A stretch of DNA of 64,000 nt from Peromyscus leucopus (lineage: Eukaryota; Chordata; Mammalia; Rodentia; Cricetidae): contig NC_051072.1 of NCBI RefSeq assembly GCF_004664715.2, positions 44,500,142-44,564,141 on the forward strand, read 5' to 3'. Position 1 is the stretch's first letter. Each line of letters begins with the position of its first letter. A model generated the notes under the pieces. It was not told the origin of the DNA. It searched no databases and saw only the letters and a program-made list of their open reading frames with translations. The position numbers and the translations under genes are program-made. Shown one piece after another: positions 1-64,000 of the stretch.

Positions 1-923
1 ATTGCAAGCAACTTCCAAAACTCTTAAAATGGCAGAGACATCTGGCTGCCTGGACAATCACCCAGTGTTCCTCTGCAACGTTGGGGCATCCATCTTCAGC
101 CTACAGGTCTAGAGTCTCTGGCAGACATTTTAGTGAAACAGGAAATTTGAAGGACTGTCCCGCCTATACTGGCAAAGTTTGTCAGTTGCTTTCCTCTGTG
201 CCCTGCAGAATGTCTGGCATTTTCCTCTGTGAAGCAGGAACCTGAATGGCCATCCCACCTTGTTTTGGCAAAGTTTAGTGATCACTTTCCTGTGGGTCCT
301 GCATGTCCAGTTTATACAACATACTGTCAAGCAGTTCAGGCAAGAGCAATTTTTTGCCCAAATGGCTAGCCTTGCCACATGAAATCAAACTCTGTAAGGA
401 GTTTCTTTGATGCCCATCATCCTCTTTGAAACAATTGGTGTTGCCATGAGCAAATGTGTCTCACCATCAAAAAAAAGTCTAAGTTCTTAAAACATTTTAA
501 ATGCCATATTCTAAAGGTCTTTGAAGTGTTTGAAGATTACCTATGTAACTGAACTATATCTTGTATACCTAAAAAACCTAATATAGCTATGTTTGACTAT
601 TATAGATGACTATTAATCTATATTTCTTAATTATGTATTACAACTCTAAACTAGTGACAGAAACGTAATATCTTAAACAAGAGTAGAAATATAAATAAAG
701 TATAACAAAATTGACTTTAAATTTATGTCCATAAACCAAAATCCATACCATCCATTGTAAAATATTTTGAAATGAACAACTGTTTTTTGGATTAAAGTGC
801 ATCCAATAATCCACCTTTTTAAATCATAATAATCTACTCTTTTCCCCCACCATCTCTATAGCATATCCCCACTTCTTCCTTAGAAAGAGACTGACTTTGA
901 CCATTAACCATTTACAGTTAACC
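1..923. repeat. Unclassified ERV-like repeat, copy 1
   Basis: AT-rich sequence that recurs around 15845-17110 and 25375-26640. Shared landmarks are the phrase AAACAAGAGTAGAAA, a stretch reading CATCCATAA near the 1120 region, and the motif CATGGTTCTCTAGAC continuing past the B1 insertion to about 1700. Positions 137-310 hold two diverged tandem units of roughly 94 bp, each with GGCAAAGTTT and CTTTCCT. No coding potential is seen; the 82-codon minus frame at 130-378 lies inside the tandem units. It could be an old LTR or ERV internal region. The family name is not known to me. Confidence 0.45.
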
Positions 924-1094
924 TTTTTTTTTTTTTTTTTTTTTTTGGTTTTTCGAGACAGGGTTTCTCTATGTAGCTTTGCGCCTTTCCTGGAACTCAC
1001 TTGGTAGCCCAGGCTGGCCTCGAACTCACAGAGATGCGCCTGCCTCTGCCTCCCAAGTGCTGGGATTAAAGGCGTGCGCCACCACCGCCCAGCC
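924..1094 (-). mobile_element. B1 SINE
   Basis: Minus-strand B1 with poly-T head, the GAGACAGGGTTTCTCTATG core and a terminal CGCCCAGC. It is flanked by a perfect 9-bp target duplication CAGTTAACC (915-923 and 1095-1103). It is inserted in the ERV-like repeat. Confidence 0.93.
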
Positions 1095-1297
1095 CAGTTA
1101 ACCTCTTAGTAGCAAACAAACATCCATAAACAATACTTTGTGATTTGGGGCATGGTTCTCTAGACTATTTCCTGCTGATTGGTGGTGCTGGTAATCTTAT
1201 AGGGATCCTGAGAAATTTTGAGATAATGGCCAAGTCCTGGGAAGACCAGCTGTACCCTTTGTTGATAGATATTACCTGTCAAGATTCAGAACCTGTC

Positions 1298-1470
1298 AGC
1301 TAGGTGGTGGTGGTGCATAGCTTTAATCCCAGCACTCGGGAGGCAGAGGCAGGTGGATCTCTGTGAGTTTGAGGCAAGCCTGGGCTACAGAGTGAGTTCC
1401 AGGAAAGGCCACAGAGCTACACAGAGAAACCCTGTTTAAAAACCAAAAAAAAAAAAAAAAAAAAAAAAAA
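1298..1470 (+). mobile_element. B1 SINE
   Basis: Plus-strand B1 with TTTAATCCCAGCACT, the GAGGCAGAGGCAGG box and a long A tail (about 1445-1470). It is inserted in the ERV-like repeat copy 1. Confidence 0.9.
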
Positions 1471-2550
1471 TTCAGGAGGTCTACTCTGATCACATGTGAT
1501 CAATATCATTAATGAAGAAATCCATAGCCTCTCATCTCCTGTAGGAACAAAACTTGAAAGCATTTTTTACTTCTATTTGAAAAATATATTTATTTTGACT
1601 TCTCTTTTAAAGTTAAGGCATTCTTAAAATATCAAGGCTAGATTGTTTCAGAAGTCCTTTCAATTCCATGTCTTTTAGCAGCTATTGTGCCTTTTTCTTT
1701 CAAGTGCTGGTCAATCTGAAAGCTTTTCCTCAACTAAAGCTTTGGGTTTTCCTACCTACGAGAATCATCAGAGTGCCTAACTATAAGGGATTGATAAGAC
1801 CTACCAGAGCCAGAACATGAAGCAACCTCTGTTGAGGGTGAAAACAACACTGTGGAGAGGTTTGATCCTTTGTTATTTAATTGTTTGTGTTCAAAGTGTC
1901 ATGTTACCCAGCCTAGCCTTGAACTAGGAAATCTCGAACTCTTGAACCTATCAAGAGTTGAATTACAGGCATGTGACACATCTAACCCAAAACACACTTA
2001 ATCAGTCCATGTGAGGTAACTCAGAAATTTGACCCTAGAAATTACTAAACATGGACACTGTATGAGAAAGTTCTTAGAAGCACTTCATAGATACCAACTA
2101 CTAGAAACAACTCAAGTGTCCATTGAATGGACACAGAGTGCAGATCGGTCAAATAATGGAATGACACACAGCAGTGAAATCAATCACTCTGGTTACATGT
2201 GTTACTAGGAATATGAAGCACACACACATTTTCAGACAAAACAGTGCCTATTGCACAGGACTCCCTTCCATGAGGAGTCTGTGGTAAACGACTCTATGGT
2301 AAAGAAAGCAGTGTAGTGGTCATCTGTGGAGGAAGAGAAGGGCACAGTTGCAGAATGCACACAGGTCTGCATCCTCATCTGGTTGACTCTACACTTACTT
2401 GGATAACAAAATTTTCAGCAATGTGAACAGGAACATTGATCCAGTTCTATGTTTCAGCTTGTTGCACATTTGTTTACATATTGTCAGTATTCAATTGATT
2501 AACAGAGGATCTGCCAGGTATATGGAACACCAAGTGTCAGAACACAGATT
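1471..2550. other. Repeat remnant and old L1-like stretch
   Basis: 1471-1730 continues the ERV-like repeat (shared with about 26530-26640). 1880-1990 resembles a worn B1-type SINE. About 2040-2560 has the look of an ancient L1 3' end (phrases such as AACTCAAGTGTCCATTGAATG are typical of the ORF2 tail). No gene is seen, and no Naip terminal exon was found here. Confidence 0.4.
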
Positions 2551-2640
2551 AGTGGTCCATGGTGCAGGGGTAGAACACTGATCTAGTGTGTGTTAGGGGC
2601 ACTGAGTTCAATTTCCAGTACTGGGGAAACAAACCACAGG
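2551..2640 (+). mobile_element. Degenerate ID-like SINE
   Basis: Worn tRNA-Ala-type ID body: GGTGCAGGGGTAGAACACT followed by the GAGTTCAATTTCCAGTACT box. No clear tail or target duplication. Confidence 0.45.
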
Positions 2641-2731
2641 TGGATGGCTTCTATACACCCACTAAAACAAAGAGGCTGTTGACCTTCCCAGTCAGAACAG
2701 GATGAACCTATCTGCAGAAGAACACAAGATG

Positions 2732-2823
2732 GGGGTTGGGGATTTAGCTCAGTGGTAGAGCACTTGCCTAGCAAGCGCAAGGCCCTGGGTTCAGTCCTTG
2801 GCTCCAGAAAAAGAAAAGAAAAA
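2732..2823 (+). mobile_element. ID SINE (BC1-derived)
   Basis: Well-kept ID element: GGGGATTTAGCTCAGTGGTA, GCCTAGCAAGCGCAAGG and GGGTTCAGTCC, then an A-rich tail. Flanked by a diverged 16-bp target duplication (2716-2731 and 2824-2839, 13 of 16 identical). Confidence 0.9.
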
Positions 2824-2965
2824 AGAAGGACATGAGATGAAACAGTGTGGTGGTGGAAATGAGGAACAGTTTGGAAGACTATCATACTAGACATTCGCAG
2901 CAGACAGCTCCAATGATGCCACTGCTTCCACACAGGGGGAAACCCTTTCCCTGAGGGAAACTCAC

Positions 2966-3130
2966 CGATTTCCATCACACTGTCATCATCCAAAGTCTCC
3001 TTAAAGGCAAGAACTCGGAGGCACCGAAGCTGCAGACACTGCTGGACAATCAGTTTGGCCACGTGGTGAATCCCGTCCCCAGTGGGAAGGAGCAGTTCCT
3101 CCAGGTTCCTGAGAGAACCCAGAGCCTGGG
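2966..3130 (-). CDS. Naip: Naip leucine-rich-repeat exon (fourth of four seen)
   Basis: 165-bp exon. The minus strand reads acceptor TCTCCCACAG, then CCCAGGCTCTGG, and ends ATGGAAATCG before donor GTGAGT. Joined to the exon at 6065-6151 across a split codon it reads F-A-Q-A-L-G-S-L-R-N-L-E-E-L, then a PTGDGIH motif, then LDDDSVMEI. From memory this matches the C-terminal LRR of NAIP, the cytosolic NLR that recognises bacterial flagellin or secretion-system proteins and recruits NLRC4. Both ends are phase 1, as usual for NLR LRR exons. The exons that should follow (GGFQKLENL region to the stop) are not found between 1 and 2960, so either they lie left of the window or this copy is truncated. 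Confidence 0.85.
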
Positions 3131-3149
3131 CTGTGGGAGACACCACAAA

Positions 3150-3689
3150 GCCATCCTCAGTAGTAGTCCCAGCATGAGCGAGCAGCTGATGACCTAGACC
3201 TTCTGCAGTCTAGGAGGCCCCACCTAGCAGGGGCCCTCCTCGTCACTGTCCTCTCCAAGGAAAGGAGAAGGGGTCAGCACACAGCTGTTCCCTGCTGCTC
3301 TCTGCAGCTGGATCCTCCATCCTCCCCGACCTGACTCTTCACACAGGTCCAGGCTGTCTGTCCATTTCTGCTCTCTCTTCTAAAGCAGGGCCTCCACTGC
3401 AGGTCACTCTCCTAACTGCACAGACTTTGGCCCCCTCCCTCGCCATCCCACCTCCTGCCGTCACTCTGAGGACATCCACCGGCCTCATTAAAGCCTTGTC
3501 CACTGCCCTGACAGCCTTCCACCCCTCATCCAATCTTCCATAGCATGATACTCTGTAGATCACAGGATGACTAAGTCTCGATTTCTGCGGCCTCACAGAA
3601 ACTAATTAGAAAGACTTTCTGGCATGAAGCAATATTCCTGATTTATCTTTGACTTTTCTCTTCTTAGTTCTGAAATAAAATATTTCTTG
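3150..3689. other. Intron-like unique sequence
   Basis: Pyrimidine-rich unique sequence between the Naip exon and an L1 3' end. No gene or clear repeat is seen. Confidence 0.4.
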
Positions 3690-4125
3690 TGACATTGACA
3701 TCATGATGGGGAAATGTATAGACGGCCACCCAAACTAGTGGAAACCCATGAACTGTGGACCAATAGCTGAGGAGCCCCCATGGGACTGGACTAGCCCTCT
3801 GGATAGGTAAGACAGTTGTTTAGCTTGAACTGTTTGGAGGGCCCTCCAGGCAGGGGAATTGGGATCTGTCCCTGGTGCATGAGTGAGCTTTTTGGAGCCT
3901 AGTGACTAAAGTGTGACACCTTGGCCAGTCTTGGTGCGGCAGGTAGGGGCTTGGACCTGCCTCCACTTAATGTACCAGGCTCTGCTGACTCCCCATGGGA
4001 GACCTTGACTCAGAGGAGGTGTGAATGGGGTGAGGGTTGGGAGGTGGAAAGAGGGAGGAGGGGGCATCTGTGGTTGGTATGTAAAATGAATATAAATTTT
4101 CTTAATAAAGAAAAAAGAAAAAATA
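3690..4125 (+). mobile_element. Lx-type L1 3' UTR
   Basis: Plus-strand L1 3' untranslated segment with the series CATGAACTGTGGACC, GGTAAGACAGTTG, a G-rich tract (about 4010-4070) and terminal AATAAAG. The same series recurs at 47683-48361 and 52135-52800. No ORF2 part is present. Confidence 0.75.
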
Positions 4126-4236
4126 TTTCTTCACAGTCCTTGGTTTCTTTAGGAAAGGCAGTATTTAGAAATCAAGTCTAAATTTGGGCAGTTGGCTTAG
4201 TGATAAAGGGCTTGTCTAGCATGCTGGATACCAAGG

Positions 4237-4238
4237 CA

Positions 4239-4290
<52 letters not shown>
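4237..4290. repeat. (CA)n microsatellite
   Basis: About 27 uninterrupted CA units, preceded by a worn ID-like body at about 4175-4235. Confidence 0.97.
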
Positions 4291-4292
<2 letters not shown>

Positions 4293-4704
4293 AGCCTTAT
4301 TTGGGCCTCGTTGCTCATCTGAAAGCAAAGCAAGGTGCATTTCCAGCAGCTCCACTTGGCAGTCTTGAGTCAGAGTCTCAGCCTGTCGTCCAGAATGGCT
4401 AGAACTCATAATTCTGCCTCATCATCTCAGTGCTGGGATCACAGGCATTTGTTACCACTCTCGGCTTCTAGGTGATCATTCTTGAATAGGGTACATAAGA
4501 CACCTACCCACTGAAAGAAATCACACTAGGTCTGTGTACAGAAAACTCTTCCAAAGCTTTAAAAGGAATGAACCTCTGAGCACTTGTGTGTTCATTACTG
4601 CAACCATGATTTCCAGCCTCTCAGGAGACTGCGCTGAGGAACGTGTGTCTGTATGACTGCAGATAAAGAAGACTGGAAATGTATTTATTACCCTGTATGT
4701 TCAT

Positions 4705-4890
4705 GGGTGAGAGCAGGTAAGAAGGCTCAGTTGGTAAAGGCATCCGCAGGCATGCCTGACAACCTGAGCTTGATCCCAGGAGTCCACATTATGGTGAGAG
4801 AGAACGACTCCCACCTGCTGTTCTCTGACTCCACGCACATGCCACTCACAGCTCCACACATACACAGACGGTAAATGCACAAAAATATGA
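4705..4890 (+). mobile_element. B2/B3 SINE, diverged
   Basis: tRNA-like head (AAGGCTCAGTTGGTAAAGGC), GATCCCAGGA box, then TCTGACTCCACGCACATGCC and an A-rich end. Old copy. Confidence 0.7.
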
Positions 4891-5055
4891 AGAAAACTTC
4901 TGAGTCCACAACAATATTTTCAACGTGATTTTCTTTCTCTTTCTGACATTTATTTTGCTGCCCAAACTGCTGTTATGAGCGGAGGCTCATAAGCAAAGCT
5001 TCTCAAGTTTGCTCTGTCACAACTTACAGACACTAATTTATTTCAAAGGAAAATT

Positions 5056-5285
5056 TGTGGGACTGAAAAGATAGCTCAGTGGTTGAGATCACTAGTTGCT
5101 TTTGCAGAAGTCTCAGGAAGAGTTAGTGCCCGGCACCCACATGGTGGCTGATAACCATCCGGATCCAGTGAATCCAAAACCTTCTTCTGACTTCTGTGGC
5201 CACCAAGAACATATGTGGTGCACAGACATATATGCAGGCATCACTCATGCTCATAAGACAAGAATAAACATTTTAAAGTTTATTT
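5056..5285 (+). mobile_element. B2 SINE
   Basis: AAGATAGCTCAGTGGTTGAG head, GGCACCCACATGGTGGCTGA core, TTCTGACTTCTGTGGCC and an AATAAA-bearing tail. Confidence 0.85.
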
Positions 5286-5660
5286 AATTATCTTTAAAGG
5301 GAGCACACACATTCATGAGACGGGGACAGCTCTCAGACTGGGCACAGGAAGCTGGACAATTGCCTTCTGATTGGGTGTGCTACAGTCTGGGGTGTGGCCT
5401 TTCCCTGGAGTTATAGTGTTTGCTTAATTTTAAATAGAAGTTTTCATATGTATTTTGAAACCTTTGAAACAAAAGGGACATTGCATGTTTGGAGTGGGTG
5501 CCAGAATATGAAGTTCCACAGTGCCTATCATGATCAAATTCTCTCCTAAGCAGTCAGTGAGTCTGAGAACAATGCATTTAATGAGATCAAGTGTGAGGAT
5601 GTGTGGAAGCAACAGTGATGGCATCTGGGGGTGTCCTCCTAAGGACCAGCATAGGTGGTA

Positions 5661-5966
5661 CAGCTGACCCTCTGTATCAGCACATTCCACCAACCACAGG
5701 TTCAGTTTTTTAAAAACTGTGTCTGTGCCAAACGTGTACAGACATTTCCCCCTCATCATTATTCCCAGAACAACACAGTGTAACACTTGTTGATATAGCA
5801 TTTACATTGTATTAGGCATTGTAAGCAATTAAGAGATGGCTTATGGAGGATGTGTAGGGACACAGGCAAACACTGAACCATTTTATATCATGGAGTGGAA
5901 GATCTTCTAGTGTTTACATCAGCAGAGGTTCTGGACCAAGCTGCCATGGATGTCAAGGGACAACTG
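5661..5966. mobile_element. Tigger-type (Tc1/mariner) DNA transposon relic
   Basis: 306-bp non-autonomous element with terminal inverted repeats: left CAGCTGACCCTCTGTATC, right reverse complement CAGTTGTCCCTTGACATC. It is flanked on both sides by the TA dinucleotide (5659-5660 and 5967-5968) expected for Tc1/mariner insertion. The interior phrases (TTACATTGTATTAGGCATTG, CATTTTATATCA) fit a Tigger-family MITE. No transposase is present. Confidence 0.8.
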
Positions 5967-6064
5967 TACACAACTTGCTTTCTTGTAGGTTCATTGAAGA
6001 GGATGAGGAGGAAGGAGGGGAGGAGGATAAAGAATACATTAAGAAACTCTGTTTATAAACTTAC

Positions 6065-6151
6065 CAAACTCTTCTGATGTTTCCTTATCTGGAAACTGTT
6101 GGCGCCCAAGTTTCAATATCTTCAAAGCCACAAAATTTGGCAAAATGGTGA
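6065..6151 (-). CDS. Naip: Naip leucine-rich-repeat exon (third of four seen)
   Basis: Short 87-bp exon. Minus-strand acceptor is TTATCTAG and the donor is GGTAAG. With the previous exon's last base it encodes V-T-I-L-P-N-F-V-A-L-K-I-L-K-L-G, then QQFPDKETSEEF, which fits the NAIP LRR block that reads ILPNFVSLKILNL and QQFPDKETSEKF in known members. Phase 1 at both ends, so it joins in frame to 6473-6625 upstream and 2966-3130 downstream. No stop or frameshift. Confidence 0.87.
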
Positions 6152-6472
6152 CTAGATAAGGGAAAATGAAATATAGTTAGTTCAGATACATTCCTGTGAC
6201 ACAGAGGAATACCATTAAAGTAAGAGTGTTTCAAAAGTGATGAAAAGTGATATAATAATCAGATTGAATTACTATGACTAAGTAGAGGAAACAATTCTGA
6301 AAAGGAAATGTTTACGTGGTAGACACAGATGCTCTTCATTGTTGTGAAAGACTCACTGAAGTCAGGTGCTGTCACAGTTTCTGTGACATCAGCAGACTTT
6401 TAATTCTAGAGTACTTAATGACTTTTTGCACAGGAGCATCTGAAGTCACAATTGTAAGCTTATAGTTCTTAC

Positions 6473-6625
6473 CAAATGGCATGGCTTCAAAGCATCGTCC
6501 AGAAAACTCAATCTCTCTGAGTTTCTTGCAGGAAGCAAGCACAGTCATGAGAGACTCACAATTCGAAAAGAAATCACATTTCAGGTAGAAAACTTGGAGA
6601 TTTGGAGAGTTCTGGATCAATTTAA
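6473..6625 (-). CDS. Naip: Naip leucine-rich-repeat exon (second of four seen)
   Basis: 153-bp exon with acceptor CTTTTCCAG and donor GGTAAG on the minus strand. With the split codon it encodes V-K-L-I-Q-N-S-P-N-L, then LKCDFFSNCESLM, LASCKKLREIEFSG and RCFEAMPF, all recognisable NAIP LRR strings. In-frame on both sides and free of stops. Together with its neighbours it argues that this stretch was copied with introns, so it is not a processed retrocopy. Confidence 0.9.
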
Positions 6626-6949
6626 CTGGAAAAGATGAACGATATTCAGAAATTCAAGAAGGTTACAAATTACTATCTGGACTGGCCTCTCAGTCCATAA
6701 TCTCCAGCCACACCATTAAACAGACAGTGATGCAGTGATCTAGTGCTCAGGCCATGTTGGGCGTGTGCTCAGCTTCTGCCACTGACTGATGAGCAGAAGA
6801 CTTGGGGCAGGTTCCTGACCCTCTCTGGATCAGTTTTCTTCTCTCCATATTTTATCTTCAGCATCAGCACCCTGATATCTCTGTGTTTGCACTCTGCCCG
6901 GACGCAGCAGGAATTCTGTACAGAGTCACATAAAAGAGTATCGAGGACT

Positions 6950-7860
6950 ATGGGGGTCCAGCCCTCTATAGTCCCCTCCCAGGGTCCGGGAAGAATCTAC
7001 AACCAGCTGATCATTAATCTTTGATGAAAAGAATCCATGTACACGAAACTCCTTAGTCCATACACTTTATTATTCTGTGTCAGTTTTCTCTCTACAAGCT
7101 TCTATTCTCTTTTAGCTCCTTCTTGCCTGATTTCTCTCTATATTTATCTACTGCTCCCTCTAAGTTCTATCTTAATTCTCTTATCTTAATTCTGCCTTAT
7201 CTTGGCCTTTTCATCTCTTCTTACCCAGCTAGTACTTCCCCATCTGACTCTTCCTCATCTTCCATCTTGTCTACACGTTCTTCTGATCAAAATCCTCCTT
7301 ATCCCTCTCTGTTCTGTCTCTAAGTTCTCTCAGTTGTCTACATACCTCCTATGTCTCCCAGGAATCCAGTTATAAACCCAAGCAATAGTAATCCCCTGAT
7401 CGAGCAAGGTCACCAGGATTGAATTCTATGGGGTCATAAAGGCAGGTAAGAATTTTTCTCAGGCAATGACTACCAGGCTTTCTTTTACAATCCAAAATGG
7501 GAGTGGTAAAAGAGGAGGTCAACAGAGTGCTAATAACCGGTTAATATATGAAAAGGTGGGTCTATGTGCTCAGTCTACATTCTGAGACGTGGTTAGGTAA
7601 GAAGTTAGGGGTCTATAAAGTTAGTAAGGCTGTAAGAAGGAAGGGTCCTAGCTAAATTGTGTAAAGCTATTACTTAAAATCCACCTGACCTAGGTGGTGT
7701 CTCCTTGTGGAATTTACCTTAAATCAGGAGACTAGCATGTGAACTGTTATTACTGTCAATCCTTGAAAGAGGTTAAGGGAGTTATCTGATTCCAGTACTG
7801 AAAGGGGAGAACCAGATGGGCTGTGGGGAAGGAAGCCTTTCCCCAGGTTATTCTCCAAAT
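6950..7860 (-). mobile_element. Probable ERV LTR or LTR-derived region
   Basis: On the minus strand a polyadenylation signal (AATAAAG, in CACTTTATTATT at about 7065-7075 read in reverse) precedes GGACTAAGGAGTTTCGTG, and the segment ends in GGGCTGGACCCCCATAG. Pyrimidine-rich tract at 7080-7330. I infer a class II-type LTR plus flanking sequence. The boundaries and family are uncertain, and no coding frame is credible. Confidence 0.4.
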
Positions 7861-8139
7861 ACCTTAAATGTATATGTCCAAAGAGTGATCAGTCCATACT
7901 GTTAGCACTTCTAGGGGCAAATCAATTGGGAAAACTATGAAGGCACACATGATTTTCATAACAGAAGACAGCAGATATGTAACAAGCCAAGTAACACCAA
8001 AACTCCTTGGATTTGGCTTCCTCTGAAGGAATTCCTTGATCCCTTCAGGTAGTGACTTTGCCATAACCAGCTGCGTTCTTATGATAGATTCCTGCAGCCC
8101 TCAGCAGAAGAAGGGACAACTCTGAAGCACAACTTTAAG

Positions 8140-8335
8140 AATACGTGACCTTATTTATTTTGTCTGTGTTTATATGGTATGTGTGGAGGTCATCCTTGGC
8201 CATAGGACACATGCAAAGGTCAGGGCAAAAGTGGGTGAATTGTTTCCTTCCACCATACTGATCTGTGGGACAGAGGTCATCAAGCTTGGCAGGAAGTACC
8301 TTTACCTGCTGATCCATCTCCACAACCTGCAAAAT
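8140..8335 (-). mobile_element. B3 SINE
   Basis: Reverse-oriented B3 body: ATGTGTGGAGGTCATCC, TTCCTTCCACCATACTG and CTTTACCTGCTGATCCATCT. Confidence 0.75.
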
Positions 8336-8344
8336 GTTTGTTTG

Positions 8345-8505
8345 TTTCTTTTGTTTCTTTTCAGACAGGGTCTCATGTTGTATCTCAGGCTAGCCTGGAA
8401 ATAGCTACATTTCCAGAGCTAAGCTGGCTTGATGTTGTGACAATCCTCCTGCCTCAGCCTCCCAAATTCTGGGATTACAGACATGAACCACCATGCCCCA
8501 CTCTG
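8345..8505 (-). mobile_element. Old B1-type SINE
   Basis: Reverse-oriented, with CAGACAGGGTCTCATGTTGT, CCTGCCTCAGCCTCCCAAAT and CTGGGATTACAGACATGAAC. This is the older, proto-B1-like form. Confidence 0.75.
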
Positions 8506-8509
8506 GTCC

Positions 8510-9225
8510 CCTTTTCACATTTCCTTAGTCCTCAGTGTTCAGGGTTTAACAAATTAAGGATCTGACGGGGCCTGAGTCATTTTGCTAAATGACATGTTCT
8601 AGAAAGATGGCTGCACAGCTGTCCATCAACAGGAGGCTGGGGTGGAGAGAAGTTGCGTAAAGGTCCAGGTTGCCCCCAGTCAGATTTCCTCCCTCAGCAG
8701 GCAGATCTGCAAGCGCCACTAAAACAACATCAAAAGGAAAGAACTCCACAAACTGCCTTGAGAGGAAGTGTGCTGGGAGTTTAAAGCTCAGACCCTGGAG
8801 TCACACCTTCTCCTTTGAAGATACGTTTTCTCAGCTGGATAAACCTGAGCAATCACTGACCTCAGTTTCCCCAGTTGAGAATCAGCAATAATCATTGTGT
8901 CTTCTCTCACACAGTGGTCTGAAGAGTGAGTTAATATTTGTACAGAGTTCAGAATAGTTCCAGTCATGTTAGAGACTTGGGGTTACAAATAAATGTCTGC
9001 CCTCTTAATGATGAAGAACACTGTTCCAATACCTTCCCTTGGACACAGTTCACACTGTCAGGTCTTTAATGAGGAAGAGCGCTGTCCCTACACCTTCCCA
9101 AGGACACATTTCACGTTCTCAGGCCCACAGAAATTTTTAACTAATGATGATTTCATGATTCTAACAATTATTATCCAAGTAACTTTCCCAGCTGAAATAT
9201 GACCTGAGAGATCCAAGCACCATTC
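8510..9225. other. Naip intron, unique sequence
   Basis: No repeat or gene is seen. It lies between the exons at 6473-6625 and 9230-9397. Two imperfect copies of GTTCCAATACCTTCCCTTGG / GTCCCTACACCTTCCCAAGG sit at about 9020 and 9085, a small local duplication. Confidence 0.4.
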
Positions 9226-9229
9226 TTAC

Positions 9230-9397
9230 CCAGTTTGGAGAGGTCAGACTCTGTGGAAGTTTGGATGGATAACTTCTCCATGTGGTGGAGGTCTGGGAAA
9301 TCTCCAGGGATGATCAAAAGCACATCTGGAATGCCATCTAGTCCCACAGACAGTTCTTTCAGGCTTGAGAACTTGTCCAAGTTAGCGAAAAGTTGAC
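9230..9397 (-). CDS. Naip: Naip leucine-rich-repeat exon (first of four seen)
   Basis: 168-bp exon read on the minus strand. Acceptor is GTGCTGCTTCCCAG, donor is CTGGGTAAG. It encodes QLFANLDKFSSLKELSVGL, then a DFPDLHHMEKLSIQ block and SDLSKL, recognisable as the start of the NAIP C-terminal LRR. Both ends are phase 1 and the last codon completes as Val with the next exon. Upstream (9398-9560) two frames look partly protein-like (one holds LPKQMLESL, the other ITEHLRISAW) but neither continues cleanly, so the upstream boundary could be the acceptor given here or a broken longer exon. The large NACHT exon is not found further right. Confidence 0.83.
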
Positions 9398-10716
9398 CTG
9401 GGAAGCAGCACATAGTTTCCATCACATCCCAGGCGGAAATTCTCAAGTGTTCTGTGATTTTTAGATATTTTCATAACGAAACATCTCAGAGACTCTAACA
9501 TCTGTTTAGGAAGCACATCCATGAAGAATGTGCCGTCTGCAGCATCTGGTGGTCACTGAGCACAGGGGAAGGTCTGTGGTGCCCTCCAGACTCACAGAAT
9601 AAATAAGACAGCTCCCCAACAACCACAGCGTGGGAACAACTGGTTTTGCACATGCAAAAGGACACAGTTAGACTTCAACGTAAATAAAAATGTAACTCGG
9701 CACCTCTCTACCAAAGCAGATCTGGCATGTCCTTTTCCAAGGTCTAGTACCAGGTAAGTCTGACATCTTCCCCTCCATTCACCCATCCCCAGCCCACTAG
9801 TTCTAGCCTAGATTCCAATCCAGCTTGTGGGCCTAGTCTAGCCACCTCTGTCTGTGCCACTGCCAAGATCTAGGATTGTCCCAGGACCCACTCTGCCTCC
9901 CTCCTGCCCCTAACCTTCAGGCCACTCACACACCACATCTAACCTCTCTACCCAGCCAGGTCCTACACAACCTTCTCCAGTGTCTAGCTGGGTGAGTTTG
10001 CCTGATGCTCCCCTCATCACACCCAAACAACCCTCACATATACCCCTCAACTCCAATATTGGACCAGAAGGAAGATCTTTCACACCAGCCCAGTGCCGTG
10101 TGGGTCCACCTGAGCCATATCCAACCTCAGGTTCAAACCAACCCACACATCCTCTCTTTTGCCCAATCTGCTCTATTTATATCTGACACAGAACTATCAA
10201 AAGAAGTCTCAGCACAAAAATAGGAAAACTGCTAAAGGTCAAGGCAGTAATTCCCCCACTACACACACACCCCACAAATCTATTAGTCCTGTAGAAATGT
10301 CTGTCAACGAGATTGACCTGGGTGAACCTCAGGTCACAGAAGTGAAAAGAATGACCAGGCACTTGACCAAAGAAGTTTATGGAGAATGTGAGGAGTTTTA
10401 AAGATGACACAAAGAAACAGCTCCATGAAAATAAGGAGAAAGAACTTAAGAAGAAATGCTTGAGTGTTGCCCAAGAACACACAAACCTAAGGCTAACAGA
10501 CGTGATGAGGACAGTCCAAGACTTGAGAAGGGAATTCAGTCAGAAGATTGAAACACTGAGCAAGACTCAATGAAATGAAGATGGAGTTGAAAAACCTAGC
10601 AACTCAGCTGGAACTCTCAAAGGAAAGCCTGAGAGTAGAGTGAGAGAGCAGAAGATAGAACAGCAAGACTCAAAGACAATGGAAAGCTATAGACCAAATA
10701 AGCAAGAAATATCCAA

Positions 10717-10718
<2 letters not shown>

Positions 10719-10769
<51 letters not shown>
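10719..10769. repeat. (CA)n microsatellite
   Basis: About 25 CA units inside the LINE relic. Confidence 0.97.
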
Positions 10770-10773
<4 letters not shown>

Positions 10774-11024
10774 AAACTAACACACAGGAAATGTGGGACA
10801 CCAAGAAAAGACCCAACTTTTAAATTTTATGAATAGGTGAGGGAGAAGAATCCCAAGTCAGTGACATAGACCAGCTCACCAACAAGATCACAGAAGAAAA
10901 CTTACCCAAACTAAGGAAAGATACACCAATACAAAAGATACAAGAAGCACAGAGAACACCAAATGGATAGAAACAGAAAAGAAACTCTTTGTGGCAAATT
11001 ATAATTAAAATATTAAGTATACAT

Positions 11025-11190
11025 AGCCAGGTGGTGGTGGTATTTGCCTTTAATCCCAGCATTCAGGAGGCTGAGACAAGCAGATATCTGTGAGTTTGAG
11101 GCAAGCCTTGTCTACAAAGTGAGTTGCAGGACTTCCAGAGCTGTTACATAGAGAAACCCTGTCTTGAAAAACAAAACAAACAAACAAAAA
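11025..11190 (+). mobile_element. B1 SINE
   Basis: CAGGTGGTGGTGGTATTTGC start, TTTAATCCCAGCATTCAGGA and CAAAACAAACAAACAAA tail. Confidence 0.88.
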
Positions 11191-11727
11191 TGGTTAAATA
11201 TACCAGCAAAAAAAAAAAAAAAAGCAAAGAAAAAAGAGGAAATACTAAAAGCATCAGGAGAAAAAAACACAAGTCACATATAAAGAACAACCCATCAGAG
11301 AAACAGCTGATTTCTCAATGGAAACTCTGAATGCCAGAGCCTGGAGCAATGCATCCCAAGTCCTCAAAAAACTACAACATCCAATCTAGTCTAATATACT
11401 GAGCAAAACTACCTGCCATATTTGAGTAGGAAAAAATTTTCCATGGTATAAACAGCCTAAAAAATTACATCCAATAAACAAAACCTAAATTAAAAAAGGA
11501 GACAATATTTCAGACCAGAGAGGGATGGGCACAGCTAAGAGAGTGCAGAAATTGAAGGTACAATTACCAAATACAAAGTACCACTGAGAACAGCATCACC
11601 ACCAGAAATCAACACCACAATGACTGCAGTCAACACTTCAATAATAACTTCAGGTATTGATGCCCCAATTTTCCAATCAAATTATGTAGGCTGGCTGAAT
11701 GAATCAAAAAAATAAAATCCTGCAGAT

Positions 11728-11838
11728 CATGGAGGGCGGTGGTGGAGTATGCCTTTAATCCCAGGAGTCAGAGGCAGACAGATCTCTGTGAGTTTGAGGC
11801 CAGCCTGGTCTACAGAGCTAGTTCTCAAAAAACAAAGA

Positions 11839-11880
<42 letters not shown>
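11728..11880 (+). mobile_element. B1 SINE with (AAT)n tail
   Basis: B1 body to about 11837 (TTTAATCCCAGGAGTCAGAG, GAGGCCAGCCTGGTCTACAG), whose tail has grown into about 14 AAT units (11839-11880). Confidence 0.88.
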
Positions 11881-13429
11881 TCATCTACTGTTGTCTATCA
11901 GTAACACATCTTAGCTTTAAATATAGGCACCTATATCGAGTAAAAGGATGGATAATAGTACTCCATTAAATGAAAGCTCATAAGGCCTCAACCCTACAAA
12001 ATCCCTACAGGAAACTAAGAGATGCTGATAATGAGGGAAGAGCACACCAATTGGTTATCTAATACCAATTAACATCTGAGACAATGTCTGTGGCTCCTGT
12101 TCAACCAAGGGCCATGTAGATTCCCAGGGTCTGGCCTGCCACCTGGGGCTATGCTGGTGTCTGAGGACTGAGCTCTCACCAGGAACATGCAGTCTGGGTG
12201 GCCTGTGCTGCCACTTAGGGCCATGGTGACATCCAGATCCAGGTTGCTGCTGAGAACCATGTCTGGGTCCATGGCCCTACTGCAGCCAGGATCTGTGTTG
12301 AAGTCTGTGGCCCATATTGTTACTGAGGGCCATGTGGAGGCCCAAAGTCAAGTCAGCCACCTGAGTCCACGTCAGTGGCCAAGGGACATGCTGCATCTGG
12401 GGTAAGGCAGAATAGAGTGGCCTGCACTGCTATCTGATATCATGGTGATATCTGGGCCAGGACTGCAGCAGCTGGGGGCCATGACTGGGTCCATGGCCCC
12501 CACTGCAGCCAAGATCAGTGTTGATGTAGGAGGTTCCTGTAACCATCGAGGGCCACATGGATGCCCAACACCTGGGGCCAAATTAGTGTCTGAGGACCAC
12601 ACTGTCCCAGGGGCCGTGCTGATCTGAGTGGCCTGTGTTTCCATCCAGAGCCAGGATCTGTTCCACGCCCGATCCACTGGGGAGGACCATGTCTGTGGCC
12701 CATGTTGCCTCATGGAGCAATGGAAACCATGCACGATGGGATCAGAGGCCCATTCTGAGCTGGCCTTGTCCTTCCCTGTCCTTGGGATATCTGGTACTGT
12801 GCCTCACTGGATGCTGCAGCAAGAGAACTGGCCTTGACCCTCATGACAGAGCTGGCCTCCCAAACTCTGGAGAGATGACCCCATGCCTCACCCAAGACAG
12901 AGGAGATCTGACCCTGATGGCATGGGCACAGGGGAGATGGCTCCGCGCCTCACCTGAGGGGGTTGGCCACAGTGCCCTGGACTGACCATCTGAACCACCA
13001 CCCAGGCTCACCTAGGGCTGGCCCAACCTGACATCTACCCCCATCTAGGACCTGCTGGAGCTTGTGAAGGGACTGGTTCTGTGGAAAAATAACCACAGGA
13101 TCTCCATGACTCACGGTGGCTGCAGGATATCCAAATGAACTTTTATGTGAGGATCCAGTGAGGACGGTGTGCCAGAAACCAGAGCCTTGAACCAGACTCA
13201 TAACAATGAACATTTGCAAATAAAGCTGTTTAGACAAAAAGGTAGACTTGTCACACCAGGGCTCCCAATGCCACCAGGACTAATGAAGAGGTGCTGGAGA
13301 GGTGGGAAAGATGGAGGAACGGAGAGGGTTTTGTTGTTCTGAGGTATTTTTTCTGTTCTTTTGTTTTGGTTTTTATTTTCTGTTCATGTTTCTTTGGTTT
13401 GGTTTGGTTTATTTTGCATATTATTTGTT

Positions 13430-13892
13430 TAACTAGTTAAAGATATGATGCACTTGTTTAACTATGTAAAGCTGTGTTGATTTGTTTAATTATGTACAGA
13501 TGTGTTGCTGTTTTACCTTGCCTGCCTAAGGCATCTGACTGGTCTAATAAAAAGCTGAACAGCCAATAGTGGGGGAGGAGGAATAGGTGGAGCTTCTGGG
13601 CTGTAAGGAGGAGGAGGAATTTAAGTTCCAGGAAAGAAAGAAAAGAAGACAACAGGGAGACATTAGGGGCCAGACAGACAGACTGACACAGAAGAAGCAG
13701 AAAGGTAGGACACACAGAATGACAAAAAGGCAAAAAGCCCCAGGAAAAATGTAGATGAATAGGAACAGGTTAAATTAAGTTAAAAGAGCTAGTGGGACAA
13801 GCCTAAGCTAAGGCCGAGCTTCCATAATTAATAATAAGTCTGTGTCTTTATTTGGGAGCTGGTTGGTGGCCCAAAGAAAATTCCAACTACAA
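13430..13892 (+). mobile_element. Rodent ERV LTR, probably class II
   Basis: LTR-like organisation in the plus direction: GTCTAATAAAAAGCTGAACA, CCAATAG, a GGAGGAGG block, a purine-rich stretch, then TAAGTCTGTGTCTTTATTTG and a terminal ACTACA. It resembles in layout the LTRs at 37531-37913, 47057-47403 and 53800-54188. Start is uncertain. Confidence 0.5.
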
Positions 13893-14196
13893 TTTTGGTT
13901 TGTTTTTTGAGTTTTTTTCTTTTTTTTCATTTGGAAGGCCACTGCTGGGAGGCTGAATAGGGAGGGACTGGATGGTGAGCAAAATTGGGGTGGATGATGT
14001 GAATTTCCCAAAGATCAATAAAGAAATTATGTTTTAAAAAGAGGAAGACAAAGGAAGCCACAGACAGAGCAGAGCATCCTTGAGCAACAGCAGCTGCTGA
14101 ACACCAGAGCTATGCTCTAACAACAACAACATTTAATGATCAAATATGTACAGTGGTATAAAAGCTTAGAACAACTGAATGAGAGGCAAGTCAAGT

Positions 14197-14360
14197 CTAG
14201 GGGCTGAAAAGACGGCTCAGCAATCAAGAGCTCTTGTTTGCAGAGGACCCAGTGAGGTTCCCAGCACCACACTGGGCTGCACACCACAGCCTGGAACCAA
14301 AGCTCCAAAGGATCTGATATTCCCTTCTGACCTCTGAGGGTACCCACACGTACATGCTCA

Positions 14361-14410
<50 letters not shown>

Positions 14411-14450
14411 ACATAAAGTGAAATAAATATTTTTTTAAAAGAAATCATTA
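14197..14450 (+). mobile_element. B2 SINE with internal (CA)n
   Basis: GGGGCTGAAAAGACGGCTCA head, CTTCTGACCTCTGAGGGTAC, then 21 CA units (14367-14409) and an AAATAAATA tail. Confidence 0.88.
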
Positions 14451-14489
14451 TAAAGGCAAAGTGCATACAAAAATAAACATTGCTTAGAG

Positions 14490-14714
14490 CAGTGGTTCTC
14501 AACCTTCCTATTGCTGCAACCCTTTACAGTTCCTCATGTTGTGGTGACACCCTCAACCATAAAATTATTGTTGTTGCTACTTCATAAGGGCAATTTTGCT
14601 ACTGTTATGAATTGTAATATAAATATCTGATATTTCTGCTGGTTTTATGTGACCCTTGTGAAAGGGCCATTGTACTCCCCAAAAGGGTCACAACCCACAT
14701 GTTGAGAACCACTG
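14490..14714. mobile_element. URR1-type hAT (Charlie) non-autonomous DNA transposon
   Basis: 225-bp element with inverted ends CAGTGGTTCTCAACCTT and, reversed, CAGTGGTTCTCAAC. The interior has CATAAAATTATTGTTGTTGC, matching my memory of rodent URR1. An 8-bp duplication is not recognisable. Confidence 0.85.
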
Positions 14715-14885
14715 GAGTAAACGAAGGACAGCTAAGTAGACACATCTGCGCCCAGGTAGACTGTCGCTCTTGTTCTAGGTAAGATGGAATTCTGGAAGGT
14801 TTTAAGAAGGCATCGTGGTGGCCTGTGTAAGAACAGCCCCCATAGGCTCCGACAGTTGGATGCTTAGTCACCAAGGAGTGCAACT

Positions 14886-15130
14886 CTGACACAATGAGAA
14901 GGATTAGGAGGTGTGGCCTTGCTGGAGGAAGTGTGTCTCTGGGTCAGGCTTTGAGGTTTCAGCCCTCTCTGCCTATGGGTCAGGATGTGGCTCTTAGCCA
15001 CTGCTCCAGTGCCTACCTGCATGCCACCATGCTGCCTGCCATGATGATAATGGACTAAACCTCTGAACCTGTAAGCAAGCTCCCAGTTAAATTCTTTTAT
15101 AAGAGTTCCCTTAGCCATGGTAGCTCTCCA
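14886..15130 (+). mobile_element. MaLR-type LTR fragment
   Basis: Phrases GGAGGTGTGGCCTTGCTGGA, TGCCACCATGCTGCC and GGACTAAACCTCTGAACC, then a terminal GACCGAGACA, are typical of rodent MT/ORR-like MaLR LTRs. A related piece is at 24630-24800. Confidence 0.6.
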
Positions 15131-15275
15131 TAGCAACTAACAGTGACCGAGACAAGCATGCTCTGCGTGGCTTTTAGAATTACTCTGACAAGCCTTGTGA
15201 AGAACGGAGGAGAAGAGAATAGTGAATTGAAGGCTATCATGAGTACAGTAGGTATCTCAAATAAAACTGGGAAAC

Positions 15276-15390
15276 AGCCCAACACTCAGGAGGCAGATCT
15301 CTGTGAGTTCGTGGCCAGCCTGGTCTACAGAGTGAGTTCCAGGACAGCCAGGGCTGTTACACAGAGAAACCCTGACTCAAAAAAAACCTA
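15276..15390 (+). mobile_element. B1 SINE, 5'-truncated
   Basis: Starts in CCCAACACTCAGGAGGCAGA and ends CAGAGAAACCCTGACTC plus an A tail. Confidence 0.88.
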
Positions 15391-15624
15391 AACATATAAA
15401 ACCTGGGAAACAGATCTAACCCTGAAGCTCCCTTTCCTGCCCCCTCCAGACAGCCCAACCCTTGTCCAGTCATTCCTCTCTGTCAGTCAGGGCCAGGTCA
15501 GAAAAACAGAACACACAGCAAGCTGTTCAACTGAAGGAGCTCTTATTAACTCTACAAAGTATGGGGCTTCGTGATGGCACTTCCAAACATGTGTCTGCTA
15601 GACTTGGATCATGGCAATGGTTAC

Positions 15625-15800
15625 AAAAGTGTGTGTGTGTGTACCATGGCCTGCTTATGAAGGTCAGAGGCAACTTGTGGGAGTCTGTTCTCTTTCCAAT
15701 GTGTGGTCTTGGGGATTGGAACTCAGGCTATCAAGCTTGCTGGTGTTGTCTGCAATTCAGGTGGCATCTTCTTGTCGTTGTTCCATATCCTCTCTGGAGA
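15625..15800 (-). mobile_element. B3 SINE
   Basis: Reverse B3: GAAGGTCAGAGGCAACTTG, GGGGATTGGAACTCAGGCTA and ATCAAGCTTGCTGG. Confidence 0.72.
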
Positions 15801-15844
15801 CCTTGGGAGTCATTGCTAGGAGGAGGGAGTCTCTGTTATAGTAA

Positions 15845-17110
15845 GCTTTTTATCAAATAATTTAAATGCCGTATTCATCAGATCTTTGAGGACCATTATG
15901 TATTAAATATATCTGAGCTAAACAAATCTAGGCCTAATCTTGAAAACATCTCTCGGTTTGGTAACAATAACCAGGCCAATTTGTTATTCTGTAGATATAT
16001 TAGTCAAATGAATCTCTCAGGTTCTGTTTTATTTATTTCTTAATAGCTTATAATTAAATAAGATTTAACAGTTTATGCTTTAAACTAATATCTGGATAGC
16101 CGGATGACTAGCCTTAACTTGTATTCCTTAACATAGAGAAAATGTAAACTCAGACATTCAAAACCAAACATACATGTGGTCACATTTTCATTCATACCTA
16201 CAGAGTAGACAGACATTTTTAAAACTATGAACCTTTGGAGTCTCAATGTAACAGCAGAATAGCAAGAAAAAGAAATCAGAAACATGTTTTATCTTTTATA
16301 TATCTCAAATCATTTTTATCATTATTTAAGTCTTTTCATCCTCAGACCTTCATAACTTGCTTTTACACATTCCAATAACTTGCATTTCACATACTTTTTT
16401 TCTTTCCAAAACATTCTTTTTTATATTCCCAAACTTAAAATCTTTACATCTTAGACCCCACATGAACTTTGCTTTTACTCAAACCTCACAACTTACTTGA
16501 ACTTTAAAGTACTTAAAGTTCTGCCGGGCGTTGGTGGCGCACGCCTTTAATCCCAGCACTTGGGAGGCAGAGCCAGGCGGATCTCTGTGAGTTCGAGGCC
16601 AGCCTGGGCTACCAAGTGAGCTCCAGGAAAGGCGCAAAGCTACACAGAGAAACCCTGTCTCGAAAAACCAAAAAAAAAAGTACTTAAAGTTCCACATTTT
16701 TATAACTCAAACTACTTTCTCAGATCCAAAATATCATTTATTTAAACTTTTATCCTCATATCTCAGGCCTTTATATTTTTATAAAAACATTACATTCTAA
16801 AATATTTTTTATCTAATTTGAGTTATCCTCTACTTAGAATTTGATAGTTTTTTTTTTCTTATCTTACCCAATAATAATTTGTAACCAATTCTCTTAAATG
16901 ATGGTGAGTATCTGTAACCCATTGAATTCAAATGACCAAAATCCATGTATTGTTTTTTTTCCTGTGGGAACAAAAGCATATTTTTTAAGCTAAATTTTTT
17001 TGTAGTTATAAAGAATCAATTACTTTATTATCTATCTTGAGAGGTAATCTTTTTTTTCTTTTAGTGTATTCAGCTTTTTTTTTTTTTACAATTTATTTAT
17101 TTATTTTTTT
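15845..17110. repeat. Unclassified ERV-like repeat, copy 2
   Basis: AT-rich. 15845-15960 aligns by eye with about 485-600 (TTTAAATGCC, TCTTTGAGG). About 16850-16960 aligns with 25620-25700 (CCAATAATAATTTGTAACCA against CCAATAACAACTTATAACCA). A B1 is inserted at 16523. No coding potential. Confidence 0.5.
16523..16678 (+). mobile_element. B1 SINE, young
   Basis: Full B1 from GCCGGGCG to its A tail, flanked by a perfect 14-bp target duplication AGTACTTAAAGTTC (16508-16521 and 16679-16692). Confidence 0.96.
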
Positions 17111-17376
17111 CATCAGTAATTCATGTTGATAGCATGCTGAAATTACAATGCCTTGAGTAGCTTAGATTTTACAATTGAGATGACTTTCTCCCCCCCCCCG
17201 CGCCCGTTTTTAATTTTTTTTGGGGGGGTGTTGTAGTCAAAAGCATATTTTTTTAAACCTAATATATCTTTAACATTTTTTAAGCATTACCAGGACAGAG
17301 AAGGGTTAAGATGGAAAACTAATGACAAACTTGGCTTAGGAAGGAAGGGAGGATGATTTTGATTCAGAGAATGTAA

Positions 17377-17760
17377 GCAGTTAACTCCCCACCACCCCCA
17401 GGCTGAGCTCGTGATCTTTGTCGCCCAGTTCCTGTATGGCCAACCCATCACGCCCTGCTCCTCCATATCGAGCCTGCCCCCCAGAGGCCGCGTGCTTGCC
17501 CCCTCCAGATGGTGCTGCCATGCGCACCCCCACCCCTCGAGGGCTGCAGGGGCCAGGCATCCTGCCCCTGTCTCTGGCAGTCAACCTCGGCCACCCAGGC
17601 CAAGGATGTGGATGCATGGAGCCCTGCTCTCTGGGAACTCACCTCCGTGCTCAGGGAGGGGCCACTGGAAGCCCCAGTCTCATACCTTCCCAGGGGCCAG
17701 GGAGTGGCCCCCGCTGGTGAGCTTCCCCCACCCACCAGTGCTGCAGGTCTGATAGCAATA
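17377..17760. other. GC-rich unique segment, unidentified
   Basis: About 380 bp much richer in G+C and CpG than its AT-rich flanks, open in several overlapping frames on both strands (up to 113 codons at 17411-17752, plus). None of the translations looks like a known family to me. It could be a fragment of a retrocopied GC-rich mRNA, an exon, or a CpG island. Function unknown. Confidence 0.3.
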
Positions 17761-18082
17761 AGGAAAGCTGGTAGTCAGGAACAAGTAACATTTACATAGA
17801 CGTAAGAACCACTTTACCAGGATCAGGTTTTTGTTTTCGTTTTCCTTCTCGGCCTCTGATCCGCATACCCTTTGCAGCCCAGTACTCTCACTAGGGTCTG
17901 CAGGAACCACAGGGAGTTAGTTCTTCCCACCGTCAGCATCAGAGGTTCCCTCCAGAGAATAAGTAACATTGTTAGTGCTCATTCTGCACTGCAAAAGGTG
18001 ACAGAGTTTCCCTTGGGAATCAATCATTCTATTGTGAGCAGTGGCTAGCACATCCTTCCACTATGCTAGGCAAGGGTCTAGG

Positions 18083-18563
18083 GGCGAAAAGGGAGACTGT
18101 CCTATAGTGACCATCTTAGTCAACAATAAGAACAATTAACATGCTACACACAAGACCAAGGGCACACCGAAACAAACTTTGCCCCAAGACACAACCAACA
18201 AAGTTCCAAGAACAATGACAGGCTGATGTGGTCTGGAGGCAGCAACCCTCCAGGCTCAGTCACACCAAAAACAGTCTGGATTTGAGGCTCTCATCCTCAG
18301 TTGAACAGACAGGGGGGCGGGGGCGGGGGGGGGGTGTTCCACATCCCCATCTCCAGGGCTCAGGACGTCTCTTGAGACCCCCGTGATTCCGGGACACCAG
18401 CACGTCTGCTGGATGCCTGCCACAGGCACTGACCACTTCACAGATTTAGCGTGCCTCAGAAAATAAATGTACAGAGCCACACAAAGACAAGAACAAACAA
18501 AGACACACAGAAACTTAGTGGCCGGTTAGAAACCCTCAGATTAGGTTCTGGGGGAAGCAGGGG
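18083..18563 (-). mobile_element. Gammaretrovirus-like ERV, 5' leader remnant
   Basis: Sequence directly downstream, in element orientation, of a Pro primer-binding site. On the minus strand it reads as an untranslated leader (CTGTGTGTCTTTGTTTG, then GGTGTCCCGGAATC). No gag frame is recognised, and the element is lost to the left, so only the leader and 5' LTR remain. The left boundary is approximate. Confidence 0.6.
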
Positions 18564-18581
18564 ATCCCGGACGAGCCCCCA
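18564..18581 (-). promoter_or_regulatory. Retroviral primer-binding site, tRNA-Pro
   Basis: Read on the minus strand this is TGGGGGCTCGTCCGGGAT, identical to the proline-tRNA primer site of murine leukaemia-type viruses, two bases from the LTR end. It fixes the class (ERV1) and the orientation. Confidence 0.93.
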
Positions 18582-18583
18582 AA

Positions 18584-19149
18584 TGTTGTGCCCAGGTTGC
18601 AAGACCCCCAAGCAAGACCACCACAGAGCCAATATCCGATGCAAACACACAGAGGTTTTTAATAACAAAACAAGCAAGCTTGTTCCATGTCCAGCATCTG
18701 ACACAATGGGTGGAGGAGAATGGACCCCTGGGCACTCACTTGAAGGGGTTTATATAAGAAAGGTTTACATGCAACTTGGGATTGGATGAGGGGGGTAGGG
18801 GTGAGGTAGTTCTTTGAAGTTACTGGCTGAACTATAAGCATGAGGTTACTGATAGCTAACAGGATTCAGGGTATCTACAGAGACATAAATTTTTACTCCC
18901 TATGTCCTGCTTTTGTTGAAACCAGGATATATACATTCAGATTTGTTGTTCCAGTCCTACTCTCCTCTGAGGTCAGTTGAGCCCATTACTCCTTATATCT
19001 TGTTTTTCCAAGTCCGGGATACATAGATTTATTGTCCCAGCCTTATAAGTTCCACTTCCAGTCACTTCTAAAACTGCTGGTCAGCAAATACCTTTGGAGG
19101 AGGGGAGGGAGAAGTGTCTCTCAAGATGGTTACTGATTTTTCCCTTTCA
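18584..19149 (-). mobile_element. Gammaretrovirus-like 5' LTR
   Basis: About 566 bp. On the minus strand it begins TGAAAGGGAAAAA, close to the usual TGAAAGACC start of gammaretroviral LTRs, and ends GGGCACAACA next to the Pro primer site. The U5 part carries CAAGACC / GGGGGTCTTGCAACC. Confidence 0.85.
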
Positions 19150-19214
19150 GCTGGCAAGTACCTTTACAAACTGAGCTGTCTCACCAGCTCTCTGACCTTC
19201 TTCTTCCTCCTCCT

Positions 19215-19412
19215 CCTCCTCTTCTTGTAAAGATTTATTTTTTACATGTATGAATACATATGTGCACCATGTCCATGCCTGTGGAAGTCGGAAGAGGGCG
19301 TCCAGTCCCTGGAACTAGAGTTAGGATGTGGGTGCTGGTAACCGAATCCAGTTCTTCCACCAGAGCATCAAATGCTCTAAACCCCTGACCTATCTCTTTA
19401 GCCCCCTGACAT
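19215..19412 (-). mobile_element. B2 SINE
   Basis: Reverse B2 with TAAAGATTTATTTT tail, GGAAGAGGGCGTCCAGTCCC, AACCGAATCCAGTTCTTCCA and CTATCTCTTTAGCCCC head. Confidence 0.85.
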
Positions 19413-19712
19413 TTTTTTTTTAATTGGAGGTCTCTTATCGGCCCTGCTTCCATAAGAACCAACAGCAGGGGAAGAGGAAGGGAGACCTGTTGGTGCCAGA
19501 AAGGGTCATTTCACAACATTCCATTTGCCACAGAACTAAACAGTCACTACTGTGGATAGAGGTTGCAGTATGGAACTAAGTAGGAACAAGCAGGGGTGTC
19601 TAAAGTTGACTCAGTGACCCGCCCCCCACAAACTGGATATCTGGCACGGGTGGGTGGGGCATGGGGGTTAGCCTGTTTTAACCCAAGAATCACAAGATCA
19701 AAAGTGGTTTGT

Positions 19713-19915
19713 GGGGCTGGAGAGATGGCTCATCAGTTAAGAGCACTGACTGCTCTTCTGGCTTTGATTCCCAGCACTATCACGGAGGCTCACTACAGTT
19801 CCCAGGATCTCACATTCTCTTCAGGCCTCTAAGGGCACCATGCAGGTACATGGTACACAGACGCATATTCAGGTAAAACATCCATGCACATAAAACAATT
19901 AAAAATTTTAAAACA
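19713..19915 (+). mobile_element. B2 SINE
   Basis: GGGGCTGGAGAGATGGCTCA head, AAGAGCACTGACTGCTCTTC, and an A/T-rich tail. Confidence 0.92.
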
Positions 19916-20395
19916 CACTTTGGGAGTGCCAGAACTGCCAGGAAGAAGGGAAGAAAGAAGGTGGGCAGAGGGGGCAGTTGGAAACTATCAGCTGGGGTGA
20001 ATTAGTGCACTCCCCTGCTGAGATCCCCCAGCACCTTCTGGCAGGTAGGGGTCAGCCTGCAGCTTCCTAAGGCAGGTCTGTGGCTGTTAGATGCTCTGTG
20101 GCAAGAGCTGAGGAAGGTCCCAAATGTTTACCCTGCAGCAGGGGTGACAGTGTTACCATCCTGCCTCTCTGAGCTCCTCAGAACAGCTTGCTAATTCGCT
20201 CTTGATCCTGGCCGGTCTCATCCTTGGCGCTGCAGAGATCAGTTTGAAGGGCTGCGCTCTCAGGGACCAGAAAAGAAGCACCGAGCTCCCCTTCCTGTGT
20301 TTTGCAGTCCTTGGTCTACTAGGTTAGCTCGTAGGGAACCACACTGGAGGCATGGCCTCAAAGGTGGTGCAGAGGACATGTACGGTGTGCCCACG

Positions 20396-20396
<1 letters not shown>
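19916..20396. other. Unique sequence
   Basis: No repeat, splice-supported exon or conserved frame recognised. Confidence 0.35.

Positions 20397-20451
<55 letters not shown>
20397..20451. repeat. (CA)n microsatellite
   Basis: About 27 CA units. The His/Thr or Val/Cys frames over it are artefacts. Confidence 0.97.
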
Positions 20452-20454
<3 letters not shown>

Positions 20455-20716
20455 TCTTCTTGGCCTCCTCAGGATGGTGCCCTTCTTGTCCTCACTCAGG
20501 CAGAAGAGCATGGCCTTCAGAGCTTCTTCACCGCCTCCTGCTTGAGGATGAACATGCCTTCAGGTTAGTGAACACCTTTATGACACCACCTGAGGCAACT
20601 ACACCCTGACCCTTGTTTCCAGAAGCAATGGGGAGCAGCCAAGGAGAAGCTGGAAAACGTCAGTCGCCCCAATTGCTGCTGGGATGTGACTAGCAAAATA
20701 AGAAGAAGAAAGTAAT

Positions 20717-20808
20717 TTTTGAGATATTGCCTCATATTGACCAGGCTTCTCTCAAACTGCTCAAGTGATTCTGCTCCAGCCTCCAGCATAGCAACAGGCA
20801 TATGCCAT
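20717..20808 (-). mobile_element. Old B1-type SINE fragment
   Basis: Reverse-oriented: TTTTTGAGATATTGCCTCAT, CAAGTGATTCTGCTCCAGCC. Confidence 0.6.
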
Positions 20809-20849
20809 CTGAGAAAATAATTACTGTTACAATCAAGAAATCAAAATGA

Positions 20850-20980
20850 AGCCAGCATGATAGCACATGCCTTTAATCCCAGCACTTGGGAAACAGATTT
20901 AGGCATATCTCTGACTTCAAGTTCAGCCTGGTCTACCTAGTGAGTTCCAGGCCTGCCAAGGCTATATAGTGATATCCTGG
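20850..20980 (+). mobile_element. B1 SINE, diverged
   Basis: CATGCCTTTAATCCCAGCAC, TTCAGCCTGGTCTACCTAGT. Confidence 0.85.
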
Positions 20981-21174
20981 CAGGGGGGTGGGGGGAGGGA
21001 GGGTGAGTATACAGCATCAACAATAAAGTTTTAAGAGATCCTTCCCTGCAGAGTAAAATTTTAACGATTGAAAAGGCGTCCTAAAACAACATGAATGAAC
21101 TGGAGGAGAAGAAGCTACTCTCTATGTGACAGGTTCTTCTTCATGTGACAGGTAGTTCTTCATTTACCGATAGC

Positions 21175-21790
21175 TTATGGGTTGGTTTTTAAGACATTTT
21201 ATAAGGAATAGGAATTCTCACTTATTGTTGGTGGAACATAAAATGGTACAGACCCTTTTGGGAAACAGTACAATAGCTTCTTACAAGATCAAAATATGCT
21301 CTTCCATAGAACCTGCCATCCTTCAGCATACAGCTTCGAGGGAGCTGAAAATTACATCTCCAGGGAAACCTGCATATGAGCTAGGCATGTGTCACCACAC
21401 AATTGAGGCTTGCTGTGACCCCAGCACCCAGAGGCAAAGGCCAAGCATGGACTACACATTGAGGCCCTGTCTCAAAAACAAAAACTAAATGGCTATAGAT
21501 GAATGTTGGCTTATTTAGAACTACATAAACTTGCAAATCAGTAGTCCTTCAACCAGTGAATAAATAAGCCATAGTTTCCACATCTGCCTACACACTAAAA
21601 TATCATTCAGCCCTGAAGGTTAATGAGCTATCAAGACACAAAAACAGAGAAGAACATTAAATGCTTGTTACTAAGTCAAAGAAGCCAGTCTAGACTATGT
21701 ATTGTGTGGTCCCAACTCTAAGATATTATATGGAAACAGCAGGAAGATTGGGGGTACAAGGGGATCTAGGGCAGGAAGGCTGGATATGCA
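21175..21790 (+). mobile_element. Ancient L1 3' end
   Basis: Phrases TTCTCACTTATTGTTGGTGG, AAATGGTACAGACCCTTTTG and ATATCATTCAGCC are typical of old mammalian L1 ORF2 ends. Many stops. Confidence 0.6.
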
Positions 21791-21869
21791 GAGCACAGAT
21801 TTTTACGGACTATTCTATACGATCTTGCAGTGGTGAATACATATATGTCATATGCATGGCTGAAATCCA

Positions 21870-22215
21870 TACAATGGATTGTTGGCTTTCTGTAGTCATA
21901 GGTTCTACTTTTGTGGATTCAACAAACCTCATAGTTTACCTATCTACAGTAGTTGTATCTGTACTGGACATGTACATGTACATATTGTCTTGTCATTATT
22001 CTCTAAACAATACCATTTCAAAATACTTTTCACAGTATTTACATTCTATTGGGTACTAGAAGTAAATCAGAGATGACTTGAAGTATGTATTATGGGTATA
22101 TGTGTGTAAGTTGTATGAAAATACTACATCATTGGATATAAGGCACTTGAGCATCCATATTCATGGGCTTTGGTATCCTGGAGGAGGAGTCTGGAAACAT
22201 TCCCGGGGGATACTG
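21870..22215. mobile_element. Probable Tigger-type DNA transposon fragment
   Basis: Interior resembles the element at 5661-5966: GTGGATTCAACAAACC, TTTACATTCTATTGGGTACT, AGATGACTTGAAGTATGT and GCACTTGAGCATCCATATTC. The ends are not cleanly visible. Confidence 0.5.
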
Positions 22216-22742
22216 AGACAGCAGTTCTAAAATACAAAGAAGGAATATGAATGTGAGATACGAACTTCAGTGAGTAGTTAGGTGAGAACATTGGCTCATT
22301 AACGGTAATGAATGTACCACACCAGTGCCGAGGTGCTAATAACAGAGAAAAATGGCAGGAAGGAATGGAGGGGAGTTGAGAGAGTGGGCGGGAATATAGT
22401 GGGAAATCTCCACTTTGCATCCTTTCTCTGTAACCCTAAACTGCTCTGTAAAGTCTATTCATCTAACATACCGTAGATACACAAAATGGGCAATGGTTGA
22501 GGATTATGACATTCAACTAACAATAACTGGCTATCCCAGCACTTAGGAGGCTAAGGAAGGGGGATTTGGAGTCTGAGAATAGCCTGAGCTACATGAAACC
22601 TCATCTCAGAAAATGAATAAACACATAAGTGGCTAATAAAACAAAAAATCTTGAATGTTATTAATAATGAATGACTACAAATATAAATGGCAGTGAAGAG
22701 CTAGGTATCCTTTTAGCTTTGAAAGGTATTTTAATTACAATT
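22215..22742. other. Unique sequence with worn SINE
   Basis: A weak B1-like stretch is at about 22530-22620 (ATCCCAGCACTTAGGAGGCT). Nothing else recognised. Confidence 0.35.
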
Positions 22743-22820
22743 AAGGGGTGGGGCTATAGCTCAGTTGTGTAGTACATGCCAAGCACATGTGATCTCTCCA
22801 GGACCGCAAAAAGAAATAAG
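22743..22820 (+). mobile_element. ID-like SINE
   Basis: GGGGTGGGGCTATAGCTCAG head, CATGCCAAGCACATG, A-rich tail. Confidence 0.65.
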
Positions 22821-22877
22821 GCACAGTGAAACCAGATTCTGTATACACTAGTAGTAGAAATAAAGCCATACTTATCC

Positions 22878-23005
22878 TGAGCTGAATGTGGTGACTCACA
22901 CCTGTAATCCCAGTACTTGGGAGGCTGAGGCAGGAGGATTGCCATGGGCTTGTTGAGACTAACCTGAGCTACAGAGTGAGACTCTGTCTTACAAAAACAA
23001 AACAA
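22878..23005 (+). mobile_element. Proto-B1-like SINE
   Basis: CACACCTGTAATCCCAGTAC, GGAGGCTGAGGCAGGAGGAT, GAGTGAGACTCTGTCTTAC and an A-rich end: the older 7SL-derived form. Confidence 0.8.
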
Positions 23006-23249
23006 AGAAAAGGGAACCACTCTGGAAAGCAGCAGTCTGGCATGAACCTTGATGTGTTTATTTCTTTTGGGTATTTTTTTCTCTTCTAGAGATCCACACT
23101 GGAAAGGTGTGTATATGTCTGTGTATCTTTATGTGATACTGAAAAATTAATACAACAAATAGGTGAATTATTACATGTTCACATGACATACAAACTATAA
23201 GGTTATGTTTTTGAAGAAAATTTAATGAGAAAATACTCAACTTACTTTT

Positions 23250-23640
23250 TTTTGCATGTTTATGTGTGGTATGCATGTATATTTGCCTGTTCACATGTGT
23301 GTAGGCACATGTGTGTATGTGGGGGTCCACATGTATGCATGTGTACACATGTGTGTGTGTGAAGGCCAGAGGTGAGCACTAAGTACTTTCTTCAATCACT
23401 TTCAATTTATAGGCTGAAGCAGGATGTCTCACTTGAACCCAGATCTTGCTAAGCCAGCTAATCTAGGTACCCAGATTGCTGTGGGGATCACTGTCCACAC
23501 CTCCTATTGGCTGGGATTACGAGTGGGCCACACCTACCCAGAATTGACATAGTTTCTGGGAATTCAAACTCCATTTCTCACATTTTCCTCATGCTTACAT
23601 GGCAAGCACTTACCCTGCTGATCCATCGACCAACCCTTCC
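23250..23640 (-). mobile_element. B4-type SINE
   Basis: Composite reverse-oriented SINE: GTGTGTGAAGGCCAGAGGTG, a mid part GGCTGGGATTACGAGTGGGC, then GGCAAGCACTTACCCTGCTG. Preceded by a CATGTGTG-rich tail. Confidence 0.65.
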
Positions 23641-23647
23641 AATGTAG

Positions 23648-23842
23648 TTTTTTTGTTGTTTGTTTTTGCTTTGTTATGGTTGGTGGTGGTTGTTTTTGGA
23701 GACAGGGTCTCACTATGTAGCTTTGGCTGTCATGGAACTCACTCACTATATAGACCAGGCTGGCATCAAACTCACAGAGATCCACCGGCCTCTGCCTCCA
23801 GAGTGCTGGGATTAAAGGTATATACCAAAATGTCCAGCTTAA
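23648..23842 (-). mobile_element. B1 SINE
   Basis: GGAGACAGGGTCTCACTATG, CACAGAGATCCACCGGCCTC, CTGGGATTAAAGGTATA. Confidence 0.88.
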
Positions 23843-24629
23843 GTGTAGATTTTTTAATTGGTAGTACTCTTATCAACTTTGGATATGTTCAAAATGAAGA
23901 TAATGCAACTGAATGGAATTTATTTCATCAAAACTTCATAGGGTGGTGGGGAAATTTTCCCGTGCCTCTACAATCCAATGCTATGCCCTCCATATAACAA
24001 AGACACTCTGTTCTTCTGAAAGTCCTAATCATAAGAACTCAGAGTCATTTCTCACCAGTCCTCTAGGTCTCTGTAGAATCCAGTGGGACAGGCAACAACA
24101 ATCTCTCCTTGTCTCTTTCCTCTGCTACTTTAAGCTAACAGGAAGAAAGCATTTGATCTACAGGAAGCAGTCCTTAGATGGAGTGATTCTCTTGTATCTT
24201 AATGTGCTCCTCCAATTTCTTTTCCCTCAGATATAATCCCTGTTCTTCATCTTTCTGTGCCACTTGTCATAAGGAGGGATTCCAGAGGGCAGGACACAGG
24301 CCTGAAGCCACCATGAGCTCCTCCATGAAGCCATCCTCCTCACAGTGGTGAGTTCTGTGGTACCCATTTTAATGCAACTGTGCTAAGGGGCTCGGAGATG
24401 AAAATAGGATGAGATGCCTGCCTCATGTTCCATTACGACCTTGAAAACTTGGCTGTATGAATAGGAAAAGTCCTTAGTCCCACTTTCAAGGGATGCAAGT
24501 GTCCACTTCTACCAGGTGGTCAAGCTAAAAGGATGAAGAAACTGGAGGCAGCACATTCTGTAAATGTTTGTTAGGTAACAAGTGAAAGGAAAACCCCGTC
24601 CCAGAAGGGACTTTCAGTACTGCAGATCA
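23843..24629. other. Unique sequence
   Basis: About 790 bp with no recognised gene or repeat. A short open frame (23913-24236, plus) has no support. Confidence 0.35.
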
Positions 24630-24800
24630 GTAGATCCAAGAGCCCGCGTGCCGTTCTCTACCTGCTGCCCGTGGATCAGGATGTAAGCTCTTAGCTACTG
24701 CTCCAGCACCCTCCTACCTGCCTGCCACCATGCTCCCCATCAAGATAGTCATGGACTAAACCTCTGAAACTGTAAACAAACTCCCAACTAAATGCTTCCT
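24630..24800 (+). mobile_element. MaLR-type LTR fragment
   Basis: TGCCACCATGCTCCCCATCA, ATGGACTAAACCTCTGAAAC, CTAAATGCTTCC: same family as 14886-15130. Confidence 0.55.
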
Positions 24801-24894
24801 TTCATTTAAAAAGAAGAGAAGGCCACATACCTCTGAAGGTACCTGTATGAAACCTGCATCTTAAAAGGTCTTATAATAAAAAAAAAAAAAAAAA

Positions 24895-25350
24895 AGCCCA
24901 GAGCCAGATATTGAAGTGAAAGCTGGAAGATCAGAGAAGCAGAACGAACACAGTCAACCTCACCTCACCAATCCCTTAGCCAATCCTGTTTCCACAAATC
25001 CTCAGACTGAAAGCCTCTGCGTCCTCACCCCTGAGGGTCTCAGTTCCTGTCTCCTCATGCCTTATATACTGTTCTCCACCCAGCCATGTCACTTCCTGGG
25101 ATTAAAGGCGTGTGTGCTTTCCAGGCAAAGGCATGAGATCTCAAGTGCTAAGATTAAAGGCATGTGCCCCCACTGCCGGACTTTGTTCCCAGTGTGGCCT
25201 TGAACTCACAGAGATCCAGAGAGATCTCTGCTTTCCTACTGATAGGATTAAGGGTGTGTGCCACCACTGTCTAGTCTCTATGTCTAATCTAGTGGCTGGC
25301 TCTGTCCTCTGATCTCCAGGTAAGTTTATTAGGGTACATAATATATCACC
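24895..25350 (-). mobile_element. LTR with embedded B1-like units (family of 43772-44184)
   Basis: Reverse member of a six-copy LTR family in this window. Read in reverse it starts near TGGTGATATAT, has AATAAACTTACCTGGAGATC, two B1-like stretches (the GATTAAAGGC boxes on the plus strand at about 25098 and 25150, with a third near 25247) and ends in the CTGGCTC block. A poly-A tract abuts it at 24879-24895. Confidence 0.65.
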
Positions 25351-25374
25351 ATATTTAGGGTACACAGTATCTCA

Positions 25375-25409
25375 CCAAACATATGTACAATACCTTAAAC
25401 AAGAGTAGA

Positions 25410-25451
<42 letters not shown>

Positions 25452-26250
25452 AAAATAACCTTAAGTTTGCAGCAGTATACAAAAATTCATACCAATATAA
25501 AATATTTGAGACTAGTGGTTGTTCAAAAATAGACTCAACAACCCACCCTTTTATCCCATTATTTTTATAACTTCCCTTTTCCCCTTCAGAACGAGATCCC
25601 TGAATCAAATCTCCTAGGTTCAGCTTTTTTCTTGAACATGACCAATAACAACTTATAACCAACTCCCCTAAACAATGACAAACATCCATAACCCACAGAA
25701 TAATAAACAACCACCCACCCCACCTCTTGGGAATGTGGGCATCATGTTCTCTAGACAGCTTCCTGTTGTCTGGGGGTAATGGGAACTTTAGGGGACCCTG
25801 AGAAAATTGAGATACTGGTCAAGTCCTAAGAGAGCTAGCTGTATTATTTGTTGTTTAGTCTCTGTGTGATTGGAAAGTGTAGAGCTCATTTGAAGTCTTG
25901 GCTGAATAGCCTGTGAGACTGGACCATCTCAGCTAATAACTTTGAAGTTGTTCTAGATGCAGAATTTTGAGGAAACTGCAACAGAGGCATTCTGAGAAGC
26001 TAGATCACTTGGGCTACTTGTCTTCATTGATGATTGGTCCTTTTTTTTTCTTTCTGAAAACACATACTTTTAAAGTTAATATATATATGCATTAACACAA
26101 GTGTGGAATGAACAGTATGCACAGCTCAGTTAAAATGATTTTTTGTCCTATGTTTGAGCAGGTAAACACATTTGTCAATGTTAAAAGTCCATCTGGACTG
26201 TATAACCAAACCTCCCTCCATGCCATATAAAAGGATGGCATGTAATAATG

Positions 26251-26292
<42 letters not shown>

Positions 26293-26640
26293 CATGAGGA
26301 CAGTAGGCAATAAGAGTTACGTGACTCACCCAGTCTCAGAGCTGTGCCCTAGGAGAGGGATCAGCACACATGTCCCTGTCCTGTAGTCTTCCTTGGCTCC
26401 TTTCTTCAGGTCGGTAGCCAAGATTTTCAGGAGGTCTCCTCCAATCAAAGCTGATCTTTATTAATTTTGAAGAAAACCATAACTTTTTGTTTTCTGTGGA
26501 AACAAAGTCACAACCTCTCTCCAAACACAACATATTTTCTGAATTCCATTTTGAAGTTAAGACATTATTAAAAATATGTAGGCTGGTTTAATTTAGCAGT
26601 TTCCATAATCTAATGTCTCTCAGCAGCTATTTTTTTTTAC
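25375..26640. repeat. Unclassified ERV-like repeat, copy 3
   Basis: Best-kept copy of the family seen at 1-1700 and 15845-17110. Shared strings include AAACAAGAGTAGAAA, CATCCATAACCCA and the CATGTTCTCTAGACAGCTTC segment followed by AATTGAGATACTGGTCAAGT. It contains a (TA)n tract at 25412-25446 and about 15 AAT units at 26243-26290. No coding frame. Confidence 0.5.
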
Positions 26641-27234
26641 ATTAGCATTTAAAAATTTCAAATTCAATGAAGTACCATACAGGATCCAGACACCTTGTGT
26701 ATTTCCTATCTTTATGTGGCTTATTGCTTTTATACTACTTTATTCTCTCCTTAAAGACTTTATTATTTCCAAATGCTTTTTTTTCCATGACTGCCTATAC
26801 CCATTTTCTTTTCTTTCTTCTGCATCTAAGCATATTTTAAAATATACTGTACCTTTAGAGGTCTTCTGTGTCTGGACCTGGATTTACTGCAGCGTTCTCT
26901 AACTGTGTGAGACAAATCTTAAACTGCCATGTCAGCCCCTGTGCAGCTCAGATTGGTGCATGGCATGGCGCTGGCAGCTGGCTCCAGCCCGCAGGAAGCA
27001 CTGGATGTTCAGGAATGGCACAGCACCCTGGGTCCTGTGATCTGACTGTGGCTCACAGTCGATTTCGTCTGTGTCAGCACAGCGGCCCTGTTCCCTCTGG
27101 TCACAGTGTGCACAGAGCACCTGGTCCTCACACATGCCTGCTCCATCTTCGGACCTTTGCTCACCAAAGTGAGCCTTGCACACTCCACGGACTTAGGTCA
27201 TGTTTTCTATACATCCTGCCAACCTCTGTCTGTG

Positions 27235-27238
<4 letters not shown>
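26641..27238. other. Unique sequence with a 181-codon open frame
   Basis: 26868-27413 (plus) is open for 181 codons, but the last third translates a GA microsatellite (Arg-Glu repeats). The first part (26870-27230) is GC-richer than its surroundings and open in more than one frame. I do not recognise a protein family, so I do not call a gene. Confidence 0.3.

Positions 27239-27279
<41 letters not shown>
27239..27279. repeat. (GA)n microsatellite
   Basis: About 20 GA units. Confidence 0.97.
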
Positions 27280-27283
<4 letters not shown>

Positions 27284-27836
27284 GACAGACAGAGACAGAG
27301 ACACAAAGAGACAGAGTGTGAGTGAACATGCACTCATCACCGAGGAGGCATTTGCTGTGACCTCCATTAACCTTACAGCCTTTGTCTCTCATTTCCTGAT
27401 TATCGTCTTTTGATCTCAGTTGACTTTTTAGTGAAGAAATGCTTGAGTTTCTCTCTCTTCTCTGCATAATTCTAGTTTATTCTGTGTCACCATGGAGATT
27501 ACACTGAAAATACTAGAAACCCCACCACTCCTCTGTGAACTCAGGCCTCTTACCAACAGACAGAACGCTGCTCTCAACCCTGCCCCGCCGCTCCAGGGAC
27601 TGGTGTCACAAGAGACATCTCTGTGCACTTGAGTCTCGTCACTGCTGTTTGGGGGCTTGTGACATGTCTCTCACAGTTTGGAGGAAACAGAGTTCATCCT
27701 TTCTGACTGTGGGTGGAGTCGCCTCTACGGAAGTTCTTTATTTCTTCTTGAGGTTCTGAATTCCTGGGTCATCTCATCTGAAATCCCTTCACTCAGTGTT
27801 CATCTCTGGGAGCTTCTTAATGTCTTCCTCATTTCT

Positions 27837-28021
27837 TTTTTTTTTTTTTTCTTTGTCTTTTTGTTGTTGTTGTTGGTTTTTTGAGACAGGGTTTCTCTAT
27901 GTAGCTTTGTGCCTTTCCTGGAACTCACTTGGTAGCCCAGGCTGGCCTCGAACTCACAGAGATCCGCCTGCCTCTGCCTCCCAAGTGCTGGGATTAAAGG
28001 TGTGCACCACCACCGCCCGGC
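27837..28021 (-). mobile_element. B1 SINE, young
   Basis: Reverse B1 with poly-T head and CGCCCGGC end. Perfect 15-bp target duplication GTCTTCCTCATTTCT (27822-27836 and 28022-28036). Confidence 0.96.
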
Positions 28022-28127
28022 GTCTTCCTCATTTCTAGAGGAATGTTTTACTAGAGAATCATAGTTCATACAGTGTGCTTGCTTTCATTTCATATTGCAT
28101 AAATTGACCCATTTTCTTCTGACCTCT

Positions 28128-28129
<2 letters not shown>

Positions 28130-28185
<56 letters not shown>
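28130..28185. repeat. (TG)n microsatellite
   Basis: About 28 TG units at the head of a B4-type SINE. Confidence 0.97.
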
Positions 28186-28187
<2 letters not shown>

Positions 28188-28189
28188 CA

Positions 28190-28505
28190 TGCTGTATGTA
28201 TATTGACATGCATTTGTCCTACCACGTGTGTGGAGATTAGAGGACACTTTTGCTGCCGGTCCTTACCTTCCCGCGTGTTTGAAGCAAGGGCTGTGACTTG
28301 ATAGCACATATGCCGGGTTACCTGGCCCCAAGCCCCCAGGCATTTTCCTATCTCCATTGCCTTTCCTGCTTCTAGGGAGTTCTGACATTACAGGTGTGTG
28401 CTGCTTCGTCCAACCTTCACATGGACTCTGGGAATTCACACTGAGGTCCTCACACTCTGCAAGGCAAATGTTCTAACCACTCACCTATCTATCTCCAAGG
28501 TCCCC
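28190..28505 (-). mobile_element. B4-type SINE
   Basis: Reverse composite SINE: GAGATTAGAGGACACTTTTG, CTAGGGAGTTCTGACATTAC, TCCTCACACTCTGCAAGGCA. Confidence 0.6.
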
Positions 28506-29039
28506 ACCCAGATGGTTGTTTTTTTTTTTTTTAATGAGAATCCAATGGCCTTGGAAAGTATGAGAAAGGTATCTTCCTGACGGCCTCACTGTGATAATAA
28601 ATATGCTCTATTATATTATATATATATATATATATATATGAACGGAACATTTTTTCTGTAAGTTAAGCTGTAGCATCATCTTGGGCCCACCGGTCAGAAT
28701 TCAAAGAACAAGTGCCGTGGAGGGTGCAGATATGAGGATGGCAAAGCAGGAGGCACAGCAGACATTCAAACCAGAAGCCTGAGCACATCCTCCAGGCTCT
28801 GATTTCTAAACGCCTAATGCCAGTCTCCACGGCCCACCTGAGCCAGAGCCTGGGCGGCCCGCCCAGCCGTGTCAGGGCTGGTCCTGCTATGACCTCACGA
28901 GGGGCGATTGTGAGCGGTCCGGCCAGCAGATGTTAAGCTGTGGCCCGGCCAGGATTCCTTTGGGTGTGTGGAGAGGAGGTGTGGAGCGGTGCCCTGTGTG
29001 ATTTTTCTGTTATCAATCGAGGCTGTGTGCGAATTTTCC
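28506..29039. other. Unique sequence
   Basis: Contains a (TA)n tract at 28609-28639 and a GC-richer part at 28680-28960. No gene recognised. Confidence 0.35.
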
Positions 29040-29308
29040 ATTTGATTGTTTGGTTTGTGTGTGTGCTTGTGTTTGTATGTGCCTGTGTGTCTAGATGTGT
29101 GTTGGTAGATTTGCTTATATGTGTGGCTTGTGCTTGTGTGCTTGTGTTTGTATATGTATGTGTGTCTAGATGTGTGTGTGCCTTGTGTGTCTGTGTGCGT
29201 GGTATGTGTATCTTTTTGCATTTAAGTTCACTTGTGTGTAAGTACCTGTTTGAATGTGCACCTGTGTGTTTTTTGTGTGTGGGTAGGCATACCTGTGGGT
29301 GAGTGTGA

Positions 29309-29357
<49 letters not shown>

Positions 29358-29400
29358 TGTCCTATGGGTGCGCGTGTGGGTAGGTGTGGGAACACCTGTG
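29040..29400. repeat. GT-rich tract with (GT)n
   Basis: Irregular TGTGTG-rich sequence. A pure (GT)n core lies at 29309-29354. Open frames here are Cys/Val artefacts. Confidence 0.95.
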
Positions 29401-29577
29401 TGTGGGAAAGTGTTGACTCTGGGAGTCAACTTGACCATTGTACCTAAGGTAGGTCATCTATCTTGTTTTTTGAGACAGTCTCTCTCACTGAACTGGAGCT
29501 GGTCAAGTGTTCCCAGGGATCTGCTGTGCCAACTCTGCAATCTGAGATTAAAAAAGCACTCAACTGAGATATATATA

Positions 29578-29730
29578 TTTTTGGTTTTTCGAGACAGCAT
29601 TTCTCTGTGTAGCTTTGCGCCTTTCCTGGATCTCACTCTGTAGCCCAGGCTGGCCTTGAACTCACAGAGATCCACCTGGCTCTGCCTCCCGAGTGCTGGG
29701 ATTAAAGGCATTCACCACCACCGCCCGGCT
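29578..29730 (-). mobile_element. B1 SINE
   Basis: GGTTTTTCGAGACAGCATTT, GCGCCTTTCCTGGATCTCAC, CGCCCGGCT end. Confidence 0.93.
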
Positions 29731-29878
29731 AAAAAAAATTTTTAACAATTTTTTTAACTGATTTTTTTTTATACTAGGTTTCTAGAGATGGAATGAGGTC
29801 CTCCTGTTTTGCATGGGCAGCAATTTAACTACTAAACTATCTTCCCAGCCTGTGGCTATTTGAGGTGTTTGGGGTTTG

Positions 29879-29880
<2 letters not shown>

Positions 29881-29931
<51 letters not shown>

Positions 29932-30070
29932 CATGAGAGACAGGGTTTCTTTGTGTAGCCCTGGCTGTCCTGGACCTTTCTCTGTAGACCAGGCTGGCCT
30001 CAAACCCTGAGATCCACCTGCCTCTGCCTCTGGAGTGCTGGGACTAAAGGTATGGGTCACCATAGCTCGG
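29881..30070 (-). mobile_element. B1 SINE with 50-nt poly-T
   Basis: Very long T run (29881-29931), then GACAGGGTTTCTTTGTGTAG and CTGGGACTAAAGGTATGGGT. A worn tRNA-derived SINE lies just left (about 29760-29855). Confidence 0.9.
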
Positions 30071-30299
30071 TGTTTGAGTTTTACTTTTGATGTTTTGGGT
30101 TTTCTGGCTTCTTGGTTTGGGCTGGTTTCAGGTTTGTTAGATTTTGTTTGAAATTTTCTTTGTTTTTTTTTTTTTATTATTTTTACATTTTGGGGGATTT
30201 TGTGTCACCTTTGGTTTTCTGAATTTGTTTTGCTTTTCTAGGTTTTCTTATTGTATTTTTGCTTTGTTTGGGGTTTTAGATTTTTGATTATTTGTGTTT

Positions 30300-31290
30300 T
30301 TTAAAGATACAGCATTTTTGAGAATTTCATACGTTCATAGAATATATTTTATATTCACTACCCACTCTTTCCAACTTCTCCTAGATCTCCCCTATGTCTA
30401 CTCTCCCCACCTCCAATTCCTCTCTCTCTCTCTCTCTCTCTCAATAGGCAATTGATCCCAATTTGTGCTCATATGTTCATGGGTGTGGGGACATCCATTG
30501 CAGTGTGGGTGGCCTAGCAGGAGCCACGTTCTTGAGGAGAAATGACTCTCCCTTCCCCAGAAACCATCAGCTGTCAGTGGCTCCTATTGGTAGTCATGCT
30601 GGACTACCCTGCTCGGTTTTGGGCAGGTCTTGGGCAGGCAGCCACAGCCGCAGTCAGCTCGTGAGTGCAGCGGTCCTGTCATGCCAAGAAGATGATAATT
30701 TGCTCTGGTCCCTCCCACCCTCTGGGTCTTACAACCTGTCTGCCCCCTCTTCCATGATGGTCCCTGAACCTTAGAGGAGGAAGGGTGTGATGTGGACATC
30801 CCGTTGGTGTCTGAGCACTGACACTCTATTCTTTGACAAGTTGTAAATTTCTATGTAAACATTTGCACAAATAAATTACTCTGATGAGATCTGAGAGTTG
30901 CACTAATAAATCCAAAGATTTGATGCAAGGATCCACATATGAATGGGAACATGAGAACATGCCATGCTTGCCTTTCTGGGTCCGGGTCACCTCAGTGTAA
31001 TGTTTCCCAGTTCCATCCATCTACTTAGAAATTTCATAATGTCAGTTTTCTTTGTAGCTGAATAAAATTCCATTTTGTATGGGTACCACATTTTCATTAG
31101 CCCTTTGTCAGCTGATGGATGTCTAGGCTGTTTACATATCCCAGCTATTGTGAATAGAGCAGCACTGAATGCGGGTGAGCAAGTGTCTCTGCAGCAGGAA
31201 ATAGAGTCCCTTGCCATTCAGAATGAAGTAAGACAAAAATCTCAAAGTTTTAATTTGAATTTCCTGATGGCCAAGGATGGTGAATATTAA
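30300..31290 (-). mobile_element. Old L1 3' end
   Basis: Minus-strand L1. 30300-30440 matches the worn 3' UTR; 30820-31270 is the ORF2 tail (reverse frames give AFSAALFTIAGICKQPRHPS and WYPYKMEFYSATKKTDIMKF, the usual L1 end strings). Stops are present; not functional. Confidence 0.75.
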
Positions 31291-31299
31291 TATACACTA

Positions 31300-31300
<1 letters not shown>

Positions 31301-31346
<46 letters not shown>
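31301..31346. repeat. (CA)n microsatellite
   Basis: About 23 CA units, 570 bp upstream of the kinase gene. Confidence 0.97.
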
Positions 31347-31350
<4 letters not shown>

Positions 31351-31905
31351 CCATTTGTGTGTCTTCTGAGAAATCTCTTTTCAGTTCCCTATCCCAATTA
31401 TTCATTATGTTGTTCTTAGTGTTTGTTATTTATTTATTTACTTATTTATTTATTTTTAGTTATTTGTATATTCTAGAAGCTTTTGCGAGCTTTGTTATAT
31501 TTTGTTTTGATTTCTAGGTTTTTAGTTTTTAATATATTTTGTTTGTTTGTTTGGAGTTTGGTTTGTTTTTCTCTAATTTTTTATTGCTTGGATTTTCTAA
31601 TTTTTTTCATTTCTGCATCCTTTCTATATTTCTTTGTATGTTTTTTCTTCTTAAGTAATTAGTGGTCTTTATTCTCAATGTTGCTGAGCTGGGGTCCTCC
31701 TTCCTAGTGACCTGCAAGTAGTTTTTTTAATTTGGATTTTCTTGGCTTTGTGTGTGGTTTTGGTTTTCTTGGTTTTTGTTGTAGTTGTTAGTTGTTTGAT
31801 AGAATTTTAGGTTTTCTATTCTTTTTTTTTTCCATTATTTTCATTTTCATTTCCAATTTCTTCTCTCTTTCTCCTTTTTATCTTTCTCTTAGGTAGCATT
31901 TATAT
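31347..31905. other. T-rich 5' flank of the kinase gene
   Basis: Strongly T-rich with TTTATT and TTTG runs. Just before the kinase start, a pyrimidine tract followed by TTTCTCTTAG (31883-31892) looks like a 3' splice site, so the coding exon may be joined to an upstream non-coding exon. No TATA or CpG island was identified. Confidence 0.4.
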
Positions 31906-31917
31906 TTGTTACCAATA

Positions 31918-33474
31918 ATGTTCTCCTGTTGTGAAAAGGAGTGTGCAGAACTTGTAGATAATTGTTCAGAGTTCGTGGAGGATTATGCAGGGCTCAGATC
32001 TAACTCCAGCCTCCTGGATCCAGAGAGCTTCTACTCGCAGTATGTGGTCTTGAAGACCATTGGCAGTGGAGCCTTTGCCAAAGTAAAACTGGCCCACCAC
32101 CGCCTCACAGGCACCCCGGTGGCTGTCAAAGTACTTCAGAAAAGGAAGATGTGGTGCTTTGCAGTCATGAATGAGGTAAATATTATGAAGCTGATGAACC
32201 ACCCCAACATCATCTCCCTTCTCCAAGTGATTGAGGCTGACAAGAGAACGTACCTCATCATGGAGCTGTTTGAGGGAAAAGAACTTTATAAGTACGTCCA
32301 AAAGGCTGGCCACCTGCAGGAGGACCATGCCCGGGGGATCTTCAGGCAAATCCTAAGTGCCGTGAGCTACTGCCATAAGCAGGGAATAATTCATCGGGAC
32401 CTGAAACCAGACAACATCATGGTGGATGGGAACGGAAAAGTCAAAATCATCGACTTTGGCCTTGGCACCCAACTCAAGCCTGGGCAAAATGTTGGATTTT
32501 TCATTGGGCCTTATGCCTTTTGTGCTCCGGAACTCTTACTTGAACTTTGTCATGGGCCCAAGGCCGACATATGGGCCTTGGGCGTGGTCCTATATTTCAT
32601 GGTGGTCGGAAAACTCCCATTTTGCGCTGTCATCTCGCCAGAGCTCAAAATGCAGATTGTGAAAGGGAATTATACCGTCCCCTTGGGCCTGTCAAAAGAA
32701 CTCCAGGACCTGCTCAGCCTCTTAATGAGAGTCAACCCCAAGCGTAGGCCAACAGCAGATGAAGTGATGACACACTCCTGGCTTAGGAAAGACACGGAGG
32801 CTTCACCGAATGACCGTGAAGAAATGGTCCCCAGCTTGCCCGACCCTGCAATTGTGGAAGCCATGGAACGGATTGGGTTCCAAGCCCAGGACATCAAAGA
32901 CTCATTATGTCACAGGAAATTCGACCAGACCATGGCATCCTATTGCTTACTGCAAAGGCAGGCTCTCCAGGGGCCGAGCTGCACAACCTCAGCTCAACCC
33001 GTGAACCCAGGGGTGGCGCCATTCCCTTCCCTAGAGGACCTTATTGCTTTCCCTCTACCACCCAGGAGGGGGAGCAGTGAGCCCACCCTTGGCACATTGC
33101 TCAGAGGATCACCCACTAGTGGTCAGGTGTCTGCCTATGGCCAGCAGACAGGTCAAAATGGAGACAGAAGGGCCACAGAGTACGCCATTCCTCTCCACAC
33201 GCCACTCCAGAGGACACTCACTTTGGACCAAGACCACCAACGCTCCAAGAGTGCCCCCTGCATTTACTCAAGGAGTACCAGCAGTGATAACATGGAAGAC
33301 AACTTCCGCCCCCACGGTGCCTCAGCAAAGGGCAAGTCCACCCGAAGCTGGGGCCAGCCTCGAGGCTTGAGGGCATGGACAAGGGGGATAGGAGACGCCA
33401 TGATGAGACTGTGCTGCTGTTGTCCATCAAGGAAATCTCACCAGGGGCAGAACAGAGTCTCCCCTCAGAAATGA
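31918..33474 (+). CDS. Sperm motility kinase (Smok family), intact single-exon gene
   Basis: 518-residue Ser/Thr kinase of the AMPK/MARK-like group, related to mouse Smok genes, which are expressed in the male germ line; the Smok-Tcr variant is the t-complex responder. ATG 31918 is chosen; the frame is open 12 bp further up only through a TTG. N-terminal extension 1-41 has several Cys. Kinase domain about 42-289: glycine loop GSGAFAKV 49-56, Lys71, Glu86, HRDLKPDN 159-166, DFG 179-181, APE 203-205. A UBA-like segment is at about 309-345 (DPAIVEAMERIGF). The tail to 518 is Ser/Arg-rich with CCCCC-type Cys near 493-497 and ends GQNRVSPQK, close to the mouse Smok end. No stop or frameshift; no intron within the CDS. 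Catalytic residues are all present. The activation-segment Thr that LKB1 phosphorylates in MARKs is not present (FFIGPYAFCAPE). Which Smok paralogue it is cannot be told here. Confidence 0.93.
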   Translation: MFSCCEKECAELVDNCSEFVEDYAGLRSNSSLLDPESFYSQYVVLKTIGSGAFAKVKLAHHRLTGTPVAVKVLQKRKMWCFAVMNEVNIMKLMNHPNIISLLQVIEADKRTYLIMELFEGKELYKYVQKAGHLQEDHARGIFRQILSAVSYCHKQGIIHRDLKPDNIMVDGNGKVKIIDFGLGTQLKPGQNVGFFIGPYAFCAPELLLELCHGPKADIWALGVVLYFMVVGKLPFCAVISPELKMQIVKGNYTVPLGLSKELQDLLSLLMRVNPKRRPTADEVMTHSWLRKDTEASPNDREEMVPSLPDPAIVEAMERIGFQAQDIKDSLCHRKFDQTMASYCLLQRQALQGPSCTTSAQPVNPGVAPFPSLEDLIAFPLPPRRGSSEPTLGTLLRGSPTSGQVSAYGQQTGQNGDRRATEYAIPLHTPLQRTLTLDQDHQRSKSAPCIYSRSTSSDNMEDNFRPHGASAKGKSTRSWGQPRGLRAWTRGIGDAMMRLCCCCPSRKSHQGQNRVSPQK

Positions 33475-35139
33475 GGCACAAGGAGGGTGTCTGGAGAACA
33501 AGCAGCAGGCCTGGCCCAGGCACCTTTCTGTATTTGAATGAATGTTTTACTCATGTCTGTGTCAATGGACAGATCACAACTATGTGTATTTATAGGATAC
33601 AATGTATTGAGAAGCTAGATCTAGATACCATGGGATGGTTCAATGGAACCTATCAACATATCTAGCATCCCAGAAGACAAATCTCATTGTATCCTGCACT
33701 TGGGAAATCTAAAAATGTTGGACTAGAAGTCAATGGCAGAAGGGTGTTGACCATGTTAAGAGAAGGGAGTGGGGGAAGGAAAAGAGGAGGTGCGGAGGGA
33801 GGAGAAAAGTGGTATGGGGTGGGAGCTAGGTGATGAGGGACAGAGGTGAGTGGGAGCAGAGGGTTAGACAGGAGGAAGCAGCCTGGAGAGCAGGGCAGAG
33901 CAGGGCGACCACGGTTGGGAAGACGCCCTGTATAGCTGCAGTCACAAGGTTCTCTCTCACGTGTGTTGTTGTATTCTAAGAGTTCTCCGGAGGATGCAGA
34001 AGGCCACCCACAGTTCTGCAGCTGTGGTGTTGGAGAGGACTCATATATGGACCGAGACCTGCAGATGGAACCATGCAGAAAGCCCATGATGTCCTGTGTC
34101 TGTGCCCTGCTCAGGGGTCCAGCCAGGAGGAAGGGAGCAAATGATGGACTCCTGGGCCTCAGGAATTCTGCAAGGACACTGCCCCTCAAAGGCATCCATA
34201 ATCAGTGGGCAGGAACAGAAAACGTGTCCAAAGTCTACCCAGGTCACATCAGACCCCTCTTCTCCCAGCACTTCCCTGCCTCACTCTTAGCAGACATTAA
34301 AGTTCTTGAAGTGTTTGTCATGAATCTTAGAATAAAGTGATGTTTGTGAAAGATGACCATGGGGGTTTTCCTGCGTCTTCCTTTCACAGGAGAATTGGCC
34401 CTGTGGTGCTCAAAAGTCCCAGGAAAAGTAACTTCACGCCCAACACCACCAAGTCATTAAAAGTGTCTTTGAAGGAACAAGCTCTAAGGTACCTGAAGGG
34501 GGAAAATGCAGAACCTGAGTGTGGACTTTGTGTCCTTCTAGTCCAGCAACATTTTCAGAAGGACCAGTGAGAACACGGGGTGTCATCAGCTTGTCTCATT
34601 TCCACAGAGGCAAGCATGGTAGCCTGATGAATTCCTGTGGAGGTGGCATGGGTTGGATCCCAGAGTCGCTGAGAAGCCATTGGTCCATCCTGCTGTGTTC
34701 CTTAATTGCATCATACAAGATGTTCATTCTCCCTGTTGTGACATTTTCCCTTTTTAGATCTATGGGACAGGGCCACCCCTCTATGTCCTAGCCAGGCATG
34801 TGTCCTTCAATGAATGAGACTGATCTGGGGCAGGAGGATGTGTGATGGCAAAGAGAAATATAAATGTTCCATGTGAGAGGGCAGGCCCTGCTGACACAGA
34901 CCAGCACCAAGATGTGCCATGTCACAGGGACCTCACCTAACAAACCCAAACCCTATCATACTTGGTAGATTACCAGTGCCTGGGGGGACCCATCTCACAG
35001 GCACTGAAGCTCTGGTTCATGTGTACACCTGTCGCTCTGATGGTAGGGTCTCATAGATTCCTGAGATGCCCTCATAGCATCTTTCCAGTTGTCCTGGTGT
35101 AAAGCTCTTGGCTTCTTTATAATGTTGCCAATCTCTTTA
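33475..35139. other. Kinase 3' flank and unique sequence
   Basis: No second gene is seen. AATAAA at 34331-34336 could be the kinase polyadenylation signal (857 bp after the stop). Open frames at 33662-34340 on both strands overlap one another and have no family resemblance. Confidence 0.4.
34331..34336 (+). promoter_or_regulatory. Candidate polyadenylation signal
   Basis: AATAAA in the plus direction, the first canonical hexamer I noticed downstream of the kinase stop. Confidence 0.4.
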
Positions 35140-35385
35140 GCAAACACCCCTGCTTAACCAGCCAAAATGCCTCTAGTTTCTGGTCCTCACGCCTTATATA
35201 TCTTTTTGCTTTCTACCACCACTCCCTGGGATTAAAGGCTGGCTTTCTGGGATTAAAGGCGTGTCACCATGCTTGGCTATGTCCAATGTGGCCTTGAACT
35301 CACAGAGATCCAGAGGGATTTCTACCTCTGGAATGCTAGGATTAAAGGTGTGAGTGCCACCATTTTCTAGCCTTTGTATCTAGTG
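35140..35385 (-). mobile_element. LTR fragment with B1-like units
   Basis: Reverse piece of the SINE-bearing LTR family: CTCCCTGGGATTAAAGGCTG, TGGGATTAAAGGCGTGTCAC, CTTGAACTCACAGAGATCC. It abuts and truncates the ERV RT remnant at about 35386. Confidence 0.6.
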
Positions 35386-36031
35386 GCTGTTGTACAAAAT
35401 ATTGGCACAGAGTTGGGCTATTCAACATTCCCTGTGGGAGGACCCTCCATTGAAATCTTTTAACCAGTTGAGAATTATTATAAGTAGGCACTGTAAAAGC
35501 AAATCTTTCTTTGTCTTTTTCTTGTAAGGGTATTGAAAAGAAACAGTCTTTTAAATCAATAACTATGAGAGGCCATCCTTTTGGTAACAGAGTAGGCAAA
35601 GGCATCCCAGATTGTAGAGAGCCCATTGGCTGAATTACTTTGTTAATTGCTCTAAGGTCTGTCACCATTCTCCATTTACCAGATTTCTTTTTAACAACAA
35701 AGACAGGAGAATTCCAGGGGCTACTTGATTCTTCAATATGCTGAGCATTTAACTGTTCTTCTACCAGCTCTTCTAAAGCCTGGAGTTTCTCTGTTGTTAA
35801 AGGTCATTGTTGGACCCATACAGGCTTGTCTGTTAACCATTTTAAAGGTAGAGCTATTGGTGTCTTTGGAAGATCATCAGTTATTGTGCCCTGTTCTTGT
35901 ATAATATGGATGGCTGGTGACCACTCATTAGAATAATATCTTCTAATATTTCTCTCAGTAACATGTGTTAGGTTATGATTTGTTTCTGAGATTGGAGGGA
36001 TGTTAATCTGAGTATCCCATTGTTGCAACAA
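35386..36031 (-). pseudogene. ERV reverse transcriptase, N-terminal remnant
   Basis: Recognised by the fingers/palm strings [22 protein letters not shown] and [15 protein letters not shown] stop lies near 35805, and the frame ends before the catalytic YxDD box because the element is cut at 35386. Non-functional. Confidence 0.85.
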
Positions 36032-36034
36032 GTC

Positions 36035-36400
36035 TCAATCCCACAGGTTCATAGTTATGTTAGCCACATATGGTTTTAATTTTCCTTTCTGTCCTTCTGG
36101 ACCTATACATTCGAGCCATCTTGCACTCTGTTTCACCTGAAATAACGTCCCAATTCCTAACAGTTGAACGTTTACCTCCTGAAGAGGCCAAGTTGGATGC
36201 CAAAATTCTGGTGCAATTATGGTAACGTCCGCACCTGTGTCTACCAGACCAGACAACAAAACACCATTTATTTTTATTGTTAATTTTGGTCTTTGTTCAT
36301 TAATAGAAGTTTGCCAAAAAATTTTCTTTATGTTTTCTCCTGAATTTTCTATTCTCTCTGTTTCATCAACCTGACCAGCATGATTTATTCCAATAGGCAT
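36035..36400 (-). pseudogene. ERV aspartic protease remnant
   Basis: Contains the active-site string LVDTGADVTII and GIGTLFQV / WLECIGPEG further on, as in class II retroviral proteases. The open frame is short and cut off from a working gag-pro frame. Confidence 0.85.
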
Positions 36401-36408
36401 TTGGTTAT

Positions 36409-37530
36409 TTAATCGCTCTCCAGAGCAGGGATTTCCTCTATGGCTGCAGGAAAGGTTTGAACTGGATTTGCACTGGGGGCCTGCGAGAGGCCCCTCTGGG
36501 AGTTTCCCGAAGACTGAGGCAAAGGATTACCCTGTCTGTCCTTTGTTGATCTACATTCGTTGGTCCAGTGTTTTCCCTTACCACACCTTCTGCATACTCC
36601 AGAAGGAAGGGGCATTCTGTTGCCATTGTTCCTTGAATAAACATTGCTTCTAGGAATGACCTGTTTACAGTCCCTTTTAAAATGTCCTTGCTTTCCACAT
36701 CCAAAACATCTAACACTCCTCAAACCTTTTGAAATTACTTCTCCTACCCACGTATCATCATGCTCATCAACCTCAACATTAATTGTTTCTCTAATCCAAT
36801 CTTCCATAGGTGCAGATCTTGCCCTTAATGGCCTGATTATTCTTTTGCATGCTGCATTCGCAATCTCAAAGGCCAAAGATTCAATTATTGCCTTACCAGC
36901 TTCTGAATCCGAGACCATTCTCTTTACTGCTGAAGCTAATCTTTGTAAAAAATCTGTAAAAGACTCTTTTGGGCCTTGCCTCACCTTTGTAAATGACTCA
37001 GATTTTTTTCCTGGTTCCTCAACTCTGTCCCATGCATTCAAGGCTGCCGTTCGACATAAAATTAGGGTTTGGACATCATATAAACATTGTGTTTGTGCTG
37101 AAGCATATTGGCCTTCGCCCATAAGCTGATCCTGGCAAACTTGTATTCCTTTATCCCTCCATTGTTTTTCTATGTTTTTAGCCTCCTCCTTAAACCAAGT
37201 CAGAAATTGAAGTCTCTGGCTGGGTTCCAGAACACCTTGTGCAAGGTCCCGCCAGTCCTATGGTACTATCCTATTATATGTTGACCAAGAGTTTAACATT
37301 TGCTTTACATATGGGGAATGCATGCCATAAGATACTATTGCCTCCTTAAACCTTTTTAAATCCAACATCTCAATTGGAGCCCAATTATTTTGTGTAGCCA
37401 TCATTTGATCAGGCATCTGCTGTACAGTTACAGGATAAATTAAGGGTGACTGTGTGAAAACAGGCTTTCTTTCTACAACCTTATGATCCAAACTTGAACC
37501 AACTTCACTGTTAATTGGATAAATTAAGGG
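36409..37530 (-). pseudogene. ERV gag remnant (capsid-nucleocapsid)
   Basis: Capsid part with the major homology region (RQGPKESFTDFLQRL), followed by two zinc knuckles CFGCGKQGHFKRDC and CRRCGKGKHWTNEC. The upstream part (37258-37530) is in a separate frame ending at a stop. The matrix region is absent, since gag sequence joins the LTR almost directly at about 37530. Confidence 0.88.
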
Positions 37531-37913
37531 TGGGATGGTCCATATGTCAAATTGCTCTGATTGGTCAATAAATAAAACACTGATTGGCCAGTGGCCAGGC
37601 AGGAAGTAGGTGGGACAAGGAGAGAGAAGAATTCTGGGAAGCGGAAGGCTGAGGCAGAGAGACACTGCAGCCACCGCCAGGACAAGCAGCATGTGATGAG
37701 CTGGTAAGCCACCAGCCACGTGGCAAGGTATAGATTTATAGAAATGGGTTAATTTAAGATAAAAGAACAGTTAGCAAGAAGCCTGCCACGGCCATACAGT
37801 TTGTATGCAATATAAGTCTCTGTGTTTACTTGGTTGGGTCTGAGCGGCTGTGGGACTGGCGGGTGACAAAGATTTGTCCTGACTGTGGGCCAGGCAGGAA
37901 AACTCTAGCTACA
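37531..37913 (-). mobile_element. Class II ERV 5' LTR
   Basis: About 383 bp, nearly the same as the solo LTR at 53800-54188 (shared CTCTGATTGGTCAATAAATA, CACTGCAGCC, GGCCATACAGTTTGTA). In element orientation it begins TGTAGCTAGAG. Its 3' terminal bases (CAGCA) are missing at the gag side. Confidence 0.9.
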
Positions 37914-37978
37914 CACCCCTCTCTAAACTGCCCTCTTACACTCCTTTAAATTCAGCTTCATGAGCTCTCAGGGAATAG

Positions 37979-37980
<2 letters not shown>

Positions 37981-38038
<58 letters not shown>
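37981..38038. repeat. (TG)n microsatellite
   Basis: About 29 TG units, 68 bp beyond the ERV LTR. Confidence 0.97.
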
Positions 38039-38040
<2 letters not shown>

Positions 38041-38289
38041 TTCAGGATGTAGTACACTAGGAGCACCCTCTAGCCAACCTCCTATCAGAATACTCAGTCC
38101 CATCCAAAATTTGTCATTACTCATGTCAAGTCTCTATCACAATGTCCATTAAGCTCCGTTTAGAACATTCTTGAGACTCTCAGGCAGCCAGCATCTCCAC
38201 ACTTCTCCAAATGCTCCCCACAAACACATTGCAAAGGCATCTGAACCATGTACTATCAGGGACACTCCAGCCTTAGCTCCATTGCTCCA

Positions 38290-38460
38290 CATTAGATTTC
38301 CATTGCTGGGACAAAACACCTGAGTTAATCAAGTGATAAGGAAAAGAAGTTTTATCTCGGCTCACTGTTTCAGAGTTCACAGCTCATGGGTGGCTGTGTC
38401 CAATGGGTTAGGCCTATGGTGAGGCAGACCATCCTAGCAGGAAGTGCCTGGTAAAACAAA
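38290..38460 (-). mobile_element. MaLR-type LTR fragment
   Basis: Reverse phrases CCATTGCTGGGACAAAACAC and GAAAAGAAGTTTTATCTCGG resemble the 3' part of ORR1/MT LTRs. Confidence 0.5.
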
Positions 38461-39539
38461 CTGTCCACTTCACAGTAGTCAGACCAAGGAAAGAAAGAAC
38501 TGTTTCTACCAAAGTGTCTCCTTCATGCCACTGAGTCCGGGGTCCATACATGAACTAAAGCCATTCCTGAGGTCCGGCTCTCCACATCCAGTTAACTTCC
38601 AAAGGCCCTGCTTCTGCTGACTGCTGTGTGGAGGATGGGAAGCCCTCAAAACAGGAACTTCTATAGGATTTGTAAGGCCTACAAACCTAATGCCAATCAT
38701 TCTAAGGCTGTGGTAGGAGAATTGTGAGTTTGAGACCAACATGGGCGACACAGTGTGATCCCATGTCAATAAAAAATAAAATAAGATCCTAATAACTGGC
38801 ATGCAAAGTGCTTACACCAGCAGGGTGGACATTCTGTCAGGTGCCATTGGCACATCGCCATCAATATCACTACCGCCCCCACAGGGGGAATGAGGTGGGT
38901 GTGCTTGGGGGGAATGGGTAGTGCCTGCTGCAGACATGATGCTCTCGCTACCTCCAATACACTGCATTCTGAGCACTTGCACTCCACACGCCAACACTAG
39001 ATGGCCTGACATGTGACTGACTTGATGACACTTGTTTCTAGGTGGACAGACACACAGAGGTGAGCAAGGATTGCTGACAGGTCACACAGCAGGGGAGGTG
39101 CAGAGAAGCCAGGGAGTGAACACGGAGCAGAGAGAATGAGTTCCTCATTCTGGGCTCTGCGCTCCTGCAGGTCTTCTGGAATCTTCTCAGAGCAGGAGGG
39201 AGAACTGGGGCATTCTGGCCTCGACCCCACTGTCTGGCATCTGCCCAGAGGTGCTTCCTCAGTTGTCACCTCTTAGGTCTTTGACACGGAAAGGTCCCCT
39301 GCAGGATACCAAAAGAGGAAAGTCAACACCAACCCATCAGTGACATCTTTGACCTACAATCTGTCCTGCCTGCAAAATATCTAGGGCAATGGGGGCACAA
39401 ACCTTGTGGGAGTAACCAACCGGTGTCTGGTTTGACATAAGGCCCACTCCGTGAGAGGGAACCCATACGGAACACTGTTGTGTGACCAAGAATCAGAAAC
39501 AGGGTAAAACTGCATACTACTGGTCTTTAAAAAAAAAAG
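38461..39539. other. Mostly unique sequence
   Basis: A worn B1-like stretch lies at about 38670-38787 (GCTGTGGTAGGAGAATTGTG, ends in AATAAAAAATAAA). The rest has no recognised repeat or gene. Confidence 0.35.
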
Positions 39540-40200
39540 TAACAATAAAATGACTCCTAATAATGTTCTGCTATACCCAGAGATGGGTGCATTATTCAGC
39601 CACCACCAGAGAGGCTTCCTCCTGCAGTCGATGGGAACAAATACAGAGACCCACAGCCAGACCTTACACAGAAAGAGAGACCTTGGAACCACATCTCTGA
39701 ATGGGATATCTCCATCAAATCTCTCCCCTCAGCTCTCAGGGAGAGATTTTCAGAAGAGGAGGCAGGAGCAGTAGAGACAGAGGGATGCATGACACCAGGA
39801 GAACCAGGTCCTCTAACGCAAACGAGCAAAGTTCCTATGAACTCAGAGACTCAAGCAGCATGCACAGGGCTGCACCAGCCCTCTGCATATTATACACTAC
39901 AGCTTTCCATTCCGGACTTTCATGGGACTCTTGAATGTGTCAACGTGTGGGTCTCTGATTCTTAGGCCTTCTCTTGGGGCTCTTTATTTTTCTGTTGGGT
40001 TGCGTTGTCCAACTCCAATATGATAGTTTTTATCTTATTATATTTTATTTTGTTATCTTTTAGATGCCTGTTCTTTTCTAATGAGAGGCAGAAAGGAGGT
40101 GAATCCAGGTAGGAGAGAAGGTGAGGAGGAACTGGGAGGAATACAGGAAGGGGAAATGGTATTCAGCTTATATTGTATAAGAAAGGCATCTATGTTTAAT
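39540..40200 (+). mobile_element. Lx-type L1 3' UTR
   Basis: Plus-strand segment with CACCACCAGAGAGGCTTCCT, a TCTCTTGGGGCTCTTTATTT part and terminal AGAAAGGAGGTGAATCC. The last part is shared with 56640-57005. Confidence 0.65.
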
Positions 40201-40211
40201 ATAGGGGGTGT

Positions 40212-40352
40212 TTCTTGCTGGTGTGGTGGCACCACCTTTAATCCTGCACTCACAGGCAGAGGTAGATGATCTCTGTGTATGCATGGAGAGTTCCAGGCCA
40301 GCCAGAGCTACCTAATGAGACCCTGTCTCAAAAATAAATAAATAATTTTTTA
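40212..40352 (+). mobile_element. B1 SINE, diverged
   Basis: CTGGTGTGGTGGCACCACCT, TTTAATCCTGCACTCACAGG, CCTGTCTCAAAAATAAATAA. Confidence 0.82.
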
Positions 40353-40374
40353 AAGGAATGAATTTATTTGTTGG

Positions 40375-40525
40375 TTTGTTTATTATGTATACAGTGTTTC
40401 ACCTGCATGTATGCCTGCAGGCCAGAAGAGGGCACCAGATCTCATTAGAGATGGTTGTGAGCCACCATGTAGTTGCTGGGAATTGAACTCAGGACCTCTG
40501 GAAGAGCAGGTGTGGAGTCCACAAT
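40375..40525 (-). mobile_element. B2 SINE
   Basis: Reverse B2: GCCAGAAGAGGGCACCAGAT, GTTGCTGGGAATTGAACTCA, GGAAGAGCAGG. Confidence 0.9.
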
Positions 40526-40619
40526 AACTTGAAAGCCTTAGCCACCTACACCTGCTTCTTCTGCTGCATGACCCTTGTTCCATATTCTCTGCAGTTATGA
40601 AAAGAACAGTGTTAATCAT

Positions 40620-41000
40620 TAAGACCCCAGCTGTGTCAAGAGCTGTGTCAAGATAACCACAGACTTGTGTAAATGTGCTTTTACGAACCCCCTGTTAAGC
40701 CTGTGCAAACACCTTGCTATCACAAATCACACTACTAGTTGTAAAATGTTATCACAAGTCATAAATTCCCATAATGTACCGTCACCCAAGACGTAACTTC
40801 AAATTGTAAAAATCCTTTCTTATATCACCCCTGACCTCCCTACTTGTGGTTTTTGCTTTAAAAAGGGGCTACTCCCTCTGTTCAGGGTCCCAGTGTCAGA
40901 ACCTGACCTGCCAGTGGCCTTACCTAGTTAGAAGTTCTGGTGCACCATGGTGATGGAATAAAGTTGCCTCTGCTTATCTAAGTTTGGTGGCCCGTCCTCA
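40620..41000 (+). mobile_element. Probable ERV1-type solo LTR
   Basis: AAGACCCC start-like string, a TTTAAAAAGGGGCT promoter-like box at about 40857, and GGAATAAAG polyadenylation signal at about 40956 followed by TTTGGTGGCCCGTCC. Boundaries approximate. Confidence 0.5.
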
Positions 41001-41054
41001 ATGTTTTGTGTATTTATTGTTTGGGATTTTTTGTTTTGTTTTGGTCAATACAGC

Positions 41055-43107
41055 ACCATCTGGAGTTATCTGAAAAGAGACCCTCAATTTAGAAAATGCC
41101 CCCATCAGATTGGCCTATAGGTAAGCCTGTGAGGCACTTTCTTTTTTTCTTTTTTCTTTTATAATTTAATTTAATTTTACATATCAGCCACGGATTCCCT
41201 TGTTCTCCCCCCTCTTGTCCTCCCCTCACCTCCCCTCTAGCCCACCCCCCATTCCCATCTCCTCCATTGCAAAGACTCCCCTGAGGATTGAGTTCAACTT
41301 GGTAGACTCAGTCCAGGCAGGTCCATTCCCCTCCTCTCAGGCTGAGCCAAGTGTCCCTGTATAGGCCCTAGCTTCCAAACAGCCAGCACATGCACTGAGG
41401 ACAGGTCCCACTGCCTGGATGCCTCCCAAACAGATCAAACTAATCAACTGTCTCACTTATTTAGAGTGCCTGATCCAGTTGGGGGCTCCTCAGCTATTGG
41501 TTCATAGTTAATGTGTTTCCCTTTGTTTGGCTATTTGTCCCTGTGCTTTTTCCAACCTTGGTCTCAACAATTCTCGCTCATACAAACCCTCCTCTTTCTC
41601 GCCAATTGAACTCCTGGAACTCCACCTGGGGCCTGGCCGTGGATCTCTGCATCTGGTTCCCTCAGTCATTGGATGAGGTTTCTAGCATGACAATTAGGGT
41701 GTTTGGCCACCCTATCACCAGAGTAGGTCAGTTCGGGCTGTCTCTCGACCATTGCCAGTAGTCTATTGTGGAGGTATCTTTGTGGATTTCTGTGGACCTC
41801 TCTAGCACTTTGCTTCTTCCTATTCTCATGTGGTCTTCATTTATCATGGTCTCTTATTCCTTGTTCTCCCTCTCTGTTCTTGATCCAGCTGGGATCTCCC
41901 TCTCCCCTAAGCTCTCTTTCCCTTGACCCTTGTCCTTCATTACCCCCACTCACGTCCAGGTTATTCATGTAGATCTCATCCATTTCTCTGATATTGGGCA
42001 ATCCCTGTGTCTTTCTTGGGGTCCTGTTTTCTAGGTAGCCTCCCTGGAGTTTTGAATAGCAGTCTAGTCATCTTTGTTTTACATCTAGTATCCTGCTATG
42101 AGTGAGTACATACCATGTTTGTCTTTCTGAGTCTGGGTTACCTCACTCAGGATGATATTTTCTAGTTCCATCCATTTGCCTGCAAACCTCATGATGTCAT
42201 TGTTTTTCTCTGCTGAGAAGTATTCCATTGTGTATATGTACCAAATTTTATTTATCCATTCTTCAGTTGAAGGGCATCTAGGTTGTTTCCAGGTTCTGGC
42301 TATTACAAACAATGCTGATATGGACATAGCTGAGCAAGTGCCCTTGTAGTATGATTGAGCATTCCTTGGGTATATGCTCAAGAGTGGTATAGTTGGATCT
42401 TGGGGGAGATTGATTCACAATTTTCTAAGAAAGCGCCATATCAATTTCCAAAGTGATTGTACAAGCTTGCATTCCCACCAGCAGTGGAGGAGAGTTCCCT
42501 TAGCTCCACATCCTCTCCAGCATAAGCTGTCTTCAGTGTTTTTGATCTTAGCCATTCTGACAGGTGTAAGGTGGTATCTCAGAGTCGTTTTGATTTGCAT
42601 TTCCCTGATGATTAGGGATGTTGAGCAATTCCTTAAATGTCTTTCAGCCATTTGAGTTTCCTCTGTTGAGAATTCTCTGTTTAGTTCTATAGCCCATTTC
42701 TTAATTGGACTGTTGGGCATTTTGATGTCTAATGTCTTGAGTTCTTTATATATTCTGGATATCAGTCCTCTGTCAGATGTGGGGTTGGTGAAGACCTTTT
42801 CCCATTCTGTAGGCTGTCGCTTTGCCTTGTTGACCATATCCTTTGCTCTACAAGTGAGGCACTTTCTTGACTGATGATTGATGTGGAAGGGCCCAGCTCA
42901 CAGTGGTCCTGGTCTGTATAAGAAGGTAAACTGAGCAAGCCAGGAAGAACACAACAGTAAGCAGAGCTCTGCATGAGTTCCTTTCCTACCTTGGCTTCCC
43001 TCAATGACTGACTGTGAGCTGAAAGTATAAGCCAAATAAAGCCTTTCTTCCCCAAGATGATTTTGGTCATAGTCTTCATCATAGCAATGGAAAGAAAATT
43101 AAGACAA
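41055..43107 (+). mobile_element. ORR1-like MaLR LTR, split by an L1
   Basis: Left part 41055-41143 (CATCAGATTGGCCTATAGG) and right part 42869-43107 (GGGCCCAGCTCACAGTGG, AAGCCAAATAAAGCCTTTCT, ending GAAAATTAAGACA) form one LTR. The intervening 41144-42853 is an L1 insertion. Confidence 0.85.
41144..42853 (-). mobile_element. 5'-truncated L1 nested in an ORR1-like LTR
   Basis: Minus-strand L1 (1,710 bp): T-rich tail at 41144-41200, 3' UTR, then the C-terminal part of ORF2 to 42853 (reverse frames include [20 protein letters not shown]). Perfect 15-bp target duplication GTGAGGCACTTTCTT at 41129-41143 and 42854-42868. ORF2 is partial and interrupted, so it cannot move by itself. Confidence 0.93.
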
Positions 43108-43124
43108 TACCCAGAGTATGGATT

Positions 43125-43355
43125 CTTTTTTTTAAATATATATATATTTATATAAATATAAATATATATATAATTTTTATTTTATGTTCATTGGTGTATT
43201 GTCTGCATGTACGTATGTGTGAGGGTGTCATCAGAAGCCCTGGAACTGGAGTTACAGACATGTGTGAGCTGCTATGTGGGTGCTGGAAATTGAACCTGGG
43301 TCCTTTGATGAGCAGCCAGTTCTCTTAACTGCTGAGCCATCTCTCCAGCCCCAAT
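43125..43355 (-). mobile_element. B2 SINE with AT-rich tail
   Basis: TATATAT-rich tail, then TGGGTGCTGGAAATTGAACC and CTGAGCCATCTCTCCAGCCC head. Confidence 0.88.
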
Positions 43356-43687
43356 GAATTCTTTATAAGTACTTGCTTCCTAGTGAAGAGTACTACACTG
43401 TGCCAAATCAAGAGCAAAACATTGCTTGCTATAAAAGGTTCTAAAGAACAGTCAGGGCCTGGCTTGGTCCTGTGGCAAAACTGGCTGCCTCCCTGGCCTT
43501 CATCTGGCTCCATCATATTGTTTCATAGGAATCCAGATAACTCCTATGTTCCTAGGCTTTCTCCTTTCCTTTTAAGTACAACTAAGCTTCCAGCCTATTG
43601 GGGTGCTTCCAAACTTCAAGAATGGCCTTTCTTTCTCTTAACTAATCCTCTCTAGATAAACTCTTACAGAAAGAGATATACAGAGAA

Positions 43688-43763
43688 GCCCGACTAGCTC
43701 AGTCGGTAGAGCATGAGACTCTTAATCTCAGGGTCGTGGGTTCGTGCCCCACGTTGGGCGCCA
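43688..43763 (+). tRNA. tRNA-Lys(CTT)-like sequence with CCA; likely primer-derived retrocopy
   Basis: A complete 73-nt cloverleaf, anticodon CTT at 43721-43723, discriminator G73 at 43760, and CCA at 43761-43763, which nuclear tRNA genes do not encode. Compared with the usual Lys(CTT) sequence from memory, only two positions differ: 6 (A) and 58 (T at 43745 in TTCGTGCC, instead of the near-invariant A). A58 also lies in the Pol III B box, so transcription would probably be poor. Directly 3' are 8 bases and then an LTR in reverse orientation, so on the minus strand this reads LTR, short spacer, TGGCGCCCAACGTGGGGC, which is the Lys primer-binding site, continued to the 5' base of the tRNA. An ordinary tRNA gene next to an LTR is the alternative, but CCA and position 58 argue against it. 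Confidence 0.85.
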
Positions 43764-43771
43764 GTTATCGA

Positions 43772-44184
43772 TGTAACCAACCGTCATATTAAATAAGAAA
43801 CACAGAAACAATGTAAAGGAGAAAGCCGAGAGGTCAGAGCTCAGAGCTAAAATCTCAACCTTCCGCCTGCGGTGTCCCAGCTTCCCGAAAGAGAGCTACT
43901 TCCTGTCTGTAAATCGATTTTCCAGTCATTCTGCCTTCTCATTGGTTGTAAACCCAAACACGTGACTGCCTCGTCACTGTCTGAATGTACAGCCCCCTAG
44001 GTCTTAAAGGCATATGTCTCCAATGCTGGCTGTATCCCTGAACACATAGAGATCTATGGGATTAAAGGTGTGTGCCACCACCGCCACACTCTTGCTATAG
44101 CTCTAATAGCTCTGACTCCCGGGCAACTTTATTTATTAACATACAATCAAAATCACATTTCAGTACAATTAGATTACCACCACA
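43772..44184 (-). mobile_element. Complete LTR joined to the tRNA-Lys sequence
   Basis: 413 bp. On the minus strand it begins TGTGGTGGTAATC, carries GTTAATAAATAAAGTTG, two B1-like boxes (GGTGTGTGCCACCACCG and a second near 44010 on the plus strand) and ends TTGGTTACA. Same family as 54282-54756 and 45406-45908. It is complete at both ends but followed only by the tRNA complement, with no retroviral interior. No matching 6-bp duplication is seen outside it (AGAGAA left of the tRNA, TAGTTT right of the LTR). Confidence 0.85.
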
Positions 44185-44839
44185 TAGTTTACTCATGTCC
44201 TAAAGGCTTTTCAACCCAATCAAGATTAACCATCACTCATTTTCTTAAAGTTTTCTAAAGGCATGTGATATTGAGCACTTTTCAGACGCTTACTTGACAT
44301 CTCTGTATCTTTTTCGGTGAACTCTAACCTAATATTTTAACTAGTTTGTTATCATATTGTTGAGTTTTAAGAATTCTTTTGTATATTTTGGACAGAAACC
44401 CTTTGCAGATATGATTTACAAATACTTCTCCCATTTGTGGGAAAATATCATTTTAATTCTAAGTGGTTTTCATAAAGTTTTTTGTTTTAGTAAGGTGCAA
44501 CTTCCCAAGTTTTGGTTTAACAGGCCATGTTTTGACGTTGTAGCTACACAGTCATCACTAAAGTCAGCCTTTGCCCTCCAAATATGTTTTGGGTTTTGTT
44601 GCTGTTTTGGTTTTGTATTCTGCAGTCATTCTAAGTATTTTTCCTTTCCACAAAAACTTAGAATCGGTTATCAGGATCTCAAAAGTAACTACGTAAGATT
44701 TGTATTGAGATGGGGTTAGACATATAGATCAAATAAAGGCATGGTTTCTTATCCATGAATGTTTTTCCATTTACTTAGATTTTTTGTTTATCAGATGTTT
44801 GTGCTTTGCTCACATGGCTATTTCTCATATTTTTTAAAC
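44185..44839. other. Unique or very old repeat sequence
   Basis: 44230-44760 has phrases such as TTTTGTATATTTTGGACA and AACAGGCCATGTTTTGACG reminiscent of an ancient L1 end, but too worn to assign. No gene. Confidence 0.35.
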
Positions 44840-45240
44840 TTATGTCTTAGTCATTTTTCTTGTTATTCTGATAAAATACCCTGACAAAAGCAACTTAAGG
44901 GACAGAAGGTTAATTGGCTCACAGTTTAAAGTCCATCGTTGCCAGGAGTCACAGCAGCAGGAATATGAAGCAGCTGGACACATCATATTTACAGTCAAGA
45001 CGCAGAGAACAATGAATATTTATGTTTAGATCACATTCTCCTTTCAGTATAGTACAATACATCAGCCAGGCACCACCCACCTTGGATGGGTCTTCTCACC
45101 TTAATTCACCTAACCAACCTAATTCCCTATGTCTTCCCAGGGGCCTATCTCCCAGGTGATTCTAGATCTTACCAAGTTTACAAAGGAGATTAGCTATCCC
45201 ATTTAAACCCCTTATCAATCTGACATTCAATTGCATCACT
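44840..45240 (-). mobile_element. MaLR-type LTR relic
   Basis: Reverse phrases ATAAAATACCCTGACAAAAG, AACTTAAGGGACAGAAGG and CACCTTAATTCACCTAACC fit worn MT/ORR LTRs. Confidence 0.5.
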
Positions 45241-45255
45241 TAAAGTCATAACCTT

Positions 45256-45375
45256 AGCCAGTGTGGTAGCCTACTTTAATCCCAGGACTCAGGAGGCAGA
45301 AGCAGATGGATCTCTGTGATCTGAAGCCAGGTCCACATGTGAGTTCCAGGACAGACAGACAGACAAAGCAAGACT
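45256..45375 (+). mobile_element. B1 SINE
   Basis: TTTAATCCCAGGACTCAGGA, GAGTTCCAGGACAGACAGAC. Confidence 0.87.
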
Positions 45376-45405
45376 CTGATATCCCTCCCTCCTCCCCCAC
45401 ACACC

Positions 45406-45908
45406 TGTGGTGATATTTTATTTGTTCTTTAACAAATAAAGCTTGCCTGGGGATCAGAGGAAAAAGCCAGCCACTATATTAAACACAGAAGTCAGGCAGT
45501 GGTAGCACAAACCTTTAATTCTAGCATTTGGAAGGCAGAGATTCATCCGCATCTCTGTGAGTTCAAGGCCACACTGGGAACAGAACCAGGTGTGGTGGCA
45601 CATGTCTTTAATCTTGGCACTAGTTAACCACAGAGGTCTGGAGGTCCATACAGACAAACAGGAGTGATAGAGCTGGGCAGAAAAAGGAAGTGATGTAGCT
45701 GGGCAGAGAGAGGAAGTAAGATGGCAGGTCACAGATAGGTATATAGGCATGAGTATACAGGAAGTAGCTCTCTCTTGGGCTGAGAATTTCCTAGTGGTAA
45801 GAACTTGTGGCTGTGGCTTGTTCTGTTTCTCTGATCTTTCAGCTTTCACCCCAATATCTGGCTCCAGGTTTTCTACTAATAAGACCATTCAGCAATTTGT
45901 GTTACACA
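45406..45908 (+). mobile_element. LTR with embedded B1-like units (SINE-bearing family)
   Basis: About 503 bp from TGTGGTGATATTTTA to GTTACACA, with AATAAAGCTTGCCTGGGGAT near the start, two B1-derived blocks (about 45490-45580 and 45585-45620), a GGAAGT-rich middle and a CTACTAATAAGACC end. TG...CA ends support an LTR. The open frame across it on the minus strand is not a gene. Confidence 0.7.
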
Positions 45909-46571
45909 CATTTTCATTCCTAGTTTCCAAAATCTTGTGTTCATTTCAAAATACAAAATATAGGCAAACTGAAAGTCCCCCCAAATTTTAACAATTCTGA
46001 TTGTCTAACAGTCCAAAGTCCCCATCTCATCTAAAACTCAAAGTAATCTCTGTAAACTGTGAGCTCCTATAAAGCAAAGAACACACAGTGACACAGAGTA
46101 AACATTCCTATTCCAAAATGAAGAATCGGGACATAGCAAGGAATGATCAGACCAAAACGCAGCAAGGCAAACACCAAATCCTAAAGGTCTATGGCCTTCA
46201 TCGGGGTTTTGTGATGAAACTGATTAGGCTCCAAAGCTCTGCTTCTCCAACTCTGCCACATACAGGACACACAGCCTTTCTTTTGCTGGCTGCTCTCTAC
46301 CGCAGCTTTCCTCTAATAGGTGGTTCATGATCCCACATCTCCCAACATCCTAGGGAACGGGGGGGGGGGGGGGAGGGCCCGGGGGCGAGGGCAGGGGATG
46401 TTCCTCTATTGCAATTTAGCTTCACTTTCATAAAACAGCTTCTCAGAACTTCTTTCAGGAACTCTGATTCTGCTACACATTGCCTGGTCTCAGTTCCTCT
46501 GAAACCATGGAGAAAGACTTCATGGCCCCCACAGCCTTGCATCATCCATGCTTACTGTGGTGCTGTCAATG
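45909..46571. other. Unique sequence with poly-G tract
   Basis: A G-rich run lies at about 46358-46395. No gene or clear repeat otherwise. Confidence 0.35.
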
Positions 46572-46801
46572 AGAGATGCCCCAGATAAGCTGGTGTATTT
46601 GAAGACATGGTCCCCAGCTGGTAGCACTGTTTGGGAGGTTCAGGAGGTATGGCCTTGCTAGAAGTCTGTCACTGGGGGAGGGCTTTAAGAGTATGTAGCC
46701 TGGCCACTTGGAGTTTCTGTGTGTTGATCCTGGGGAAACACTCTCCTTGGTTGGTATTTGGTTTCTAGAGCAAATGGGTTTCTAGGCCAGTCAGAGCTAC
46801 A

Positions 46802-47035
46802 TAGTGGGATGCTGGAGAGATGTCTCATTGGTTAACAGCACTGGCTACTCTTCCAGAGGACCTGGGTTGAATTTCCAACATCCACAAGGTAGCTCACAGC
46901 CATCTGTAACTCTAGAGCCAGGGGATCCAATATCCTCTCTGGGCTCTTCGGGTACTGCATGCATGTGGTACATGACATATGTGCAGGCAAACACTCATAC
47001 ACACACAAAAAAATAAAACCTCAAAAACTTTTAAA
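46802..47035 (+). mobile_element. B2 SINE
   Basis: GATGCTGGAGAGATGTCTCA head, CACTGGCTACTCTTCCAGAG, ACACACACAAAAAAATAAAA tail. Confidence 0.92.
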
Positions 47036-47056
47036 TAATTTTAAAAAACACTGAAT

Positions 47057-47403
47057 TGTTTGGATATCACTCTGTATAAATAAAACATTGATTGGCCAGT
47101 AGCCAGACAGGAAGTATAGGCAGGACTAGCAGAGAGGAGAGAGCAAAAGGAGAGGAAGGCAGAGGGGAGGAGACACCAGCTGCCGTTCAGGGAGCATCAT
47201 GTAGAGGCAACAGGTAAAGCCACGGAACATGTGGCAACATATAGATTAACAGAAATGGGTTTAGTATAAGAGTAAGAGCTAGACAATGGTAGGCCTGAGC
47301 TAATGGCTGAGCAGTTTATATAAGAGTCTGTGTTTTATTTTATAAGTGGGCTCCAGGACTGGCGGAACTTGGTGGGAGCTGGAGAGAAATTCTCCAGCTA
47401 TAG
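47057..47403 (+). mobile_element. Class II-type solo LTR
   Basis: Related to 37531-37913 and 53800-54188: AATAAAACATTGATTGGCCA, GACAGGAAGTATAGGC, GGAGACACCAGC, GAGTCTGTGTTTTATTT, AGGACTGGCGG. The ends are less clean than in the 53800 copy. Confidence 0.7.
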
Positions 47404-47589
47404 TATGTAGCCTGGCCACTTGGACCACACTGTCAGTTTCTGTATGTTGATCCCGGGGAAACACTCTCCTTGGTTGGTATTTGGTTTCTAGGAGCAAATG
47501 GGTTTGGATCTTCACAAGGTGGGAGTGTCCAGTGGATAGGATTTTGCCCTCAAAGTATCTCTTATTGGGTCCGTGCAGTACAGGTTTGT

Positions 47590-48560
47590 CTTCAGGATTG
47601 TGCTGGCTCGTTTTGTCAACTTGACACAAGGTATAGTCATCAGAGAGAAAGAAGGCTCAATTAAGAAAATGCCTCCATAAAAAAGGGGTACATATACACA
47701 ATGGAGTACTACTCAGCAGAGAAAAACAATGAAAGCATGAAATTTGCAGGCAAATGGATGGAACTAGAAAAAATCATTCTGAGTGAGGTAACCCAAACCC
47801 AGAAAGACAGTCATGGTATGTACTCACTCATAAGTGGATTCTAGATATAAAATAAAGACCAATCAGACCACAGCCCATAGAACCATAGAGGCTATATATA
47901 TAGTATGGAGGTCCCTAGGACGACTGTGGCTTATAATAAATTTCAGTTCTACTCAATTATTGAAAAAAATAGCCAAATGAATGGAAACACATGAACTATG
48001 AACCAAAGGCCCCCAGCTGTATCAGGCCCTCTGAATAGGTGAGACAGTTGATTGGCTTGATCAGTTTGGGAGGCAACTAGGCAGTGGGACCAAGTCCTGT
48101 GCTCATTGCATGAGTTGGCTGTTTGAAACCTGGAGCTTATGCAGGGACACTTGGCTCAGTCTGGGAGGAAGGGACTGGACCTGCCTGGACTGAGTCTACC
48201 AGGTAGATTGCAGTCCTCGGGGGAGGATTTGCCCTGGAGGAGGTGGGAATGGGGGGTAGGGGTAAGAGGAGAGTGTGGGAGGGGGGAGAAGAGGGGAACC
48301 CATGGCTGATATGTAGAACTGAATGGTATTGTAAAATAAAATTAAAAAAAAAAAAAAAAAAACGCCTCCATAATATCAGGCTGTATGCAATTTTATAAGG
48401 GTATTTTTCTTAGTGATTGATGGGGGAGGGCCCAGCCTCTGGGCTGGTAGTCCTGGGTTCTATAAGAAAGCAGGATAAAGTAAGCCACAGGGAGCAAGGC
48501 AATAAGCAACACCCCTCCATGACCTCTGTGAACTGGGTCTCCACCATACACGCTTCTCTC
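47590..48560 (+). mobile_element. ORR1-like LTR split by an L1
   Basis: Left part (GTTTTGTCAACTTGACACAA, CAATTAAGAAAATGCCTCC) ends at 47682. Right part from 48362 (GGGCCCAGCCTCTGGGCTGG, TTCTATAAGAAAGCAGG) runs to about 48560. The L1 3' end lies between. Confidence 0.8.
47683..48361 (+). mobile_element. 5'-truncated L1 (ORF2 end and 3' UTR)
   Basis: Plus-strand L1: ATGGAGTACTACTCAGCAGA and GGAACTAGAAAAAATCATTC (ORF2 tail), 3' UTR with G-rich tract, A tail 48343-48361. Near-perfect target duplication (ATGCCTCCATAA before, ACGCCTCCATAA after). Confidence 0.92.
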
Positions 48561-48739
48561 AGCTTTCTTGACTTCCAAGCTCCCTCAAGAACAGCCCATT
48601 AAGCTCTTCTTCCAGCATACTTGGGCTTTTCTGGTGAAAATTCCAAACTCTTCCACATTTCTCCCACAAACCAGTATCAAAGGTCTAAGAACCACACGGT
48701 CATGTCACAGTAATGGCCCTCTCCCAGTACTAATCTGTT

Positions 48740-49260
48740 TTTTTTTTTTTTCAGCTTTTATGAAAAAATACCCTGAAAAAAGCAATGTAACAGAGAATTT
48801 GTTCCAAAGTTTGAGAAAGTCCATCACTGTGGGAAGTCACAGCAGCAGGAGCTTGAGGAAGCCATTTAAACTACACCCAGTCAAGAAACAGAGATGAATG
48901 CTATGCTTAGCATATTGCCTCCTTTTTTCTTACATTTATTTCTGTACTAGGGAGCATACATGTGACATGACATGACACACTGAGGTCAAGGGACAGATTT
49001 TAGAAGTTAGTTCCCTCTTTCCACCATGTGGGATGCAGGGATCAAACTCAGGTCCTCAGCTTTGACAGCCAGCACTTTTACCCACTGATCAAACTCACTA
49101 GCCTTCATTCCCTCCTTTTACTACAGTATTGGATTCCATCTAAAGCAATGATCCTGCCCACAGTGGTTCCTCAAGTAACCTAATCAAAATACTCCTCACA
49201 GCAATACATACCATAGGTGACTCTGGATCTCCAGGCCATTGAAATTAACCATCACATTAC
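48740..49260 (-). mobile_element. MaLR-type LTR relic interrupted by a B3
   Basis: Reverse phrases GAAAAAATACCCTGAAAAAA and CAAGTAACCTAATCAAAATA. A reverse B3-like SINE occupies about 48935-49105 (CCACCATGTGGGATGCAGGG). Confidence 0.5.
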
Positions 49261-49574
49261 ATATCTTATTTTCCTTTTGGATTGCTGATACACAATTCTC
49301 AATTTCAAAATTCTAAGTGTTCACTGATGTTATATAGAAAATTGAACTGTGGACACTAGGAAATTGTGTGCCTTACAACCTTACTATAAATGAATTTTTG
49401 TTGCAAGAATTTTTTTCTTGGTTCATTAGGATTATTTTTTTCTTATTGCATTATGATGCTGAATAAGGATAATAAGAGGACACACTTGCCTTGCTTTGGA
49501 TATTAGAGAAAACATCTACATTCTCACCATTAATTATATAGTATTTTGTGGATATTTTTCTCAAGTCTCAGAAG

Positions 49575-49740
49575 ATACCTTACTGAGAAATCTGTGTGTT
49601 CCTGGGGGCCAGAAGGTGTCAGATCCATGGACATAGATTTAGAGATGGCTGTGAGCTACCCAGCATAGACTGGGAACTGAACTTCAATCCCCTAGAAGAG
49701 CAGGAAGCATTCTTAATCACTAAACCATCTCTCTAGCCCT
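49575..49740 (-). mobile_element. B2 SINE, diverged
   Basis: CCAGAAGGTGTCAGATCCAT, CTGGGAACTGAACTTCAATC, CATCTCTCTAGCCCT. Confidence 0.82.
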
Positions 49741-50513
49741 CCCAAATTACAATTTGCTCTTAAATTTTATCACAGATAGACACTGGATCTTGGCAAAGTT
49801 ATTTTCTATATCTTTTTGTGTGACTGTGAGACTTTTCTGCCTCACTTTTGGGGTGTCTAACTGGGCAGGTTTGGTCCAAGTCTTTGTTCTAATTAGTAAA
49901 AAGTTATAAACAGACATACAAAGTAAGCAAGTAAAAGTTTTATTCATAGAGAAAGTCATTAGGAAAGCAAAACCAGATACATTGGGAGCAATGTCAGCAA
50001 TTACCTTGTAAGGCACCTGCAGATGGCATCAGGGCATTATTTTTATGAGCTCAGAGTTGTTGATGAGAGCAGATCATTTGATCAGTTCTACCTTTTATGA
50101 TAATCACAGAACCATGCCTTGAGGACATGCATATTATTTAGTTACAACTTGACGTGCAATTGGAGTCAGTTTTCCCTTATCAACTGAGTGTCACCAGTGG
50201 AAGGTCACAACACTGGTTAGACAGGAGCTTTAAACACTGCACATGTTCAGGTCTTTTGTAGCTGGCAACCATGCATGGACTGACCTCTAAAATTCTTGAG
50301 CCCAAGCAAATATATCCTCAAGTTATTTATCTCAGACATTTTGCCAATGACTAATGCATAATCAGAAAACTAAGTAAAGTAATGGAGTAAGAAATTTTCA
50401 TGCAGAAACACATCAAATAAAATATAATAGTCAACAGTATTTATTACCTGGGGCTTAATTTCTAACCACATAGATTATGGCACACTAAAACAAATTTTTG
50501 TTTGTAAATTACA
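49741..50513. other. Unassigned AT-rich sequence
   Basis: No gene is recognised. 49990-50340 has some features of an old LTR but I cannot assign it. Confidence 0.35.
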
Positions 50514-50590
50514 AACACGGGAAACCTCACCCGGCCCGGACACGGACATGGACAGGATTGACAGATTGATAGCTCTTTCTCGATTCCGTG
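50514..50590 (+). pseudogene. 18S rRNA fragment
   Basis: Matches an internal part of mammalian 18S rRNA: AACACGGGAAACCTCACCCG, then GCCCGGACACGGAC, a 6-base extra ATGGAC (50548-50553, a near copy of ACGGAC), then AGGATTGACAGATTGATAGC and TCTTTCTCGATTCCGTG. Both sides are unrelated AT-rich DNA, so only about 71 bases of rRNA are present. Not a functional rRNA gene. It is followed by an inverted copy of its own last bases and by short tandem repeats. Confidence 0.93.
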
Positions 50591-50662
50591 AATCGAGAAA
50601 ATACTGGTATTCATAACCCGAAAATACTGGTATTCATAACCTCAAATACTTTGGTATTCAAA
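50576..50662. repeat. Hairpin and tandem repeat at the rRNA fragment's end
   Basis: Perfect 11-bp inverted repeat TTTCTCGATTC (50576-50586) / GAATCGAGAAA (50590-50600) with a 3-base loop. Then GAAAATACTGGTATTCATAA occurs twice (from about 50597 and 50620), with a third, altered copy CAAATACTTTGGTATTCA. Confidence 0.93.
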
Positions 50663-50854
50663 AAGTTCATATTTCAGATTATAGATTAAGAACCATCCAG
50701 TAAAGTCTATGAAAATATTCCAAAGCAAAAAATATTCAACATTTCTCAATCCCTAGCACTACAAAACCCCCAACTTTGAAATCTGAAACATATCTGGTCT
50801 CAATGTTTCAAATACAGGATACCCAGTCTATATCCTATCTGAGTCAATGAAATA

Positions 50855-50860
<6 letters not shown>

Positions 50861-50937
<77 letters not shown>
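50861..50937. repeat. (CT)n(TA)n compound microsatellite
   Basis: About 13 CT units then about 24 TA units. Confidence 0.97.
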
Positions 50938-50941
<4 letters not shown>

Positions 50942-51183
50942 CCTTGGGTCTCTGAGAGAGTTGAAGATTAGTTAGTTATAGTTGAAGATTAATTAGGATA
51001 GAAAGTGAATTAGATACAATAGGATAGATAATGGAATTATTTTCTCTGAATTTGTCAAATACAAATGAACTAGACATTGTTTAGGTGTTTATTACTTGTA
51101 TATACTGTATATATTATACTTTTGTATATAGTTTTTCTTATGTATATATATATATATATTTATAAGTATACACACACACACAC

Positions 51184-51341
51184 TTTTTTGTTGTTTTTTG
51201 GTTATTGAGACAGGGTTTCTTTGTGTAGCTGTGGCTGTCCTGGAACTTGTATTGTAGCCTGTCCTCAAACTCACAGAGATCCACCTGCCTCTGCCTCCCT
51301 CATGCTGGGATTAAAGGTATGTGCTACCACCACCTGGCTGA
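51184..51341 (-). mobile_element. B1 SINE
   Basis: GAGACAGGGTTTCTTTGTGT, CACAGAGATCCACCTGCCTC, CACCACCTGGC end. Confidence 0.92.
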
Positions 51342-51846
51342 AATAACAAATTCTAAATCTTAATAGATTTTAGTGATTTTTCTTAAATCATGGAAACACA
51401 AGAAGACATTGTTCTCAGCACCTAATACATTTTCTACATGACTTAAAAGCACGAAAAGTTTTAAGGCACTAAGTTTACATGGGTTGTATATAGAAACTAG
51501 TGCAATTTTCTATTTTTATCTTGCTATCTAAAGGTTTGTTGACGAATTAAGAAGGAAGTGAAGTAAATTTTCAGATAAATGACCCGGTTGTTGGTTGCCT
51601 TTATCTACTCTTGTAATTTACAGCAAGGGACTTAAACCACAGCACCTCTTCCTCTAAAGAAGTGTTGGATCTTCATTGCCAGAATTATCACTGCAGATAA
51701 CTTCAAATCATTCATCAAGAAGTTACTCACTCCACCAATGTCACATTTAGAAAGGTATTTTACTCATAATCTCTCCCTAAGAGGAACACATGTTCTGTAA
51801 AATACAAGTGCTGAGTGGGGTGGGCTGGGGAGCTGAGAGAGGGGAA
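51342..51846. other. Unique sequence
   Basis: No gene or repeat recognised. Confidence 0.35.
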
Positions 51847-52032
51847 TGGGGCTGAAGACATGGCTCAGAGGTTAAGAGCACAGGCTGCTCTTCCAGAGGA
51901 TCTGGTTCTCTTTCCAATACCCAAGTGATGGCTCTTCTGGCCTCCACAAGCATACAAATGGTATTATAGACACACATGCAGGCAAACACCCATGAGTATA
52001 AAAATAAACACACCTAAATAAATAAATAAAAA
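51847..52032 (+). mobile_element. B2 SINE
   Basis: GGGGCTGAAGACATGGCTCA, CACAGGCTGCTCTTCCAGAG, AATAAATAAATAAAAAAT tail. A worn B1-like stretch follows (52035-52110). Confidence 0.9.
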
Positions 52033-52134
52033 ATCTCAAGTGCTGAGCATGGTGGTGGACACTTGGGAGTTAATGGCAAGAGAACTGACTAGCCTGGGCC
52101 CACACCCTGCATTAAAAAAAAAAGTAATGAAAGA

Positions 52135-52800
52135 GATACCATGATGAAGGGAGATTATCATGGGGATAGAGAGAAACCTAGTGCTAGGGAACTTGCCAGG
52201 AATCCCCAAGGATGACCCCAGCTTAGACTGCTAGAAATAGTGGAGAGAGTGTCTGAACTGAACTGGCTTGCTCAGCAAGAATACCCTGTCATCACAGAGC
52301 TTTTCTCCAATGACTGATGGAGGCAGATGCAGAGATCCACAGCCAAACACCAGGCAGAGCTCCAGGAGTCCAGTGGGAGAGATAAGAGGGATTCTATGAG
52401 GAAGTGCATTGGGATCATGATGGGGAAACCTATAGAGACGACCACACCAAACTAGTGGGAACTCATGAAATTTGGATCAATGGTTGTGAAGCATGCTTGG
52501 GACCAGACTAGGCCCTTTGCATGGTGAGACAATTATGTAGCTTGATCTGCTTGGGGGGCTCCTGGCAGTAGAATCAGAATCCATCCCTGGTACATGAGGG
52601 GGTTTTTGGAGCCCACTACCTAAGATGAGACACCTCATGCAGCCTTGAGGCAGGGGGAAGGGCTTGGGATGTGCCTCTACTGATGTGCCTCCCCATGGGA
52701 GGTCTTGCCTTCTTGTTGGGAGGGAATGGGGGGTGGAAGGAGGGAAGAGGGGGTTCTCTGATTGGTGTGTAAAATGAAAAATTTCTTAAGAAAAATGAAA
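52135..52800 (+). mobile_element. Lx-type L1 3' UTR
   Basis: Same series as 3690-4125: ACTAGTGGGAACTCATGAAA, ATGGTGAGACAATTATGTAG, GGAGCCCACTACCTAAG, G-rich tract, A-rich end. Confidence 0.75.
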
Positions 52801-53021
52801 AAAAGATTTATAAACTGTAATATACAATATAAATTTTGAACATGTATAATGGCAGTACAAATCATTTCACAAAACAAAGAAGACAGACAGCCAGGGTATG
52901 ATGGTGAAGGCTTATAAACTCAGTCAGTACTCAGTAAGCCCAATGCCAGCTGGGATACATGAGACCCTATTTCTAAACAAAAAAGAAGACGGACTATACC
53001 TTGGATTTGCAAATAATATCC

Positions 53022-53027
53022 TTTATT
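53022..53027 (-). promoter_or_regulatory. Cenpk: Cenpk polyadenylation signal
   Basis: AATAAA on the minus strand, 46-51 bp past the stop codon, giving a short 3' UTR. Confidence 0.85.
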
Positions 53028-53072
53028 TAAATAGCCCTGTTTTCTCTGTCCGTGGATGACAAGACCATCATT

Positions 53073-53231
53073 TTACTGATGAAAGGCTTCTAATCTTATT
53101 CGTGTTGGATCTTCTGGATGTCTCAAAGCAATTCCATAACGCAGAAGCAGCTCAATATATGGTGGCCAAAAGGAATCACTAATTTTAACATATGGATCAT
53201 GTGGAACATCAAACATTCTATTTATAAGCAC
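53073..53231 (-). CDS. Cenpk: Cenpk terminal coding exon
   Basis: Last coding exon of centromere protein K, a subunit of the inner-kinetochore CENP-H/I/K/M complex that helps link CENP-A chromatin to the outer kinetochore. The minus strand has acceptor TTCCTTAG at 53232-53233 and then 52 codons plus TAA: FDVPHDPYVKISDSFWPP, then ALRHPEDPTRIRLEAFHQ and stop. This is the known CENPK C-terminus nearly unchanged. Phase 0 at the acceptor; the preceding exon at 57446-57499 ends in a full codon. Introns and intact splice sites show it is the gene itself and not a retrocopy. Confidence 0.96.
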   Translation of the reverse strand: MLINRMFDVPHDPYVKISDSFWPPYIELLLRYGIALRHPEDPTRIRLEAFHQ

Positions 53232-53799
53232 CTAAGGAAAAAAATATTACAAATGAGCTTTTTGTGGGAAAAAGTCTACATACTTTCATAAAACAATAGG
53301 TTACCCTCCAAAGAACACTGACTATCTTTTCTCCTTGAACTGCTATTCATAAACATTACTTTTATGTACTTAAACAATATCCAATTTTAAAAACTACACT
53401 ATTAGATGGAATATGTATTAAAATGAGAACATTTCCTAAAGCCCACCTAAAAAAAATTTACAACTTTCCTACTGCTCTTAGTAGAATTCCCTTAGGATAA
53501 AGGCAAGAATATTAAAAATTGAAATTTATATATTAAGTATAGAAAACTTAGCTAGCTACATAAGGGCCCTGGGTTTTATCCCTGTTACTGATGGGAAGAA
53601 AAAATTAGAACTTGAAAACAGCACACAAATTTCAAAAGAAAGCTAGCAAGAGTCTCTGAATATTTGGAAGGGAAAAGAAATCACCATTTCTTTATTCATC
53701 TATAGTAAATGAAATGGTGTCATTTTCAGAAAAATGGAACTAAGAGTATCATGTTAAGTGAAATAAGCCCACCTTAGACAAAAATCCTGTTTCCCTTAT

Positions 53800-54188
53800 T
53801 GCTGTGGGATGGTCTGTATGTCAAATTGCTCTGATTGGTCAATAAATAAAACACTGATTGGCCAGTGGCCAGGCAGGAAGTAGGTGGGACAAGGAGAGAG
53901 GAGAATTGTGGGAAGCAGAAGGCTGAGGCGGAGAGACACTGCAGCCGCCGCCATGACCAGCAGCATGTGAAGACGCCGGTAAGCCACCAGCTATGTGGCA
54001 AGGTATAGACTTATGGAAATGGATTAATTTAAGCTATAAGAAGAGTTAGCAAGAAGCCTGCCACGGCCATACAGTTTGTAAGCAATATAAGTCTCTGTGT
54101 TTACTTGGTTGGGTCTGAGCGGCTGTGGGACTGGCGGGTGACAAAGATTTGTCCTGACTGTGGGCAAGGCAGGAAAACTCTAGCTACA
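53800..54188 (-). mobile_element. Class II ERV solo LTR
   Basis: 389 bp, TG...CA ends, flanked by a perfect 6-bp duplication CCTTAT (53794-53799 and 54189-54194). The length of the duplication and the similarity to the 5' LTR at 37531-37913 place it in class II. It sits in the last Cenpk intron. Orientation follows the provirus. Confidence 0.95.
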
Positions 54189-54281
54189 CCTTATATGGAA
54201 TCTAGTTTTAGATAGAAGTATATGTATGTACATGTGTGTAAATATGAGTGGAGTGAAAGCAGAGCAGGGAGAACTAGATGG

Positions 54282-54756
54282 TGTGGTGATATTTTAATTG
54301 TGCTGAAATGTGATTTTATTTGTATGTTAATAAATAAAGTTTGCCTGGAGATCAGAGGTCACATAGTGAGGTCACATATCGAGCCATAGCAGAAGTCAGG
54401 CAGTGGTAGCCCATGCCTTTAATCCGATCACATGGCAGGCAGAGTCTCTGTGTGGTCAAGGACACAGCCAAGTATGATGACATGAGCCTTTAATCCTAGT
54501 ACCAACCATAGAGACCTAGAGGTCAGTGTAGATAGGCAGTGACGAGGAAGTCATGTGGCTGGGCTTAGAGCCAATGAGAAGGCAGAACAGAAAGGCAATA
54601 AAAGCGCAGGTCAGGCAGGAAGAAGCGATGGTGGGGAGGTGGTAAGATAAGGTAGTTGTGGCTCTTTGCTAGTTCTCTGATCTCTTTGGCTACTACTACC
54701 TTTGTATTTGGCTCTGTGTTTCTTATTTACTAAGACTGTTTAGAAATTCATTTACA
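54282..54756 (+). mobile_element. LTR with embedded B1-like units (SINE-bearing family)
   Basis: 475 bp from TGTGGTGATATTTTA to CATTTACA. 6-bp flanks AGATGG (54276-54281) and ATATGG (54757-54762), 5 of 6 identical. Contains AATAAATAAAGTTTGCCTGG, B1-like CATGCCTTTAATCC, and a second TTTAATCC block. Confidence 0.8.
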
Positions 54757-55581
54757 ATATGGGAGAGAAAGAAGCATGGAGAAGAGGAGAAAACAAGAGA
54801 ATTAAGGAGGGGAAGAAAGACAAAATAAGGGAGACTATCTAGTGGAAAGGTACAGAAAAGGGAGGAGTAAGAAAGAAAGATGGTAGTAATTGGGACAAAA
54901 ATGAACAAGGCACAATGATACATGTGAAAATACCACAATCAAACTTATTGTTTTTATGTTATATCAAAATCTTAATTAAAAGATAAGAGAAAAGAAAACC
55001 AAGGTTCTGTCATTACCAGAAAGTTTAGAGAATCTAGCTAATGAGATCTAAGAATCAATGGTCTTCTACAAATCTACCGGCATTGGCAGAGATTTTTCAT
55101 GAAGCAATATTTAATTATTTGAAAACTAATATCTCACAAAATATGGTAAAAATACTGAATGTCTTTTATTATTTTGTCTCTTCATCTACCTTTCAGTGAT
55201 TTAACAATTTATGAAACTAGAACTTAGAACTCAGAGGGATTAGGGATTCCATAGGTACACATAATTCATGACAAATGATTAATTGCCAGGTCAATTTTAA
55301 TTAAAGATATTATTATTTTAAGGATCATGAAAAGGCATAATTATACAAATATAAAGTTTTGTAAAAGTGACTAAAATTAACCTTTCAAGCTCTAATCTCA
55401 ATCATACTCATAATTCAATATTTAAATTCATGAAATAAAAATGTTGACTACCACTAGTTTTCCCATTTCAAGCCCTTCATCCTGGGGAATGAAAAGCTCA
55501 GAATCCCCTTCCTTTTAAGTATCATAATAAAGAAATATTTTCATATGTTAGAGTAGTTGTTTATCTTAGTACAATTTAAAA

Positions 55582-55665
55582 GCCTTATGAGCTGGATATA
55601 TAACTCAGTGGTATAACACTTGTCTATGGCAAGAAGTTGCATTCCATCCCAATACCACAGAAACC
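55582..55665 (+). mobile_element. ID-like SINE, worn
   Basis: GAGCTGGATATATAACTCAG, GTGGTATAACACTTGTC, A-rich tail. Confidence 0.6.
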
Positions 55666-55969
55666 AAACAAATAAAGTGATCTTATTTTACATGTCTAGT
55701 TTTTATAAAATTACAGTAATTAAAATTCTAATAAAAAGGACAGTAGAAATATGTTGAAATTTCACATTTAAAATGAGTATGTTAATTTTTTCACTAAATT
55801 GTAGCTTATGTATTATTTATTTTTGTCACTAATAATATGAACTGCAGAGAGATATTTGGTTTTCTTAGTTTTATATAGTATCCCATGGGACACCATTAAA
55901 ATTTATAACCATGTGTTTCAGATGATATTTTCCATTACATGTAATTTAAAATTTTTTATTACATTTGTT

Positions 55970-56185
55970 TTCTCTGTGTGCACATGCATATCTGTGTGTT
56001 GTGTGTGTGTATACGCATGCGCACATGTGTGGACATGCACATGCTTCACAGTGTGCATGGACAAGTTGGAGGGCGACTTGCCTGAGTTGTCTCTCTCCAC
56101 ACACCACATGGGCCCCAGGGATTGAATTCACCCGCTGAACTTTGCAGCAAGCACATTTACCCACTAAATGAGCTCACTGGCCTAA
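55970..56185 (-). mobile_element. B3 SINE with CATGTG-rich tail
   Basis: GTTGGAGGGCGACTTGCCTG, CCCCAGGGATTGAATTCACC, TTTACCCACTAAATGAGCTC. Confidence 0.75.
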
Positions 56186-56639
56186 CATGACATCTTTTTA
56201 CTTTAAAAAAGAGAATACATCCAAGAAAAGTTACAGTTTTAGCTTAAACTAGTAAAATCAGGAATAACTAAACAAATTCTGATTACAAATCAGACAAACA
56301 TTTCTATCTTGCTTTTCATACCAAAAATATTAACTAGGGAAGATTCTTAGGCAGTAACCTGAGATTTTGTACCCAACACATTAAGTAAGAATGAAACATG
56401 TTTTCTGAAAACACTCTTCTCAATTTACTAGTCCTAGAGCTGAGAGAAGAAGGGAACATCTGCACCCATCCCTAGTCCAGAATCTATCTCCAACTGAGAG
56501 CCACGTGCCAATGAAAACTTAGTTTTCCCCAAGAGTCACACTGGAGAAACAAACCACTTTTAAGGGTAATCCCCATGCCCAGAAGTAGATGGCCAAGAAA
56601 AACGAACTCAGTGGCATCTTTGGAGGCTCTTTGTCTCAT

Positions 56640-57005
56640 AATGTTGGGGGAGGGCTTTTTAAGAACCTTATAGCTCTTTTGCATATATAGAATGGCTTCT
56701 GGGTTTTTTAATGGGGTTCCTTAGGGTGTGAACATGTGTCTCTCATCTGTGTGTATCCTGTGCTTTTCCCTTGGCCCTTTTTCTTCTGGTTATTTTGTAC
56801 TATTCCAGTCGGTTTGTTTTGTTTTATCTTACTGTATTTTATTATTATCCCTAGATGCCTGTTTGTTTTCTAACTAGAAACAGAAAGGGAGTGGATCCAG
56901 ATGTGAGGTGAGGTGGGGGAGGAACTGGAAGGAGCAGAGGGAAAGGAAATCATAATCAGAATATATTGTATAAAAAAAGTTTTCAACAAAAGAAAAAAAT
57001 TAAAA
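56640..57005 (+). mobile_element. Lx-type L1 3' UTR
   Basis: CCCTAGATGCCTGTTTGTTT, AACAGAAAGGGAGTGGATCC, AATATATTGTATAAAAAAAG; shares its end with 39540-40200. Confidence 0.7.
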
Positions 57006-57445
57006 AGATACAAAGCACATTACTTCTTGCTTTTCACAGACTTCTCTGCCTAAGGTTTTCTAAAGTAATGCATATATTTAATAACCTGGCCAAACTTCAA
57101 ATACATTTTGACAATGCTAAAGATATCTATTTATAAAACAAAATAAATACCAAAATAAAAAGGTGAAAATTGGTCTTTCTGCTGTAATAAAAGAAGCATT
57201 TTATATGAGGAAAAATGTTATATTCATTTATATGTTTTAGCTGCATTAGCTACAGGACTGAGTTGTAAACTGAAATTCTATCAGCATAACAGCACAAGAT
57301 GTTAGGGTGCAAACAGTAAATGACCAAATAAGAAACTCTACTAAAGAATCAAATATTCTTAATAGAAAATCAAAGTAGCATTTTTTGTCTTAAGTCTAAC
57401 TTGTCTAGTCTAAAAGGGACAGCTCAAATTAAAAACTACACTTAC

Positions 57446-57499
57446 CTCTATCATTTCATTTAGTGTTATCAGTTGTGCTTTTGGTTCCTGAGTGGTGGT
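57446..57499 (-). CDS. Cenpk: Cenpk penultimate coding exon
   Basis: 54-bp exon (18 codons), acceptor TTTCTCAAAG and donor GAGGTAAGTG on the minus strand, phase 0 at both ends. It encodes TTTQEPKAQLITLNEMIE, which corresponds to the CENPK stretch ending LITLHEMLE in human, and joins directly to VLINRMFDVP of the terminal exon. The N-terminal half is less conserved. Earlier exons are not seen in the window and should lie beyond the L1. Confidence 0.9.
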
Positions 57500-58227
57500 C
57501 TTTGAGAAATGTAAATAATAATTAACATTGGCAGAAATCGAACTATATATTACAAGACTTAAAACCATTTCTTAGCTGTAATTGTAGAAGGTAACTAAAG
57601 CCAAATTCTGAAAGTCAACAACTTAGATTACAAGTTAGATTCTTAAAAATGCAACGGAAAAAGGTTCTAAGACAGTGAAAATCTTTATAATTATTGTTAG
57701 ATACAATTCTAGCTATCCATAACATACAATAAATTATATTATACAAATTGTATTTAAGACTATAAAATAAAGTAGTATGCTTGAGCTGCATAAACATTCT
57801 CCAAGCAGATGGTATCCTGTTACATTTCAGGTAGGCTTCTAAGGGAGCCTTCCCTGTAAACTCCCGATAGTTCGTCAGTTCCTAACGTTTACTCAATCCA
57901 CCAAATTATTCCCCTTTGAATAACATGGAATAACTCATTAATACATTGGAAGACAGCCACTATAACACTCAGGTGCTTTTCATATTAATCCTCCTTAGTT
58001 CCTTCAATTCTTTTTCTCATGACATAGATTTGAGATCCCTCATAACTGTAATCAAGGTTAAAAATTCCAGTCTCCCAAGTGATCTAGGTATGATTCAACT
58101 ATCAAGAATAAAAAGAATACTTGCTTTGATAACTACAGATGCTAGAATGCTATTCATTAAGTTTCTGGACATCTATTTAATCCCGCTAACTTCTGAGCAT
58201 TGATTGTATCACCTAAAATGCCAAAGT

Positions 58228-58365
58228 ACTGGGCCAGGGATGGTGGTGACATATGCCTTTAATCCCAATACTCAGGAGGAAGAGACAGTCAGAACTTTAT
58301 GAGTTTTAGTTTGTGAGTTTCAGTTTCAGGCTAGCCAGGTTAGGCTATATAGTAAAACTCTGGTG
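58228..58365 (+). mobile_element. B1 SINE, diverged
   Basis: GGGATGGTGGTGACATATGC, CTTTAATCCCAATACTCAGG. Confidence 0.85.
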
Positions 58366-58623
58366 GAGGGGGTGCATGGGTGGAGGAGGGAGGGGAGAAC
58401 AGAGAAAACAAAATTATTCTTGAAATAAAAATAAGTGAGTAAAGCTGGATCTCAAAATCTAATACCATGCTAAGTAAAAAAGAGTAGTTAAAGTTCCATT
58501 ATTAGTGGAGAAAGCATAGTTACAGAACTGACTAGCAAATAGCAAGACATTAAATTTAAATAGGTATGCTGAAGTCTCAGAAATTCTTAAACAAATCATT
58601 CGGTAAAAAAAATTATTGGTTTA

Positions 58624-58795
58624 AGGAGCTGGAGAGATGGGTTAGTGATTAAGAGCACTGACTGTTCTTCCAGAAAACATGGGTTCAATTCCTAGCATTC
58701 ACATTATGTCTCACAATCTTCTGTGACTCACACATGTACAATACAAACATATACAAAGACAAAACACCAAAATGCATTAAAAAAAAAGAAAAAGA
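58624..58795 (+). mobile_element. B2 SINE
   Basis: GGAGCTGGAGAGATGGGTTA, GAGCACTGACTGTTCTTCCA, A-rich tail. Confidence 0.9.
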
Positions 58796-58927
58796 AAGAT
58801 TTTAGAAATATTGACTGAAATTTAAGAACTGATAAAAATAAGTAACGAATCCAGTATAAAAGAGAATAAAAGCTAAACACACATACTAATAGTAGTTTTT
58901 TAATACAATATAAATACTGAAAGTAAA

Positions 58928-58930
<3 letters not shown>

Positions 58931-58971
<41 letters not shown>

Positions 58972-59010
58972 ACGCACACACACACACACACACGCACACA
59001 CTCACACACA
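58931..59010. repeat. (CA)n microsatellite, interrupted
   Basis: CA repeats with CACG interruptions. Confidence 0.96.
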
Positions 59011-59329
59011 ATTAGAATGAAGGTATACATATGTGTTTTCTGTAACAGGAAGACAGTAAGAGAACTTAAAAAAATTCTTTTTCTCCCTGCATGCAGAGCA
59101 GAAATCAATGTGAAGAGAATGAGAAGGTGGCAACTCCCAGCCAGGAATAGACCTCATCAGGAACTAACCCTGACAGTACTTTTTTTTTTTTTTTTTTTTC
59201 AATAATTGAGTAAAACTGAAATTTATTATATGCCACAGTCGTCCTAGGGACCTCCATGCTATATATATAGCCTCTATGGTTCTATGGGTTGTGGACTGAT
59301 TGTTCTTTATTTTATATCTAGAATCCACC

Positions 59330-62300
59330 AATGAGTGAGTACATACCATAACTGTCTTTCTGGGTTTGGGTTACCTCACTCAGGATGATTTTTTCTAGTT
59401 CCATCCATTTGCCTGCAAATTTCATGCTTTCATTGTTTTTCTCTGCTGAGTAGTACTCCATTGTGTATATGTACCACATTTTTTTCATCCATTCTTCCGT
59501 TGATGGGCATCTAGGTTGTTTCCAAGTTCTGGCTATTACAAATAGTGCTGCTATGAACATAGCTGAGCATGTATCTTTATGATATAAATCAGCATTCCTT
59601 GGGTAGATGCCCAAGAGTGGGATGGCTGGGTCTTGAGGTAGTTCGATTCCTAATTTTCTGAGAAACCGCCATACTGATTTCCACAGTGGTTGTACAAGTT
59701 TACATTCCACCAACAGTGGAGGAGTGTTCCCTTTGCTCCACATCCTCTCCAACATTGGTTGCCATTGGTGTTTTTGATCGTAGCCATTCTAACAGGTGTA
59801 AGGTGGTATCTCAGAGTCGTTTTGATTTGCATTTCTCTGATGATTAAGGATGTTGAGCATTTCTTTAAATGTCTTTCAGCCATTTGTAGTTCTTGTTTTG
59901 TGAATTCTCTGTTTAGCTCTTTAGCCCATTTTTTAATTGGACTGTTCAGTGCTTTGATGTCTAGTTTCTTGAGTTCTTTATATATTGTGGAGATCAATCC
60001 TCTGTCAGATGTGGGGTTGGTGAAGATCTTTTCCCAATCTGTTGGCTGTCTTTTTGTCTTATTGACTGTGTCTTTTGCCCTGCAAAAGCTTCTCAGTTTC
60101 GAGAGGTCCCATTTATTAATGGTTGTGCTCAGGGTCTGTGCTGTCGGTGTTTTATTTAGGAAATGGTCTCCGGTGCCAATGCGTTCAAGAGTGCTTCCTA
60201 TTTTCTTTTCTATTAAGTTTAGTGTAACTGGATTTATGTTTAGGTCTTTGATCCACTTGGACTTGAGTTTTGTGCATGGTGACAGATATGGATCTATTTG
60301 TAATCTTTTACATATTGACATCCAGTTATGCCAGCACCATTTGTTGAAGATACTTTCTTTGTTCCATTGTATAGTTTTGGCTCCTTTGTCAAAAACCAGG
60401 TGTTCATACGTGCATGGATTAATGTCAGGGTCTTCAATTCGATTCCATTGGTCCGTATGTCGGTTTTTATACCAGTACCATGCTGTTTTTATTACTATAG
60501 CTCTATAGTAGAGTTTGAGGTCCGGGATGGTGATGCCTCCAAGGGTTGCTTTATCGTATAGGATTCTTTTAGCTATCCTGGGTCTTTTGTTTTTCCATAT
60601 AAAGTTGAGTATTTTTCTTTCCAAGTCTGTGAAGAATTGTGCTGGGATTTTGATGGGGATTGCATTGAATCTGTAGATTGCTTTTGATAAGACTGCCATT
60701 TTTACTATGTTAATCCTACCTATCCATGAGCATGGGAGATCCTTCCATTTTCTGATATCTTCTTCAATTTCTTTCTTTAGAGATTTAAAGTTCTTATCAA
60801 AAAGGTCTTTCACTTGTTTAGTTAGTGTTATCCCAAGGTATTTTATATTATTTGTGGCTATTGTAAAGGGTGATGTTTCTCTGACTTCTTTCTCAGCCCT
60901 TTTATCATTTGTGTATAGGAGGGCTACTGATTTTTTTGAGTTGATCTTGTATCCTGCCACTTTACTGAAGGAGTTTATCAGCTGTAGAAGTTCCCTGGTA
61001 GAGTTTTTGGGGTCACTTATGTATACTATCATATCATCTGCAAATAGTGAAAGTTTGACTTCTTCCTTGCCAATTTGTATCCCTTTGATCTCCTTTTGTT
61101 GTCTTATTGCTCTAGCTAGAACTTCTAGTACTATATTGAATAAATATGGGGAGAGTGGACAGCCTTGTCTTGTTCCTGAATTTAGTGGTATCACTTTGAG
61201 TTTCTCTCCATTTAATTTGATGTTTGCTGTTGGCTTGCTATAAATTGCTTTTTATTATGTTTAGAAATGTTCCTTGTATTCCTAATCTTTCTAAGACCTT
61301 TATCATGAAGGGGTGTTGGATTTTGTCAAAGGCTTTTTCAGCATCTAAGGAGATGATCATGTGGTTTTTTTCTTTCAGTTTGTTTATATGGTGTATTACA
61401 TTGACTGATTTCCGTATGTTGAACCATTCTTGCATCCCTGGGATGAATCCTACTTGGTCGTGATGGATGATTGTTTTGATGTATTCTTGGATTCGGTTTG
61501 CTAATATTTTGTTGAGTATTTTTGCATCAATGTTCATGAGAGAGATTGGTCTGTAGTTTTCTTTCTTTGTTGCATCTTTGTGTGGTTTGGGTATCAGGGT
61601 AATTGTAGCCTCATAAAAAGAGTTTGGTAGTGTTCCTTCTGTTTCTATTGTGTGGAACACTTTGAAGAGGATTGGTATTAGTTCTACTTTGAAAGTCTGG
61701 TAGAATTCTGCACTGAAACCATCTGGTCCTGGGCTTTTTTTGGTTGGGAGACTTTTGATGACTGTTTCTATTTCTTTAGGGGTTATTGGTCTATTTAAAT
61801 GGTTTATCTGGTCTTGATTTAATTTTGGTATGTGGTATTTATCCAGAAAATTGTCCATTTCTTCCTGGTTTTCCATTTTTGTGAAGTACAGATTTTTGAA
61901 GTATGATCTGATGATTCTCTGGATTTCCTCATTGTCTGTTGTTATGTCTCCCTTTTCATTTCTGATTTTGTGAATTTGGGTGCTCTCTCTTTGCCTTTTG
62001 GTTAATTTGGCTAGTGGTTTGTCTATCTTGTTGATTTTTTCAAAGAACCAACTCTTTGTTTCATTGATTTTTTGTATTGTTCTCTTGTTTTCTATTTCGT
62101 TGATTTCAGCCCTCAATTTGATTATTTCCTGGCGTCTGTTTCTCCTGGGTGAGTTTGTTTCTTTTTGTTCTAGAGCTTTCAGTTGTGCTGTTAATTCATT
62201 GATATGGGATTGCTCCATCTTCTTTATGTGTGCATTTAGAGCTATGAATTTTCCTCTTAGCACTGCTTTCATAGTGTCCCATAAGTTTGGGTATGTTGTA

Positions 62301-63130
62301 CCTTCATTTTCATTGAATTCTAGGAACTCTTTAATTTCTGTCTTTATTTCTTCCTTGACCCATTGATGTTTCAGGTGGGCATTATTCAGTTTCCATGAGT
62401 TTGTGGGTTTTCTATAATTTTTGTTGTTATTGAGTTCTAACGTTAAGGCATGGTGGTCTGATAAGATACAGGAGGTTATTCCAAATTTTTTGTATCTGTT
62501 GAGATTTGTTTTGTGTCCAAGCATGTGGTCAATTTTTGAGAAGGTTCCATGGGGTGCTGAGAAGAAGGTATATTCTTTTGTGTTAGGATGGAATATTCTG
62601 TAGATATCTATTAGGTCCATTTGAGTCATAACATCTGTTAGGTCCTTTATTTCTTTGTTAAGTTTCAGTCTGGTAGATCTATCTTTTGGTGAGAGTGGTG
62701 TGTTAAAATCTCCCACTACTAATGTGTGGGGTTTGATGTGCGTTTTAAACTTTAGTAGTGTTTCTTTTATGAATGTGGGCGCTTTTGTATTTGGAGCATA
62801 AATGTTTAGAATCGAGACTTCATCTTGGTGGATTTTTCCCATGATGAATATGTAATGTCCATCCTGGTCTCTTTTGATTGATTTTAGTTTGAAGTCTATT
62901 TTATTAGATATTAGGATAGCTACACCAGCTTGTTTCTTAGGTCCATTTGCTTGGAAAACCTTTTCCCAGCCCTTTACTCGGAGGTAGTGTCTGTCTTTGG
63001 AGTTAAGGTGTGTTTCTTGTATGCAGCATATGGATGGGTCCTGTTTTCTTATCCATTCTGTTAGCCTGTGTCTTTTTATAGGTGAGTTGAGACCATTGAT
63101 ATTGATGGATATTAATGACCAGTGATTGTT
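59330..63130 (-). pseudogene. L1 ORF2 (endonuclease, reverse transcriptase), two frameshifts
   Basis: Endonuclease part with [33 protein letters not shown] and [12 protein letters not shown] part with [24 protein letters not shown] and the catalytic [10 protein letters not shown]-terminal Cys region near [17 protein letters not shown] single-base shift in an A run near 61240 and another in a G run near 59750 break the frame; otherwise I see no stops. The usual start ATG region (about 63130) looks altered. Confidence 0.92.
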
Positions 63131-63189
63131 AATTCGTTATTTTTTTGGTTGTGTTGTGTTGTCCTTCTGTGGTGTATGTTGGTGTAGGA

Positions 63190-64000
63190 TTATCTATTGC
63201 TTGATTTTTCATGGATGTGTTTAACTTCTTTGGGTTGAATTTTCCCTTCTAGTGCTTTCTGTAGGGCTGGGTTTGTGGACAGGTATTGATTAAATCTGGT
63301 TTTATCCTGGAATATTTTGTTTACTCCGCCTATGGTGATTGAGAGTTTTGCTGGGCATAATAGTCTGGGTTGGCATCCGTGGTCTCTTAGTGTCTGCATG
63401 AGGTTTGTCCATGATCTTCTAGCTTTCATAGTCTCTATTGAGTAGTCTGGTGTTATTCTGATGGGTTTGCCTTTATATGTTACTTGGTCCTTTTCCTTTG
63501 CAGCTCTTAATATTTTTTCTTTATTCTGTGTGTTTAGTGTTTTGATTATTATGTGGCGAGGGGACTTTTTTTTGGATCCAGCCTATTCGGTGTTCTGTAA
63601 GCTTCTTGTATCTTCATAGGTATTTCTTTCTTTAGGTTAGGAAAGTTTTCTTCTATGATTTTGTTGAATATATTTTCTGTGCCTTTGAGTTGGTATTCTT
63701 CTCCTTCTTCTATCCCTATTATTCTTAGGTTTGGTCTTTTCATGGTGTCCCAAATTTCCTGGACGTTTTGTGTTAGGACTTTTTTGTCTTTATTGTTTTC
63801 TTTGACTGACGAATCTATTTTCTCTATCGTGTCTTCAGTGTCAGAGATTCTCTGTTCCATCTCTTGCAATCAGTTGGTTATGCTTGTTTCTGTAGTTCCT
63901 GTTCGTTTAGTCAGGATTTCTATTTCCAGCATTCCCTCAGCATGTGTTTTCTTTATTGTCTCAAATTCATTTTTCAGATCTTGGAATGTTTCTTTCATCT
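63190..64000 (-). pseudogene. L1 ORF1, C-terminal part
   Basis: RNA-binding ORF1 protein: coiled-coil end MQEMEQRISDTEDTIEKI, middle domain with NLRIIGIEEGEE, and C-terminal domain MKARRSWTNLMQTLRDHGC to FNQYLSTNPALQ. The two pieces (63549-63869 and 63190-63429) are in different frames, with a shift at the A run near 63567-63574. The N-terminus is off the window. Confidence 0.9.

What the first reader, a model, noticed from the sequence alone, without database searches (positions are those of the whole stretch)
43688..44184. LTR fused to a whole tRNA-Lys primer: an integrated, read-through strong-stop product
Seen: one complete LTR (TG to CA), 8 bases, then on the minus strand TGGCGCCCAACGTGGGGC (Lys primer-binding site) continuing into the complement of the entire tRNA-Lys(CTT) and stopping at tRNA base 1. 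CCA is present, although it is not gene-encoded. Position 58 is T where nuclear tRNAs have A. Known: in retroviral replication, plus-strand strong-stop DNA copies U3-R-U5 and then the tRNA primer, and stops after 18 bases because m1A58 blocks the enzyme; misincorporation opposite m1A is the usual read-through scar. Inference: here reverse transcriptase read through m1A58 to the end of the tRNA, and this dead-end DNA entered the genome. The element has exactly that extent and a mutation exactly at that base. I know of no standard annotation class for this.
Basis: partly seen in the sequence, partly recalled or inferred. Interest (0 to 1): 0.93.

Follow-up and report, generated by a model that had tools for sequence, protein, structure and literature searches.

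The report
Retroviral LTR fused to its tRNA primer
A single viral end-repeat in what looks like a rodent genome is joined base-for-base to a complete mature lysine tRNA, apparently a fossil of a reverse transcription that copied the viral primer to its very end instead of stopping after 18 bases.

Summary
On the minus strand a 413-base LTR (43772-44184) is followed by 8 bases, the 18-base Lys(CTT) primer-binding site, and the rest of the tRNA complement, ending at tRNA base 1. The tRNA part matches printed human tRNA-Lys(CTT) plus CCA at 74 of 76 positions, differing only at 6 (G to A) and 58 (A to T). Two other LTRs of the family in the window support its start and, less surely, its end; their flanks give imperfect 6-base target duplications, 5 of 6 and 4 of 6; the fused element has 0 of 6. 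The encoded CCA, the exact mature 5' end and the PBS register make copying of the tRNA primer by a retroviral reverse transcriptase the most economical explanation. Open: whether this was plus-strand strong-stop DNA, or a full-length cDNA whose 3' LTR kept its primer and later became a solo LTR; and whether T58 is an m1A58 scar, a U58 template or a later mutation. The host genome search did not complete (16 calls), so copy number, host Lys(CTT) genes and the empty site are untested. Full tRNA copying and capture of LTR intermediates at breaks are known; a genomic fossil of this form was not in the rows my paper searches listed.

The parts
43772..44184 (-). single LTR, TG...CA, 413 bases
   Evidence: aligned with two other LTRs of the family in the window, 79% (316 of 398) and 73% (280 of 386) over aligned bases in a global alignment; local blastn to the 54282 copy 68% over 308 columns, E 5e-30
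43764..43771 (-). 8-base spacer TCGATAAC between the LTR's CA and the PBS; could belong to U5
   Evidence: sequence
43746..43763 (-). 18-base primer-binding site, complement of the tRNA-Lys(CTT) 3' end with CCA
   Evidence: single match in the window with up to 3 mismatches; 0.01 expected
43688..43763 (+). complete mature tRNA-Lys(CTT) with CCA at 43761-43763; 74 of 76 positions as human Lys(CTT)+CCA
43745..43745 (+). tRNA position 58, T instead of A (site of m1A58)
43693..43693 (+). tRNA position 6, A instead of G
54282..54756 (+). comparison: solo LTR of the same family, flanks AGATGG/ATATGG (5 of 6)
45406..45906 (+). comparison: third LTR of the family, flanks CACACC/CACATT (4 of 6)

Best explanation
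It is a germline fossil of aberrant retroviral reverse transcription by a Lys(CTT)-primed endogenous retrovirus. Inferred course: minus-strand DNA started on tRNA-Lys(CTT); plus-strand synthesis from the polypurine tract copied U3-R-U5 and, instead of stopping after 18 tRNA bases at m1A58, ran to tRNA base 1. The over-long end no longer fits the minus-strand PBS, so second transfer fails. The LTR-tRNA duplex entered the chromosome, perhaps with its U3 end joined by integrase (it ends exactly at TG) and the tRNA end joined by host repair, hence no target duplication. Shown: anatomy, register, CCA, mature 5' end, no duplication. Inferred: the rest. The confidence given is for RT copying of the primer by whatever route; within it I give about 0.5 to the strong-stop route, 0.4 to the retained-primer/solo-LTR route (listed below as a rival), 0.1 to others. 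T58 as an m1A bypass scar: about 0.6.
For: 74 of 76 match to Lys(CTT)+CCA, ending at base 1. PBS in exact register, single occurrence in the window. LTR termini shared with two further copies. Flanks match 0 of 6 at the exact ends, against 5 of 6 and 4 of 6 at the two other LTRs; random pairs in the window reach 5 of 6 in 1.0% and 4 of 6 in 4.6%. Unmodified tRNA is copied to its 5' end, modified tRNA stops mainly at m1A58 (PMC13191261 section 10). m1A bypass leaves misincorporation; with G 3' of it, as base 59 here, C readings are low, so T or G is expected (PMC4787781 section 27). In wild-type yeast the Ty1 3' LTR is a hotspot of insertions at breaks and 40 of 56 such insertions carry nucleotides present only in cDNA (PMC10802722 section 7).
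Against: No second example, no empty site and no host Lys(CTT) gene set could be examined (genome search did not complete). Strong-stop DNA is paired to a longer minus strand (recalled), so freeing its U3 end needs an extra cut; the solo-LTR route avoids this. Position 6 also differs, so not all differences fall at a known RT block. With shifts a 4 of 6 flank match exists for the fused element too, so a decayed, offset duplication is not strictly excluded. Pattern scans of viral contigs for a PBS followed by more tRNA found 0, though I would not expect that collection to hold many rodent ERVs.
Confidence: 0.92

Rival explanations
1. Full-length linear cDNA kept the tRNA primer on its 3' LTR; the plus strand copied U5 and the whole tRNA; one end was integrated normally and the tRNA end by repair; LTR-LTR recombination later left a solo LTR plus tRNA. 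(A variant of the best explanation: RT copying is shared, only the route differs.)
For: Predicts the same anatomy and the same lack of duplication. Needs no freeing of strong-stop DNA. The two comparison LTRs in the window look like solo LTRs: no PBS match lies beside them.
Against: Needs two events, integration and recombination.
Confidence: 0.37
2. T58 came from the template: a tRNA-Lys variant with U58, which cannot carry m1A and so lets RT run through.
For: Unmodified tRNA is copied to its 5' end; an A58U tRNA-Lys3 inhibits HIV-1 replication kinetics.
Against: T58 breaks the B box motif (recalled), so such a gene should be poorly transcribed; the mouse Lys-CTT-3-1 fragment has A58. Host genes not seen.
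Confidence: 0.1
3. T58 and A6 are ordinary later mutations of the inserted copy; read-through left no scar.
For: 2 of 76 changes is modest; G to A at 6 is a transition, a common type.
Against: Chance that one of two random changes hits 58 is 0.027, and 0.004 if A to T (uniform model, post hoc).
Confidence: 0.3
4. Recombination of a provirus PBS with a tRNA-Lys gene or an L1-made tRNA pseudogene, or an LTR landing beside one.
For: L1-made tRNA pseudogenes exist (passages of PMC13174262, and PMC4476161).
Against: Nuclear genes lack CCA (recalled); the 18-base PBS is shared in exact register, not duplicated; no duplication at the ends. tRNA/L1 chimeras are typically half-length, with 9-19 bp duplications in all eight cases that paper sampled.
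Confidence: 0.03
5. A multi-copy LTR-tRNA element with a Pol III promoter, comparable to Helenus.
For: A box motif present by sequence (consensus recalled); the tRNA part folds as a cloverleaf; Helenus carries tRNA sequence in its LTRs.
Against: tRNA lies outside the LTR, no second LTR joined to it, B box altered at 58, no other copy in the window.
Confidence: 0.05

Closest known systems
Over-extended plus-strand strong-stop DNA (product P1, PMC13191261 section 10, read)
   Same: U3-R-U5 followed by a copy of the whole tRNA
   Different: Reported there with in vitro transcribed tRNA and, as extension beyond A58, in TRMT6-mutant cells; no chromosomal insertion is described in that section
Ty1 cDNA captured at double-strand breaks in yeast (PMC10802722 section 7, read)
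   Same: 3' LTR fragments with cDNA-only nucleotides inserted at breaks
   Different: Yeast, assayed at a broken locus; a complete tRNA is not stated in the section read
Solo LTR
   Same: One LTR, no internal genes
   Different: No target duplication; carries PBS and a full tRNA
tRNA/LINE-1 chimeras (PMC13174262, passages)
   Same: tRNA joined to a retroelement in a mammal
   Different: Mostly half-length tRNAs, target duplications, L1 not LTR
Helenus TRIMs (PMC10886601, abstract and passages)
   Same: LTR retroelement with tRNA sequence
   Different: tRNA inside the LTRs, proposed to come from SINE insertion; 4 or 5 bp duplications
snRNA pseudogenes beside LTR elements (Giles 2004, known to me only as cited in a PMC4476161 passage)
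   Same: Small RNA apparently copied along with an LTR element
   Different: snRNA, not the primer tRNA in PBS register

Membership tests
Plus-strand strong-stop read-through product | U3-R-U5 then PBS then tRNA to base 1 | tested here: met
   (U3/R/U5 borders themselves not mapped)
Plus-strand strong-stop read-through product | CCA present | tested here: met
   43761-43763
Plus-strand strong-stop read-through product | Never was a full provirus | not testable with these tools
   needs relatives or polymorphic alleles
Plus-strand strong-stop read-through product | m1A58 bypass error in the copy | tested here: inconclusive
   T at 58, but later mutation or a U58 template is not excluded
Solo LTR by ordinary integration | 6-base target duplication | tested here: not met
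   0 of 6 at the exact ends; best 4 of 6 with shifts of 0-7
Solo LTR by ordinary integration | PBS absent | tested here: not met
   PBS present
Nuclear tRNA-Lys gene | CCA not encoded | tested here: not met
   CCA encoded, joined to the LTR leader
L1-made tRNA pseudogene | Target duplication at the ends | tested here: not met
   lengths 4-15 with at most one mismatch and shifts 0-7 gave at best 4 of 5
Helenus (TRIM with tRNA in LTR) | Two LTRs with tRNA inside them | tested here: not met
   one LTR, tRNA outside

The most novel reading that the evidence does not exclude
Such LTR-primer fusions are a recurrent, unannotated class: each records one bypass of m1A58 by an extinct retroviral RT in germ cells, so a genome-wide set would give an in vivo error spectrum of that bypass and of primer methylation in the germline; a few may have become Pol III-driven mobile units.
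Probability: 0.3. Interest if true: 0.85.

Novelty: new variant of a known kind. Interest (0 to 1): 0.66.

Why it matters
The 18-base stop at m1A58 is a textbook step of retroviral replication, known from in vitro and cell-culture work. A chromosomal copy that overshot it would be natural evidence of how the stop fails and what the enzyme writes at m1A. It could also explain orphan tRNA calls with encoded CCA beside LTRs, and would show that defective reverse-transcription products enter the mammalian germline.

Tried and rejected
A scan of viral contigs for LTR end + 8 bases + PBS start gave 71 stretches; none of the 71 matches the element by blastn at E 0.01, so I take them as chance matches. 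PBS plus further tRNA in viral contigs: 0. LTR motifs in viral contigs and genome contigs: 0 and 0. Phage records: 29 matched; the 5 rows seen match only the tRNA end of the query. Rejected: LTR inserted beside a tRNA gene, L1 chimera, Helenus (reasons above). I hoped the flanks were one repeat that would show the empty site; the left and right flank match different places in the window, so no empty site could be inferred. Papers seen in passages but bearing little on the case: PMC10089650 (deer mouse ERVs, no PBS or tRNA text), PMC7472051 (states that PBS mutations in its ERVs do not fall at known tRNA modifications), PMC12478370, PMC11417395, PMC4751563 (its abstract finds no sign of NHEJ in Ty circle junctions), PMC7670042 (rat Lys-CTT fragment with G6).

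Full report
What is there. The window is repeat-rich mammalian DNA; from its B1-like repeats, L1 and class II ERV pieces I judge it rodent, probably cricetid (recalled knowledge; no call names the host). Reading 43688-44184 on the minus strand: LTR TGTGGTGG...GGTTACA (413 bases, 44184 down to 43772), TCGATAAC (43771-43764), PBS TGGCGCCCAACGTGGGGC (43763-43746), then the complement of the remaining tRNA to base 1 at 43688. ARAGORN and Rfam call the tRNA independently. Its RNA folds as a cloverleaf, -30.9 kcal/mol, z -2.51, with 3 of 200 shuffles folding at least as well.

Comparison with host tRNA. I took human tRNA-Lys(CTT) from PMC8216282 (passage) and added CCA: 74 of 76 positions agree; 6 and 58 differ. 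Mouse Lys-CTT-3-1 fragments in PMC7555719 (passages) start GCCCGGC and end TCGAGCCCCACGTTGGGCGCCA, so G6, A58 and the CCA of the mature RNA hold in mouse too. A search of held papers for five tRNA strings found 13 papers, all listed; none holds the T58 string or the A6 string. This is human and mouse evidence; the host's own genes were not seen.

The LTR family. Two other LTRs lie in the window: 54282-54756 with flanks AGATGG/ATATGG, and 45406-45906 with CACACC/CACATT. Identity over aligned bases in global alignments is 79% (316 of 398) and 73% (280 of 386) with the fused LTR, and 76% (334 of 437) between the two; local blastn is lower, 68% over 308 columns to the first and 70% over 105 to the second. 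All three start TGTGGTG and end TTACA. No PBS match lies beside either comparison LTR. Flank matches of 5 of 6 and 4 of 6 are met by 1.0% and 4.6% of random pairs in the window, so the second alone is weak evidence of a duplication. The fused element has 0 of 6 at its exact ends and at best 4 of 6 with shifts of 0-7; longer or shorter duplications (4-15 bases, at most one mismatch) gave at best 4 of 5. One doubt: from a shared GAC motif to the LTR end is 14 bases here against 23 and 24, so the 8-base spacer may be part of U5 with a changed end. Either way the usual two-base gap between CA and PBS (recalled) is absent here.

Why primer copying. The CCA, the start at mature base 1 and the PBS register must all be coincidences under any gene-insertion or pseudogene account; they follow at once if reverse transcriptase copied U5 and went on into the tRNA still attached to the minus strand. 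PMC13191261 section 10 (read) says that modified tRNA-Lys3 stops plus-strand synthesis mainly at m1A58, that in vitro transcribed tRNA is fully copied, and that TRMT6-TRMT61A mutation lets synthesis extend beyond A58. It also says that fully copied products cannot serve for the next step, which fits a dead end.

Two routes. I find a second route about as able to give this end: a finished linear cDNA whose 3' LTR still carried its primer, integrated with one ragged end, then LTR-LTR recombination. I know of no feature of the solo copy that separates them. Yeast data favour direct capture of intermediates: the Ty1 3' LTR is a hotspot at breaks, with 40 of 56 such insertions in wild-type cells bearing cDNA-only nucleotides (PMC10802722 section 7).

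Position 58. PMC4787781 section 27 (read) reports that m1A followed by G gives a cluster with low C, hence T or G readings; base 59 here is G, so T is an allowed outcome. That work did not use an ERV enzyme. The chance figures (0.027; 0.004) assume two uniform changes and a fixed transversion share, and were made after seeing the site. A U58 template and later mutation remain open.

In print. I looked at the listed rows (titles and starts of abstracts) of these searches of the held open-licence papers: 20 of 24 papers; 15 of 101; 20 of 362; 15 of 118; 12 of 21; 0 found; 8 of 8. No listed row describes an LTR joined to a full tRNA in a genome. Subscription journals are mostly not held, and papers on HIV and RSV circle junctions or aberrant integrations with tRNA inserts, which I recall, were not read. 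So the absence is of these rows and terms only.

Noticed in passing
43764-43771: Eight bases lie between the LTR's CA and the PBS, or U5 ends without CA; in either case the usual gap is not there. If the family normally has this, its integrase-end processing would be unusual.
   Followed up: partly
31897-33474 (+): Uninterrupted kinase ORF, 525 residues stop to stop, best-scoring solved chains MARK2 and MARK1 (best E 1.8e-75); resembles sperm motility kinase retrogenes (recalled).
   Followed up: partly
35342-37770 (-): Broken ERV pieces with gag p24, zinc knuckles, retroviral protease and RT domains in separate ORFs.
   Followed up: no
37530-37914 and 53804-54189: Two copies, 94% identical, of another LTR-like repeat; the first lies right beside the ERV gag pieces.
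   Followed up: no
17340-17732 (-): Weak match to nuclear RNase P RNA (31.8 bits, gathering 28), full model length; perhaps a decayed copy or chance.
   Followed up: no
59318-63582 (-): L1-like sequence with two long open stretches of 632 and 533 residues (61238-63136, 59650-61251), suggesting a fairly young copy.
   Followed up: no
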